A DNA stretch of 64,000 nucleotides, taken from positions 1-64,000 of the forward strand of contig BPQB01000086.1 of the NCBI GenBank assembly GCA_019973155.2, read 5' to 3'. This document shows positions 1 through 64,000 of the stretch, one piece after another; the first letter of the stretch is position 1; each line of letters starts with the position of its first letter. The notes under the pieces were generated by a model that was not told the DNA's origin, did not search any database, and saw only the letters and a program-made list of their open reading frames with translations. This stretch comes from Phanerochaete sordida. Taxonomy: Eukaryota > Basidiomycota > Agaricomycetes > Polyporales > Phanerochaetaceae. A program made the position numbers and the translations under genes.

Positions 1-1539
1 GACGGCGCTTGACTTCAGCGACGACAGCGTTGTATTCGTTCTTGCTGAGGTTACCGCCAGGAGGCCGAGGATGGTCATGCTTGCCGATGTGCACCCAACG
101 AAGGAACGTTTGGCCGTCTCGTGTGATCTCGTAGCGGATAGAGTGCGCCTTGCATGGGATGTGGATCAGGTCCGCATGGAGACAGTGCATGTTCGTGCAG
201 AACATCGTGAGCTGCTCCTTCCGGGAAGCAGTCTGTGTAAAGGGGCGGATGAGCGTATTGCACTTGCGACACATGATGACCCCGCAGCAGACGGTCTTCT
301 TCGCGTTCTTGTAGCCCTTGTAATGTGTATGTCCGTTGTTGCGCCACACCCACTTGTTCCGACGCCACATGGGATCATGTACGCGGTGCTCAGGTGCGTC
401 TGGGACCTCCCACTCGACGTCGCCATCGGGGTAGTCGCGAGAGGCTAGATGAAAGCGTTGATGAGCATAGGCGACCCTCAGGGGAAGCTATTTGATCTTA
501 CATTTGTCTACAGCATCTTGGCTGCGGTTATCTGCGCCAAAATGAGCCTTCGAGGCTGCACTGGAGGAATCCGACCGCCCGGAAGAGTCCGAGGATCGAC
601 TATATCGCGTGCAAGACGACGACGACGAGCGGTCGCGCCTGTACCGTCTAGTAGCACGGTACGAGGTCGATCTGGATCGTCGTCTTGAGCGCATGGGGGA
701 CGCAGAGCGGTGGCGGTGGTGTGCATGAGATCGGCCCCGGTGATGTTGATGACGACTCGGATGCCGACAGTCACGGCAATCGCACGAGCTGGATCGTGAG
801 CGATGGTGCTTGCGCTTGGTATCTCGGTCTCGAGGGCGCCCTCTGCGCCCTCCTGCCACATCGCGAGAGTGGTAGCGGTGGGAACGACGTTTTCGTGACC
901 GAGATTCTCGTCTAGATCGAGACCTGCTTGCTGCATGAGCTGCATGACGGTAGCGAGCGCGAGAGCGGGAAAGATGGCGGTGGCGAGAGCGGGAACGCGA
1001 CTCGGAGGACGAGCATGGCGTCTCGGGGGTCCGCCGGCGGTCTAGATGATATCAGCACTTTCATGACGAGCGAAAGGCAGCTGCACGCACCGCTAGAACG
1101 GCCTCGACTCTGAGATACTTGGCGTCCTCTGGGCCTCACTTCCTCCTCTCCATCTTGACGGTGATTTGACTCAGTGGGAACATGGAAATGACCTGCTGAA
1201 AGGTACGCTTGTGAGAAGGACATTTGTCAAAAAGAAATAGCTATCAGACGCACCGCTGTGCGACTCCCTTCTGCGCTGAGAAAATTCGTCTTCTCGCACC
1301 TCTCCCTCTCTACCCTTCGCCCCGTGTCTCTGAGAGCCGTCTGGGGGATCTGGAGAGTCCAAGGAATAAGTGACTGGGGCGCACAGAGGCAGGGGGGTGT
1401 ATGCACCTTTTTTCGTCGAACGACGGTGATGACCGCGGCTCTTACGCTTTCGAGAGCTCTCGTGAGCGGCTGCAGGGTCTTTCGCCGGGCGGGCGACGTC
1501 AGCCAAGCCCAGGAGCTTCCCCAGGAAGCGTCGTATCAT
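1..1539 (-). CDS. GCM-type zinc finger protein with Arg/Ser-rich region (3' end off window)
   Basis: Four exons join in phase on the minus strand: 1539-1254, 1195-1091, 1041-502 and 444 to beyond position 1. The introns (1253-1196, 1090-1042, 501-445) are GT-AG, 49-58 nt, all phase 1. The third removes an in-frame TAG at 490-488 that otherwise splits the gene. Residues about 1-130 are basic and unfamiliar. Residues about 130-310 are very rich in Arg, Ser and His with many RS dipeptides. After the last intron comes a GCM/WRKY-like zinc-binding domain with paired cysteines (TVCCGVIMCRKC, then MFCTNMHC, then IPCKAH) and the closing HIGKHDHPRPP. In basidiomycetes this domain is known from transposon-linked proteins and from transcription factors, so DNA binding is the likely role. 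The start Met at 1539 is the first in the exon; a further upstream exon (donor near 1646) is possible. The RS-plus-GCM combination is odd and is supported only by frame continuity. Confidence 0.6.
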
Positions 1540-3757
1540 GTGCCAGGCACCTGAAACGTCGTCGTCGAGGAGAAGAAAAGCAGCAGATGACCTCGGAGCC
1601 GCCGATTAGCGGAAGCAAATGGGATATGTTTTGAGTACTAATCTTACCAGTTTTTGGCATGTTTGCACCGCGATTCGAGGAGGCGGCCAGGTTTTACCAC
1701 ATAAATGCCCATTATGGGTCGCATCGAGCCCAAAACTAAGTCAGCCAAGTGGCTGGCAGCGGTCAGGCCTTGCAGCCGTCGCTTGCCCGCCACGGTCAGC
1801 TATATGCGCGCTTTTCGAAGCAGAGAATTGTAGCGTGGCAAAGCAGCACTTGCTAGCGGTCGCTCGCAGCAAGTGACGGGCACTAACTTGATATAACTTT
1901 CGCTTGCAGGACCTAACGTTAGGTAACTTGTGCTTGCGGGAACTTACTGTTGGACGGTTACACACAGGCAGGTCCATGCAAAGCTTTCAGGCCACGTTTA
2001 TGGATGTACAAACAGTACCATCGTGTTATTGCTACGATATTGTCCCCTTATCTGCATGCCGGCAATGAGCGTGACTGTAGTGACCATCTGCAGCACTCAT
2101 GGACACGCACCTACAGCCATAACAGCGGCCAGAGCACGGCCTTCTCTGGCAGGAATAGGTCAGCCTCAGTCAATACCCGAGCGTCCGGAGACATTCAAGC
2201 CTAGCCGCGCATGTCGCTCGCGGTGGATGGTAGTGAACTCAAGGACGTAGGGCGGCGTAGACCGACGCGACAGCGACAGGCGCTTCGGTATCCCAATATG
2301 GAATGTGCGGTTGAAGCCGCCTCTGGCACTTGGCGGACGACGTCCAGGACATTACAGACCGACTTCTAGGTCACCTAAGCTATGTTGGTGTCGTTTTCAG
2401 GTAATTGAGCCACGTTAATATCGCGCAAATTAACTTACAAGTGTTGGGATTAGCGGGAAGTAACGGAACGTTACGGTAAGTAACGTACCGTTACTTTGGT
2501 ATACCAAAGTTACGGGAAGTTAGCCCTTCAAGTAACTTTGGATACCATCCTACCCTGTCATGTCTCGCTCGTCTGGCTCTGCATGCCTTCATCGAACGAC
2601 CTTCGCCGGTACAGTTCGGTTCTTGCGATGAATACTAGTATAGCTTGCACGGCGTCCCCCTTCCCCCAACATATCGCCCAGGAGGTGAGTATTCCCTCCG
2701 TCATTCATGCGACGACTTACGAAGTCGGTTGCCGGAACAACAGTGCCCTTGCATCGGGACTCGTAGGCTCACGCCCACTATTGGCGTCACTGTCGGCCTG
2801 CTGGCATCGCGCTCTTCTGGGCAGGAATTGGGCGTGCACTCGAAACTCCGTCACGACGTCCTAGAACGCGCAACGTCCGACCTTTCAGAACTTCCTATAA
2901 CGTGAGACTTCGTGCTCTCCGACAGGACGATAACGCGGCCTCCGGTATATCTTGAGAGGATATCTTTGAGCGCTCCGCTTTATTATGCGTTTTGACACCC
3001 GGCGCTGCTCCCGTGCTTCACATATGCTCAACACTATCACAAGCCGAGGATCACAGAGATGTGGCACGAAGAAGCACTGGATCTCCACCAGGTAGAGTAG
3101 CCCATCATCGTCTCAGGTGTCCATCGTTCAGCTCATTCGCGTTCATAGCCACAGTGGATCGCCTTCAAGCCGTCCTCAGCATTCTGCATCACCAGCTTAT
3201 GAGGCAAAGAGTGATCAAAGCATGACACAAGATGAACGATGCCCTATAGTATAAGCTTTAAAGTCTTCCAAGCCAGTGGGTCAATCTATATCACGGACGA
3301 GCAGTCGTATTGACTCATCCGGAAAGGAGATGTGGATGAGCGGCGCGGCAGGCACGCTCATCACCATACATCACAGCCAACCCTGGGCAATCTTCGCTCA
3401 CTAAACGTCAAATGTAGGTCAAGCGAAGCTTGTAACCTCGCCTTTGCTGCTGTTCCTGACGAACGCGACACCGCTTTCCCAGCCCTCTACGTACACCGAT
3501 GACGAACTGGCCGCTATCCGCCGTCCACTGCGCAGGATACCTTCAAGCCAGGCAAAAACCTCTCGCCCAGCCGGGCTCGACCTCGGGGCGGGTCAAGTGG
3601 GAACCCGCCCACCATCGCATGCCAGTGCACATCTCCGCGGGTGTGATCGCGTTCGACTCGCTCGAAGATATATAATAACCTGCGGCCTTTGCGCAGAGGA
3701 TATCGTTGGTCGTGTCCACTGCCTGATTGTCATCGTATTCCGAAGCCGACCGCCGCC
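1540..3757. other. Intergenic, no gene recognised
   Basis: No open frame here can be linked to a family or to a plausible intron-exon chain. The stretch is AT-richer than its surroundings and holds several TAAC/GTTA palindromes between about 1910 and 2530. The last 90 bases form the promoter region of M1, with a TATA-like box at 3668-3677. Confidence 0.5.
2487..2514. repeat. Near-perfect palindrome
   Basis: An 18 bp perfect palindrome (ACTTTGGTA and its complement, 2493-2510) extends to 28 bp with one mismatched pair. It lies in a cluster of TAACG/CGTTA words from about 2450 that could form cruciforms. No protein site is recognised. Confidence 0.5.
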
Positions 3758-5427
3758 ATGTCAGACGACATCACGGAGCTCGAACAGGCGTAAGCTCGCC
3801 TCTTCCTTCGTCTCCTACCCGTTCTGACAAAGCCGCTATGCAGCATGATGTACAACTACGTCTCTCTTGCAGCACTCTGTTAGCTTAAGAGCGCTCGTAC
3901 ACATGTTCATATGCTGATTCCTGTATCACAGGCCTTGTCTCTTACGAATACGTCGTCACCATCGATCAGGAAGTACGCTGCGTTTGGGTGCGTAAGCCGT
4001 CTGCAACCACCTTTCTCCTCGTCTCGACGCGCTGGGTCATGTTGCTCAACCAACTTGCCAATTGGATACCATACGTGCCAACCTGTGAGTACTCGGACCG
4101 TGTCTTCGTGCGCTAAGCTCATACTAGTTGAATCCAGCGGCCGCAAGCTGCAAAGCGATTGACGCGGCAATATCCACCTTATATTTCATCGCCATCCTGC
4201 AAGTAGCCCGTAAGTTCGCGCCACTCCAACGTAGCCAATCTGACTGAAACGCCCTTTGTACAGTCTTCTCGAGCGTTCGCATTTACGCGCTATGGCAGGA
4301 CACGCGCTTTGCGTGGGTCTACCTATCTTTCATCTTTGTTCTTAGCTGCGTCCCGATAGCGACAAACATTGTGAGTGCCAGGGCGATCCTTGCCGCTGGA
4401 TGGCATAACTGATTGTCGAACAGTTCATGTTGTCGCGCACGTCTGTGGTTTTTGAAGGCCCGCCGATCTCGCAGTGCATCCTCCCTGTCAACGTTTCGGA
4501 CCATCTCAGCTCTGCGTACGTACTCTTTCAGATACTTCCACGGGCGAGCTAACACCTTGTTTTGATCCATCTAGACGTGAGGCCGGTTTATCTCTGTATC
4601 TTGGCCGAGGAACTGAACCACGGTTTGCAGTCGAATACTTCACAAGAAGCTGCGCACTCGCGGCAGATGTGGCCGTCCTCATCCTGACCTGGGTCAAGAC
4701 ATTCCGACACTGGCGACAACTTCGCGAGCTGAACATTGGGACGTCCGTGGCCAGCTTGCTTCTCCGTGATGGTGCGCCACAGGTCCCTGCGACAGGGGTC
4801 GTCGCTGATTAGCTTTTAGGAACGCTGTATTTCCTGTGAGCTCAGGACGTCGAACGCAATCTTCTCCGTTTATCTGATTTAACTGTCTGCAGCGCACTCG
4901 CCGCGATCAACATAGCGCAGATGCTCTCGCTCGGCTCGAGCTCTTCCAGTGGTTCGGTAAGCACCTCGCTTGATGAGCGAGCCTATCTTGAACTCCTCTA
5001 TAGTGGAGCGACTCCGCAGTCGTATTCCTCCAGGCCCTGGTACGTCGTTCATGCTCCCTCTCAAATACACCCGTTTCTCTGACACCAAGTCTAGCCGTCG
5101 ATTCTTACCCAGCGCTTCATGCTCAATCTTCGCCGATTCAGCAGCCCTGAGCACGACACAGACGTAGGGGCACCGCGGCTCTCGCGGTTTTCCGTCAACT
5201 TCAGAGTGCCGACCGAGTTCTTGGGCGATATCGGCGAGCCGTTGGACGATGACCAGAGCAGGCGCGCCGACGTTCGCTCCGAGGCTAGCTGCATCCAAGG
5301 CGAGCAATCTAAAGCTGCACACGCTGGATCCGACGGTGGCGGTTGTTCCACATCGAAGACCGACGAGGCTGTGCCTGCCGAATTGGCGAACCCGCCTAGC
5401 GATACAAATGCCAATGAGTGCTGTTGA
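3758..5427 (+). CDS. DUF6533 seven-pass membrane protein M1
   Basis: Exons: 3758-3789, 3844-3878, 3932-4084, 4138-4209, 4264-4370, 4424-4515, 4575-4576, 4631-4771, 4820-4835, 4893-4956, 5004-5039, 5095-5427 (360 aa). Exon 3 has the DUF6533 signature (SYEYVVTIDQEVRCVW, then a TM with RWVMLLNQL). Further hydrophobic segments fall in exons 4-5, 5, 8, 10 and 11, giving about seven TM helices. The landmarks TRSC, LLLRDG, GTLYFL and TQRFMLNLRRF precede a hydrophilic C-terminal tail of about 110 residues that should be cytoplasmic. Exon 7 is only 2 nt (AC): joining 4515 directly to 4631 breaks the frame, and including it gives Ala-Leu. A TATA-like box at 3668-3677 lies about 85 bp upstream. This is the first gene of a seven-gene tandem array. 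The family's function is unknown; the topology is receptor-like but no ligand is known. Confidence 0.8.
4575..4576 (+). other. Two-nucleotide exon of M1 (representative of nine)
   Basis: Flanked by introns 4516-4574 (GTACGT...CTAG, branch GCTAAC) and 4577-4630 (GTGAGG...GCAG, branch ACTGAAC). Its equivalents are 9346-9347, 12433-12434, 14697-14698, 18924-18925, 21915-21916 and 24780-24781 on the plus strand, and 55555-55556 and 62120-62121 on the minus strand. Confidence 0.75.
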
Positions 5428-5864
5428 TGAGGTCGAGAAGACCACCCAAGAAGTCATCCTTGTACGTCTTTCGTCCGCATGCCCTTCTCATGCTCACACG
5501 ACCTTACTCTGGCGCAGGTATCCCTGTGCGGCAATGGCACGCTCGTGTGACAGGCCCATGTTTTGAATGAGCTCGAGCTACATGTCCGAAGCCAAGATGG
5601 CCCTCTCGAATGTCGTCGAGAGCGCACGTACAAGTCTGGTCTGTTGACTCTGCAATACACCGAATGCGATCTATGTCCCTTCGTCAGTCCACGACCTGAG
5701 GTTTGAGCCTGAGCAACTTACCTACCGAACAAAAAAAAAAAAGGCGCAGGCTCCGTGGCGCTCGAATCCGTCAGGTCTGCATGGATGTTGGTTTACGTCT
5801 TGCTCCCTGCCACCACAATCAGACGAGAGGCTTTGAAGCGAAGACTTCGATCCAGCGGCGCACC

Positions 5865-6515
5865 ATGACTTCGCCGAATGAGCGTACGGACGCCGTATTT
5901 CCCATAGCCAACGACTACATGCAGCGCATCGTGTGCCAGGCGAAGACATACGAGTTCCGGAGGTACGGCATCGCAGCCTCGGTCAAGCGTGTCTGGTTCG
6001 ATCTGAACGCGCCCTTCTCCCATATCGCGTACGTCTCCGAGATCGACCCTGCGCGCACGCGCAACCCCGGCGACGAGCCGCTGGACAGCATGGGCCTGGT
6101 AACCAAGGAGTTCAATGAACGACATCGAGACTAGGAAAAATCCGACTATGCGTACCGTGTACGCTCGGTCTACCGCCTGACCGAGCCGATTGCTCTTGCG
6201 GAGATGAAGGCGAAGTCCGGGTTTAAGGGTGCTCCGCGGAGCTTGATGTATACCCCCGACTCGTTGAGAAAGGCGTTGAATTGGAAGGAGCAGGGATCCG
6301 TGTGGTCTCTCGAGCAGCTGGACTCCGACCGGAACGCCACGCCTGCCACGGCAGGGAGGAAGCGGGAGATAGAGGAAGAGGCGGAGCCGACAGGTGTCAA
6401 GAAGCCGGTGAGTGCTGCATTACGCTTCGTCGGCTTGAGGCGATCTCAGCTAACATAGCATCGTCAGAGAATGGGCGATGAATCAGTAAACTGTGTGCAC
6501 AGAAGTGGAAAGTAG
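5865..6515 (+). pseudogene. ASCH/PUA-like domain gene with in-frame TAG
   Basis: Exon 5865-6407 and exon 6468-6515, with intron 6408-6467 (GTGAGT...CAG, branch GCTAAC), would give 196 residues. The product resembles basidiomycete ASCH/PUA-like RNA-binding proteins: FPIANDYMQRIV near the start, then TYEFRRYG, VKRVWFDLNAPFSHIAYV and DPARTRNPGDEPL. Codon 90 (6132-6134) is TAG where the family, as I recall it, has Trp. The same frame then continues intact for 100 codons (YAYRVRSVYRL, FKGAPRSLMYTP). One alternative is that TAG supplies the AG of a 36 nt, frame-keeping intron starting at GTAACC (6099-6134), which would delete 12 residues. The upstream ATG at 5703 lies in the same frame, but the A-rich leader is unlike coding sequence, so 5865 is preferred. 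The gene sits alone between array genes M1 and M2. Confidence 0.65.
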
Positions 6516-8464
6516 AGGGGACGCATTGGCCCTGCGAGTGTGTCGTGAGAGGATAAATAAGGGTATATCGTAGCAGGAATTGATTTATGCGCTCACAGGT
6601 TAATATTCATGTCCACAATGCGCTATTACGAGGCGAGCGCAGGGGTCAGCAGAGCCAGCGATGTTGAAATGACACGGCTTCTGCCCGGCAAAGCGGCGTC
6701 GAGGAGGTTCAGTCAAGACAGCGTTCCGCAGGAATCTTACTGGACAGCGAACAAAATGTGAGCACATCGTTACATGAAATCCCTAAAGAACGCACCTAGA
6801 GCCGTTGGCCTCCAGCATAGGCGATATCGGCCTTCCAGCAACACGCGAACTCGCTGCTCCCGCCCGCGTCGCCGCGCTTGCTCTCCGACGTCTTTCGCCA
6901 CGTCTGTTACTGGTGTAAGCATAACGCGTATCCCGAGAGCATTTCGGCAAGCTGGAAATCAAGAATCATGACAGACAGCGAGCAATAAGGAGGCCGAAGC
7001 TGCGGGCGAGGTGGAGGTCGGGAGCAAAGGGCAGTTGCGCGCTTCGAGGCCCACACTGCTTGACCCCGACCTCCATCTCGCGGTGCTTCAAATCTCAGTC
7101 TCTGCTTTCTGCTGGCCATACCTACTGCTCTTTGACGTGTACTCATGTACAGTCGTGCTCACACCCTTTCATCAGGGCGTTTTGTTAGCCTTCGGGTGTC
7201 ATAACTCCAAAGCTCGACGTCCACTTCAAGTGCGCCCGGCTCTGCGCCTAGGAGTCGCGTTTCTTCTGCTTCAGACAGAGCATATCATCGCGTGAAATGT
7301 TGGCTTCAGGTGCGTACGCTATTTTGTGCTGGTGAGAGATGCCTTCTCATCGCCCTTTGCAAAGAGTCGTCCCCGAGCCTTGCCTGGGTCAATCCACGGG
7401 AGATCCGCGGCGTCGTGTGCCCGGTCGCTGGCACATTTGAGCGGCCCCAAAACGCGCCCCTGTCGGGAAAGCGCTTCACTTTAAAACCTTGGGTCCTCTA
7501 GACCCATCGTCCGCAACTGCGCCCAAGCTCAGGCTTCCGACGAGCCAATGTCTCCCTTACTCCATAATTCTTGCCGCCAGCTTCAGGGACGTCGCGCCCA
7601 CGACCCTACGGTGACACGGCGGCGAGCAACCCGTCGGTCTCACGTATACTTGTCTGCATGACGCTACGCGGACGCTCAGGCTTTGATGAGGGGCGCGAGC
7701 GCGGTGGGAACCATCGGTGGCACTATTGTTGAGGTGGGGGCTGCCGTCCTCGTGCGGGGCGGGAATGCCAAACTCGTTTACTACATTGCTGTCCAACTCG
7801 CCTGATAAACTGAGACGAGCGTATCTTCCGGGGAGCCCGACAGCACCAAGGTTCTCATGCTCATGCAGCTACGCCTTGATTCCTGTCTCGCGGCGTCAAG
7901 GCGGCGTCCGCGAGAAGTACGCCGCGCTGCCATTGCACAGCTGCATCTCAGCTGTCCCCAGCTCTATCTTGAAACAATTTCAAGGTCATTCCAGGGCCTC
8001 TATGTTTTGCCCGCGAATTGCTTGCAGCCCCGACAGCCGTCACTCTGCCACCGCCTTGTGCCGACCTAGCGGATGCGCGGCGATCTACTTGCTGTACCTA
8101 GCAGCTGGAGATCTGCAGGCATGTTTGCTCGCCCCTGCTCGTTCATCGTGTTTCATGATGTCGCTCGACTGAAAATCGGATGGGTCCGAGACAGAAGATC
8201 CTCACAGGACGCGCCCGAGGGGTCCCCGAGCGGTACGTCGTGCCTGCCGTTTTCCGTTCCGCTACATACTCATTCCATACCGGTGATCCAGCATCATCGG
8301 GAGACGCAGAAGATAACAGCGATCAGATGAAGCGCAGGCTGCCATCGTGGACAGGCCTGCGTTCTCCTGCGACGGTCCGCGCCGAGGAAGATCCCTTCCC
8401 CGCTATATAGTGGCCGCACCTGCCGCGCTGCGCCGTCTTGACCTCCACCGTCGCAGCCGACACC
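6516..8464. other. Intergenic between ASCH pseudogene and M2
   Basis: No supportable gene. The segment 7010-7086 resembles 19809-19890 (see findings). The last 60 bp form the M2 promoter, with TATATA at 8404-8409. Confidence 0.4.
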
Positions 8465-10293
8465 ATGTCTCAGCCGGACGACAGCCTGGCGCAGGAGCTC
8501 TACGACATGTACGCGTCATTTTCTTTGAATGTGCTACTCTTTCGTCGCTGACGCTGACGCTTCGTATCCAGTCTCACGGGAAACTATGTCAACTGTGCGA
8601 TGATGTGTAAGCCTCACTGTTCTAGAATCGTCAAAAAGCTCCGCTCACGACCTGCCTCTAGGCCTGGTCGTGTACGAGTTTGTCATCACGTTCGACCAGG
8701 AAATCGCAGTCGGCTGGAGGAGGAAGTTCACTGCTACCTCGCTGCTGCTGCTGAGCACGCGGTGGCTCATGGTCCTAGGGCCAATCGTGACCTTCGTGCC
8801 CGTCGGCCCGACCGGGTGTAAGTTTCTCGATCCTACCTTCATGGCCCGTACTCACCTCGGCTCTCCTTCTAGACGTCGCTATCTCTATGCGTGATACGTC
8901 ATCAGAGAAGCTGAGCATGGCCCCGCAGATGCACGAAGATTTACGCGTTTATCGAGCTAACATTCATGGGAGCTGTTGCTGTCGTTTCGAGTAAGCACCA
9001 TTGTTGGTGATGCTCCAGGGACTCAACGACAGTTCTCCTACAGTATTCTCGGCCCTTCGAGTCTACGCGCTCTGGCAAGGATCACGAGCGCGGTGGCCTT
9101 TCGCTTTCACAGTCCTCCTGCTCGGGCTAGTCCCAGTGTGGACCAACATTGTGAGTGCACAACGCCCAGTCGCAGAGCCCAGGCCTGACGTCCTTTTAGT
9201 ACGGCTGGACACGGACCTCCGTTGAGTATGCTGAGCTGCCCATACTCTCCACCTGCGCCACATGGACCACAGTCCCGACTGGTCTCAACAATGCGTACGT
9301 GCTAATGCAATTACCTCTCCCGCTGCTCGCTCATTCCTTCCTTAGACGTACGTTCCGTGGTTACATCCCTCTGCCATTGTCTTACCGCTCGCGTCAATCC
9401 TAGTGCTCTATCTGACCAGAAGCTGCGCCATTGCTTCGGACGTGGTCGTCCTCGTGCTGACGTGGGCCAAGTCGCTGAATCAATTCCGCGAAATGCGCCA
9501 GCTCAAGCTCGGCTCGTCCGTCTCAGCTGTTCTGCTGCGAGATGGTGCGTTTCCTGCGAAGCTTTCACGTCGACGGCAGGGCTGACGCATCGTATAGGCA
9601 CGGTGTATTTCCTGTGAGTAAGCGTTAGCGAAGACCCTCGAGCGAGTCGCTCACTTTTGAGTTCGCAGAGCCCTGCTTGTGCTGAACATCCTGCAACTCG
9701 TAACGTACTCGACCGGTCTTGCAGGCGTAAGTCATCTTCCAATTCTGCACATCATGTGCTGACATCTCTTCGCCAGGGCGCCGCATACGCAATCGTGTTC
9801 CTGCAATCGTTGGTAAGCTCCGCGCGCTCCGTCGTGCAGCACACGGTCGCTGACTACGCTGCCCGCTCCGCAGCCTCCCCTGCTTGTGCAGCGCTTCATG
9901 CTGAACCTGCGCCAGCTTGGCCAGCCCGGCGGCGACGCGACGTCCGCTGCAGAGCACTTCTCGCGCTTCTCCGTCAACTTCCGCGTGCCGTCCGACTTCC
10001 TCGGAAACATCGGCGAGCCGCTCGACCACAGCAATTGGCGCTCGGAGCCCACGCTGCGCACGGACAGCGACGATACGCGCTGGGCGGACGGGTCGCAGCT
10101 CGGTTTCGACGAGTTGCCTGGCGAGCACAGCCCTGCGTCCGAGCGCTGGGAGGACCCGGGCGGGTCGAGCACCGGCAGTCCGACGATCAAGCCTGCCGAG
10201 CCATCTGTATCTGGGATACAGGTACGTCCCGGACCTTCTGTCGCTCACTGCGAGAGCTGATTCGACGCGTATGCACTGCAGGCGCAAGTTTGA
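8465..10293 (+). CDS. DUF6533 seven-pass membrane protein M2
   Basis: Exons: 8465-8508, 8572-8606, 8662-8817, 8873-8888, 8929-8990, 9044-9150, 9200-9294, 9346-9347, 9404-9544, 9598-9613, 9669-9726, 9777-9812, 9874-10221, 10282-10293 (375 aa). The DUF6533 signature is VVYEFVITFDQEIAVGWRR in exon 3. Landmarks are SALRVYALWQG, YLTRSCAIASD, AVLLRDGTVYFL and PPLLVQRFMLNLRQL. The tail holds FSRFSVNFRVPSDFLGNIGE, a block shared with M1, M6, M8 and M9. The 2 nt exon AC (9346-9347) restores the frame and gives Ala-Leu. The fourth exon is the weak point: the only arrangement found that keeps frame uses a GC donor at 8889 and a 40 nt intron, so a local frameshift cannot be excluded. TATATA lies about 56 bp upstream of the ATG. 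This is the best-preserved representative for family comparison. Confidence 0.75.
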
Positions 10294-11522
10294 GAGCACA
10301 GATCGTAGAGGTCCCAGTTCCAGCCAGTGAGGTTTTCGGCTATCGTTCGCTGTACGTTATAATATCATAAACCTACCATGCCCTTCTTCTACCACGGCAG
10401 CGATCTGTCACTCGACCTGAGTGCCCCAAAAGCAGTCCAAATGTCGCCGCCAAGCAGTCTAGCGAAAGGAGTGAGATTAACTCTGGGGCTGATGCTTCGG
10501 CGCGGTACGCATCCGCTGACCTTCTAGTGCGCTGACGAGCTAGCTAAGAATAGGTCTCTCACCTGGAGCAGCGACAAGCAAAATCACCTCGCACTATACT
10601 GTACTTTTACGACCAAACCGGATGACCCTGTGACCGTGACACAGGGTACGCGAACCGGATGACCGGATGAGGGCCCAGATGACGCGTGACATCGACCGGA
10701 TATAGATGAAATACGCGTGTTATCGACGCGTTCGCGATGCAGGCGGGTAGGAGAGTGCTCGTGAACGTTGTTTGGAGGTATCCGCGCGCCGCAGGCCGGA
10801 AATTTTTGTGAGTACCTACCAAAACCCCTTCTCCTGAAGCGTCGTGACCCGTGACAAATGTGATTTACCGGACAGGATGAGGGCCCCGTGACCCGTGACC
10901 GTCGATTTGGTCGTAAAAGTACAGTATGCGGCCCGCGTGCGCGCGCCACTTTCTGTCCTCGCCGTCGTCCTTTGACACCACCCTGCAAGAGCACGTATCG
11001 CAGATCGCGGGCCCTACGATGCGCTGCGCGGAGATGCGTCTGCGGCGCGGACGGCTCGCGGCTCCACTACGAACGTGCGCGCGGCGCCGAAGCTTCGTAG
11101 GCCTGCCGAGTCGTCCGTGATAATGAACGGATGACAGGGTCCGGCTCAGGTTCCTAGAATTCACCCGTTGCCGTGGCCCTGGGCAGCGAATGTGACCGTG
11201 CTTCTGGACACCCAGGTTCCTCGCGGCCAGATTGCGAGCGGCGGCTCCTGTAGTCAACTTCGCGGCCGTCGGAGCGTGCTGGGAAGTATCAACTCCGCGC
11301 TGTCGCTCGAGTAGGCCGCTAATTTTGTAGCGAGCCCTAGCGAACCTTGGAGATATGGACTAGAGGGACCCTGGCGACCGCAGCATCACGACAGCTGGGC
11401 GTCATTCATCTGATGCTGATTCCCCAGGACGACGTTCGCCCCCAGGGTATACTGCTATAAGATCAGCGTGTGTCGACGCGAACGCGTCCGGCAACATCTC
11501 CTCAGTCTTCGCAGCAGATGAC
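10294..11522. other. Intergenic between M2 and M3
   Basis: Contains MITE-like element 1. The remaining sequence shows no recognisable gene. A TATAA box at 11456-11460 precedes M3 by about 63 bp. Confidence 0.4.
10596..10927. mobile_element. MITE-like element 1 (TIR family ATACTGTAC)
   Basis: Perfect 22 bp terminal inverted repeats, beginning ATACTGTAC at 10596 and ending with the complement GTACAGTAT at 10927, bound 332 bp with no coding potential. The inner ends continue with short repeats of GTGACC/GGATGA type on both arms. Element 2 (15605-15760) has nearly the same ends. A TA target duplication is possible but cannot be proved, because TA also lies within the repeat ends. It sits between M2 and M3. 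Confidence 0.7.
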
Positions 11523-13395
11523 ATGTCGGCGGCGGGCGAGGTCTCGTCCAGCGAGAAGGCGCTGATGATTGTGTAAGTCATCCATTCGCGGTTCGAATAA
11601 CGTTGACGCATTGACTATATTCAGCGCAAACGAGGGTTACGTGTCATACGCGTTGCTCGGTATGCATGCTATACTATCCGTCTTGTCGGACGCTAACGAC
11701 AGGCGGTTCATTTCCTGCAGCGCTCGTTATCTATGAGCTCGCCGTGACCTTCGACCAGGAGGTGGCGCTCGTATGGAGCAGACGCTTCACCGCGACTTCG
11801 TTCCTGCTGCTGAGCACACGATGGACCACGCTGCTGATCGCAGCAATCCAGGCCTGGAATGCTGGACCACACTTGTGTCAGCCCAATCCATGTTGTCGTT
11901 ACGACCTGTGTGCAGGCTCGCGCTGACCGCCGGTTAATAGGCGTACTAGCATTCCGTTCGTGCGCCCTGAATTTTGATGGATAGCCGGTACTTTGCAGCT
12001 GCGAACTGAGCGAAGATCTGGTCATAGTCATGTACATGATCAGCTGTCTCTGGATGACCGGTAAACAGGCCAGTCGTCCCTTTCCGCCATCTAGTGACCA
12101 GCTTCCTTCGCAGGCTTCACATCCTTACGTCTCTACGCGCTCCTCCACGCATCTAAGGCTCGTTCTTCACTGGCGCTCGTCGTCGCAACGCTTGGATTAA
12201 TTCCGGTCGCTACAAATGCAGTGAGCCGTACATTTACGACCGCAGTTCAGAGCTGCTGTGCAGCTGATGCAGGTCCTCAGTTCCTTCTGGCAGAATCGAC
12301 GTGCCAGGGAGGTGGCAGTGTATTTCGTCGCACTTGCACGCGTTCCACGGATATCCCTAACAAGACATACGTAATGTCAGTACGATCTTTGCTTGACTTT
12401 CGTGTCACCCGCGTGCTGATTCACTGTATTAGTCGTACGTGGATGCAGTCCGCTACGCGGGACTGAACCCGTAGTGATACTGACCAACCTAAAGTGTTGC
12501 TACTTACGCGATGCAGCGTGCTCGCGGTAGATCTCATCGCCATCGCTATAACGTGGAAAAAATCGTTCGGACACTTTCGAGACATGCGGAGGCTGAGATT
12601 TGGCGGCGTAGCGAAGGTCTTGATAAGAGATGGTCAGTATCAGTAGCATACCTTTCTCGCATATTATTCCTCCCTCGCTCATTGCTATACTGTCCAGGCA
12701 CCATGTGTTTCCTGTGAGAGACCTCACGCTGTGCCACATAGGACTTTCTCATACATATGCTTTCAGAACGGTCCTGCTGTCGAACACCCTTCAGGTCCTG
12801 GTAGACCTTCAATGTGTGAATCTTGGGGCAAGTATATCTGTGCGCAGGATCACGTCCCTTCGTCTTACGCTGCCCTGTAGGTGCCCTATCTAACTCCTGT
12901 GCTGCAATGCCTGGTGCGGAGGTCATCACTATTTCTGACCCTCACAACGCTAATCGCTCGCTCTCCGTTTAGCCTCTGCTGCTGGTACAGCGCTTCATGC
13001 TTAATCTTCGCCGGCTAAATCATGGAAGTCCGAATGACACTCAGTCGCACCTCCGCTACCCCTCACAAATTCATCATACCTTCAAACCGTCTCCAGAATT
13101 CTTGGATAACATCGGAGAGCCGCTCGACGCTCCATTCGCATGGTCGCTCGATTCCGTTAACGAAGACGACATCGTTGCTGACATCTCGCCGGAGGAATGC
13201 GAGTTAGCGGCTGTTCGATGTCGTCAGGACCCTATGGACACGTTAAGTGCGCATCGGCACTTTGCATGGACCTACAGTAAAGCTGATTACCCGCGTCAGG
13301 CTAAGATCTTTCGTCGATACGCTTTACACCGGTGCATGCCAGACAATTCATCATCCAGCCAGATAGATAGTCAGTCACAGCGAGTGTCGTTCTGA
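11523..13395 (+). CDS. DUF6533 seven-pass membrane protein M3
   Basis: Exons: 11523-11572, 11625-11659, 11721-11876, 11941-11959, 11999-12060, 12114-12220, 12281-12375, 12433-12434, 12475-12493, 12517-12632, 12698-12713, 12767-12827, 12881-12913, 12973-13395 (397 aa). Signature VIYELAVTFDQEVALVWSRR; landmarks RLYALLHAS, LIRDG, PLLLVQRFMLNLRRL. The 2 nt exon is TC (12433-12434). Intron 12828-12880 has a GC donor (GCAAGT). Two points are uncertain. A 23 nt GT...AG stretch (12494-12516) must be removed to match the paralogs residue for residue (LTNLNVLAVD against LTRSCAIASD in M2). Alternatively one long intron 12376-12516 also keeps frame but loses that helix start. The tail is the longest in the array and diverges from the others (its FSRF block is not recognisable), so the gene could be in early decay. 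Confidence 0.6.
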
Positions 13396-13469
13396 GGCTG
13401 ATACCAAGAGGTATGAGAAGAAGCCCGGTAGGATGCGGCGTAACATCTGACCGCGCCTCGCACCCGCAG

Positions 13470-13700
13470 CCGCCGGTGCGTGTGCAGTGCGTCATGCAGA
13501 ACCTGTGCCAGCTCAGTCAGCCGGATGGCGACGCGACGTTCCCCGCAGAGTAATTCTCGCGCTTCTGCATACCAGATCAGGTCTGCTTCCACGCTCCGCC
13601 GGACCGCCCGCACGCTGTGACTGCGGTCTGACCATAGCGATGTGGTTGTCAGACCCAGGAGATTTGAGTCGCTGGGGGCAGAGAGATGTTTCAGCCGCCA
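13470..13700 (+). pseudogene. Orphan last exon of a DUF6533 gene
   Basis: Follows a CAG acceptor and matches the start of the last exon of M2 closely in DNA and protein (PPVRVQCVMQNLCQLSQPDG, then GDATFPAE). A TAA follows at the position where M2 reads His. No matching upstream exons are present. It lies between intact M3 and M4, so it is a remnant of another array copy or of unequal crossing over. Confidence 0.65.
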
Positions 13701-13763
13701 ACTGAAATACACCTTGGCTATATAGGCAGGCGCGACATATCTTTGACTGGCCCTGACCAGACC

Positions 13764-15451
13764 ATGCCGCAGTCCGACGAGACCTTTACGCCCGCAGAGA
13801 TGTCGCAGGACATCGAAAATATGTATGGTCTTGCAGCATTCCTCCCCAGGACTGGGGTACACTCATGGCTATCCAGGATTACTAATTCTTACATTTCGAC
13901 GTCGCTACTCTGTAGGTGACTAAATTACTTGTTACACCGGGTTCGCTGACAACCACGACGCGGCAGCTCTAGTCATATATGAACTTGCCATAACGCTCGA
14001 CCAGGAAGTATCGCTCGTCTGGAGACGAAGAATTACTGCGACCTCGCTCCTGCTAATCAGTACCCGATGGACCATGCTGCTGGCCTTGCTTGCAAATTTC
14101 GGAGATATCGTTTTCACCGTGTGTATGTTTGTTTTCGTGTGCTTCAACGCTCTTCATATAACGTTTGCTGACTCGGCTGTTCAGACGTGATCACCCCACG
14201 GTATAAGTGAGGACGTACTTGATAGCACGCTGACAAATTCCCGAACATCATAGGACCACGGGTGCCCTCCAGTGCACACCATTTCTCTCTGTGCCAAACG
14301 GGTTGCTATATATTATGGGTATGGCTCAGGGAACAGGTGAGCAGGTCTGCTATCTGCGGAACGAGCTGCCTAAGCTCTGGGCAGCATTTTCCTGCTTGCG
14401 CGTGTACGCGCTGCTCCAACAGTCAAAGCAGAGAAATGTCATCGTCGCCCTCGTTGCCTCGCTTGGCTGCGTGCCAATTGCAACGAACGCCGTGCGCATT
14501 GTTCTCGCGAGGGACAAAGCTCAGATCTGACACCCTTGATCGACAAGTTCACCCTGATAGCGTCAAGGTCTCAAATTGAAAACTTCGCACGCTTCAGTGC
14601 TTGCATGACGTCTCCAGGTGTATCAAAGCAGACCAATGACATGTATGTATCAGCGATGGAGTCTATCAACGAATATTCGCTGACTTTGTCTGTCAGCTGT
14701 ACGTGAATTGCGTTCATCGGCGGTCTCTCACTACGCTTACTCAATATATTCAGTGCTCTTTGTGACAAAGACGAGCGTGATCGCGAGCGATGTCATAGCA
14801 CTCTCAGTGACGTGGGCTAAATCATTACACCAGTCCCGGGAGATGCATAGCTTAAGGCTAGCTGGGGTGGCAATCGTACTTCTGCGAGACGGTAAGCACC
14901 TAGCTGCTACTTGTCTCGTTACATAATACTAGGCAATTTTACCACCTTTCAGGGACTATCAACTTCCTGTGAGCTCGTGCTACACACCGGCAGGAGGAGG
15001 CCGCCTGATGACCCACGCTTTAAAGAGTCCTCTTGTGCGTAAATTTGCTCCAAATCCTAACCCTTGTCTGGGCTGCGGACTCTGCGGTGAGTACTGGGTT
15101 TCGAGACTCAGAGAAAGATGCTTGAAAGATGTATGCAGGCGTCATACGCTTCACCTGTGCTACAACTTCTGGTGATGGCCTTGCACCTCGTCTTAAATAC
15201 GGTATGAATACTCACCACATTGTATCTCTTCCCCGTAGCCCTCGTTGTTTGTGCAACGATTCATGCTTCACCTTCGTCAGGCCTCCCACGCCAGCACGGA
15301 GGTCAGTCAACCGACGCTGCGCTGCTCGCAATTCTCTTTAGAGCTCGGCAGCATCGGGGAGGTGCTGCATGATACTACACAGCATTATTGGACTGGCGAG
15401 GAGTATGAGGGCGAAGATGAAGGAGCTACGAGCAATTCAGATACATCATGA
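13764..15451 (+). CDS. DUF6533 seven-pass membrane protein M4
   Basis: Exons: 13764-13822, 13877-13911, 13967-14122, 14185-14200, 14254-14336, 14385-14491, 14548-14642, 14697-14698, 14754-14891, 14953-14968, 15026-15086, 15139-15171, 15239-15451 (337 aa). Signature VIYELAITLDQEVSLVWRRR; landmarks CLRVYALLQQ, FVTKTSVIASD, IVLLRDG, PSLFVQRFMLHLRQ. The 2 nt exon is CT (14697-14698), giving Ile-Leu. The fourth exon (14185-14200) could instead end at 14206, also in frame. Two acceptors are AAG rather than CAG/TAG. The tail is short and acidic (EEYEGEDEG). TATATA at 13719-13724 lies 40 bp upstream of the chosen ATG; a second in-frame ATG at 13800 is possible. Confidence 0.7.
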
Positions 15452-15604
15452 TTCGCATACGCCCAGGCTCGTTCTACTTGTACCGGGATAGTCCGCGTTT
15501 TGCCTTCTCCATGACCCTGTATGGTCTGCGCATTGTTACGCGCCCGACGTTGACCACGACCGCGACAGAGGACTGAGTACTGGATAAGTCACATTGAATA
15601 GTGG

Positions 15605-15760
15605 ATACTGTACAATTACGACCAAATCGGATGTCACCTGTCACACCGGTTTTCCGCTGACCCCGCCAATAATTTTTTCTCGATTTATGGGGGTTTTGGA
15701 GAGTTGTCGGATAAACGGAAATTCGGGCGCTTGTCCGATTTGGTCGTAATTGTACAGTAT
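15605..15760. mobile_element. MITE-like element 2 (TIR family ATACTGTAC)
   Basis: 156 bp bounded by perfect 27 bp terminal inverted repeats (ATACTGTACAATTACG at 15605, complement ending at 15760). The outer 22 bp differ from those of element 1 at two positions. The interior is short and non-coding. It lies 150 bp downstream of M4. The shared ends show that both elements belong to one non-autonomous family; no transposase gene for it is in the window. Confidence 0.75.
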
Positions 15761-18088
15761 TAAATATTGGATACTCACTGACCGAGGCACAGCTGTCTAT
15801 ACGACCCGCTGCTTTGCAGTCATTCATTCTGTTTTTCTGTCGTGATCGAGGAACTGTCGAGCAGCTCTGCAGTGGTCGCTCTGGCGGTGCGCTGACTGGG
15901 AGCAAAACATGCGGCACCGGAGACAAACCAGTGCCGATGATAGCCGGGACCTTCGTGGCGTTTTTGATCCGGCTCGGCAACTTAACCGCTGAAGCAACAC
16001 CGAGGATACTACGATGATTCCATAGCATATCTCTGTATTTCTATTCCTCTTTAGGTCTTATCTGGTCTTATCTCTGAGCCGATGAGGTACTTATCTACCT
16101 GAGCTATGTATTTAGCGTAGTCGGTTCATATCAACCCATTCCATTCCATACCTGGCTCCCACACGAGGTGAGCGGGAGGCAAAAAATGTGACAAATCAAC
16201 GTAGATAAATCTACATCGCATATTTTTTGAGATACCGTTGCTACATGGGCGTGTTTCCTGTCAAGATCGCATGCCTCAGACCCTTGGATATGTAGACTGC
16301 CAGCCCGCGCACGCCCGGGGGGGAGGTGCCATCTGTCTCCAGTGCCCCGGCAAATTAACGCAGAATACGTGAGCACACATCGTAGTCTCGCACAGGCGTA
16401 GGCTCCCATGAGCCTGTGCAGCCCCGGCGGATCTCACGGGGCTGTTCGGGATGCGAAGGCCGGACTCCGCGAGTAGCAGCCTATAGCGCTGCGTGTCAAG
16501 CTGCATGAGCACGCGCACCCCTGCAATGAGATATCTACGCCCAGTATTCAATGATAGTTGCTGATGAGATATCGCAGAACGCAGCGAAAGACTGCCTACA
16601 GCATGTCACAGCGCTGAACGCCAGGACTTGGCGCATGCACTTGGGGAGCTTTGAAAATACGAGGTAACTGAGCTTGAACACATTTAAAAAAACCTAGTTT
16701 GCGTCAAGTAAAGTAACTAGAACGCGGGAAGGTCGAGTAGGGGAGAACGGCCAATGTGTGCGACCTGCTGGTGGTAGGCGATGGAGTGCCGAATTGGCGC
16801 GCGTCGCACTGCTTGACCTCCTACAGCCATGTCCGACCTCCTGCACGTTTTTCACGCGCGTCGCTGCGGCTACGATTGACCCAAATCCTCTGCAGTGCCA
16901 TCTGCAACAAAGATAGTGGCGCGTCGCTCCCCTCATCCCTGTCTGTGATCCTAAACGGCCTCGAAGTCTGCCACTGTCGACCCCTTCTATACGTTCTCTC
17001 GACACTCAATCGCGTACGAAACGCGAAGCGTCATCTCGCTCATTGTTAGAGCGAGATCTAAGCTTTTCTCAGAGCTTCACAGAAGCACCCTTGGTGTACG
17101 GCGTCGCGCCGACTGGTTAGATGTGCACGGGCGAAAGCGCGGCGTAGGGTCTCCACCTCGAAGGTTTACCAAGGAGAACGGGGAGATGGTGCCAGGGATA
17201 TGGAGGGCTTGAAGGGAGCTGAGGTGCGTTAACATCGTCTTGGAGCATAACTCGGACTCGTCCTGAAACACCTGGGCAGATCCGTCAAAGGCGGAGGGCC
17301 CCACCTCGTCAACAGAAGACTCACATGAGGTCCAGCTGCACTTAACGCCATCTGTCTACGTCGCTGCGGTCACGGCTCAAGATTTGGAACCCGTGATGTG
17401 GTTTACAGCCAAACCAGTCCGTACGGAACGGAAGCTCGAGTTCGACGCAGACATCATAGGCCTGTTTGCTGCATCCTATGGACACTGAGCCCTGCCAGCT
17501 TCACATCCTCCCTCTCGGGCGTCGCGCACTGCCGGCATGTTCTGTACAGCGACATGGAAACCCGCCGCCTCCACTTGGCGCATTCAAGACGGGATCTACC
17601 CACTGTTCGTGATGGCGAATCTCTGATCGTTCGCCGTCACCGTGCCGTTTCATGTTCGCGCCCTAGAGCCATCCGAATCAAGGTCCTCTCAGCTGTGCAG
17701 GATCCGCAGGACAGCAAAGATCGCCCTGAGGCCTGAGACACGGTTGCCGTACTTCGATCAACGGCGCCGCTCCTGTTAATGCGCTCTCACGTCGGGCACC
17801 AGGCTTGGACTCGCCCTCTTGGTCACGGCAGGCAAGTACGCGTCTTTGGTAGGCGTCTTCGCTGGGTGTTCGTTCAGCTGAAAGCTGATCTCGCGTTTCG
17901 TCTCCCAGTGCTTAGCAGATTCGCGGCCATGGTCGCCGCGGGCAACGGCATGATCTGCGCAACAGAACGGCTATCCCGGCTGCGCACGCCTGCTAGCGTA
18001 CTATTGGCGCGAGGGGGCCATATAATGTGATGCGCACCTTTCGACATTGACCGCCTTTTCGCCCGTCGCGAACTCTGCTGCGCTAGCC
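15761..18088. other. Intergenic between MITE 2 and M5
   Basis: No gene could be supported. Open frames around 16.7-18.0 kb on both strands lack family resemblance and consistent splice phases. TATAAT at 18021-18026 lies about 63 bp before M5. Confidence 0.4.
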
Positions 18089-19696
18089 ATGTCGAATTCG
18101 ACCGCTGGTATCCTGGAAGCCTACCAGGTCGCGTGAGTCGCGCAGTCGAGCCGTTGTTCTGCTGTCGAGAAGCTGATTGCTCCCCAAGTCAGACGTACGA
18201 CTACACCTCCGTCGCGCTTCTATGTACGCCGAGCCGCTACGCAACGCTTGTACCGCCACTGACAGTGCCCTCCTGCCTCAGCCCTGGTAGCCTACGAGTT
18301 CATCACCACCGTCGACCAAGAGGTTGCCTGCGTCTGGACACGACGGCCATCGGCGACGTCGGTCCTCCTCGTCACCACACGCTGGGTCATGGTGCTTTAC
18401 CAGGCCCTCCAGTGGATCCCCTACCACACCTACTGTGCGTACACACCCTTGTCTTGATCTCCGGCGTGGACTCAACTCTCGCGCGACGACAGCGGCGTGC
18501 TGGGCGCTGGAAGTGACCGACTTTACGCTATACCTCGTATCGCTGGCACAAATGGCTGGTGAGCCTTCACGCCGCTTGTCCGAACCCCAAACCTGCTCAC
18601 CCCCGTTCGCTCAGTATTCTCCAGCCTCCGGGTCTACGCCCTCTGGAGCAGGTCCCAGCTCAGATACCTATTCGCAGTCGCGGTCCTCGCCCTGAGTTGC
18701 GTCCCCATCGCCACCAACATCGTACGTCTGGAAGCCTCCGGGGATACATGCACTTGCTGAGGTGGGCTTGACAGTTCCAATTGTCGCGCATATATGCGGT
18801 GTGGTCAGGCCCGCCAATCGACACCTGCAACATCGTCTCCAATATTTCGAACCATCTGAATCGATCGTATGTACATCGCGCCTGACGTTCTTCGTTACTA
18901 TGACGCCGAGTTTCTGCCCCCAGGAGTGCGTCGCATTCACAGTTCTCCGGGTTGCTCCTCATTGACGGCTGCCTGGTTCCACAGTGCTTCTGCTGACCCG
19001 CAGCTGCGCGCTGTCCGCGGACGTGCTCGTCCTGGTGCTGACCTGGATCGAGACGTTCCACCACTGGCGGCAGCTGCGCCAGCTCAACATGGGCGCGTCG
19101 GTGTCGGGGCTGCTCCTACGTGATGGCACTCTTTACTTCCTGTGAGTCCGCCGTTCCACAGACGCTGGAGTCACAGTGCTTATGGATTCGCAGGGCGTTC
19201 TTGGCGACAAACATCGCTCAGATTGTCACGTATCCGCATAACATCCAGTCTGTCGAGAGCTCGGTGCGTACGATGCCAGCAGTTGTCCATTCCGTCGTCG
19301 TCCTGAACGATACTTGCAGTGGGCGCGCTGGAACACCTACTCAGCCGGGATTCTCCAGGCTCTGGTAAGCTCCGCGCCATCCTCCTCGCTGATGGCACGC
19401 TGACTGCGAGTCCGGCACAGCCATCAATTCTGGTGCAGCGCTTCATGCTCAACCTCCGCCGCTTCAACGAGCCCGAGCGCAGCGCGGAAACTCCGAGTCT
19501 TCCTCGGCTGTCGCAGTTCTCCGTGGTCTTCAGGATGCCGTCCGACACGCTCGGCGAGATCGGCGGACCGCTGGACCACGGAGTATCCGCGTACACGGAC
19601 GATGATACGGTGCCAGACAAAAGCGACACGCACGGGGCCCCTGACGAACGCAGCGAGGCTGTGGAAGCCGCAAGCCCGCACAGCGAGAAGGCTTAG
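18089..19696 (+). CDS. DUF6533 seven-pass membrane protein M5
   Basis: Exons: 18089-18132, 18189-18223, 18282-18434, 18493-18558, 18615-18721, 18775-18866, 18924-18925, 18985-19141, 19194-19263, 19320-19364, 19421-19696 (348 aa). Signature VAYEFITTVDQEVACVWTRR; landmarks SLRVYALWSRS, LLTRSCALSADVLVLVLTW, LLLRDGTLYFL, PSILVQRFMLNLRRF. It pairs with M1: both read PSIL before VQRF/TQRF, both share the extracellular pattern LSR...GPPI..C, and neither has the extra intron in exon 4. The intron that separates RDG from GTLYFL in the other copies is absent here (exon 18985-19141). The 2 nt exon is GA (18924-18925), giving Ser-Met. TATAAT at 18021-18026. Confidence 0.8.
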
Positions 19697-21034
19697 ATGA
19701 TACCTGCGCGTCTTCGATTCGCAATTTCCCTTCGAACTCCATTGGTCATTACCACCAAATGTGTACTGTACAACATTAAAATACTACTGTTTGTCAAAGT
19801 CTCGGCGTGGTGGCGGTGGAGAGCAAAGCCGACCAAGGATATCTAGGGCGCTTGCCGTTCCTTGACACCAACCTCCATGTTCGCGTCGGGCCAGCATACT
19901 GAGCCTGGACCTCTGCATTGCCGTGCTGCTCTCAGACAATGTCTGCTATGAATACGACTCGGCGATGTAACGCGAGCGGCCCGTCTTGCGACAACCTCCG
20001 GTGGGCGACGCGTTCCCAACTCTGAACCAGTCTGTGCCCGAGCGCAACATGCAGGCATTCAGCAATCCGCGCTGCCATGCTTTCTGGAGCTCCCGCGTTA
20101 GGGTCGAAAGATTGGAGACGAGAGCTGGAGCTGGAGACGGAGAGCAGCCGGGATCATGGTGTGTCAGTCTGTCCTGCACGCTTGGAGGTCGCTCTGACCT
20201 GCTCGCATGACCTCTCTCCTAGACTCAGCAGATAGTCTCCCCGAGGCAGACGCTTACACCCTGACAAGCTTGTGTTACACTCATGCCGGTCATACGAACA
20301 CGCAGTTGCGGTCGCTGGAGTGCCGAGCCTGTTCACAAGCCGGTGAATGGCTCGAATGCGGCCTGCCATGGGTCGCGCTCGCCACCCTGTCCCACACTCT
20401 CCGCTAGACCGTCCACACTCAGTCTCTTGCTGAGGCGTCTGTTCTATATCGTATCACCCGTCTGGACTGCGAAGACGCGTGCTCGTCCGGCCTGGCACAC
20501 TTTCCTTCCCGTTTCCTCGCCAGTTCCTGCAGCGCGACCATCCGCACTGAAATCATTCGCAGCTAGTAATGCTTCAAAGGCACACTCCTCAGCGCATTTT
20601 TCTAGCAGTCTCCTCTCAGGTTCGTTTCCCTTTCGTCTGTTCGTTCGTACATCACACTCATTGCTCGCAATAAGCTTGCAGAAGAATCATTGTTCGACCG
20701 CTAGTCATGCTTGCATGTGATACCGGCGATGCATGTACGTTCCCCGCATATATAACCTTCTATCTACCAATGCCTTGTGAGCATCGGGCATGGTCGTGAG
20801 ACCGCCGGAGAAGATCTGTGCGGGGGCACATGTCTTCGCCGAACGCGCTTCCAAAGGAAGTGCTTCTTCGTGCGCCTGCAAGCCGTCTAGTCTTGATCAT
20901 CACTGGTAGTACGTTTCAAGCAGGTACAGGACGACGTTGAGCGGCCCTGGCGCCACGATATATATCGTGGCGGGGTCCCATTCACCGGTGCGAGGGTCTG
21001 TGGGTACTCCAACGCCATCCTATCGCACACAGAC
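19697..21034. other. Intergenic between M5 and M6
   Basis: No gene recognised. 19809-19890 resembles 7010-7086. A palindromic TATA element at 20951-20972 precedes M6. Confidence 0.4.
20951..20972. promoter_or_regulatory. Palindromic TATA element upstream of M6
   Basis: A perfect 22 bp palindrome whose half-site is CGCCACGATAT, with TATATA at its centre. It lies 63 bp before the M6 start codon, exactly where the other copies have a TATA box. It could be a dyad operator overlapping the core promoter; no known factor is assigned. Confidence 0.55.
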
Positions 21035-22894
21035 ATGTCGCAGACAACGGAGGTCTTGCAGCAGGAGCTCAGGGACAAGTACGTGTCCGTTGTTCCCGAT
21101 GTATCCATGTCACCGCCTGCTAACGCTGCACTTTATCGTCAGTCTAATAGTGAGCTACGAGGAATACTCACTTCTTTGTGCGCAAGCCTTCGTCTGACCC
21201 CGAAGGTCGAGGATTCTGACTGGCCATTTCCCAACTAGGTCTCGTGGTTTATGAGTTCATCGTCACCCTCGACGAAGAGCTCACCGTTGTATGGCGAAGG
21301 AGACCCACAGCCACATCGATGTTGCTGCTAATCATGCGCTGGATTATGCTCCTCGGTCCCATCGTTCAGACCGTTCCCGCCAGGCCGACGTGGTGTAAGT
21401 GCCCGAATCAGCATTCCGAGTCCATGACTAACACGAGCGACTGCTAGACGTTCGGTGCTATACCGGCGCGTTTCGACTCCGTAACCAATGGCTTCTCCCG
21501 CAGGTGCAGATCACAATACGCATGGAACATCGCCGTATTTTTGGTGACCACAGCGGTAATCGCATGTGAGCCCACCGACCCTCCGAACGCGCTCGAATTC
21601 ATCCTCCGCGCAGTGTTCTCCGCACTTCGTGTATACGCACTCTGGCAAGGGTCCAGGCTGAGACATCTCCTCGCGGGCATCGTTTTTGTCTTTGGGGCGG
21701 TGCCCGTTGCGACGAATATCGTAAGTCACACGTCCGAAGTCGTCTTACACTATACGCTGACGACGTGGTAGTTTGCTGCAACCCATGCCTCCGGCTTCTC
21801 GTACGACCCGGTGTTCTCTGCCTGTGAAGTACGGATCAATGTGTCCCCCGAACTCAACGCGAAGTGCGTGCTGTTGGGAGTAGTTTGACCGCCGATGCTG
21901 ACTTTGCTTCACAGACGTAGGTGCCTGCGCTTTCGACCCGACGAGACGGACGTCTGACCCCGCCTTGACTGCAGTACTCTTCGTCACAAGAGGCAGCGCA
22001 ATCCTGTCAGACGTTCTTGCTCTCGTACTGACGTGGATCAAGTCCTACTCGCAGTTCAAGGAAATGCGACGTCTGGGTCTCGGTTCATCTGTCTCAACCG
22101 TGCTGCTGAGAGATGGTATGCTTCCGACGTTCGCCTACCTACGTCGTGTCACTTACGGTTCACTATTCTAGGGACCCTTTATTTTCTGTAGGCTACAGAT
22201 CGCCTTTTCATGTGACGACGTACCGACGTACCGCCCTAGCGCCCTTCTGGCCATCAACATCCTGCAGCTTATGACATTCTTCGACACCTTCTCCCAGGTA
22301 GGTTTCGTTGGATTGCGACCTGCGGCGCGTTGCTGACTCTATCATCCAGGGTGCATATGCTGTCGACTTCCTCCAGTCACTGGCGAGTATCTTGAGCGTC
22401 AGCAGCAGATGCGCTCGCTGACCAGCTGTCGTGCGCAGCCCCCTCTACTGGTGCAGCGCTTCATGCTAAACCTTCGACAGCTCGACCGCACGGCGAGCGA
22501 GAACAATTCGGACGCAGACCATTTCTCCCGCTTCTCCATCAGCTTCCGAGTACCCTCTGATTTTCTTGGGAATATCGGACAGCCGCTCGAACATAGTCAC
22601 TTGTCTGACGGCCTTGACGAGGATATCCCTCACCAGGGCCAGGAACTATCTCTTCCGTGGTCATTCTGCGAAGAGACATGCTCCTACCTCCACCCGAAGG
22701 ACGACACCGGCCGAACGGCGGTCGATCTCGTGCCAGCATCGCCAACTAATCAAAGTGCCCGTGGTTCCGCGTATGGAGGCGGTTTCCCGGTGCGCATACC
22801 GGAGGACCAGGAGCAAGAGATAATCGCCACAGCGAAGCCTGGATCTGAGTGGTACGTGTGGCTTCTCTTTCGCAGACCTGGGCAAAGTGGCTGA
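21035..22894 (+). CDS. DUF6533 seven-pass membrane protein M6
   Basis: Exons: 21035-21078, 21143-21177, 21239-21394, 21448-21454, 21504-21565, 21614-21720, 21772-21863, 21915-21916, 21975-22115, 22172-22187, 22240-22297, 22350-22382, 22439-22894 (402 aa). Signature VVYEFIVTLDEELTVVWRRR; landmarks SALRVYALWQGS, FVTRGSAILSDVLALVLTW, VLLRDGTLYFL, PPLLVQRFMLNLRQL, then FSRFSISFRVPSDFLGNIGQ. The 2 nt exon is AC (21915-21916), giving Lys-Leu. A second very short exon of 7 nt (21448-21454) is inferred in the fourth position; its donor GTGCTA is weak. Intron 22383-22438 starts with GC (GCGAGT). This copy has the longest protein. The palindromic TATA element is 63 bp upstream. Confidence 0.75.
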
Positions 22895-23888
22895 CGGCCC
22901 GTCCCAGATGTATAACAACTATGGATCGCGAATGTACTCTATTTTCTGCATTGCCATATTGTCCTCAGGATTCTTCGCCTTTGAACTAACTCAGACTGAA
23001 CGCCGAGGTGGTATCCACCCTTCGTGAATCTCCAGTATCGATAAGGTCGACTCGTTGCGCGCACGACGCCTGAGGACAGATAAGACGGGATCCTTCGCTT
23101 TGCTCTGTACATACTGAACTACCTGTTCCTGTACAGCACTTGCTTTGAATCCCCTACTATACGACCACACGGGCGCCACCAGAAACTCCGAGAAGCGCAA
23201 GGTAGACCTTCTTGCGGACATCCGGGAGCTATCGGGAGGTGGTGGGTTAGGCGCATGGCGCAATGACAATACTGACTGGGGTACTGACCACATATCGCAC
23301 AGGATATGCAAGGTGCAGGCGGGCAATACCTGGCTTGTCACGCCTGGAATCGGTCTTCCTCTGCCACTTCTGAGGGACCTTTCGTCCTCCGCACTACTTC
23401 GGACGAGGTTCCAGGCAAGGTTTAGTGCCCCCATGCTTTCCGCATCAAACATGTGGGACTCAGACTGCGATCTTGTCCGCCACAGACGGCGGTGTCTACG
23501 TCGGAGTCGTCAGCGCTTGAGGTTCTGCCGTCTTGGCTGGTCGGGCCAAAGTTGAGCGACGGGACACGATCTTCGCGTTCGCCGAACATGTCGCGTACTG
23601 GGAGAGGCGGTGAGTCCTGCACGCCGATAGCATTTTTATGACTCTTGAGCATTGCTGAGTACGGAGGGCGGAAGGCCCGCGGAGACATCGGATCCCGGAT
23701 TCATGGCGCCTTCATTTCGTCTGCATTTGGGAGGCCCATCTCCCTTGCGCTCCATGTATGTCAAATGGGGACGATCAATACGTGTAGCGACCCGGATCTG
23801 TTGAAAAGCACTGCTTTTAGCATTCGCATACTTAAAGGCTGACGTGCTCCCTACTGATATCTAGTCATTGGGGTTCCGCGTAGACACC
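22895..23888. other. Intergenic between M6 and M7
   Basis: Contains frames on both strands but none with family resemblance or a coherent exon chain. A weak TATA-like CTTAAAG at about 23831 precedes M7. Confidence 0.4.
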
Positions 23889-25547
23889 ATGGTCCATGAC
23901 GACGAACATCTTGCCCGGGCTCTCTACAGGATGTGAGTACTTGAATCTCTTGTTTCCCCCTACCCCATCGTTTTCCGAGCTCAAGCCCTTTATCTTATAG
24001 CTTAACCGGGAGTTACGTGGCATGCTCTTTAATTTGTGCGTCGGAAGGAACTTACGCCGTGTCGGCGCGAGCACTAAAACGACCTGTGCATATCAGGTCT
24101 TGTCAGCTACGAATACCTCATAACGTTTCGCCGGGAAGTGAGCGTAGTATGGCAGAGGAAGCTTACCGTCACCTCGCTGCTCTTGCTCAGCGTTCGCTGG
24201 CTTATGATTTTCAACACGGCTGTGGCCTGTTTTCGGATGGAACCGTCGCTGTGTAAGTCTTATTCCTGTTCGTTTTACGTCTAGCTATACTCAGTTCCAC
24301 CTCCACTCTCTCAGGAGTATTTTTCCTCATAATTGTGACGGTTCCTCAAGTCGGAACGGTTTGCTTCTAGGTGCCAGTCCCTCTATACAATGCAATTGCT
24401 AGCGTACACTGTCACGACGATCTTGATTTCCTGTGAGTTTATCTACACATCGCTCCGCTCAAAGCTAATTCAGGTGTAGCCTTCTCTGCGCTCCGTGTCT
24501 ACGCGCTCTGGCAAGCATCAAAGGCAAAGCATGCGCTTGCTGCCATCGTCCTTGTGCTGGGGCTGACTCCCATTGCACCGACCCTGGTAAGTCGGCAAGG
24601 TCGAGGTCATCCTGCTTTGCTGACCTGTAACAAGCTCGATTGGCTGCAAATGCTACACGAATGGGACTACAAATTCTTACCAATACTCGCATACTGCAAT
24701 CATTTCCGCATCCCTCGGGCCCTTGGGCAGCAGTACGTGATGTTAACATTCGCGAGAATCATGACTAAATCTGGCGCAGATGTACGTCCTACGTTCCCTG
24801 TACTGTCCGTGCAACCTGACCGCAAGCAGTGCGCATCTTGACGAGATGCAGTACGATATTCTCAGATTTTATCGTGATCGTGTGCACCTGGATCGTCTCG
24901 TTCAGACACTATCTGGCAGTCAGGAAGCACAGCCTTGGGATATCAATAACGGAGATATTGCTTCGAGATGGTCTGTCCACGTACCTGCTCAGAAAAGCGT
25001 GGTCTGACTTTGTTCTTCCCAGGCACGATATATTTTTTGTGCGTACAAGGCATGAGATGGAGATATTGACGTGCCACTGAGCTCCGAGTATCCAGTGCAT
25101 TACTTGTAGTCAACAGTCTCATGCTCTATACATTAGGGAAAGTAGGCCCGTTCGAGGTACGTGCCCATGCGCCGGAGTATTCTCCGTCCAGGGCTGCTAA
25201 CTGTTGGGTTGCGTTCACGATAGGGAGCCTATGCTGTCAACCTCGTGCACTCCTTGGTGCGTATTCATGGCTCCACTCAACAGGTAGACACTGATCAGGA
25301 CCACCTCTCGCAGCCGCCGCTCCTGGTGCAACGCTGCATGCTGAACCTACGACAATTTACTGAAGCGGGAGCTGACTTCGACTCCGAAAATGCCGTGTCA
25401 AGCTTTCGCATAGGAAACATAGGGCAGCCACTAGATTACAACGAGGAGGAAAGGTTGGACGACGACGACGGCGACGGCTACATTGAGGGTCTACCATGGA
25501 CAATCAGGGAAGCGGGGGAGAACACCTCTGTCGATATGGGCAGATAG
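23889..25547 (+). CDS. DUF6533 seven-pass membrane protein M7
   Basis: Exons: 23889-23932, 24001-24035, 24097-24252, 24295-24316, 24371-24432, 24480-24586, 24635-24732, 24780-24781, 24830-24970, 25023-25038, 25096-25156, 25224-25256, 25314-25547 (336 aa). Signature VSYEYLITFRREVSVVWQRK; landmarks SALRVYALWQAS, RILTRCSTIFSDFIVIV, ILLRDGTIYF, PPLLVQRCMLNLRQF. The 2 nt exon is AT (24780-24781), giving Gln-Leu. The fourth exon (24295-24316) was chosen because it is the only in-frame option without a stop. The tail lacks most of the FSRF block and is rich in Asp (LDDDDGDG). The gene ends 268 bp from, and converges on, the allantoinase pseudogene. The same tail-to-tail pairing recurs for M8 at 54.4-54.8 kb. 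Confidence 0.75.
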
Positions 25548-25814
25548 CGTGAGTGCGCGATACATGCGATCTTGAACCCCGAACGAGCCTACTCACCATC
25601 GATGCTCTTCCCCAGGTTGAGTACAGCAGACCCGTTTGCAGAGAGCACCCGGCTTCGCAACCTAGTCGCCGTCAATGGTCTTAATCAAATATCTAATTCT
25701 GCGGCCAGCTCCGCATACTTTACATACAACCGTCCCTGAGCACGCCTTCATAATTGACAATCCGCCGATTGGTGCACAGAGAGAGGACGGATGCGCCTTC
25801 TATGAGGCTCAGTA

Positions 25815-27489
25815 TCAGAGGAGATGTCCGTCAGGTCTCCCGTTGGCAAAGCCGCCAGCGCCAAGGTCGTAAACCAGCTGGCCGCGCAGAAATGTTTGCT
25901 GCACGCGACCTGTCAGCGTCAGCTCTTCGTACGGCGTCAGCTTGTTCTTGAAGTTCAGCTGCTCCTTTGTAACCTGAAGACGGGGTGAGGCAGCCGCGAC
26001 GACATACAGTGACACGCGTACCTTGAATTCCGCTTCAGGATCCCAGATCACGAGATCCGCGTCGTACCCGACCTTCAGCCGGCCTTTGCGGTCATCTAGC
26101 CCAGCGTGCGTCGCGGTCTTCACGCATACCCAATCGACGATCTGCGCAACCGAGACGCCGCGCTTCCGGCCCTCCGTCCACAGGAGACTCGACCCGAGAC
26201 CAAGCGTGCTGATCCCGCCCCACGCGCCCATGATATCGCCCGTGTCGATGTTCTTCAGCGACGCGACGCACGGGCTGTGCCGGTCGCTCACGACGCAGTC
26301 GATCGTGCCGTCGCGCAGCGCATCCCATATCGCCTCACGGTTCGCGGCCCCGCGGATCGGCGGGCAACACTTGAACTCGGGGCGCCCGGCCGGGATGTCC
26401 TGCGCCGTCAGTGCGAGGTAGTGGAAGCACGTTTCGACCGTGAGCGGGAGCCCGGACGCCTTCGCCGCGCGGATGAGCGGCAGCGCGGACGCCGCGGAGA
26501 GGTGTACGATGTGCAGCCGGAGCGAGGGGTAGCGCTTGTGCAGCGAGGTGATGAGCGTGATGGCGTCGACCTCGAGCTGTTCTGGGCGGGAGTCGAGGAA
26601 GGTGCTGTACGCCGCTGGTCGAAGCCGCTGTACTCCGATTTGTGCAATTGGGATCTCTCGAGCTCGGCATGGAAGCTAAGCAGTCAAGAGTGTCCTGTAA
26701 TCGCCTGTGAATACTCCACTTCCCGACCCATTCCATTTGGAGCAGCATACCTTGACCTACTCCATAGCGAACACTGAATAATGCTTGAGAACACAAGGTA
26801 CTTCCTGGTATATGTCTGTGAGCACGCGAGACGAGTTATATGTGAGCCAAATCGTACCTCCACCCCGCTTCCGATGAGGAAGCATTTGAAGCCGCGGATA
26901 CCAGTGTCGATGGGCGGCGGCAGGTGATGCTCAATGCTACTACGGTCAACCAATAAATCCAGTACTTGCAGCAAAAAACGGTACCTGATTGCCAGGGACA
27001 ACATCTCTCCTAACGCCACGTCAGACCAGCACTGGCCCCATGCGGCCGCTGCACACTTTGCTTCGAGGTTGCCCACTCTCGCAGTCGGCGGGTGGACATC
27101 GAGACTCGAGCGACATGTCAACCACTGTGGGTACACTACCGAAAATTGCAGCGCCCGCGCCTATTCAGAAGCTTTGACAATCTGCCAGACCTGGTCCGCT
27201 CAGGGTGCGGGTGCGCACTGACTGAAAATGGCAGTTCGCGAGTACGACCGCTAGGTGTTATAATGGTCACGCTTACTGGACGAGACCGGAAGTATGAACT
27301 GGTCTCTTGTGTCGATGAGCTTGATGTCAGGCAACTAGTTCTGAGCCTTCTGGCTGCACCTGCCCTGAAAAATACTTGTTATCTTGCTCGTCCGGCCGCG
27401 TCGAGATATCGACGAGGTTGTGGTTCAGCTTGGTCAATGAGAATCACATTTAAGCCAAAAGAAGCGCGCTTCGGCGAGCTCCTAGCCAT
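25815..27489 (-). pseudogene. Decayed allantoinase copy
   Basis: On the minus strand it follows the intact allantoinase at 52801-54451 from start to end. The start is degraded (MARSSPKRA, then GQAEPQP altered to DQAEPQP out of frame). Middle exons read NLEAK...GQCWSDVA and [18 protein letters not shown] (about 27.06-26.86 kb). The C-terminal 159 codons are clean ([38 protein letters not shown]). Frameshifts interrupt the region matching CFHAELE and the following [16 protein letters not shown] (about 26.68-26.58 kb). The metal-site sequence VSDHSP carries an extra Arg (VSDRHSP). The 5' exon and start are not functional as they stand. It is convergent with M7, mirroring the allantoinase/M8 pair on the right, so it is best explained as the lost half of an inverted duplication. 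Confidence 0.8.
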
Positions 27490-27893
27490 TTTAGCCCTGA
27501 AATTATAAGAAGATGGTGAGCGAAGAGGAAGAGATGGATACAGAGTTGGCAAGCCCGCCACGGCGCTATCCTCGCGACATCGGATCTAATCTAGACGCCC
27601 GCCCGATAGTGGCGCGAAGGACGATAGGTCAGGTTTACGCCTTGTCCGGACCAGCCACGATGTTCAAAGCCGTGGCCCGCGACGTTGGCAAACGCAGCTC
27701 TGGATCTTCATGATTCCTGCGCGTCGAAGGTCATGGATAGAAATGCTCCAGTCAAGTTCCGGTGGTAGGCTGTCCGCTGCCATGATGTAGACTTTTTATT
27801 ACCAGAACCTCGAACTCGCATCTCTTCTGCTCTGAGGCACGTCCTCAAAAGCCAGCTATAGTCGCAGGTCCGCGCCAACGCATTATACTTTAG

Positions 27894-28210
27894 GGTGCCT
27901 ATGGCGTCAACTTCATGCATACCTTGGGTCGTGTACATAGTCCGACTAACGAAACCGACGTTGAATAAACGTCATATACGGCAGCCTCCGCTGCTGGCGC
28001 AACGCTGCATGCTGAACCTGCGCCAGCTGAGTGAACGGGAAATAACCCGTCGCCTCTTTGACCCTGAGTATTCGAAATATTGGGCAGCCGCTCGAGGCCG
28101 GCGGACTCCAACAATTGTACGAAGACGAACATGACGAGGGCATACCTGCGGTGGACAGCGCACATTTGCAGCGGTCTCCGGAAGCACCACTACTTCGATT
28201 AGGATTATAA
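27894..28210 (+). pseudogene. Orphan 3' end (last two exons) of a DUF6533 gene
   Basis: 27894-27926 (GAYGVNFMHTL) and 27985-28210 (PPLLAQRCMLNLRQL) match the last two exons of M7. The donor between them is damaged. A one-base shift follows about residue 30 of the last exon, after which the frame reads NIGQPLEAGG and an acidic tail like that of M7 (YEDEHDEG). No upstream exons are present. It lies just beyond the 5' end of the allantoinase pseudogene. Confidence 0.7.
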
Positions 28211-31200
28211 GAGACGTATACATGTCTGGCAGCCATCTTCGTCTCTCGTGGGACCGGACTATTTATTTCTCGCGGTCCGTACCTTACGAGAGATATGTAT
28301 GCATCTCTGCCCGTCCTCAGGCTACGGCGGGGGTGGAAACTTGGAGCGCGGACACTCCTGGATACTCCTAGGAAGCGTAGTCCTCGTTAGCACAAGGGTC
28401 TTGCGCATCGTGCCTCCTCCGCCGCAGAATGCAAGATCGCGCCATTCGCCGCATATGAACCCTCCCATCAACATCTTTGGGAACGACGACAGCCTTATCG
28501 CGGTCTTCGCACACAGACGGCCGGCGATGCGGCCATACTTTTCGTCCTCCATCCCTCCAATGACATCCAGATGCCGGGTACCCTAACTCTGCCCTGCCCG
28601 CTCGCATGAACTGTGGTCTCCTCCAGCCTAAGCAAAGTCAAGCGCGTCGCCGTGCGCTGCGCTCCGCAGCGTCTCGCGGTTATTCTTCCCGCAGATCGAC
28701 GGGCGATGCGGGGCGCCCAGTCGGGATGTCCTATCGTCGCCTGCGTAACAGCGGCGAGCGAACGGCGAGGCTCGGAAGCTTCGTCTGCAGGATGACCTGC
28801 AGTGTAGACGCGCAGGGTGGCGGGAAGCAGAGGCCGTGCAGAGATTAGGTTAGCGGTTCTGCGGCAAGGAGATCAGCGCGAGCACCAGCATCATCTACTA
28901 GACTTAATCTCGTAGCAGCAGGGCTACTACCTGGTTATCAGAGATGCCCCTCCTCCAGTACACCACGTCAGCCCTGTCCTCGCTCTGCGAGGGGGCAGAC
29001 TTCGTTGAGCCGTTGTCCACGCTTATCGCCGGTGGGATAAAGCTGGGCTGGGCGGCATGTCGGCCGCCACCATAGCAGTCCGTTAGGTCGCAGCATATAG
29101 CCTAGTCTAGAACACTTTCACTTTGTCGGAGTGGGCTCGTTCCCATGTCTATGCGTCTATGCTTTCTGCCTCTGTGCACTGACGCATCATCTGCAAGCGT
29201 CTGAGGCTAAGATCTGGATGTTACTTTGCTCACTCGCCTTCACAAGAAGAAGCTAGCCGGATGCAAGCATCAGCCACTTCAACATCCGGTTCTGGTCTTG
29301 TCTGCGTCACCCTGTGAAATGTTCGCCGCATTGCCCAGCTGTTAAGGACGGTAGCAGGCCGCGGCTATCTTAAGTACGCAAGGTAGCACAGCCATCCTGC
29401 AGCAGAGTTGCGCTGTAGCGAGTCGTTGGCTGCGCTGCTCTCGCGGCTATGGAGACGGTCCATGCAACGGCCGGAGGAACGCGCGCGGCACGGTTCGCGG
29501 TGGCAAGGGTCACACCTGCCTCCCCGAGCGCCCACCCTGCACCCGCTCGACAGGGCGTAAGGATCAGCAGCAGAGAAGATACAGTATGGCCGTTACAGAG
29601 TAATATTATATCGACACTTTGCGCTCGGTCAAGATAGTGCTATGAAGGATGCGGAGGCCTCGCCACATCGGAGGTTGATTGACCTGAGAGACCCCGGACA
29701 CAGCATAGCTAGGGTTAGGGCCAGCACGACACGTTTCGGACAGCCTTCGCTTGCTTTGTTTCCAGCCGTCGCACTGTACTCCCAACTTGACTTGCTGTAA
29801 GCGACAGGATTTGTGGGTTATGTCGCTCTAATTTCTGCAATACTCTCCAGATAGGCGTTTTTGGACCCGCTGCCCACGGAGGCCAGCCAGTCGGGGCAAC
29901 TGCCCTGAGCAAGGCACGGACAGGACATCTCTGTTTCCGTCTGTTCGATGCGAAGTCATCTCAGGTGCACTTTCCTTGTAGTTGTCTTGCCTAACGTCTG
30001 CCATTGCGGCAGGTCGAAATGATCCTGGACTGTTCAACAGCTCGATTGCAGTTATCGGGGCTGCCCAACTTCGGGCATAGAGGCTCGCATAACCTCGCGC
30101 AGCACATGCTCGACCGTGACCGAGAGCAGCAATTTGTGCCGTAAGTATCAGCTTGTTATGATGGTCCTCCAGCTGAATACATGAGCGAAGATATGCCACA
30201 ACCTCACCATGGGCGAATTCGCCGCCAAATTCGAGTGTTGTCTTCCGCCGACATCACAGTTTCCATCAACCCAAGTTGCCTCATGTTGCCCGAGCATCAC
30301 TGTGGCTCCCGACTCCCGCTGCCCAACTGAGAAGGAAAGCCGACGGAGTCCGAGCGTATACAAATGCACGGTCCGAGTCGCGTACCAGTGGCACATCTTC
30401 GGTAGATTTTTTGATCGCACGCACTGCACACATGCGTTCAGGATCTAGCGAGCAATATATCTTCGTGTGGCATTGACGCGATGATTGTCTCGCATCGCTA
30501 TTGGTTTTGGCTGGACGAGTACAGCTGCAAGCCGACGAGACAGCAGCGGTCATCGAACTCCAGCTAAGAGAGCCTCGCGGCACCTCACTTTCACTATCGA
30601 ACCGTAGGATGCACAGCCTATGCTCGTTTCGCACCATTGAACCCATATCAATGATGCATCCGGATGTCGAGATGGCAAGGGCGCATCATCGCAGACCGCT
30701 GTTCAGCTAGCTTGACCGGACATCACCATGCCGCTGCTATACACATGCTCGGAAGGCTGACCAGGCTTCTAATTCCTGAACCTGTCAGAGCTCAGCAAAT
30801 GAAACGTGGATGATGGGCGATCATACTTTCCCGTTCAGCAGGTATGGTCATTCGCAGCTTTGCCTCCGCCCCGAGGCAGTGTTTCAGAGCCGCACAGGGA
30901 AGTCGCGACTCTTCGAGGGGCACCTCGCAGTCGCACGCATCCCCAAAGTGCTCACACAGGCACCCACGGCGGCCAGGAGCGCACGCAGCGAGCGCAAATT
31001 CGCGCGCGACCGCCTGGCGAACCCGACGAGACAAGCATCAGCATCACGCGGCTGTGCCCCCAGCACCGGTCGCCCGTCGACATGGCTGTCGAGACGGTTT
31101 GACGTGCTGCCCCACACGGTCGGGCGCCGGGAAGCGTGGGGGCCCGCATATGAAGAGGCGGCGCACGCGCAGCGCTGCAGGCCTCATATACCCCCACGGC

Positions 31201-31301
31201 CGTCCCTGCCCGCCCCACGCCCCGCCCTGCATCCCGCGCCGTCCCTGGCACCCACTCGCCCCCACACGACTTTCTGCCGCCCGCCCGCCGCCCCCACACA
31301 C
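28211..31301. other. Intergenic, no gene recognised
   Basis: About 3 kb without a gene that I can support. The long plus-strand frame from 30810 becomes coding only from about 31302 (Yippee-like gene). A TATA-like CATATACC lies near 31185. Confidence 0.4.
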
Positions 31302-32019
31302 ATGCACGCCGTCATGCACCAACCACCGCCTGTCGCGGGCCACATGCACGCAGGCCCGAGCAGGCACGCCGCGCCCGCCGCCCTGCCGCGGCTCGCGGTG
31401 CCCACACAAAACAAGCAGCGGCGCAGCCTGCCCGACATCCGCAGCCCCGGCGGGTCGACGATGCGGACCGAGTACGCATGCCGGCACTGCCGCGTGCGCA
31501 TCGCACAACGGTCGAGCGTCCTGTCATGGGTACGTCGTCCGCGCATCTCTCTTCGACGCCACACTCATCAGCGCATAGGAGTTCCGCGGCGCGACCGGCA
31601 AGGCCGCGCTTTTCACGAACGCGTACGTCCCGCCGTACCTGCGCGCCGCTCCGCACTGACGCACGCACAGCGCCAACGTCGCACTGGCGAAGATGTCGGT
31701 GATGCTGATGGACTCGGGCGCGTACCGCGTGCAGAACGCGGCGTGCGCGGCGTGCGGCGAGCCGCTCGGATGGAAGTTCGTGCGCGCGGCGGAGCAGGCG
31801 GAAAAGTGGAAGGAGGGCCACCTTGTGCTCGAACTCGCACGGCTCGACGAAGAGGCGTTCCCGCTCACGCCACTGGAAGAGGTGCATATGCCGGCACCGG
31901 CGCGTGTGTCGGTATTCGTCCGCGACGATAGCGAGCTCGGGCACCGGCGGTCGTCCTCGAGCCTGTCGACCATCGATAGACAGCGACCGCAGGGCCCGCG
32001 GAGGAGACGAGATTCATGA
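31302..32019 (+). CDS. Yippee-like zinc-binding protein
   Basis: Exons 31302-31529, 31579-31622 and 31671-32019 (206 aa), joined by GT-AG introns of 49 and 48 nt. After a Pro/His-rich N-terminal region of about 55 residues comes the Yippee fold: CRHC (Cys60, Cys63), then EFRGATGKAALFTNA, and CAAC (Cys116, Cys119) followed by GEPLGWKFVRAAEQAEKWKE. The four cysteines form the family's single zinc site, and GW..K..A.....KEG is its most conserved block. Yippee-like proteins are found from fungi to man and are often nuclear or linked to E3-ligase and microtubule structures; no specific role can be assigned. The basic, Ser-rich C-terminal tail of about 60 residues is not part of the family core. 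The long upstream frame was not used because it has no resemblance and a TATA-like site lies within it. Confidence 0.8.
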
Positions 32020-32773
32020 TGTGCTAGGAAGGGCACGGCAGGCGGTGTCCCGGCGAGAACCCGATGGTGCTTTCGAGGGGGCTTCGCTTGCTCGATACCG
32101 GGGACGTGTCGAGGCGAGTAGGACCAGCAAATTGCATCTAGACATAATTATTATCGTTCAACGTGCATACGGTACGACAAATGTAACTTACACACGTTTT
32201 ATTGCTCGGTTTGGACCCCGTAGAATTACGACGAGTGCCTTCTGTCTCGACGTCGGAATATCCTGAAAGGACGTATAGGCGCACATTACCCATAAGGCAA
32301 ATCGGCGCAGCAAAGCCCCCGTGTAGCCTGTGCATGGATGATGAGCAGGAAAATTGAGATAAGCCGTGTTTTACGACGATGACGTGCGAGCTGTGGTCAA
32401 GAGCATTCGCACTACTGTACGAGAAGAATCGAGGATTACAACTGTTCCGGGTCTCAGGCTGAGTTGACGACCGAAGGCTGTACGAAGTCGACCGTAGTTT
32501 GTCCACGGGTACGTCGAGGGGAAAGCGATACCCCCACAAATGCCGAATGAAGCTTTGGACGACCAACACGAGAGGCGTGCTGTGCACTGGGTTATGCAAT
32601 GAATAACAGAAGTCTAAGCTGCCATCGACGGCCGACATGAGCAGCTACTAGTTGTACGAAAGATCCTGGCAACCTGCAGTAAGCAGATGCGAGAGAGGGC
32701 CGAGAACGAAGACGTACCAAGTCCATAAGTTAACATTACAATGTACTCTTCATGACGTCTCTCCCTACGCGGG

Positions 32774-33554
32774 TTACCAGACCGTCTGCTGCTGCGGAGG
32801 CGGGCTGTTGGGTATACTTTGCGGCATGCTACGTGGTGGTTCCTTTGCCGTCTCGATGTCCTTCCGGTATTCGATCTTCTCGACCCGGACCTCGCCGTCG
32901 ATGAGTTGGTACACGTAGGTGACGACGACTGGGCCCTGGATATCCATCAACGCGAAGGTAGGAGTGGGCTCGCTACGGGCCGGTCAGCAGTGACAGGGTG
33001 GTGATAGCAGCTGACTGACCCGTTGACATTTCCTATCCATGCTCCGGTCGCCGAGCCAGGATTCACGAAGAAGCGGCCGTCGTACTCCACTGCCTGGAAG
33101 CTGCGTCGAGAGCGTGAGCACGCGTGGAAACCAGTGTCGCACGGACACGTACGTGTGGGTATGTCCCGAGATGAGCACGTCCACGTCCATCTGTCGCGCG
33201 ATTGCGCTGAGCGAATCGAGGTCGCCGCTGGGGACACACTGGTGCCCGTGTATGACGCCGAGCCGGATTGGGGTGTGTGTTACGGTCACCGAGAGCGGCA
33301 ACGCGCTCTGCGCCGCGTCAGTCAGCACGCCGGAGACGCGTACGCGGCGGGCGCACCTCGTCGTAGTCTCCGCGGACGACATGTACGTCTGGCGAGACGG
33401 TGCGGAGGTACTCGTAGGTTTCGCGGTCGCAGAGGTTGCCGGTGCAGAGAATCTGCTGAATCTTGCCCGGGACAAGCAGCTTCTTGAACTTGGCCGGGAG
33501 ATCGTGTATGCGGTGGGGGATGTGGAGGTCGCCGATGACGAGTACGAGAACCAT
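32774..33554 (-). CDS. VPS29: VPS29, retromer subunit
   Basis: Exons 33554-33357, 33307-33153, 33100-33020 and 32972-32774 (210 aa). The sequence follows Vps29 from the first residue: [88 protein letters not shown] and [20 protein letters not shown]. It has the calcineurin-like phosphoesterase fold without confirmed catalysis and binds Vps35 in the retromer that recycles cargo from endosomes to the Golgi. The length is slightly above the usual 185-200 because of a Pro/Gln-rich C-terminal end. The start lies 233 bp from that of MDM35 on the other strand, so both probably share a bidirectional promoter. Confidence 0.95.
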
Positions 33555-33787
33555 GGCGGGGCAGGTGAGCTGGGTGTATGCGCGGAAGAGGTGGTTTCGG
33601 ACAAGTCTCGTCCGTCGGAGGCGCCGGCCGCGGCACGCCCAGCCGGCACGGGACCGGGAGGCGGAGGTCCCGTGCCCCTCCCCCGCCGATATTTCAGCAG
33701 CCTCTTTTCTCGCACGAACCATCAGCTACCCCGCACTCGTCACCACGCCGTCGATCCTCCCTCCACACGCTCGCTACCACACCCGCC

Positions 33788-34149
33788 ATGGCCTCCAGCT
33801 TGTCCGACGAGTGCACCCCTCTCAAGCGCGAGTACGACTCCTGTTTCAATGCCTGGTTCGAAGGCTACCTCGAGCCCGCCGTATCCTCCACCCCTGCGGA
33901 GCGTCTCAAGTATTCCCAGGACAAGGCGGAGGAGTACGAGTCAAAGTGCGGAAAGATATGGTCGCAGTACCAGTCCTGCGTACAGGTGCGTCCGAGTGTT
34001 CTGCCTTCTGGTCGTGTGCGCTCACGCATAGCTACCTCCGCCAGAGAGCCGTCAAAGAAAAGGGCCTGGAAACTTTGCTCGCGCAGGCTAGGGCCGAAAA
34101 CCCGCTCAAGGAGCCGCCAGCACTCGAAGCTCAGCGATCTCACGCCTAA
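33788..34149 (+). CDS. MDM35: Mdm35/TRIAP1-type mitochondrial intermembrane-space protein
   Basis: Exons 33788-33985 and 34045-34149, intron GTGCGT...CAG (100 aa). Twin CX9C motifs are visible: Cys9-Cys19 (CTPLKREYDSC) and Cys54-Cys64 (CGKIWSQYQSC), separated by a helix with FNAWFEGYLE and CK-like spacing typical of Mdm35. Such proteins are oxidised by Mia40 in the intermembrane space and chaperone Ups1/Ups2 for phosphatidic acid and phosphatidylserine transfer. The length agrees with the family (80-100 aa). It is divergent from VPS29. Confidence 0.92.
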
Positions 34150-37100
34150 ATATTGCAATCTGTATCATTATACCACCATGTATCCGCTTTCAACATCAGT
34201 GCTTGGTAAGTCGTCCGTTTCTCCTTCCGGCGTCGTTCTGACCTTGCCTTACAGTATTTCTAGCATCCTGCTTGGATTATTCCTATACCACCGCTCTGCG
34301 TGGCGTGTTGTACATCACCATGTCGCTGTCGCTGTCGCTTTCAATACGACCACTTCTCACTCTGAGCTCGCCTGGTCGTTCTCGGAGTTCGAGCTACTTT
34401 CACATGGGTTCAACGTCTGCAACACCGACATCTCCGAACGATGCTAACCCTTGTCTAAGCCTGGGCTCCACGCATAATCTGACTCTCGCAGCGCGGCGCT
34501 TCTCTCCCGAGGCCGTTGTGGTCGACCGCCTCCCGAGCCTGCTCTAGCCTCCATGACCTCGTCCAGCTCTCTGCACGTCATTCACACGCTTTCGCTGATC
34601 GTACAGCCGAGCTCGATCCGCTACTGGAGGTCAGACGATCGAAGGGAGCATCGCCGAAGAACTTCCGCGCCCAACGAACATGCTCGTTTGCTTCCGCCTT
34701 TCAGACGGGAATTATTTCCCTGTCTCCGCGGGTCGTGGCAGTGTACGGGAAACCTCCATGCGCCCTGCCATCGACGATCGTCGCGGCATGCCTGGACGAG
34801 ATGATCTTCGTGGTGTGGACTCTTCGTCTCTGCTCTGCTCCGGTGTACTGCTGCGCGCCCTACGTTCTCGGAATTGAGCTGAGGACTGACGGAGCACCGA
34901 AAGGCGGTTGTCTGCGCCCTACATCGTGTCGCCGCTTCTCTACATCGCCGACGGAGAATGTGACGCTGCTGGTCTATGTCCGCTGTCTTCTCTGGCCCGT
35001 GCGCGGCTGCTTCGCACGCCGCCGTGCAGCGTGGAACGATTGGTTCTCACCACCGCTGAGACCTCATATGTGCCGTTCACTGCTCGCCATGTCGTCGTCC
35101 AGTACGCGGCAGTGTCAGCAGCGAACCCGTGTCCCAAACGCGCGGAACGGCTGGATTCCTCGGCCGCACCTCAAACGAGCAAGCGTACAAGTGCTGTGAA
35201 ACTGCATATATGCGTTGGACTATGCGAGTGTCGCGGGCATGCCTCTCGGTGAGCTGTCAATCCGTTTAGTGAAAGCTCTGTTCATCTCACACCGATCGAC
35301 ATTGGACCAAGAACCGCTATCTATCCTGCTCCTATTTTGGTCTCTGCACCAGAGTACGCCTTAGCCTCCGCACCAGTCGAACCTCCAACTCCCGTCATCC
35401 GGGTATCGACAAGAAGTGGCGGTATGACATCTGGGCGTATTGGACTTGAAGCTTGACTCCCGTTGCCAGCAGTCTCGATTGAGTGAAACAACGGCGAGCG
35501 CGTCGCGGGGTCTGTGTTTCGACTGGGCAGTCAGCTGGCTCGGTGTGTGCACCGAACGCTTGGTACATTTCGCGTAATGTGAACTCAACTGTACAGACAC
35601 CTCTTGGACACCATCTGTGCTCTCCATTGCGAGCCCTCGTCCCTGCGACGGGCTGTACGCTCTCTTTCCTGAGATTTGGGTCCCAGTATGCCCGCGCGAG
35701 GTGCTCGGCCCGAACCAATGCGATGGTACTGCGTCGTGTATAGCGGACTCATACACTTGCGTGCATCTGAGGGGGCTCAGGGCAGTAAGCTTTGACGCGT
35801 AGGGTCAGTCGAAGGGCTTGCTCGACAGAGGTGTGTTCGCTGTCCTAGTTTCAGACTACGCGAGATGCTGACTGGGAGACCACGACGTCAATAGAGATGC
35901 ATGGCTGTTCGCTCGCACTCACCACCCAACCTGACTCAGAAACACTTGACATGCCTGATGACACTCCACGGCGACATCGCCTCTCGTCATATCGTTCTGC
36001 GATGCGCCCGTCACGCCTGAGCCTGTGATCACTGCCGTGGCCCCCGAGGGACGCCTCCGACCACCCTTGTCCACCGGCTTGCTGCGCGAATTGAAGAGCT
36101 GGTCGTGAAACGTGTCAGCATCCTGCGCCGGGGCGTCCATCGAGATGAGGTCGAGTCGGCGCAACGCATGGGTTGTCAGCAGCGAGGTCGGCGACGCGGT
36201 CGGCGGCGGAAAGCAGCACCTGCGTGCAGAAAGAAGGCGGACAGAAGCCGCCCCTGGCACCCTCGCCTGCCTCATGCGGAGTCCATGCACCTGCTGGGAG
36301 CCTTCCATCTATCCTGTGACCGCCTCGCTATCGCCAATCTCGCACTGCTGTTCATTCCTGTGGCGTCTCTTCGCCAACGGCCCTCGCCCATCATCGTGAA
36401 GAACCCAGGGACTGTTCGTCGTTGTTTTCGCGACGCCGCACGGACAGCAAGGAATCAGCATTCCGGTGCATTCCGCCTGGAGGTGACGTCCGTACCAGGG
36501 GGTGCCCGGGCAGCTGATTGTCTCCAGGACTTTGCCAACGGTTTCCACCCCGACTTCCAGCTCGTCACAGGCGCATATGCAACATCAGCTTGCGGTGCGA
36601 TTGCGCCTTTACTTGGGGCCTGTACCCACGAGACGGGCATGCTGCCAGCGGGCCCTTCTTCGATTGGCAATGCAGCCCGCGAGGCCCCTCGGGGCCCATT
36701 CCCACCTGCCCACTGCGCACGCCAAGGCCCATTCAGCACATCGACAACGGCTATCGCGCGCACCCCTCGTCGACATCCCGCATCCGTGCGACGGTCGCCC
36801 ATGCATATGTGGCCGCGCGGCGTGCCCTGCTGCGCGCACGTCTCCGCCGTGCCACCATCTTGCCGAGGCTGATCGCCCCGCTGGTGCGCCCGCGCGCACG
36901 CTCTCGTGCCCGCAGACGCGCCAGGCGGGGGCGTGCAGGCACCCGCAGGCACCGCGGCGCCCTGCCGAGGACGAATGGCACGCCACGGCTGCGCCCTGGG
37001 CGCGCGGCGCATGCGCAGGCCCCGGCCTGCATTTGGGCGACGCTTTGTGCGCTGTGGCGTCACGCGCGCGCAGGCGCAGCGCCGCCACGCGCCGCGCGCC

Positions 37101-38871
37101 GGCGGGCACACTCTAGTACCCGCTGGGTCGCCGGCCGCGCCCGGGGCAAATCCGCGCGGCCCCGGGTGTCGTCGCGGTGCGCCCCCAAACCCTGTTCGCG
37201 AGGCTAGAACGCGATGCGCAATATACGCTGTGTCTCGGGAGCGCGTGCGGCGGCCACGCCAGATCCTGCGTGCCCGGCTACCCCGAGCCTGGGGACGGCG
37301 GCGCGGGGAGGGCCTCGGGCAGCGGGCGGACGGTGCCACGCAGCAGGCGCCTGGTGTGATGCGCCTTCGCGAGCAGGAGCTCGGGCACGCGTGGCGATTG
37401 TGCGTCGCGATCAGGCCAGCCTGAGCCCGCTGGCCATCCGATGTTAGCCAGAGTGGATCACGCAGCTATCCCGCCGGCCCTCGTGAATACATCGCTTGCG
37501 GGCGGCGGTGCTGCAGAAGCTTGTTGCAGTTCCCCGCTAGCTCTGGGAAGAAATATCTGATAGGAGCTCGGGCGGTCGTTCGAGGCAGAACGCCGCAGAA
37601 AGGGCTGGAGGGCACATATGACCACGGAACGTGGCTACCAGCAAACATCGCTTGCTGGGCTTCCCACCGCCCATGCTTTTCAGTGCCCGATGTCGGCCAA
37701 TATCACGCCGTCCCTGTGCTGATTTCTTTGTGCCTGCCCTGTTCAGGAAATCCTGACATCTGTTGCGGTGCGTTCTAGCTGCTCGCTTGCGTGCGCGATG
37801 TGCTAGGGGCAGCAGCTTCTTCACGCTTCGCGCAAACCTTGCAATACCCACGAGCGCGACTCGCGTTCGGGCTGCGAGCGAGACGACACCGAAGAGCTCA
37901 CGCCCGCTGAGCTAGCGGTCGATCTGCGATCGCCTGCCAACGCTAACGAGCCCCGCCGCCACAATCAGCGCGAGAAGACCCCGTATCCAGTGCGGGGTGC
38001 GCGCGAGCCCGCCGAGCGTGGGGGGCGGTACCTGGCCGCCGTTTCGCGCGACCCGGATGGGCGTGCGAACGCGGCGCGCACAGGCGACGTCGAGGGTCGC
38101 AACCCTGCGGCGGGCCGGCCCTGGGCTCGAGGCCCCGCGCCCGCAGGCGAGGCCAAGACGCCGATCAGCGCCGCCGGGGCCAAAAGCGCAAAAGCGCAAA
38201 AGCTTGTGCTTGTCGGGAGCCACGCGAGCTCGTGTGCGATCCAGGAGCCGCGCGCGCCGCGCCGTCTGCCGCGCCCACCGCCCGATTGCCCCGCCAATCG
38301 CGATGCGGGCCTGACAGGCCTGTCAAACACGGTGCCCCGCGCGCCCTGGCTCGCGATGACGGCGGGCGTCCCCCGTCGCAGCCGTCGCCCGCGGGCACAC
38401 GCGTCCGGGCGCCCGCCGCCCTCGGCCATGCCGCCGCCCTCAGCCTGAGCTCGGTATGCGATCGGGCGGGAGAAGCGCGAGTACGTCAACGCCCAGTCCT
38501 GTGCCGGACCCTGTGCGAGGGCAGCGCGAGACCCATGACAGTCCTGCAATGATAGGGTCGCCGAGGTGGCGCACGCTCGCGACCGTGGAAGCAGCGTGCG
38601 AAGGCGGCGGGACAGAAAACGACGAGTGATTATGTACATGGCTAACCTATATCCGACATTATACTACATATGTTACATGATGGCTGTCTAGTTAGCCCCA
38701 AGGCAATGCGAAAGGATTAGTAGAGACATGCATGAGTCAATATACAACAACGAACGGGTGCTACCTATAACGAGCATCCCTGGAAAATCCAATGCGAAAA
38801 CGAAAGCAAGCAGACTCTGCACGATGATAGACTTTAAGGCGAGATGAGGTCGGAGCGAGTGGAATCGAGAT
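34150..38871. other. Gene-poor stretch with GC-rich blocks
   Basis: About 4.7 kb without a supportable gene. From about 36.6 to 37.4 kb and 37.9 to 38.6 kb the GC content is very high, so long stop-free frames occur on both strands at once, with low-complexity Ala/Arg/Pro translations. They are not called as genes. No splice-joined chain with family resemblance was found at 34.2-36.1 kb either. Confidence 0.45.
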
Positions 38872-40176
38872 CTACACGGCGGCCGTGCCGTATGGGTAGA
38901 CCATCGCGTCGGGCTGCTCGGCGTAGGGGGCCGCGTACATGATGCCGTCGACGACGTAGTAACCTGTACGGTCGTCGGGATACCACGATGACGCATATTG
39001 CATCTGCGGCTCGACGGGAGCCGGGTACTGCGCCTGCGCCGCATACCCGTAGGCCGCGGCGTCGTAGCACGCGGGCTGGGCGTCTGGCGCGCTGGCGTAG
39101 CAGTGCGCCTCGCTAGACCGCGAGAAGCAGCGTCAGCCGAGGCGGCGCGGGGCGCAGGCGGGCGGTGCACTCACGGGTGGGCGAGAGAAGGCGCGGCAAG
39201 TGCCGCGGCCTCCGTGATCGATATGAACGTCTGCGGGGCCCCCGCGACGGAGATGGGGCCCGCGGGGTCCAGCGCGCACGCCGCAGGAGCCTCGGCAGCG
39301 CGCGCTGGCGGATCTTCGTAGCTGTATCGCACCGCTCCCACGGGAACGTGCGGGGCGAGCGATGGATGGGGATACGCCAGGTCAGCTGCGGCCGAGGGCC
39401 GCACAGGCCTGGGAGCGAAGATGCCCGCCCCCGACGGCGCCGCCGCCGCGGCCGATGTCGACGCGATGGGCTCGTGGTAGTCGAAGAAGAGCGGCTGGCC
39501 GCCTGCGGGGTCGAAGTCGACCTCGCAGTACGTCGTCGAGGGTGGCGACGAGTAGTCGCTGCGCGGCGAGCTGCTGGCGTAGGGCGGCGACCACGCCTGG
39601 AGCTGGTCGGAGGCCATGTTGTAGAGGAGGTAGGGCTGCGCGTCGTCGACGTCCTCCTGCTTCGTCTGCACGTCTTCGTAGGGCGCCTCCGAGTAGTCGG
39701 TGCTGGACGAGGCGCCGCTGGGGGACGAGGCGCGGCGGACAAAGGACTTGGCCAGGATCCCGCGCGCCGTCTTCGACGGCCGCGGCGCGTGGATAGCGGG
39801 CTGCGGGCGCCGCTCGTCGGGGTACACGCACTTGCGACCGCTGTAAGCGCAGCGGCTGCAGGCCGGCTGGTCGCCGCTGCACTGCAGGCGGGAGGGCCGT
39901 CAGCGCCGCCCGCGGACAAAGAAACGGGGAGCGCACCTTGGCCTTCCGCTGTCGACAGTGCTTGCAGGCGATGGCGGTCCGGCGTTGCTCGATGGGCGTC
40001 GGCGAGCGGAGCATCAGGCAGTCGCCGTCGTGGCCCGGCAGCTTTCCGGGCTTGTACTTCCAGTAGGCGTGCCCCCAGGGGACGTCGTACGGCCGCAGGT
40101 TCCACGGGTCGTCGCTGCGAGGGATGTCGACCGGCATTGTGACTGCGAAGGACCTGGCGGGCCTAGAGGGTGGCAT
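38872..40176 (-). CDS. Zn2Cys6 binuclear cluster transcription factor
   Basis: Exons 40176-39937, 39881-39175 and 39112-38872 (395 aa), introns of 55 and 62 nt. The DNA-binding cluster is split by intron 1 and reads CX2CX6CX6CX2CX6C (Cys71, 74, 81, 88, 91, 98), with basic residues RQRKAK between the second and third Cys as in Gal4-type factors. Ahead of it lies an unusual Trp/Tyr-rich segment (DDPWNLRPYDVPWGHAYWKY). The rest is low-complexity, rich in Ser, Pro, Ala and Tyr, with no visible middle homology domain, and ends in a Tyr-rich tail (GYYVVDGIMYAAPY). Target genes cannot be deduced. The start at 40176 is the first Met; Met14 is an alternative. Confidence 0.88.
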
Positions 40177-41640
40177 GAGGGAGAAGCAGGAGAGGCGATA
40201 TGATGGAAGGTACTTACATAGCTGGCCTCGCTGGGGTGGTGGAGTTCGGAGCGAGGCTGCGAGAGCCTAGAGCGGCGTCCTCGAGAGTTCCTCGTGGACC
40301 CTTGAGCCCAACGTGTTGTGCGAGCAGTCTCCACCGGAGAGTGGCACGTTGTCGACGACGGCTGGCGGCAGACCCGAGAGTTTGTTGAGCTAGAAAAAGA
40401 CCTTGGTCATGGTGCGCGCGCGCCCTTCTTAAGGCGATCCAAAACACGGTCACCGCTTGACCCTGGCGAAGCGCGGCTGCCGTTTATTCGTAGATCGTAG
40501 ATCTGCGCCAGGCCAGATCTTGGAGGTACGACGAATTGCGTCCGCGGCGCGCCGCGCGTGGTGCCCCCTTGCCAGCCGTTCGGAGTCACTCCGCCAAATG
40601 CGCCAATCCACGCCATCCACTAATACGCCGTTGATGGATCTCGAGGTGTTTTCCCTGGCCTCGATCCGCTGCGGGGGCGCAACACAATAGCCTGTGGGGC
40701 GCGCCAGGCTTCCTTGCAGCGCGCAGCAACGACGGCCGTTGGCAGGGTGGCACCCTCGACTGGCGTCGACGCGGTCTCAGCGCGGTGGATTTTCGCACAA
40801 TAAATTGGCTCTGATAGGCCTCTGGCAGGAAAATCTCGAGGTGGATAACTCAATCTTGGGAAGCCCGTGGGTGGAATGTTCTATCCGCGACGGGGTGTCT
40901 TGGACACCCAAGTCTCCTGGCCAACATTCACATCAGATGAGGCGTGCGGGCCTGTGTCACACGCTGCCCAATGGGCTTGCGCGACGGGACGTGGTCGACG
41001 CACCGCGCCGCACCACCGAATAGCCTTTTGCAGGCCCGCCAGCGTGCGTGCGGAGAGCCTATTCCGGGGCGCAGAAATGGTGCTCCCTAAAGGCAAGTCT
41101 GGCCTGCCGCGGCAGGGCTGTTTACGTGTTGGGCAGCGGCGCGATAGGATGCGCCGTTCAGCAGACCTGCAACTCGGCGCACCTGGGCGGGTGAACGGTC
41201 TGTGGATCAGACACCGCAACGCAGATCGTAATCTCGTACCGATCAAGACATTCGCTCATGGCCTGCGGGGGTCCTGCCCACGACGCTGGAGACTAGGCCG
41301 GCCATTGAAACGACGTGCGCACGAGGGCCCAGGCCCCGCGCGGTGTGCTACTGCGCCACTAGTCGGCCCCGGTGCGCGGTTACACGGTACATGCGCTAGT
41401 GCCTGGTGTGTTACGAGAGCGAGCCTGAAACGGGGTCCACGGAAAATTCAGGCTGCGCGACGCAGGCGTCGAGGCGCTCGCAACTGGTCCCGCGGTGACG
41501 TGCGTGATCTCGCAGGCGGTCCGCAGATGCTGGTGCGTGGGCAATTGTATTGTGCAATGTACATAGGTGACCAGGGTATACACGGGGCGGCGAGTGGCAT
41601 GGGGAATCGATCCAGAGAGGGTGCAGTGGCAGTTCAGGCT
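40177..41640. other. Intergenic upstream of the Zn2Cys6 gene
   Basis: No gene recognised; presumably holds the promoter of the regulator and the 3' flank of the roadblock gene. Confidence 0.4.
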
Positions 41641-42163
41641 CTACGATGACGGGTCGTGCAGGACGGCGAGCAGAAACCGGCCGTCTGCAGTCCGATGTTA
41701 GACAGGGCACGCCAGATCCGCTGGGCGACGCACCGGGTGAAATCATAAGCTCGTGGCGCTTGGTTCGGATGCGCATAAAGCGTACCTCGTCCTGCGAAGT
41801 CCTCGGGGAAGAATCATTCTAGTGCGCGCGCAGGAGAGACCGGTCACTTACGGTATCGCCTGTGTCACCGCTGACCTCCTCGAGGCCGCCCTGCACGCTC
41901 TCCACTATGCGGCTTATCGCGTGCGCGTACTTCCTGCCCTGCTCGCCCTCAAAGACAACGCCCGAATGTCGGATGATCGTGACGGGGTGGCCGCGCGAGA
42001 GCAGCATGTATCCGAGCACAGAGCGGTGCGAGGTGAGAGACGCGAGGATCTGCTCCATCTCGGGCGAGGGCGCCAGCGCGCCCGCCGGTGATGTCGACGA
42101 TGACGACGGGCTTGCGTCGGGTGTCGGGAACATGGAGCTCGAGGGCGCTGGCTGGACGGACAT
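41641..42163 (-). CDS. Roadblock/LC7-type dynein light chain
   Basis: Exons 42163-41852, 41791-41734 and 41684-41641 (137 aa). After a Ser/Pro-rich leader of about 33 residues, the roadblock domain runs to the C-terminus: MEQILASLTSHRSVLGYML, VTIIRHSGVVFEGEQGRKYA, VRFMRIRTKRHELMISP, and the final strand RFLLAVLHDP. This matches dynein light chain roadblock in order and length. Such chains dimerise on the dynein intermediate chain. The last exon codes for only 15 residues but completes the fold and stops cleanly. Confidence 0.9.
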
Positions 42164-42239
42164 GGTGGCAGAGAGGACGCGGGCGGGCTCGACGCGAGAA
42201 GCAGAGTTCGCGACGTGACGCCTGCCCGAACAGGACGCT

Positions 42240-43480
42240 GACTAAGCCGCCACGTGGGTCGCGCGGACGAGCACCCGCTAGGCGCGCGGGCCCTGCGCGG
42301 GCGGGAGCACTTCGGCCTCCTCGACGACGAAACCTGCGCGCAGCTGGAGAAAGTTCAGAAAATTACGAGGGCTCAGAAGCCCCGCTGATCTGCTGAAATT
42401 TTCTGCTTATTGTCTCCCGCCCGCAGGGCTGCGAACGGCAGGGCGCAGCCAGCGGTGGCACCGCTCGGGAACCGCCAGCCGCGCAGGCAGGCCCTGCGCG
42501 TGGGACACCCGAGGGCGGGCGCACATGGCACGCCCACGCCCGCACCCGCACAACGTAACCTAGTTAACCGTGCCATACATCGGCTCGCGCACTGCGGATC
42601 GCGCCAGGAACCCAGCCGCCGCCGCACTTGCACGCGCGTGCGCCGGCTCCGGCGTGCGGCGCACAGCGCACCCGTCGCCCATGGCAACGCCGCGGCGCAC
42701 CTGAAACGCGAGGGCTGCGCCGCCCGCCCGCGTGTGGGGCGCCGCACGGCCTGCGCGGGTTGTCGCGCCCGCGCCGCGTCGGCGTGAGCTCCGGGCGTGC
42801 GCCACAAAGCGCGATCCCGACCCGCCAGGCCGCGCACGGGGACGCACAGCCCAAAATCCACACGCGCACGGCCGGTCCACGCACACGGGCGCCCGCGCGG
42901 CGGGGCTGGGCGGGGCTGGGCGGGCAGCGGCGCGCGCGCGGGAGCGACGGAGCGGAGGCGGAGGCGCGGGCACACGCAGCGGCGATCGCCCACGCGCGCG
43001 ATCGCGCAGATGCGAGCGTCGGCCTGGCGCAGCGCTCAGCGCTCGCCGTGGGCCCGGGGCCGCGCCGCGGGCTCGCTGGGGCGGGGCTGCCGGACGGGGC
43101 GCGCGGGGAGGCGCGGGCGCGGGCGCAGGGTCGCGTGCCCTGGGCGCGGCCCTGGCTGTGTGCGCGGCGCGGTCATGCTGTGCTTGCCGTCTCGCCCTCG
43201 CAGGGCACGCGCAGGGTGCGCCAAGGGTCCGCGGTGGCAAGTTCTGGAAGGCTCTGATGTTGGACGGAGAGGTGGGGCGGAGGTGCTGGCATGCCCATAT
43301 GCGGGCGCGGTGCTGTGGGACGCGTCCCACGGGTGCGCTGCGTGCGAAGAGCGCGGGCTGGTAGCCGAGGGTGCGGGTGAGCTCCGTTGGGCGCGCGGAT
43401 ACGGCAGGTGGAGACCACGGAGACGTGGGAGGCGTCTCGACGCGTCCGCGACGTATAGAAACGGCCGGAAAGAGTAAAGA
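42240..43480. other. GC-rich block without a gene
   Basis: Extremely GC-rich, including runs of GGGGCTGGGC and CGCGCG near 42.90-42.94 kb. Frames are open on both strands for hundreds of codons but translate to Arg/Ala/Pro low complexity with no family resemblance, so none is called. Confidence 0.5.
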
Positions 43481-43499
43481 ACATACCTTGAAGGTTATC

Positions 43500-44040
43500 T
43501 GAAGGATAGGAGATCCACGGTGCAAAGAAGCGACGCAGCTGACCGATAGCAGATCATAGAAGCGAACGTCGAATGTTAGATTGGCCATGATGCAACCACG
43601 CAACTCGGCCAGTCTGCCGTGAAATGTATGTAGAATGCGACTAGCTGAGGAACATGTAAGTGTTACATCGGAGGGACCGTGAAGGGGAATGCCACTTACG
43701 TCCCGGTTGAGGCTAGTGTACGGAGCTATCTTGACAGCCTGCGGCGCAGGACAGCGCATCGCACATAGCAGAGTCATCGGGTTCTGAAGGATAGCAGGCG
43801 CACTATCGTGAGTGGTGAAACTTGACGAAGCCACTGATTTCCATCACCCCTGTAGCCTTGCATGTTGTGCATGATTTGCACAGGGTCGGCCGAGAAAAAA
43901 TCTGCGCATGCAGGCAATGAGGCGCGACCCACAATGATGGCTGCCACCAGGCTATCAGTCGCTGGTCTCTGTGAAGAGTGGGAGGAGTGACTCACGAAAA
44001 ATGCTGTCCGCTGCGTAGAGAAGTTAGTAAGAAACCCGAG
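43500..44040 (-). pseudogene. Possible decayed membrane-protein gene
   Basis: Minus-strand pieces with plausible splice sites read ATDSLVAAIIVGRASLPACA (about 43.96-43.90 kb) and GRLAELRGCIMANLT (about 43.62-43.58 kb). They faintly recall the C-terminal half of basidiomycete DUF6534 membrane proteins (a TD..I.....tGL.T helix and the GKLY.NSLLA.LN end). Frames between them are broken. The resemblance is from memory and weak; it may be chance. Confidence 0.2.
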
Positions 44041-45301
44041 GGGTGCGGCGCGGATAGTGCAACATGAGGCGGCGTAACTGAATGGAATTCCGCGTAAAAT
44101 CCTGGCCCTCTACCATGCGGCTTCTGCGGCTTTATTTCCTCCCGAACGCCGCGTCGCATTGACTCGTATGATCTTCATGGCGTGCAATACCGCTCATATG
44201 GGCGTGCAGGGGCAGGCCGGGAGCCATGATCTACAGGCGAGCGAGTATTAAAGCCCGGGGATATCAGAGCTCGCTCGCGGTGTGCTCACCTCCATGGACA
44301 AACGGGCGCATTTGGCGAGCCTTCACAGAAGCAGTACGAGGGCCGCATGCCTGCGAGGCGGCACGCACGGCTGTGGCAAGCTATCGCCACTTCCTCGGCG
44401 ATCAGCAGGGCTTATGAGGGTGAGTCATCGGCTACTTTGGAAGAGCCCCCTGAGAATCGAGTGTGCACATGTGCAGCTTGCGCACAGGTGTGGCGTCGCG
44501 GTGTCGGGCGAGTGGCAGAGCGGCTGCTGTGTGCTCGACGACGCCCCGTCCGAGCCTGAGCGGACGGCGCCTGTGCGGTGATCCCAGCGCTGATGGCAGG
44601 GCCTCGTCCGCAAATGGTGAGTATGTTCGCAGCATGGCCCAGCGCATGGCGACTGCGACTCGCAGCGTTTCCTTACCAACTATGTGATCCGCGAGTCTGT
44701 GCCGCAAACGCTCGCGCGCGCGCGAATTTGAGTGCGAGTGTCGATATCATACGCAGCCCGCGATGACCGCGAACGCCGAGTTTGCAAACGACGCGAAGAC
44801 CCTCAAAGTGCTGTCGACTTTGCCCACGAGTGACCCGAGGTCGCCTTCCCTCTGCTCGCGCCGCGCTGCACGATGACCAGCCTCCGTCAGCCAGCGTTCC
44901 CACGGTGCAGCGCGTTACGGTTTCCACGTGGTTGCCATGTACGGCCGGTAGCGCCGTGGGTGATTGGCCTTCATTTGTCTCCGCGCTGTGGTCGTTGTGC
45001 TTGACGTTGTACTTGAGGCTTGCCTCGCCATTCTCCGCGTGCTGCCGCCCCCGCCGCTCCTTTGTCTGTCTGTACTCTCCGCGGCGGGCTCGCCGACTGG
45101 TCTGGGTGCGTGCGGCCCAATCAACATTTCCTATTTTGTCGTGTCTGATCTCAACTTTTCCCCTCGCTCTTGTCTTTGCCCGTGCGCCCACGCTGCCGTG
45201 TGCCTCGTCCTGCACCGCCCTTTCACGACCTGCTACGACTCCCAGCGATACCCCTGCCTCAACCTGATATCCATCCTGTTTGATACCTCGAAACGACCCC
45301 C
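44041..45301. other. Intergenic upstream of CHS7
   Basis: No gene recognised. Pyrimidine-rich sequence from about 45.1 to 45.3 kb is consistent with a fungal promoter and 5' leader of CHS7. Confidence 0.4.
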
Positions 45302-46491
45302 ATGATTCGCTTTGGGGACTTCAGTTCCCTCTGCAGAGATACCCCGAGCTACCCCTGGTGTAATCTCTTCTATCATCAAGTGCGTCCTACCCAACTGTCC
45401 TCCGTACCCTGGTCTCTGATCCACCAGTTCCGTCTCAGCTTCAACATCACAACTCTACGCTCCTCACAGGACCGTCTGCAGACCCAAAAGTCGCTCCTGT
45501 TGGCGTGAACCCAGAGTGCGGCATCCTCCTCGTCGGCGCAGATGGCTCCGTCGCGAACATCGCCAACATCATCGCCTGCGGCCTGAGCCTGCTCGGCGTC
45601 GGCTACCTCATCTTCGTCGTCGGGCGCCGCAAGGCCGCGGTCGGGCGCGCCGAGTTCCGCATCTTCCTCGGCCTGTACTGGCTCACGCTCGTCCTGCAGC
45701 TGCTCACGACCGGCGCGTTCCTCCAGCAGGGCTCGACGGCCCTCACCGTGCTCACCGCGATCCACGCCGGCGCCGTCGCCGCGACGTTCTGGGCGCTCCT
45801 CGCGAACGCGCTCGTGAGCACCCAGGTCGTCGAGGACGGCACGCTCAGCTCCCTCATCGTGAGTCACGCGAGCCCGCGCGCGCACCACGCCCTGACCGCC
45901 CGCAGCCCTTCTCGTTCTTCATCCTCGCGTTCGCCGCGGCCACCACGTACATCGCGCTCGACGTCGCGTTCTCCTTCACGTCTGTCTTCGGCCCCTCGAA
46001 CCCGCCCGCGTCCCTGCACAGCGTCCCCTTGTTCGTCTTGACGACGATATGGCCTGGAGCGTACGTGGCACGTCCTCTCCGCACGCACCGCACGCTGACG
46101 CCGCGCAGCGCCGCCCTGTTGTATCTCTTCCTCATGCTGTACATTGTCCTGGGCATGCTGAACGAGGTCCGCCCCGTGTGGTTCTACATCCTCGCCGCCG
46201 TGCTCTTCGTCCTGAGCCAGCTCGACTACTTCCTCCTGAACAAGGTCATCTGCAACGTGCGTGCCCGCCCCTCCACCCTCCCCACACGCTAACTTTCAGC
46301 GCAGGGCGTCACCCCCGCGCGCATAGACGGCTCCTTCGTCGCGACCGTGCTCGAGACCGCCGCCGTGACCGTGCTCTTCTTCGGCTGGATGAGCATAACA
46401 GAAGGTGCGTCCCCCCGTCGTCCGTCCCATAGCGCCACTCACGCCCGCCGCAGACACGTGGGAAGAAGAACCGTACTACTACGGCCGGTGA
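45302..46491 (+). CDS. CHS7: Chs7-type chitin synthase export chaperone
   Basis: Exons 45302-45383, 45470-45858, 45906-46060, 46109-46256, 46305-46404 and 46454-46491 (303 aa). The start IRFGDFSSLCRDTPSYPWCN and then NPECGI match Chs7. They are followed by hydrophobic helices (SVANIANIIACGLSLLGVGY, FRIFLGLYWLTLVLQLL, FSFFILAFAAATTYIALDVA, LLYLFLMLYIVLGML, WFYILAAVLFVLSQLDYFLL, ATVLETAAVTVLFFGWMSIT) and the acidic end TWEEEPYYYGR. It is an ER membrane chaperone needed for exit of class IV-type chitin synthase. The first junction is uncertain: the in-frame solution uses a weak donor GTCCTA at 45384, while the stronger GTGCGT at 45380 does not keep frame. Confidence 0.9.
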
Positions 46492-47884
46492 CCCCGGCTC
46501 CCGCTCGCCCCGCCCGCTCTGTATTCTAAGCTGTCCCGCTGCTCTCGCCCCGCTCCCCGCTGTCGGCTCGGCCCGCGCGCCCTTGACCCTCCCGCCGGAC
46601 GCGCCGTAGACACGCATATATCCACGTCCCCGATACCTCCGTCGCTACATCCCGTCGCTATATCCACTCGCTGCCTCCACTCGCTGCACCCCCTCGATAT
46701 ACCGTCGACACAGCCGACCCGTGCCCGCTGCGCGCCGCGCCCTATGTACCCGCCCGCTCGCAATATATACGCGTTCCGTGCCCCGCTCTCGCCCACGCGC
46801 CTGCGCTAGCCCGTGCGGGCCTAGCACCGATTTGCGCGAGGATCGGCGGGCTGTGTGCAGGGCCGCTTGGGCCGCTTGGCGTGCGCTGCCGCGCGCATGT
46901 GGCCCGCGGCGCCTGGGCGGCGCTTCGAGGTGCGGCCGAGGGAGCGTGGGCGGCGCTGCAGAACGGCGTGCTTGAGGACGCGGAGGCCATGTGAGACGCA
47001 CTTGCGGGCGCCGGGCCTGTGCTGTGCCGCACCAGGTACGTGCACCGCTGACGAACGAAGGACATGCGCATGCATGAGAATCGAGTGCGAGGGCCGTGCG
47101 GAGGAGCGGCGCGCGTCGTGACAGAGGTAGGTATGTCTCGCGGGCGTCCTCGCTCACGGCCCCGCCCCGAAGACGGCCCCTGTTGCATGTATGCGCGTCA
47201 TCAAAGTGCTAGTAGTCCCGCCGAGAGGTGGCGTCGGCGCAGGTGCCTGTGTAGGAGTGGCTCCTCGACGCGCGATGCCGTCCGCCAAGCATCTCTCGCG
47301 TGTCTCCCCAGTCCAAGTAGGCGGGCGGCGACCCGCACGTCGGGGAGATGGGTCAACGGAGGCAGTGGACGTCCGCGTCAGGAGCTGCTGCCCTCGAGCT
47401 CTGTGACAGAACAGTGGTGTGGCGTTGCAGTCATGGGGCCGTCGACGCTGCGCGCGACGCGTCGTATAAATCGCTGGTGGTGCGACGCGACGCGTGTTTC
47501 CTGCTTGTCATAGCGTCGGCGGCAGAGCCCGGTTGCACTGACGATACTGAGGTCTGAGTACGCCCAAAATAATAGGTCGCTTTTCAAAGTCAAGTCGAAG
47601 AAAAGACATGGCTGGTATGGTTCCTGTGTGTTCTCATAGGTCCAGAGCGACGTTACCGTGACTGGGCATGTTCCGGTTCAACAAATGGAGTGAAGTCCCA
47701 CTCTCCACAGGGCGGTCTGCGGTGCTTATGGGGGACACCTTTCTCTCCGATAGCTACAGCTGGAATATGTATAATTCGACGCTATCCCGCACATATTCGC
47801 AGACCTGTCGCGCAATCCCAGCTCGTTACAGCCCAATTCCCGCACCGGTAGACATGGCAGAAAGCATCAGCGAGATATCCTCGC
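46492..47884. other. Intergenic downstream of CHS7
   Basis: GC-rich to 47.2 kb; contains a short 13 bp tandem repeat at 46640-46691. No gene recognised. Confidence 0.4.
46640..46691. repeat. 13 bp tandem repeat, four units
   Basis: Units CGTCGCTACATCC, CGTCGCTATATCC, ACTCGCTGCCTCC and ACTCGCTGCACCC follow each other directly, sharing the core CGCT; a degenerate fifth unit may follow. It lies in the 3' flank of CHS7. Confidence 0.7.
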
Positions 47885-48599
47885 TCAGTTGGCGGGGCCC
47901 TCTGCACTCCGGCAGTCAGCAATACGCCACGAGAAGAGGACAAACGGCGTACGGTAGTCAAAGACGAGGCGAGCGGTGTGCTTCTCGCCGTCCGCCGTGG
48001 TGATCACCATGTTGCGCACCATGTGTCTCTCGCCGTCGGCCTCCTGGAAGCCCTGCGCCTGCGCCCGCCGTCAGCCCGCGCAGCAGCGCCGTCCACGGAG
48101 CGCGCTCACCATCTTGTGCGCCCACTTGTCGTCGCCGAGGCTGCGCGTGTCGATGACGACGACGCCGTGCTCCTCGGTGTCCTTGTCCCAGCCGCCCGCG
48201 AGCGCCGCATCCTCGAGGTCCTTGGGCGCCGCGCGCGCGGCGGCCATCGCCGTGGGCCCGGTCGGGAACTCGACGGTGCGCTCGCTCGCGCCGAGCACGA
48301 GGCTGTCGCGCATGCTCTGCGCGCCGTCCGCCTCGCTCGTGTACGTGTACTCGTAGACGAGCGTCTCGATGCCGCCTGCGGTGGTGTGCTCGACCGTCAG
48401 CTTGCCCGTCTCGGAGCTCTTCGCGAGCGCCTGGAGCACGGCCTCGGGGAAGCCCATGGAGGCGAAGGAGGAGACGTCGCTGAGGGACTGGTTCTGTGAA
48501 ACGGGTTTGCCTCTGAATAAGACGGAGCCTGGCGGTGCAGCGTACGTGGGTGTAGACACCGCTGAAGTTCAGGGTGGACATGGTCGCGGGAACAGACAT
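47885..48599 (-). CDS. Small calycin/fatty-acid-binding-like protein (tentative)
   Basis: Exons 48599-48546, 48493-48110 and 48058-47885 (203 aa), introns of 52 and 51 nt, both phase 0. The N-terminus MSTLNFSGVYTHNQSLSD resembles the start of lipocalin/fatty-acid-binding barrels (F-G-x-Y ... LS-D). Strand-like segments follow (GKLTVEHTTAGGIETLVYEY, EEHGVVVIDTRSLGDDKWA, RHMVRNMVITTADGEKHTAR). A lipid or small-ligand carrier is therefore possible, but no ligand residues can be named. No signal peptide or membrane helix is seen. The end after LVFDYRTP (SWRIADCRSAEGPAN) may be extension past the true fold. It could equally be an unrelated beta-rich protein. Confidence 0.6.
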
Positions 48600-49604
48600 C
48601 TTGGTTGAGATTGTGTTGAGGGAGAAGAGGTAAGATGGCTTGTGGTTCTGTTGAGAGAGCTTGTGGCCGTTGATTGAAGATGGCAGAGCAGATGGTCTTA
48701 TATACGCAATTTCGTTGGGACTGCCGACGCTGCTGAAGCTTGCGTCGCCCCGCATGGGGAAAGAGATGCATTCAATGCACTCAACACCCTCACCGACGAT
48801 ACCCAAGGTCATACCGAGGCTTGCGCTATTCTGCAGAGTAAATTGAATGGTAAAGCTTGAGATGCGCCGATGTTGGGGCAGGTAGTGAGTCCGCCGTACA
48901 ACAGAGCTGTTTGGGGAGCGGAGCCACGGTTCGAGGTTTCCGGGGTCCTAATGTATTCTACAGAGCGTTCGCTTGGGGCACCCCTGACATTCGTTCAAGC
49001 CTTCTAGATGTGCTTCAAGGAAGGAAAACGATACTCCGAACTCGTTCTATATACACAACTGCGTGCATACATTCCATCCCTCCGCACGTCAGCGTGCAGG
49101 TGGCCCATTTATGGGACACGTGTAAAACGGCAACGTAACTGGATGTCTCCCGCTTGGCTGTGGACAAAATTGCTATTCGAGAACAACTCAATCGTGACTC
49201 TAGTGTACAGAAGATAGAGACCTGTAGGTACGTCTGATACGCAGCATACAAATCGCCAGAGCGTACAACAGCTGGCGACAGTCCATAAGCTGGCGGGTAT
49301 CACATCCTATACACTGATATACATCGGGCGTGTCCATCGTGCAGTCGTACAGCCAAGCCACGCCTGGCGCGAAGCATGCTGCGTCATTAGAACGCGAAAA
49401 GAAGCTCGGCAGAAGATCCCCAAGGGTCCCCTGAGAAGGTCGAAGAAGGCGAAAGCGCGCAAAGAGGGACGGGGATTACACAGCCATCAACCGCGTCGTT
49501 CATGTACGTGGGAGCAGGCCCCGCGAGGCCGCTCTCGACCGCGCCGGCACGGGCGCACCCGCCTGGGGCCACGCACGCGCCGCGACGTGCCCGCGCGGCA
49601 CGCG

Positions 49605-50813
49605 CTACCGGTGGACGTGCTCCCACTCGTCCGTGCGCCAGCTGCTCACGGCGCACCGCCCGTTTCCGTGGCACCGCGCGAGCCGCTCGACGCCCTCGCG
49701 CACGAGCTTCGTCATCGACTTCGGCTTGCGCAGCGTCCGCCCCAACGTCGGCTCGCCGCTCGGACACGGCGGCATGCGCGGCAGCGGCGGCGCAGGAAAC
49801 GGCAGCGGCACGACCGTCGTCGTCTCGCTCGCGGCCGTGCACGGCGAGGCGCCCCGCGAGACCTTGGTCGAGATTTTGGGGAGCGAGCGCAGACGCGGAA
49901 GGCCCTTGGTCGCCTGCTCGGCTTTGCAGGGGCTGCATTCCGTCGGGCTCCTTGCATGGAAGTTGTACTCGGTCCGCGCAAGCACCTCATCCGGGCTCGC
50001 TGGGGCGGAGTCGCCCGGAAGAGGCCTCTGCTTGCGCAAGCGGCGTCTGGTATCCATGGGGCGGTTGGGGCAGGTTTGCGGGTCGGACTCGTGAAGCGTG
50101 GACCAGGTCTCGGAACCATCCTGTGAGTAGACTGAAGGAGTCTCGATGTCGACGTAGCCCGTGGTCGATGTCGTGGTCATGGAAAACGCGGATCGCTATC
50201 ACTTTCACCATCAGTCAATCCTCAGGCGAATGGCCGAAGAACATACCAAGTTCAAATGCACCAGCACTGGGGCACTCGTGGCCGTGCATGCTGTTCTGGG
50301 GGCCTCCTCGAAGAGGTCTTCATCGAAGTCCTCGCAGTCACACTCGCAATCCTGCGGGCTGCTGCCAAACGGCCGCAAGAGGCGATTCCGAAGTTGGGAC
50401 CAGTCCAAAGGCACAATCCTCTGCCGCCGTCTCCGCGCTATACCGTCCACGCCGCCCTGGGTCGCCGCGCGGCGCGCCTCAAGGTAGCGCATGTACGGGT
50501 CGAGCATCGACTGCGCCTCGTCAAGCGCGTTCGACGAGAACTGCACGCGGTTGGCCCGCGGCAGGCCCGCCGTGTCGAGCATCCCGCTCGAGAAGGGCAA
50601 GGAGAGCCCGTCGATGGTGATGATCTGCGAGCGCGCCTCGGTCGCGTCGAGGGGCATGTCGCGCGCGGGCCGCGCCTCCTCCGTGACATCCGAGTTGAGC
50701 AGCTCGCAGCCCGAGAAGGTGACGAGCCCCTCCTCGGGGTCCCAGATGGCTGCAAAGGTGAGCGCGGTCTGCGGCGGGATAACCTCGGACCAGCGGTGTG
50801 AACGGTCTGCCAT
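49605..50813 (-). CDS. Unrecognised protein, 385 residues
   Basis: Exons 50813-50247 and 50195-49605, joined in frame by a 51 nt intron (GTATGT...TAG). I do not recognise a family. Visible features: an N-terminal half with possible beta structure (ALTFAAIWDPEEGLVTFSGC, QIITIDGLSLPFSS); a basic RRRRQR patch followed by DWSQLRNRLLRPF; a Cys/acidic segment CECDCEDFDEDLFEEAP; and a Pro/Ser-rich second half ending in SMTKLVREGVERLARCHG and EWEHVH. There is no signal peptide or TM segment. The acidic-basic, low-complexity composition suggests a nuclear or scaffold protein, but that is only inference. An upstream ATG in the same frame (about 50924) has a less likely leader, so MADRSHRW is taken as the start. 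Confidence 0.65.
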
Positions 50814-52800
50814 GCTGTGAACTCTCGTTAAGAGCTTTCTGCGCTTCGGCACTTCCCCATGACGTACTTCGAAAGTGCGGGAAAGCACTTGGGGAATAGG
50901 TGAAGGCGAAAGAGGATGCCCCAAGTGGAGCGGGTGTCACGGAGGGAGTGTCGCAAGGGAGGGGCAAAGGGGAGCACCGTATGCCAGCACACGGGAGGTG
51001 GTAGTCCTCCTGCGTTCTCCGTCTGCGAGCGTGGGGTATTTGAACCCCAAGCCTCCAGGCACGGTTGGCGCCGCAGTGCTGTGAGAAGTCCTGGGCACGC
51101 CTCGTTTCAGCCTCATTGCAGAGCTGCAAAGCATATCGAGTGAGCTAAATGAACTTCGTTCCGGTGACGATCTACCAGAGGAACTGAAGATACCGGGCCA
51201 CTGGTACCAGCCGACGCGTCAAAACGTGACGAACGGGGTGGAGTACGTCTCTGCCGCCTTCATATGTGTGGGTGTCGTAACGCGTAATTCGGTGACGTGG
51301 CGGCCCTCCTCATACCCGACCAGAGCACCAGACTGCCGTCGGGAAAACGGCACAGGAGCAAAGCGGAGACTGAGAGACTTACCGAGTCTCGTCTCCTGTG
51401 CGGCGAGCTATCTTCGTGCGTTGTGGCGTACTCCATAGGGGCTCCGAGGCAAGGGACCTCCACCAGGACTTGTCGTGTAGGCTCATCTGTGAATTGGTGC
51501 CGTGAGACTCTCAAGCACATGAACCACAAAGGAGCGGACCTTTCTGGCCAGAAGCCTGATCCGCTTATCAGAAGTGGGAAAGACTGGACGTGTTGGAGAC
51601 GAGCATGTGGTGAGAACGAAGGTTGTCATCACGACTGTGAACCCTATTGGCCGCGCTTCACGTGGCGGAACGCCACAAGGCGGAAGCTGGATCCTCTGGT
51701 CGTTAGGTGCTGTACGCGCTGTGAGACATCCACACTGAACTGCGCAGCAGAGAGGAAGTGACGACATACCTTTCTCAGCTCCGGCTGACTGGTTGGGCGA
51801 GCACAAAATGGACGCAGAAATCAACACGGGCCGCTCTTGCTTGTCGCCTGGATCTTCGGCAGTCCTCCAAGCGACAAAGGATTCTTGCAAATATGCACGT
51901 TGCTCCACCGGATTGTGAGACATGGAGTCGCGGAGTGTGCGGAGTGTGCCCCGACGAGGCCGAACTTCGTGGACTCCGTTCCCAGCTTTGAAGGGCAGCA
52001 GTCGTGTGTCGGGGTAAGAAGGAATCGCCGACGCATCCCTCGCTCGTGTCAGACACGAGTTTTCGCGTCGCTGGTGCAAAATATAGGCCTGATATGAGCA
52101 ACGCAGATGACGATGATCGTGGAACAGGGCGGCGGTTTCTCACCTGTTATGAACGCCATCATATTACGACCAGCAGGTCAGCTATAGGAGTTGGTAAGCT
52201 GAGTAAATCCACGGCTAGAGGTGAGAAGAATATAAGGACCTCAAGCAAGCGTAGCGACACTTCCGGGCCTGGCGAAGTCCAGCCACTGCAGTGTAATATT
52301 CACATCGCGAATTTGGCACTGCGGATGTCATCGCCGGCAGCCTACGGAGTTTGAACAGAGCTTGAGTGCGAGCCCACTTTCTTCCTCTAACTGGGCAGGG
52401 GATAGTGCAGCTGACATGCCATGCGGGAAGACGATGCGGGCAAAGAACGCCAATCTCCGAGCTCTGCACGGTCTCTGGAGCGTGTATCAAGGACTGGATA
52501 ACATGTTCAAAACATTCAGTAGTTCATGAAGGCAGTAAATACATACCTGTGCTAACACTTATATTCGAGTGTTGCAGTCATCGAATTCGAGCGTCGTGGT
52601 CAGCTCGAACGAGATGTAGACCTAACCCTACGCCGCGCACGCCACTATCACCTTGGGCGTCTACAGATCCGGGCCAGCCGGCACGCTTATCCGGGCTTGC
52701 TCGCCGATATCGCTACGCCCGAGCTTGAGTCTGCTTGACTCAGACCAGCTCCTTGCTCTGCACTAATTTACTGACGTCTTTTGGATATCTTCAGGTTGCA
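50814..52800. other. Intergenic upstream of allantoinase
   Basis: About 2 kb with no gene that I can support on either strand. Confidence 0.4.
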
Positions 52801-54451
52801 ATGGCTGAGAGCTCGTTGAAGCGCGCTTTTGTCAGTTCAAATGCGGTCCTCCCCGGCCAAGCCGAACCGCAGCCTGCTACGGTCCTTGTCGATGTCTCGA
52901 CGGGCAAGATAGTGGATATTCTACCGGGCAGGCGGAGCCAGAAAGAGCTGCCAGGTGTCGAGCTCATCGACGTAGGAGACCGGTTCATCTTGCCTGGTCT
53001 TGTTGAGTGAGCGCATTTTGTGTGAAATTCCTTCTGGTCATACTCACAGGGTCTGGCAGTGCACACGTCCATCTGAATGAACCAGGTCGGACAGACTGGG
53101 AAGGCTTCTGGACGGGCACGCGCGCTGCCATATCTGGTGGTGTGACGACAGTTGTCGACATGCCGCTTAACTCAATCCCGCCAACGACGACCGTGGACAA
53201 TCTAGAAGCAAAGCGTAGCGCAGCGCAAGGCCAGTGCTGGTCTGACGTGGCGTTCTGGGGAGGTGTAATCCCAGGAAACCAGGTACCGTTCTTGGCTCTA
53301 AGTACCAGAATGTTTTGCTAACCGCAGCAGCGTATAGTCCCATCTGCGGCCTCTCATCGATGCTGGTATTCGCGGCTTTAAGTGCTTCCTCATCGAAAGT
53401 GGAGTAGAGGTATGGCCGCTTGGCCTGCGCCGAATCTGCACAGAATCTAACCGGCCATTTAACAGGAGTTCCCATGTGTCACCGAAAGCGATCTTGTGTC
53501 TGCTATGGACCAGATTAAGGTATGATGCTTCGACGGAGGCTGGACGTCAAAATTAACGAACGACCGCTAGGACACTCCAACCGTACTCTGCTTCCACGCC
53601 GAGCTCGAGAAGCCCGAGTCGCCGAAATTCGATCATCATGGCCTCGACCAAACTGCGTACAGCACTTTCCTCGACTCCCGCCCCGAACAGCTCGAGGTCG
53701 ACGCCATCACGCTCATCACCTCGCTGCACAAGCGCTACCCCTCGCTCCGCCTGCACATCGTGCACCTCTCCGCGGCGTCCGCGCTGCCGCTCATCCGCGC
53801 CGCGAAGGCCTCTGGGCTTCCTCTCACAGTTGAGACATGCTTCCACTACCTCGCGCTGACGGCCCAGGACATCCCGGCGGGACGCCCTGAGTTCAAGTGC
53901 TGCCCGCCGATCCGCGGGGCCGCGAACCGCGAGGCGCTGTGGGACGCGCTGCGCGACGGCACGGTAGACTGTGTCGTGAGCGACCATAGTCCATGCGTCG
54001 CGTCGCTGAAGAACGTCGATACGGGCGACATCATGGGCGCGTGGGGCGGGATCAGCACACTCGGCCTCGGGCTGAGTCTCTTGTGGACGGAGGGCCGGAA
54101 GCGCGGCGTCTCGATTCCGCAGATCGTCGACTGGGTCTGCGCGAACACTGCGAAGCACGCTGGACTCGATGGCAGGAAAGGCCAAGTGGCGGTCGGGTAC
54201 GACGCAGACCTCGTGATATGGGACCCTGAGGCAGAGTTCAAGGTGTGCAAGGGTACTTTGCGTCGATGTGGCTTTGCTCACCAACTTTTCAGGTCACGAA
54301 GGAGCAGCTGAACTTCAAGAATAAGCTGACCCCGTACGAGGGGTTGACGCTGACTGGCCGAGTACAGCAAACCTTTCTTCGCGGCCGGCCGGTCTACGAC
54401 CTCGCTGCTGGAGGCTTTGTAGACCACAAACCTGTGGGGCAGCTCCTGTAG
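52801..54451 (+). CDS. Allantoinase
   Basis: Exons 52801-53006, 53060-53282, 53338-53409, 53466-53519, 53571-54242 and 54293-54451 (461 aa). It hydrolyses allantoin to allantoate in purine breakdown for nitrogen. Amidohydrolase metal ligands are all visible: His71 and His73 ([16 protein letters not shown]), Lys158 to be carboxylated (GIRGFKCFL), His194 (LCFHAELE), His250 ([10 protein letters not shown]) and Asp323 (CVVSDHSPC). The end [14 protein letters not shown] and [16 protein letters not shown] is typical of the dihydroorotase/allantoinase group; GRTDWEGF and the SDHSPC context favour allantoinase. Length is as expected (about 460). It converges on M8 with a 360 bp gap, the same arrangement as the pseudogene copy next to M7. 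Confidence 0.93.
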
Positions 54452-54810
54452 CATCAGTTCACAGCTGTTTGCTTTCTCTACGTGCCAGTCAATTGAATAT
54501 TTGAGTCGGGACACCGTCCAGGTGACGGTTCGGTGTGAAGCATGCGCTGCGAACAGCAGCAATACATATTCTCGATCGAACCTGAAAACGCGAACGGGCC
54601 TTGACGATACACGAAGAAGTTACTACGCAAATCATGATGACGAGACCAGGGATTGTCCGCGATGGTGTTGGCCGAAGACGTCCTTTCCTCATGGGTCCAG
54701 GAGTCTGGTACGGATCTGGATGGTGAGCGGACCCGCGTTGGGCCTGTGATCGCATGAATCACGTACCGCAGCTGAGATACCTATCAGCAGGATCACAACC
54801 CTCTGCCTCA

Positions 54811-56449
54811 TCAGACAAGCGGTGGATTACCGAGACGACTGAAGCCTTCGGGCTGGTCGTGCTCGACAGGCTCTTCGGCACCATCGCGTATGAGGTCGGA
54901 GGGGATGGCCAGCTCGACAGAGAACCGAGAGAAGTGCTGGGCATCGGAGTTGTCTTCCACGATTGGGCTGGTGACCTGCCGGAGGCTCAGGATGAAACGT
55001 TGGATGAGCAGCGGGGGCTGTTCGCAGTCCAATGTGGTGGGTCAATCGCGAGTGGATAGAAATTGAGAATATGGTCGTACCATGAGCTCGAGTATCGTTA
55101 CACTGTAGACCTCCTGCAGGTGCACAGTGAGGGCTGTGTATAGTAATAGGTTGTGCATTACGTACCGCCTCGGTCGGGTAGGATACAAGCTGCAGGACAT
55201 GAACGCAGAGCAATGCGCTGCCAACATCGGTGTCAGCAAGCACCACGGGGAATATCTCAAGCTCTGTCCGCACATGAAGTGTAATGTCCCTGATGAACAG
55301 CGATTTTAGTCTCGGGTCGTATGTGTAAGACTCGGATCACGCGGAAGATGCTCACCATCCCGGAGCAGCACAGTGGATATAGACGAGCCTTGGGCGTTGA
55401 ATCGTCGCATTTCTCGGAAGTGCTTGAACGATGTGATCCATGTCAATATGAGTACGATGAGGTCGGATATTATGGCAAACATCCTTCCAAAAGTCTCAAC
55501 TACGAGGACGAGTTCGAGTCGCGCCGCGGTCTGAGATGGAGTCGATCAACGTACCGCTGTCAGCGTGTAACAAATGCTTAGTGTACGATTCAAGAATGAG
55601 GCTCATCTGTTACATACCCAACGATCAGTCTTCCCGAGTCGAAAAAGCCGGAGCAATTATTGGGCGACTCGAATACGACGTGCGTTTGTGTCAACACGAG
55701 CTGGCGGGAGTCAGTGCTCGTCTGCCAGGGAGAGAGCGGGGAAGCTCACGATGTCTGAAGCGGCAGGACCCATCCCAAGGAATAAAACGATGGCTATGAT
55801 GAGCCATTTTGTTCTCTGTCTCGTCCATATCATGTAGATTCTGGCGGCGGAAAAGACTGGCCACGGTGTCAGTGGCCGATATAGCTGAGTGCGATGGGCG
55901 AATGTGGCGTGCTTACGTGGTATGAGGAACGTGTTCGCAACAAGTATCAAGTAGTTCGTCATATACATGCGGTTACATCTGCGTATATCCGGCCGATGTT
56001 GGAGTAGGAATAGCGCTAGAAAACATTGGACGTCTGAAGAGGTAGACATTACATCTCATGGTGACCGTGAATGTCAGATAAAAACCAACTTACACGCTGA
56101 TTGCGAATGTACCTGAACATATGGCAAAATCTGCCCTAGGACCATAAGCCACCGCATCCCGAGACAGAGCAGAGATGGCGCCGCAAGCTTCCGCTTCCAG
56201 ATAACTGCGACTTCTTGATCAAATGTAGTGATATACTCATATATCGCGAGAGCTGAAGTAAAGGCATGTAAGCACCAAGACATCGGGAATTCGCTGCACC
56301 ACACACTTGATACTGAGCTTTGCGCATAATATGCGACTAGGCTGGCGTGAGACTAGAGTCAGAGAACATATACGTTGAGAAGATTATGACACGTCGCACA
56401 TTGTACGGCCTGTCCTCGTAAGTGTGCTCCATGTGTCCGAGCCCGTCAT
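54811..56449 (-). CDS. DUF6533 seven-pass membrane protein M8
   Basis: Exons: 56449-56400, 56341-56307, 56252-56094, 56033-55917, 55856-55750, 55700-55618, 55556-55555, 55499-55356, 55289-55274, 55217-55166, 55113-55081, 55017-54811 (334 aa). Signature AIYEYITTFDQEVAVIWKRK; landmarks AARIYMIWTRQ, SDLIVLILTW, TVLLRDGTLHF, PPLLIQRFILSLRQV, FSRFSVELAIPSDLI. The 2 nt exon reads CG on the coding strand (55556-55555), giving Gly-Val, the one Val among nine copies. Exon 4 is taken as continuous, as in M1 and M5, because no in-frame intron fits. A TATAAA (56513-56508) lies about 60 bp upstream of the ATG. It is convergent with the intact allantoinase. Several family residues are altered (TRSC is replaced by FGRM), so it is more diverged than the left-hand copies. 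Confidence 0.75.
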
Positions 56450-59400
56450 CACAATTGGACGTCTGAAGGATGAAGAATGGGGACAATAAAGACGTTCATA
56501 CTTGGAGTTTTATACCAGCGACCCCTTGGTAATTTCAACCTCCCAAGATGCCGTCAGGTGAGCTTCGTTGATTGCTATGGAGCTCTATCATCCAAGGGTA
56601 TGCTGATGTCGTACAGCGGAATTGGTCGGAAGCATTTCAACCGTGAAATTAGTACACAGTGTACAGCTCTTTCGTTAGGATACCTGATTGCAAGGATGTG
56701 ATAGCTCTCTGTAAGTACCAGCTTGAAATACGGTGTGTCAATACTGCTGCACAATATGAAGTGGATAGTTTACGGATACCTTAGTGACCTGCTAAGACCA
56801 AGTAATCTCGCCCAACTATGCAAGGTCCGGTCTTCCAGAGCTTACTGAACGCTTAGACCAAGCAAACGAGGTCGTGTGACCTGGTAACAGAATTTGAAGT
56901 AATCATCGCCGGTCAGCTTCTATTTGACGGGACATGTCCATGGTGTCATGCCGACGTGCGCCTGCTCAACAGCCAGACAGTACGAAATTACAATTTGCGC
57001 CGCTACACATGTGACGTTCAGTAAGACATGGACGGTGCATCTGTGCTTCGATCTTTACCATCACATGCGCAGGCTGGATGCAACAGGTCAAAACAGCGGA
57101 TCACGCGAGACGACAAGGCATACGTACGCGGCTGAATCGCTCTGTACTGCGCCAACCAAGCTAGCGGATCCCATTTGCCGTTGCGTTCCCACATCTGGAC
57201 GAATTCATTGCTTGAGATTCAAGACGTCGTTTGCGCATCATCATTTTGCGATGTACCAGGTGGTTCTGCGGTCCAGCATGATACGGTCGCTCCAAAACGC
57301 TTTCCCGGTAAGGCTATTTGCTCTCGCGCGGGCCCATCCGCAGCATAACGGCAGATGTATATTGTAGTTTTGCTGAGCACTGTACAATGGCAATTTAGAT
57401 ACTCAGCAGCGTTGTCATTTAACGCTGTGGGAGCGTAGACTCGACATGTAGTAGAGCATCTCACCCGATGGGAGCCGACGGTACAAGATTGCAGAAGACC
57501 AGCGGTTAGATGCGTTACGCCGACGCACAGCCTGGTTTGCAAGACGTACCCTTCAAGGAGGATATATCGTGTGTGCGACACCTGCCCGCGAGTACATTCT
57601 CGTTGACTGAGAGTGAGGGCAAACCCCGGCTGCGGTCAAAACGCCACGAAGGATCCGGGAATTACCTACCAAGCCGCCGGTTTGATATTTAATTCCCCAC
57701 CGCGGCAAGAGTTTTGAGGCGAGCTCGAAAACGAGCCAGCTTGACATAGGTACCCTGCATTGCATTCGGAAGACATCGGTCATTGACCACTAGCAAAATA
57801 TCGATTATTGGGCGAGAACTACCTCGAACTGGCCTGCTACTCCAGGTATTAGAACGTTTTCACGGAGTAACCATCTGGCTGCCAGGTAGACGCACCGCGA
57901 ATCACGTGTCTCTCGCCCCACGTTGAACTTGACTGAGCAGATAGCATACTCCATATCTGACACTGCGACGCAAAGAAGTGAGCGGAGTCGAGTGTCTGGT
58001 GGAGCTTGATACTAGCCTCTACATGTGCGTGCACGACGTCCAGCGGAGAGTTAGCACAAGCCTCTTGCGTCCTTCGAGCGTATCTCCATGCACATATACG
58101 CGTTAGTGGCCTTGAAGCCGGTCGTCAGGTCAAATAATCCCGGAAAACATGACAAAAGACTAATTCATGTGGCGGCGAGTATGGAGGTTGAGGACAAGCC
58201 GCGCGAAGCGCGCGTCCGACGTACCTTTCTCCTGACCACCACCATTCGCACCAAACTTTCCTCGGAGTCTTTCCCCACCTCGTTCAATATGTTCATCCGA
58301 GCCAACGCGGGCTCGTGCACTTTATGTTTAGCCCTGCCGTGTAGTCTGCGACCAGCATCTGTCGACCGACGACCGACATCCCCAGACGACTACTGTGGCG
58401 CCATTGTGCTCCGCTGGGCGCTGAAAAGACTTCTTCTGAAACATACACATGTTGAAGAGGAATATGCGTCAGTGCGTGGGGAAAAGCCGGGTAGTCGGTA
58501 CGTCTTCAGTCTTGTCCAGGCGGCATCGTGTGATTTCACCAGTCACGAAGGAAACGCGCGTACAGAACTCCTGACGAACTCATGAATATGAGCAGACAAT
58601 CACTTCATTTCATACCATCGCCAACGCTTCCGTCTTCGCGCTTTCGCCGAAGCAGCACCCTCAACATCTCCTGTGCTGTCTGCGAGGTTTCCGCGTTCCC
58701 GCAGGTCAGCGATTCTTTGGCGACGTGTGCAAAACTGCAGCTGCGACACTGAACATGATCTCATCTTGAACCTTGACGCTGCATATGGATTCGTTGACTC
58801 GCGCTTCGTCCAGGCCAGGGACGGATGCGCCGTCTCTGAGTTTGGCTCACAACTAAGTCATCATTTTTTGAAGTGGATCTGCTCTTACAGGGACACTTGA
58901 TGGTGCGGAGCCCGTCCAGCATGTTTAGTTGATTGAACGACTGGTCATCAGGTAGACCAGGCTTGAATATGTATATGTCGAGATTCATCCGTAACGACGC
59001 GACAGCTCAGACCCGATAATGTCATCGCATTCGCCTTCAGGACAACATTCTGAGGTCCTTTAAACACCGCGTCTGCGTTATGTCTTTAGTTCCTCGGCCA
59101 AGAGTGACCCTTAGCCAGCGAAAGCATGCGCAACTCCCTCGAAGGGTCGCTTTTAGCTTGGATGTACCGGCTATGATAGGTGAGCGTCCAAGCATTGTTT
59201 CGCCGTGCTTGTTACTGACCGTAATGCGTAGGCTTATCGCATTCTGTGAGAAAGCATTGACCTGGCGCGATATAACGCCATATGAAGCGCTTCTCGTGTG
59301 CGTACAACCGTGTCGCATGTCTGTGACCAATACACGGACCGCCGCGACCTCCTTCAGTGTCATCTGCCTCAGGCTCTGCGAATGCGAGCCCCAGGAAGGC

Positions 59401-59574
59401 TCTGTCGTGCGATGCCGAACATGCTTGGGTTTCTGGCCGGCGGAGCTGGTCATCGCTACCCTTATTTGCGCGATCTTGTCACTTCAACCTCTCATATAAG
59501 TGCCCACGAGCGACGCGCTCCCAGAGCAGGCATTAGGGACCCTCCCCCGCTCGTCTGGTCATTTCCTGCCGATC
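56450..59574. other. Intergenic between M8 and the TauD-type gene
   Basis: About 3.1 kb. Frames at 57.0-57.4 kb, 58.1-58.6 kb and 59.08-59.5 kb (plus) have no recognisable content or supporting splice structure, so no gene is called. The AT content is higher than in the coding blocks. Confidence 0.4.
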
Positions 59575-60962
59575 ATGTCCACTGTCACCCTGGCACCCAC
59601 CCGGTCTCAGCTCATCTCTTCAGAGACGGAGCAGCTCGAGGAAAAGCTCGCGACCCTCCACCTCACCGGCGCGCCTGCTCCACTGCAGCTGGGCAAATCG
59701 CTCGACGGCTTCCAGAAGGCGGACCTGACACCTCTGATCGGCACCGAGTTCGCACGCGGCGTGCAGATCGTCGACCTGCTCAAGGCCTCGAACGCGGATG
59801 ACCTCATTCGCGACCTCGCAATTCTCGGTACAATGTTCATCTCTTCCGTGGAGACATCCTGGTGCTGAAATCTGAGCAGTCTCGCAGCGCGGTGTGGTTT
59901 TCTTCCGCGACCAGGAGCTCACCATCGCAGAGCAGAAGCAGCTTGGTACACGGCTCGGCGAGCTCACAGGCAAGCCCGCCTCGTCGAAGCTGCACATCCA
60001 TCCCATCACAGCGGAAGGCTCCGAAGGCGGCGACGAGATCCGCGTCATTACTTCCAAGGAAAGGAACATCCAACGTGCCACTCAGGACCGCGCCGCGCCC
60101 GCTCGTGCAGAAAAGACGGGGCTTTCAGCGTGAGTCATGCTTTCTTTGTGCGTCGGAAGGCTTGCTCACCGTGGCCTCAGAGCAAATTGGCACGCCGATA
60201 TCACATTCGAACCGGTCCCGTCGGACTACGCCATTCTGAAGATCCATACTCTTCCTAGCTTCAATGGACAAGTAACCGGTGGAGACACGCTCTGGGCCTT
60301 GTCTGTATTCTATCCTCACTGCCCCCTCGATCGACGCTCACGTCATGCAGGGGCTATGAGGTCTACGACCGCCTCTCGCCGTCCTTCGCGAAATACCTCG
60401 AGACACTCGAGGCCGTGCATGAGTCGCGCTTCTTCCACCAGATCGCAGCCTCGCTCGGGCGCACAGTGCGCGACGGCGAACGCGGCTCGCCGGGCAACGT
60501 CGGGCCCCACCTCGAGGCCGTCCACCCCGTCATCCGCACGAACCCTGTCACGGGCTGGAAGAGCGTCTTCGTGAACCCGAACCACACGAAGCGCATCGTC
60601 GGCGTCACGAAGGACGAGAGCGACACGATCCTTAAATACCTCTACAGCCTCGTCCAACTGAATCACGACCTGCAGGTCCGCTTCAAGTGGGAGAAGGTGC
60701 GCTTGCGCTCATGTCCTGCTGACTCGCGGGGGCTGAAGTCTGATTTAGAACTCGGTCGCCATCTGGGACAATCGCTCGGCCTTTCACACGGCTACCTTCG
60801 ACTATGGCGCGGAGACACGCACCGGAGATCGCGTTATCTCTTTAGTGAGGCTGCCCTCGTCAAGTGCCACAAATTGCGTACTGATAGTTCTCATCGTGGC
60901 AGGGCGAGAAGCCGTACTTCGATCCTAGCAGCAAGTCCCGACGCGAAGCTCTTGGTCTCTGA
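59575..60962 (+). CDS. TauD/TfdA-type Fe(II)/2-oxoglutarate-dependent dioxygenase
   Basis: Exons 59575-59827, 59880-60129, 60181-60300, 60351-60696, 60749-60844 and 60903-60962 (374 aa). The fold landmarks are in order: GVVFFRDQELTIAEQKQLG, KLHIHPIT, the iron ligands His172 and Asp174 (NWHADITFEPVPSDYAIL), GGDTLWA, FVNPNHTKRIVG, the distal His336 (IWDNRSAFHTATFDY) with Arg347 eleven residues later for 2-oxoglutarate, and the end GEKPYFDPSSKSRREALGL. It resembles fungal sulfonate/2-oxoglutarate dioxygenases of the yeast JLP1 kind, which release sulfite from sulfonates when sulfur is short; the actual substrate is unknown. A 7-residue insertion (SFNGQVT) before GGDTLW is unusual. It may be extra coding sequence or a mis-spliced segment. 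Confidence 0.9.
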
Positions 60963-61357
60963 GTCCTTCGCTCAGAAGTGCGGATATATAATGTACCATA
61001 CTCATTCACGAATGACATCAGAGCTTGTTGGATCGTTCGCACAGCCGCTCAAAGCATAGAGGTGCTGGAATATCGTCGCCGGACGTCCATGGCCTCTAGT
61101 CAAGGACCGGTCTCGTGCGCAAAATACAATTATTACATGGCAGAAGATGCGGCCTGGGGGGCTAATTAGTTTGCACAGGAGCAGTAAGTAGGCATTGTGA
61201 AGCCGGGATCAATCGCAAATTATGAGCTGTATATCCCTGGGATCAGCGTGTTGCGGGCGAAGCGAGATTGGCAGACGTACATCATCATCATGAAGTCTAC
61301 GAAAGAGCGCGTTTATAAGATTTGTGGTATGGCACGCTGTGACGACGGACCTGGCTG

Positions 61358-63025
61358 TTATGCCGAAGTGTTATCCTCGGTCACTTCATACCCTAAGTCG
61401 CCACCTTCGTTATTCGCGTCGGGGATGCCGTGATCCAGAGGCTCTCCGATGTTCCCGATGAGGGTAGAGGGAGCTCTAAAGCTCAGGCTGAAGCGAGACG
61501 AATGCTGCGCGTTGACTGCACTCTCTTCGTTGACTTTGTCAAGCTGACGAAGATTCAACATAAAGCGCTGCACCAGCAATGGTGGCTGCATCGGACGATA
61601 TTCTCAGCGACGAATAACGCCGGTTGAGTAGAAAATCTGTACCATTGCCTGCACGAAGGCGTCCACGTCAGATGCCTGTGGAAATTAATTAACATCTCGT
61701 AGAGTGGAGTATGACAGCCACCCACATTTGGGAACCCACTAGAAAAAGTCACAATTTGTAGCACGTTAACGACCAGAAGAGTGCTATCGAGAGGCCCATC
61801 AAGTTCGAGAGCTGCAGTTATTCAGGGACGCTTACATGAAATAGAGTGTCCCTATGGCAATCCCCAAGTCAAATGGTCAGTTTCGAAGGATGGGCAAATA
61901 CATGATAGCTCCCTACGTACCATCTCGGAGCAGCACTGTTGCGATTGAGCCACCGAGGCCCAGTCTTCGTACATCGCGGAATTGCCGAAAAGACTTGATC
62001 CACGTCAACACCAGCAGAAGGACATCTGACGCCAAGATGCTTCCCCGAGTAAGGAATAACACTGTAGTGATCATTCTGATCTTCAATCGCAGAGAATGTA
62101 TCGATAAATGTAGGCCTACACCTAACGACATTGGTCAGCAATGAGAGAATGGGGGATTACGAACTTCAGAAGACTGCCTGGGACGTACTCATTGTCAAGC
62201 CTTGGGGAGATCTCCATGATGGAGTTGCAAACAGAAGATGATGGCGTAAATTGAACTTGCATCGTGATAGTGCGAGTCCATCCGAACTATAACCTCAGGT
62301 TAGCGTACAAATCAACCTTTCGCAAGTTGATACGCGACCCACAATATTTGTGCCAATCGGGATGCCGGCTCCAAGTATCACTATCGACAGCGCAGAAGCA
62401 TATCCCACAAGGGAACCTCTCCACAGTGCGTACACACGCAAAGAGGCCATGACTTAACATTTTAGCTGAAGACTAAGGTGCCAATGAAGAAATCGACCCA
62501 CGCGATACCAGTACCACTATGCCCATGTACATTAGTGTACCAAGGGCATGAAATGAGGAGCACCTTGTACAAGTCGCAGAAGCATTATTGCACTGCACGC
62601 AATTGGCTGAGCATTTTTGGCACGTCTGCCGGGAGCGGGAGCTGTGAGATGTTGAGGACCGAAGAGAAAACAAGTACACATACACCAGGAGCCATTTTGC
62701 GGGGTAAGTGACAATATTTGGTCGAGAACCATGAGCCAGCGTGTACAGAGTATCAGGAGAGAGGTGACAGTAAACCTCTTCTTCCATACTACTGCGACCT
62801 CTTGGTCCAGAGTAATCAGATACTCGTAGAATATCAGACCTAAAGTGCCAAGTCAAGTGTGATAATCGGCGAAGGAGTCTGGACATACATGAAGTTGCGC
62901 ATGCGATGTAACTCTGATCCAAGCTGTATGGTTATTGATATCAGCACTCAACAGCGTAAACTTGCTGCGTGTGGCAGCGCTTACATTGCTTGGAACAGCT
63001 GGGCAAACGTTCCATCTTCGGCCAT
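61358..63025 (-). CDS. DUF6533 seven-pass membrane protein M9
   Basis: Exons: 63025-62985, 62923-62889, 62839-62684, 62641-62599, 62563-62502, 62452-62343, 62286-62189, 62121-62120, 62061-61921, 61851-61836, 61783-61726, 61675-61643, 61585-61358 (340 aa). Signature IFYEYLITLDQEVAVVWKKR; landmarks ASLRVYALWRGS, FGWTRT, LFLTRGSILASDVLLLVLTW, TVLLRDGTLYF, PPLLVQRFMLNLRQL, SRFSLSFRAPSTLIGNIGEP. The 2 nt exon reads GT on the coding strand (62121-62120), giving Glu-Leu. The fourth exon (62641-62599) is the least certain part and its intron is only 35 nt. A TAAATAA box about 75 bp upstream of the ATG. It is closest to M2 and M6 by its landmarks, although on the other strand 40 kb away. Confidence 0.75.
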
Positions 63026-64000
63026 AGTATGCGGGAGGAGGCAGCGATGTAGTAGTGGACGACCGATTTATCCGAAGCCTCCGCCTGAGGTTTCTTATTT
63101 ATCCTGCCAGCCACCTTCGGGTGCAATTATAGGACGTTTTATCAGATATCATGTCAAGGTGAATCTCGACATGTACGGCCTCCCTTCGCGATCATCGCAT
63201 GGTGCGCGGAGAGCAGGTATTCGCGAAGCATTGAGGTGACAGCAGATGATTGCGAGAGTAGCGGGGCTCAGAGGGTTGAGCACCTCTGCATGACGGCTAG
63301 ATGCGCCTCCTGGAAAATGATATGAGATCTAAGTTTGGCTCAAACGCTCAACGTGACCATTCGAAGTTTGCTCGCTGACGAGTCTATAATTCTACCGCGA
63401 GAATTAGATTTAGTCCTACCGCGAGCCTTCTGGTGACGGTAGGCCACCACAATTGCAGCTATCCGAAGCTCGGAAAGCCTCGAAGCAAGGGTGTATTGGA
63501 AAAGTACCGCCGCATCATGAGATGCGATGCTCAGCACATCAGCGGACCTTCCCATGATGATGATGAGCAGTGCTCGCGCCGCTCTTGTGTGGCGCTGACC
63601 TCGTGCAGCGATAGCTTTGCCACGCTCAAGCTGTCGCGCAGCACCTTCTGACTTGTGGCGTATATTCGCCGTGTTTGCTTGCAAAGGACGTTTGTGAGCA
63701 TGCCAGGCCGACATTCGGATGGGTGAAGACACGAGTTCTCACATTCTTTGGCAGGAGCAGCGATTGTCACGAAGACATCGGCTTTACATTGGGTGACCGT
63801 AATATCCCGACCAGTACCGCGGCATCTCCAAGCTGGAGCAGCTGGCAGCGATATATTATGAGCGGGTGCAATACCTGCACCTGATCAAAGATGCAACAAC
63901 GTACGCCACTTGCCGGTGACTTCGATACCGCCGTCTTGCGACGATTAGCCTATACAGCAGCGACGATTGTTTGTGAGAACGACTCGGAGAAATGTAGAGC
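63026..64000. other. Right end of window, no complete gene
   Basis: A short plus-strand frame at 63803-63919 reads KLEQLAAIYYERVQYLHLIK and ends with a stop; its composition looks like genuine coding sequence but it starts right after a TAA and has no identified partner exons. Nothing else is recognised. Confidence 0.3.

What the first reader, a model, noticed from the sequence alone, without database searches (positions are those of the whole stretch)
4516..4630. A 2-nt exon kept in all nine DUF6533 paralogs
In every full-length copy the exon for the extracellular loop ends in phase 2 (lengths 83-98, all leaving 2 nt), and the next large exon needs exactly one carried base. Between them lie two complete introns of 40-67 nt, each with its own GT donor, branch-like site and AG acceptor, separated by just two bases: AC (M1, M2, M6), TC (M3), CT (M4), GA (M5), AT (M7), CG (M8), GT (M9). 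Removing everything as one intron breaks the frame in eight copies; in M3 one longer intron could also keep it. Including the two bases makes the second codon Leu in seven copies, Met in M5 and Val in M8, a conserved hydrophobic position, while the dinucleotide itself varies. This looks like purifying selection on a 2-nt exon. A stwintron (nested intron) would remove both bases and so does not fit. Sequential removal, first intron before second, would explain how so small an exon can be joined. Automated annotation would probably miss it.
Basis: partly seen in the sequence, partly recalled or inferred. Interest (0 to 1): 0.95.

Follow-up and report, generated by a model that had tools for sequence, protein, structure and literature searches.

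The report
Two-letter exon conserved in receptor-like genes
A wood-decay fungus carries over a hundred related membrane-protein genes whose messages seem to need a coding piece only two letters long, held between two normal introns, and gene-finding software misses it.

Summary
All nine window copies have two complete introns (47-67 nt) around a 2-nt exon. The genome is very probably Phanerochaete sordida YK-624. Of 152 DUF6533 copies examined, 121 have a recognisable TM5 exon; 120 of these carry acceptor-NN-donor before it, one has an 8-nt exon. Strong donors sit exactly 2 nt after the acceptor in 105 of 119 copies, at other spacings in 0-5. The upstream exon's own frame leaves two bases in 108 of 120. 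With a profile of 20 relatives that look like spliced RNA, including the two bases beats skipping, retention and 1- or 3-nt exons in 112 of 119. In the four closest gene/relative pairs the junction aligns without a gap and seven of eight microexon codons agree. No RNA reads of this species were available.

The parts
4516..4574 (+). M1 intron 1 (GTACGT...TAG)
4575..4576 (+). M1 2-nt exon AC (codons GC|A Ala, C|TC Leu)
4577..4630 (+). M1 intron 2 (GTGAGG...CAG); open and in frame if retained, as the public model P0050 does
9346..9347 (+). M2 2-nt exon AC between introns 9295-9345 and 9348-9403; residues AL match relative P0002
12433..12434 (+). M3 2-nt exon TC between introns 12376-12432 and 12435-12494
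14697..14698 (+). M4 2-nt exon CT between introns 14643-14696 and 14699-14753
18924..18925 (+). M5 2-nt exon GA between introns 18867-18923 and 18926-18984
21915..21916 (+). M6 2-nt exon AC between introns 21864-21914 and 21917-21974
24780..24781 (+). M7 2-nt exon AT between introns 24733-24779 and 24782-24829
55555..55556 (-). M8 2-nt exon CG between introns 55617-55557 and 55554-55500
   Evidence: splice-choice score undecided
62120..62121 (-). M9 2-nt exon GT between introns 62188-62122 and 62119-62062
8816..8928 (+). M2 TM2/TM3 junction: [D2,3] stwintron GT[gtaagt...tag 8818-8872]ACGT, rebuilt donor GTACGT
   Evidence: product PTGC agrees with relative P0002
14119..14253 (+). M4 TM2/TM3 junction: [D2,3] stwintron (two registers possible, 14119 or 14121; the first puts a Cys codon after the junction)
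21393..21503 (+). M6 TM2/TM3 junction: [D2,3] stwintron, internal intron 21395-21447, rebuilt donor GTACGT
24251..24370 (+). M7 TM2/TM3 junction: [D2,3] stwintron, internal intron 24253-24314, rebuilt donor GTGAGT
55979..56095 (-). M8 TM2/TM3 junction: [D2,3] stwintron, internal intron 56093-56034, rebuilt donor GTACGT
62564..62685 (-). M9 TM2/TM3 junction: [D2,3] stwintron, found by reading the sequence (the automatic model chose a single intron)
   Evidence: product GSWCSSFH agrees with annotated P0044

Best explanation
At the junction of the second extracellular loop and TM5, nearly all DUF6533 seven-helix genes with a recognisable TM5 exon in this genome carry a constitutive 2-nt coding exon between two ordinary short U2 introns. 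The upstream exon leaves two bases and the downstream exon needs one, so the 2-nt exon supplies the third base of one codon and the first base of the next. Its length is held by the reading frame while its sequence is nearly free. Shown here: the anatomy, the frame requirement, its conservation, and that transcript-like relatives keep both codons. Inferred: the two introns are recognised by intron definition and removed one after the other, because acceptor and donor lie too close for two spliceosomes at once. Which goes first is not known.
For: Genome-wide: of 121 copies with a TM5-exon match among 152 examined, 117 show the pattern with usual donors, 3 with GTCNGT donors, and 1 has an 8-nt exon. 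An AG lies exactly two bases before the first profile codon of TM5 in 118 of 121 (which looked only at AGs of that phase). Strong-donor spacing profile: 2 nt in 105 of 119, other spacings (0-12) 0-5; in the first 48 copies, 45 at 2 nt. Both introns have ordinary lengths (medians 54 and 54), spread over all three length classes mod 3, and hold a CTRAY branch motif in 65 and 54 of 119 against about 15 and 14 in base shuffles. Upstream phase without the microexon: two bases left over in 108 of 120, and in 95 of the 100 decided by 3 bits or more. Splice-choice test with a profile of 20 transcript-like proteins only: 2-nt inclusion best in 108 of 120 (one donor each) and 112 of 119 (best of four donors, over 5 bits ahead in 93). 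Free choice among single, long, double (exon 1-12 nt) and stwintron models: 2-nt exon best in 104 of 120 (106 or 89 with smaller or larger penalty). Relatives: 14 gene/relative pairs compared, no gap within five residues of the junction in any. In the four closest (76-89% identical) the two codons read M2/P0002 AL=AL, C34_224958/P0056 IM=IM, C35_206102/P0058 IL=IL, C56_191110/P0001 RL against ML; over all 14, codon 2 agrees in 10 of 14 and codon 1 in 5 of 13. All 20 unannotated short-contig proteins that cover the junction run through it, with loop length varying by a few residues. Two L058 copies have GC donors (GCAGGT, GCAAGT) exactly 2 nt after the acceptor.
Against: No RNA read from this species was seen. 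That the 'lgn' and 'jgi' short-contig proteins come from spliced RNA is inferred from uninterrupted open frames on contigs of 1.2-3.3 kb in a family whose modelled genes have 11 or 12 intervening sequences; the source label itself was not explained. Taking the upstream frame as leaving two bases, 24 of 119 copies could retain one intron (or both) in frame without a stop. In one search, 7 of 119 copies prefer another choice, two by more than 5 bits (L044, L083); L083 looks like a stwintron instead. With one donor each 12 of 120 prefer another choice, the worst L040 (-16.9 bits) and L106 (-11.0), which the four-donor version reverses. One copy (L071) had no scorable upstream donor. In one search, 16 of 120 prefer another model (8 single, 6 long, 1 11-nt exon, 1 stwintron). 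Of the 31 copies without a TM5 match, by inspection 4 C8-cluster copies and L053 have 8-nt exons, L052 has one intron, 13 of the C54/C126/C173/C33 groups have no intron pair there, and 12 are unresolved. Some P. carnosa annotated proteins (P0039, P0041, P0057, P0075) are colinear at the junction, but I could not see their gene structures.
Confidence: 0.92

Rival explanations
1. One of the two introns is not an intron: it is retained and codes for a variable loop stretch.
For: In M1 the second intron is open and in frame, and the public annotation uses it (P0050). Two other annotated models keep intron 1 (P0047, P0048). 24 of 119 copies allow an open in-frame retention.
Against: With the upstream frame found in 108 of 120 copies, in 95 of 119 copies every retention shifts the frame or meets a stop. 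Intron lengths spread over all classes mod 3. Both have donor, branch-like motif and acceptor. Transcript-like relatives show no extra residues there.
Confidence: 0.03
2. A nested intron (stwintron) in which both bases are removed.
For: The [D2,3] type leaves the same AG-NN-GT signature, and it is present at the TM2/TM3 junction of the same genes. One copy (L083, C75_27768) fits it at the present site.
Against: It needs GT just before the internal intron; only 2 of 119 upstream exons end in GT. It would shift the frame, and the closest relatives keep the encoded residues. Free model choice picks a stwintron in 1 of 120.
Confidence: 0.02
3. Single long intron with shifted or non-canonical splice sites, as in several annotated models.
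For: P0062 can be explained by a GC donor 2 nt downstream, and P0122, P0044, P0025 and P0073 by later acceptors (my reading).
Against: Each needs a different ad hoc site and most drop conserved TM5 residues. P0038 equals the frame-shifted skip product over the 80 residues printed. Long-intron models win in 6 of 120 copies.
Confidence: 0.03

Closest known systems
1-nt exons of plant APC11 and VPS55 (PMC4674806, PMC8831610; passages read)
   Same: Ultrashort exon that fixes the frame, flanked by two introns, missed by annotation; for APC11 intron definition with stepwise removal was proposed
   Different: One such exon per gene, genes of few copies, plants, 1 nt. Here 2 nt, in about 120 paralogs of one fungal genome, with a second such site in some copies
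1-nt exon of Fusarium CYP621A (PMC12940212, 2026; passages read)
   Same: Fungal, frame-fixing, phase-based argument, short introns; RNA support there
   Different: Orthologs across species rather than a paralog family; Ascomycota; 1 nt. The paper states that exons of 2-5 bp are known in Arabidopsis, Drosophila and humans, so the size alone is not unprecedented
[D2,3] stwintron of bioDA (PMC5639578; passages read)
   Same: [quoted passage not shown] intron definition reported there
   Different: There both introns vanish from the message. At the present site the two bases stay; at the TM2/TM3 site both modes occur among paralogs
Microexons of Phanerochaete chrysosporium P450 genes (PMC1184071; passages read)
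   Same: Same genus, microexons together with frequent small introns (45-55 bp)
   Different: Shortest exon reported there is 6 bp

Membership tests
Ultrashort constitutive microexon (as in APC11, CYP621A) | Flanked by two complete introns with donor, branch site and acceptor | tested here: met
   Nine of nine in the window have donor and acceptor on both sides; CTRAY motif in 65 and 54 of 119, expected about 15 and 14
Ultrashort constitutive microexon (as in APC11, CYP621A) | Needed for the reading frame | tested here: met
   Upstream exon leaves two bases in 108 of 120 without using the microexon; inclusion scores best in 112 of 119
Ultrashort constitutive microexon (as in APC11, CYP621A) | Present in mature mRNA of the same species | not testable with these tools
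   No reads available; only transcript-like proteins of relatives
[D2,3] stwintron at the ECL2/TM5 site | Inner intron between nt 2 and 3 of the outer donor; all bases removed | tested here: not met
   Upstream exon ends in GT in 2 of 119; stwintron best in 1 of 120
[D2,3] stwintron at the ECL1 (TM2/TM3) site | GT before the inner intron and a strong rebuilt donor, frame kept | tested here: met
   Best model in 6 of 67 copies (M2, M4, M6, M7, M8, L051) with margins of 5.8-13.7 bits at a penalty of 12 bits for the second intron; M9 by reading; rebuilt donors GTACGT, GTGAGT or GTATGT
[D2,3] stwintron at the ECL1 (TM2/TM3) site | Splicing intermediate lacking only the inner intron | not testable with these tools
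   Needs RT-PCR or reads
DUF6533 (PF20151) membrane proteins | Pfam domain over the curated cut-off | tested here: met
   150 scored matches (a capped list) over the cut-off in the genome, seven of them inside the window; M1 and M5 were found with M1 exon queries

The most novel reading that the evidence does not exclude
The twin-intron unit 'intron, AG-NN-GT, intron' is one evolving element with two splicing outcomes: a 2-nt exon when the two bases before the first donor are not GT, and a [D2,3] stwintron when they are. A large receptor-like gene family in one fungus holds both outcomes at the same junction, with the downstream intron at the same place one base before a conserved Cys codon, so that ultrashort exons and nested introns are neighbouring states that can turn into each other.
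Probability: 0.45. Interest if true: 0.85.

Novelty: new variant of a known kind. Interest (0 to 1): 0.76.

Why it matters
Exons of one or two bases were known as rare single cases. A family of about 120 paralogs with the same 2-nt exon, nearly any dinucleotide, and a second 2-nt site that alternates with stwintrons gives natural replicates for asking how two introns two bases apart are spliced, in what order, and how such exons arise. It also shows that public models of a basidiomycete-specific seven-helix family are often wrong at TM5; one member of the family, SNB1, is needed for mushroom development (PMC10949477, start of the abstract and passages seen).

Tried and rejected
Purifying selection argued from the amino acid of codon 2: rejected as evidence, since T at the start of the next exon makes it hydrophobic in 105 of 119 copies. 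A genome-wide splice motif YAGNNGTACGT: rejected, no excess over the reversed pattern. Stwintron at the ECL2 site: rejected except for one copy. Frameshifting or editing after exon skipping: not needed, since relatives have uninterrupted frames. My own count 'skipping shifts the frame in 119 of 119' was true by construction of that script, so I replaced it by the independent phase test. The first ECL1 model scan allowed single introns up to 180 nt and gave 46 single, 17 2-nt and 4 other models of 67, with ordinary intron lengths and stwintron models, replaced it. In one search the 19 2-nt calls lead by 0.5-10.6 bits, 13 of them by less than 5, at the one penalty tried (12 bits).

Literature: a search for the phrase '2-nt exon' found 0 papers, but exons of 2-5 bp are mentioned in print in other words, so no claim of first report is made. 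Searches on microexons and stwintrons in fungi or basidiomycetes (several with capped lists, for example 12 of 2,541 and 15 of 855 shown) showed no title or abstract start on a DUF6533 case. Of the two papers that name DUF6533 I saw passages of one.

I made no phylogenetic tree and no structure prediction, and saw no genomic loci of other fungi (the genome collection holds prokaryotes; metagenome scans were capped at zero).

Full report
What was checked. The window is the first 64,000 bases of contig C86 (134,983 bases) of a 40.8 Mb genome with at least 150 PF20151 (DUF6533) matches (a capped list of 150 scored from 203 candidates). The lengths of several of its contigs (C86, C58, C104, C11, C113, C176, C9) equal those behind annotated proteins of Phanerochaete sordida YK-624, and one such protein (P0122) matches a model built here at 99%, so that is very probably the source. 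Window copies M1-M9 were found again with tblastn and read base by base. Each has upstream exon, intron, acceptor AG, two bases, donor, intron, acceptor, TM5 exon; the coordinates agree with the finding.

Genome-wide test. For 152 copies (150 matches plus M1 and M5) I took the stretch 430-930 nt downstream of the DUF6533 match start. 121 have a TM5-exon match (E<0.01 with a profile from 48 copies, most of them among the 152). 117 of the 121 show acceptor-NN-donor 40-95 nt upstream, three more with GTCNGT donors, one has an 8-nt exon (and reading of its output). An AG lies exactly two bases before the first TM5 profile codon in 118 of 121. 119 of the 120 2-nt copies could be given an upstream donor. 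Strong donors lie at 2 nt in 105 of 119, at other spacings (0-12) in 0-5. The two introns have medians of 54 and 54 nt and all lengths mod 3. Fourteen of 16 dinucleotides occur (AT 29, AA 17, CT 15, AC 14, GA 13, the rest 8 or fewer). The second base is G in only 3 of 120, which I cannot explain, since a G before GT is usually favoured (recalled). The 31 copies without a TM5 match belong to diverged groups: five have 8-nt exons (also 2 mod 3) at this place by inspection, L052 has a single intron with the corresponding bases fused to TM5, 13 have no intron pair there, 12 are unresolved. In the model scan these diverged copies score near zero, so the inspection is all that supports the 8-nt reading.

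Frame. Judged only by the upstream half of a profile of transcript-like relatives and the best-scoring donor, without the microexon, the upstream exon leaves two bases in 108 of 120 copies, none in 6 and one in 6; among the 100 decided by 3 bits or more, 95 leave two. The downstream exon needs one base. Hence a direct join shifts the frame, and two bases are wanted.

Is the exon in the message? Searches of the protein collection gave 37, 86 and 16 relatives. Of these, 24 carry no genome annotation (sources lgn, jgi, ena). Twenty cover the junction and four (P0110, P0113, P0119, P0120) do not. The 20 are uninterrupted frames of 228-399 residues on contigs of about 1.2-3.3 kb, in a family whose three modelled genes hold 11 or 12 intervening sequences, so I infer that they are spliced RNA. 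All 20 run through the junction. A profile made from them alone was used to score splice choices in the P. sordida copies: inclusion of two bases wins in 108 of 120 and 112 of 119. In a free choice among single, long, double and nested models it wins in 104 of 120. Fourteen gene/relative pairs were aligned: none has a gap within five residues of the junction. In the four closest (76-89% identity) codon 2 agrees in four of four and codon 1 in three of four; over all pairs, down to 37% identity, codon 2 agrees in 10 of 14 and codon 1 in 5 of 13. P0056 has Ile-Met exactly as microexon AA of its closest gene predicts.

Annotation. Of 17 P. sordida annotated proteins returned, 11 could be mapped to a modelled copy and none has the 2-nt junction. 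P0038 (M2) equals the frame-shifted skip product over the 80 residues compared; P0050 (M1) keeps intron 2; P0047 and P0048 keep intron 1; P0044, P0025 and P0073 lose part of TM5; P0122 departs at both 2-nt sites and so loses a conserved Cys; P0059 and P0065 lack the upstream exon; P0062 has a different residue there, explicable by a GC donor.

A second site. Across 67 copies with longer sequence, a spacing of 2 nt between acceptor and strong donor stands out at two places, the present one (45 occurrences 600-799 nt downstream of the DUF6533 match start) and one 200-299 nt downstream (31 occurrences), at the TM2/TM3 junction; other spacings reach at most 9 in any bin. Scored models put a 2-nt exon there in 19 of 67 copies, a [D2,3] stwintron in 6 (M2, M4, M6, M7, M8, L051), other double models in 4, a single intron in 38. 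The 2-nt calls lead by 0.5-10.6 bits and 13 of 19 by less than 5, so single cases are not secure. I add M9 as a stwintron by reading, and L022 as a 2-nt exon by hand: its 'AG' restores SCKPD, which its annotation lacks. The nearest relative of L031, P0001, keeps ESWC as the 2-nt exon TG predicts, and P0002 keeps PTGC as the M2 stwintron predicts. In both modes the downstream exon starts one base before a Cys codon (15 of 19 and 5 of 6, against 2 of 38 single-intron calls). AG-NN-GT is therefore common to both modes, and what tells them apart is whether GT stands just before the first donor. At the ECL2 site GT stands there in 2 of 119, and one of these copies (L083) scores best as a stwintron.

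How it works. Acceptor and donor two bases apart are unlikely to be bound by two spliceosomes together, so the introns most likely leave one after the other by intron definition. This is what was proposed for the 1-nt exon of APC11 (PMC4674806, passages read) and reported for fungal stwintrons (PMC5639578, passages read). The order is not shown; in potato invertase the second intron leaves first, as cited in PMC4674806.

Novelty. Ultrashort exons are known: 1 nt in plants and Fusarium, and 2-5 bp mentioned for Arabidopsis, Drosophila and humans in PMC12940212 (passages read). New, as far as the searches listed under Tried and rejected show, are the family-wide scale, the near-free sequence with fixed length, the second site, and the two modes at one junction.

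Noticed in passing
   Followed up: yes
L031, L022, L047 and others (TM2/TM3 junction): A second 2-nt exon site, mostly one base before a Cys codon, best model in 19 of 67 copies.
   Followed up: yes
L026, L027, L053: Diverged copies have an 8-nt exon (for example TGCGAACC, AGGTCGCA) where the others have 2 nt; L052 has one intron there (by inspection).
   Followed up: partly
L058 (two copies): GC donors (GCAGGT, GCAAGT) directly after the 2-nt exon AC.
   Followed up: partly
L083 (C75_27768): The one copy of 120 whose ECL2 site scores best as a [D2,3] stwintron instead of a 2-nt exon.
   Followed up: partly
the 120 copies with a 2-nt exon: The second base of the 2-nt exon is G in only 3 of 120; unexplained.
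   Followed up: no
P0038, P0044, P0047, P0048, P0050, P0025, P0073, P0122: Public P. sordida protein models mis-splice the TM5 junction; P0038 is frame-shifted from there onward.
   Followed up: yes
G000: At least 150 DUF6533 matches, many in clusters on C2, C58, C86 and C104.
   Followed up: no
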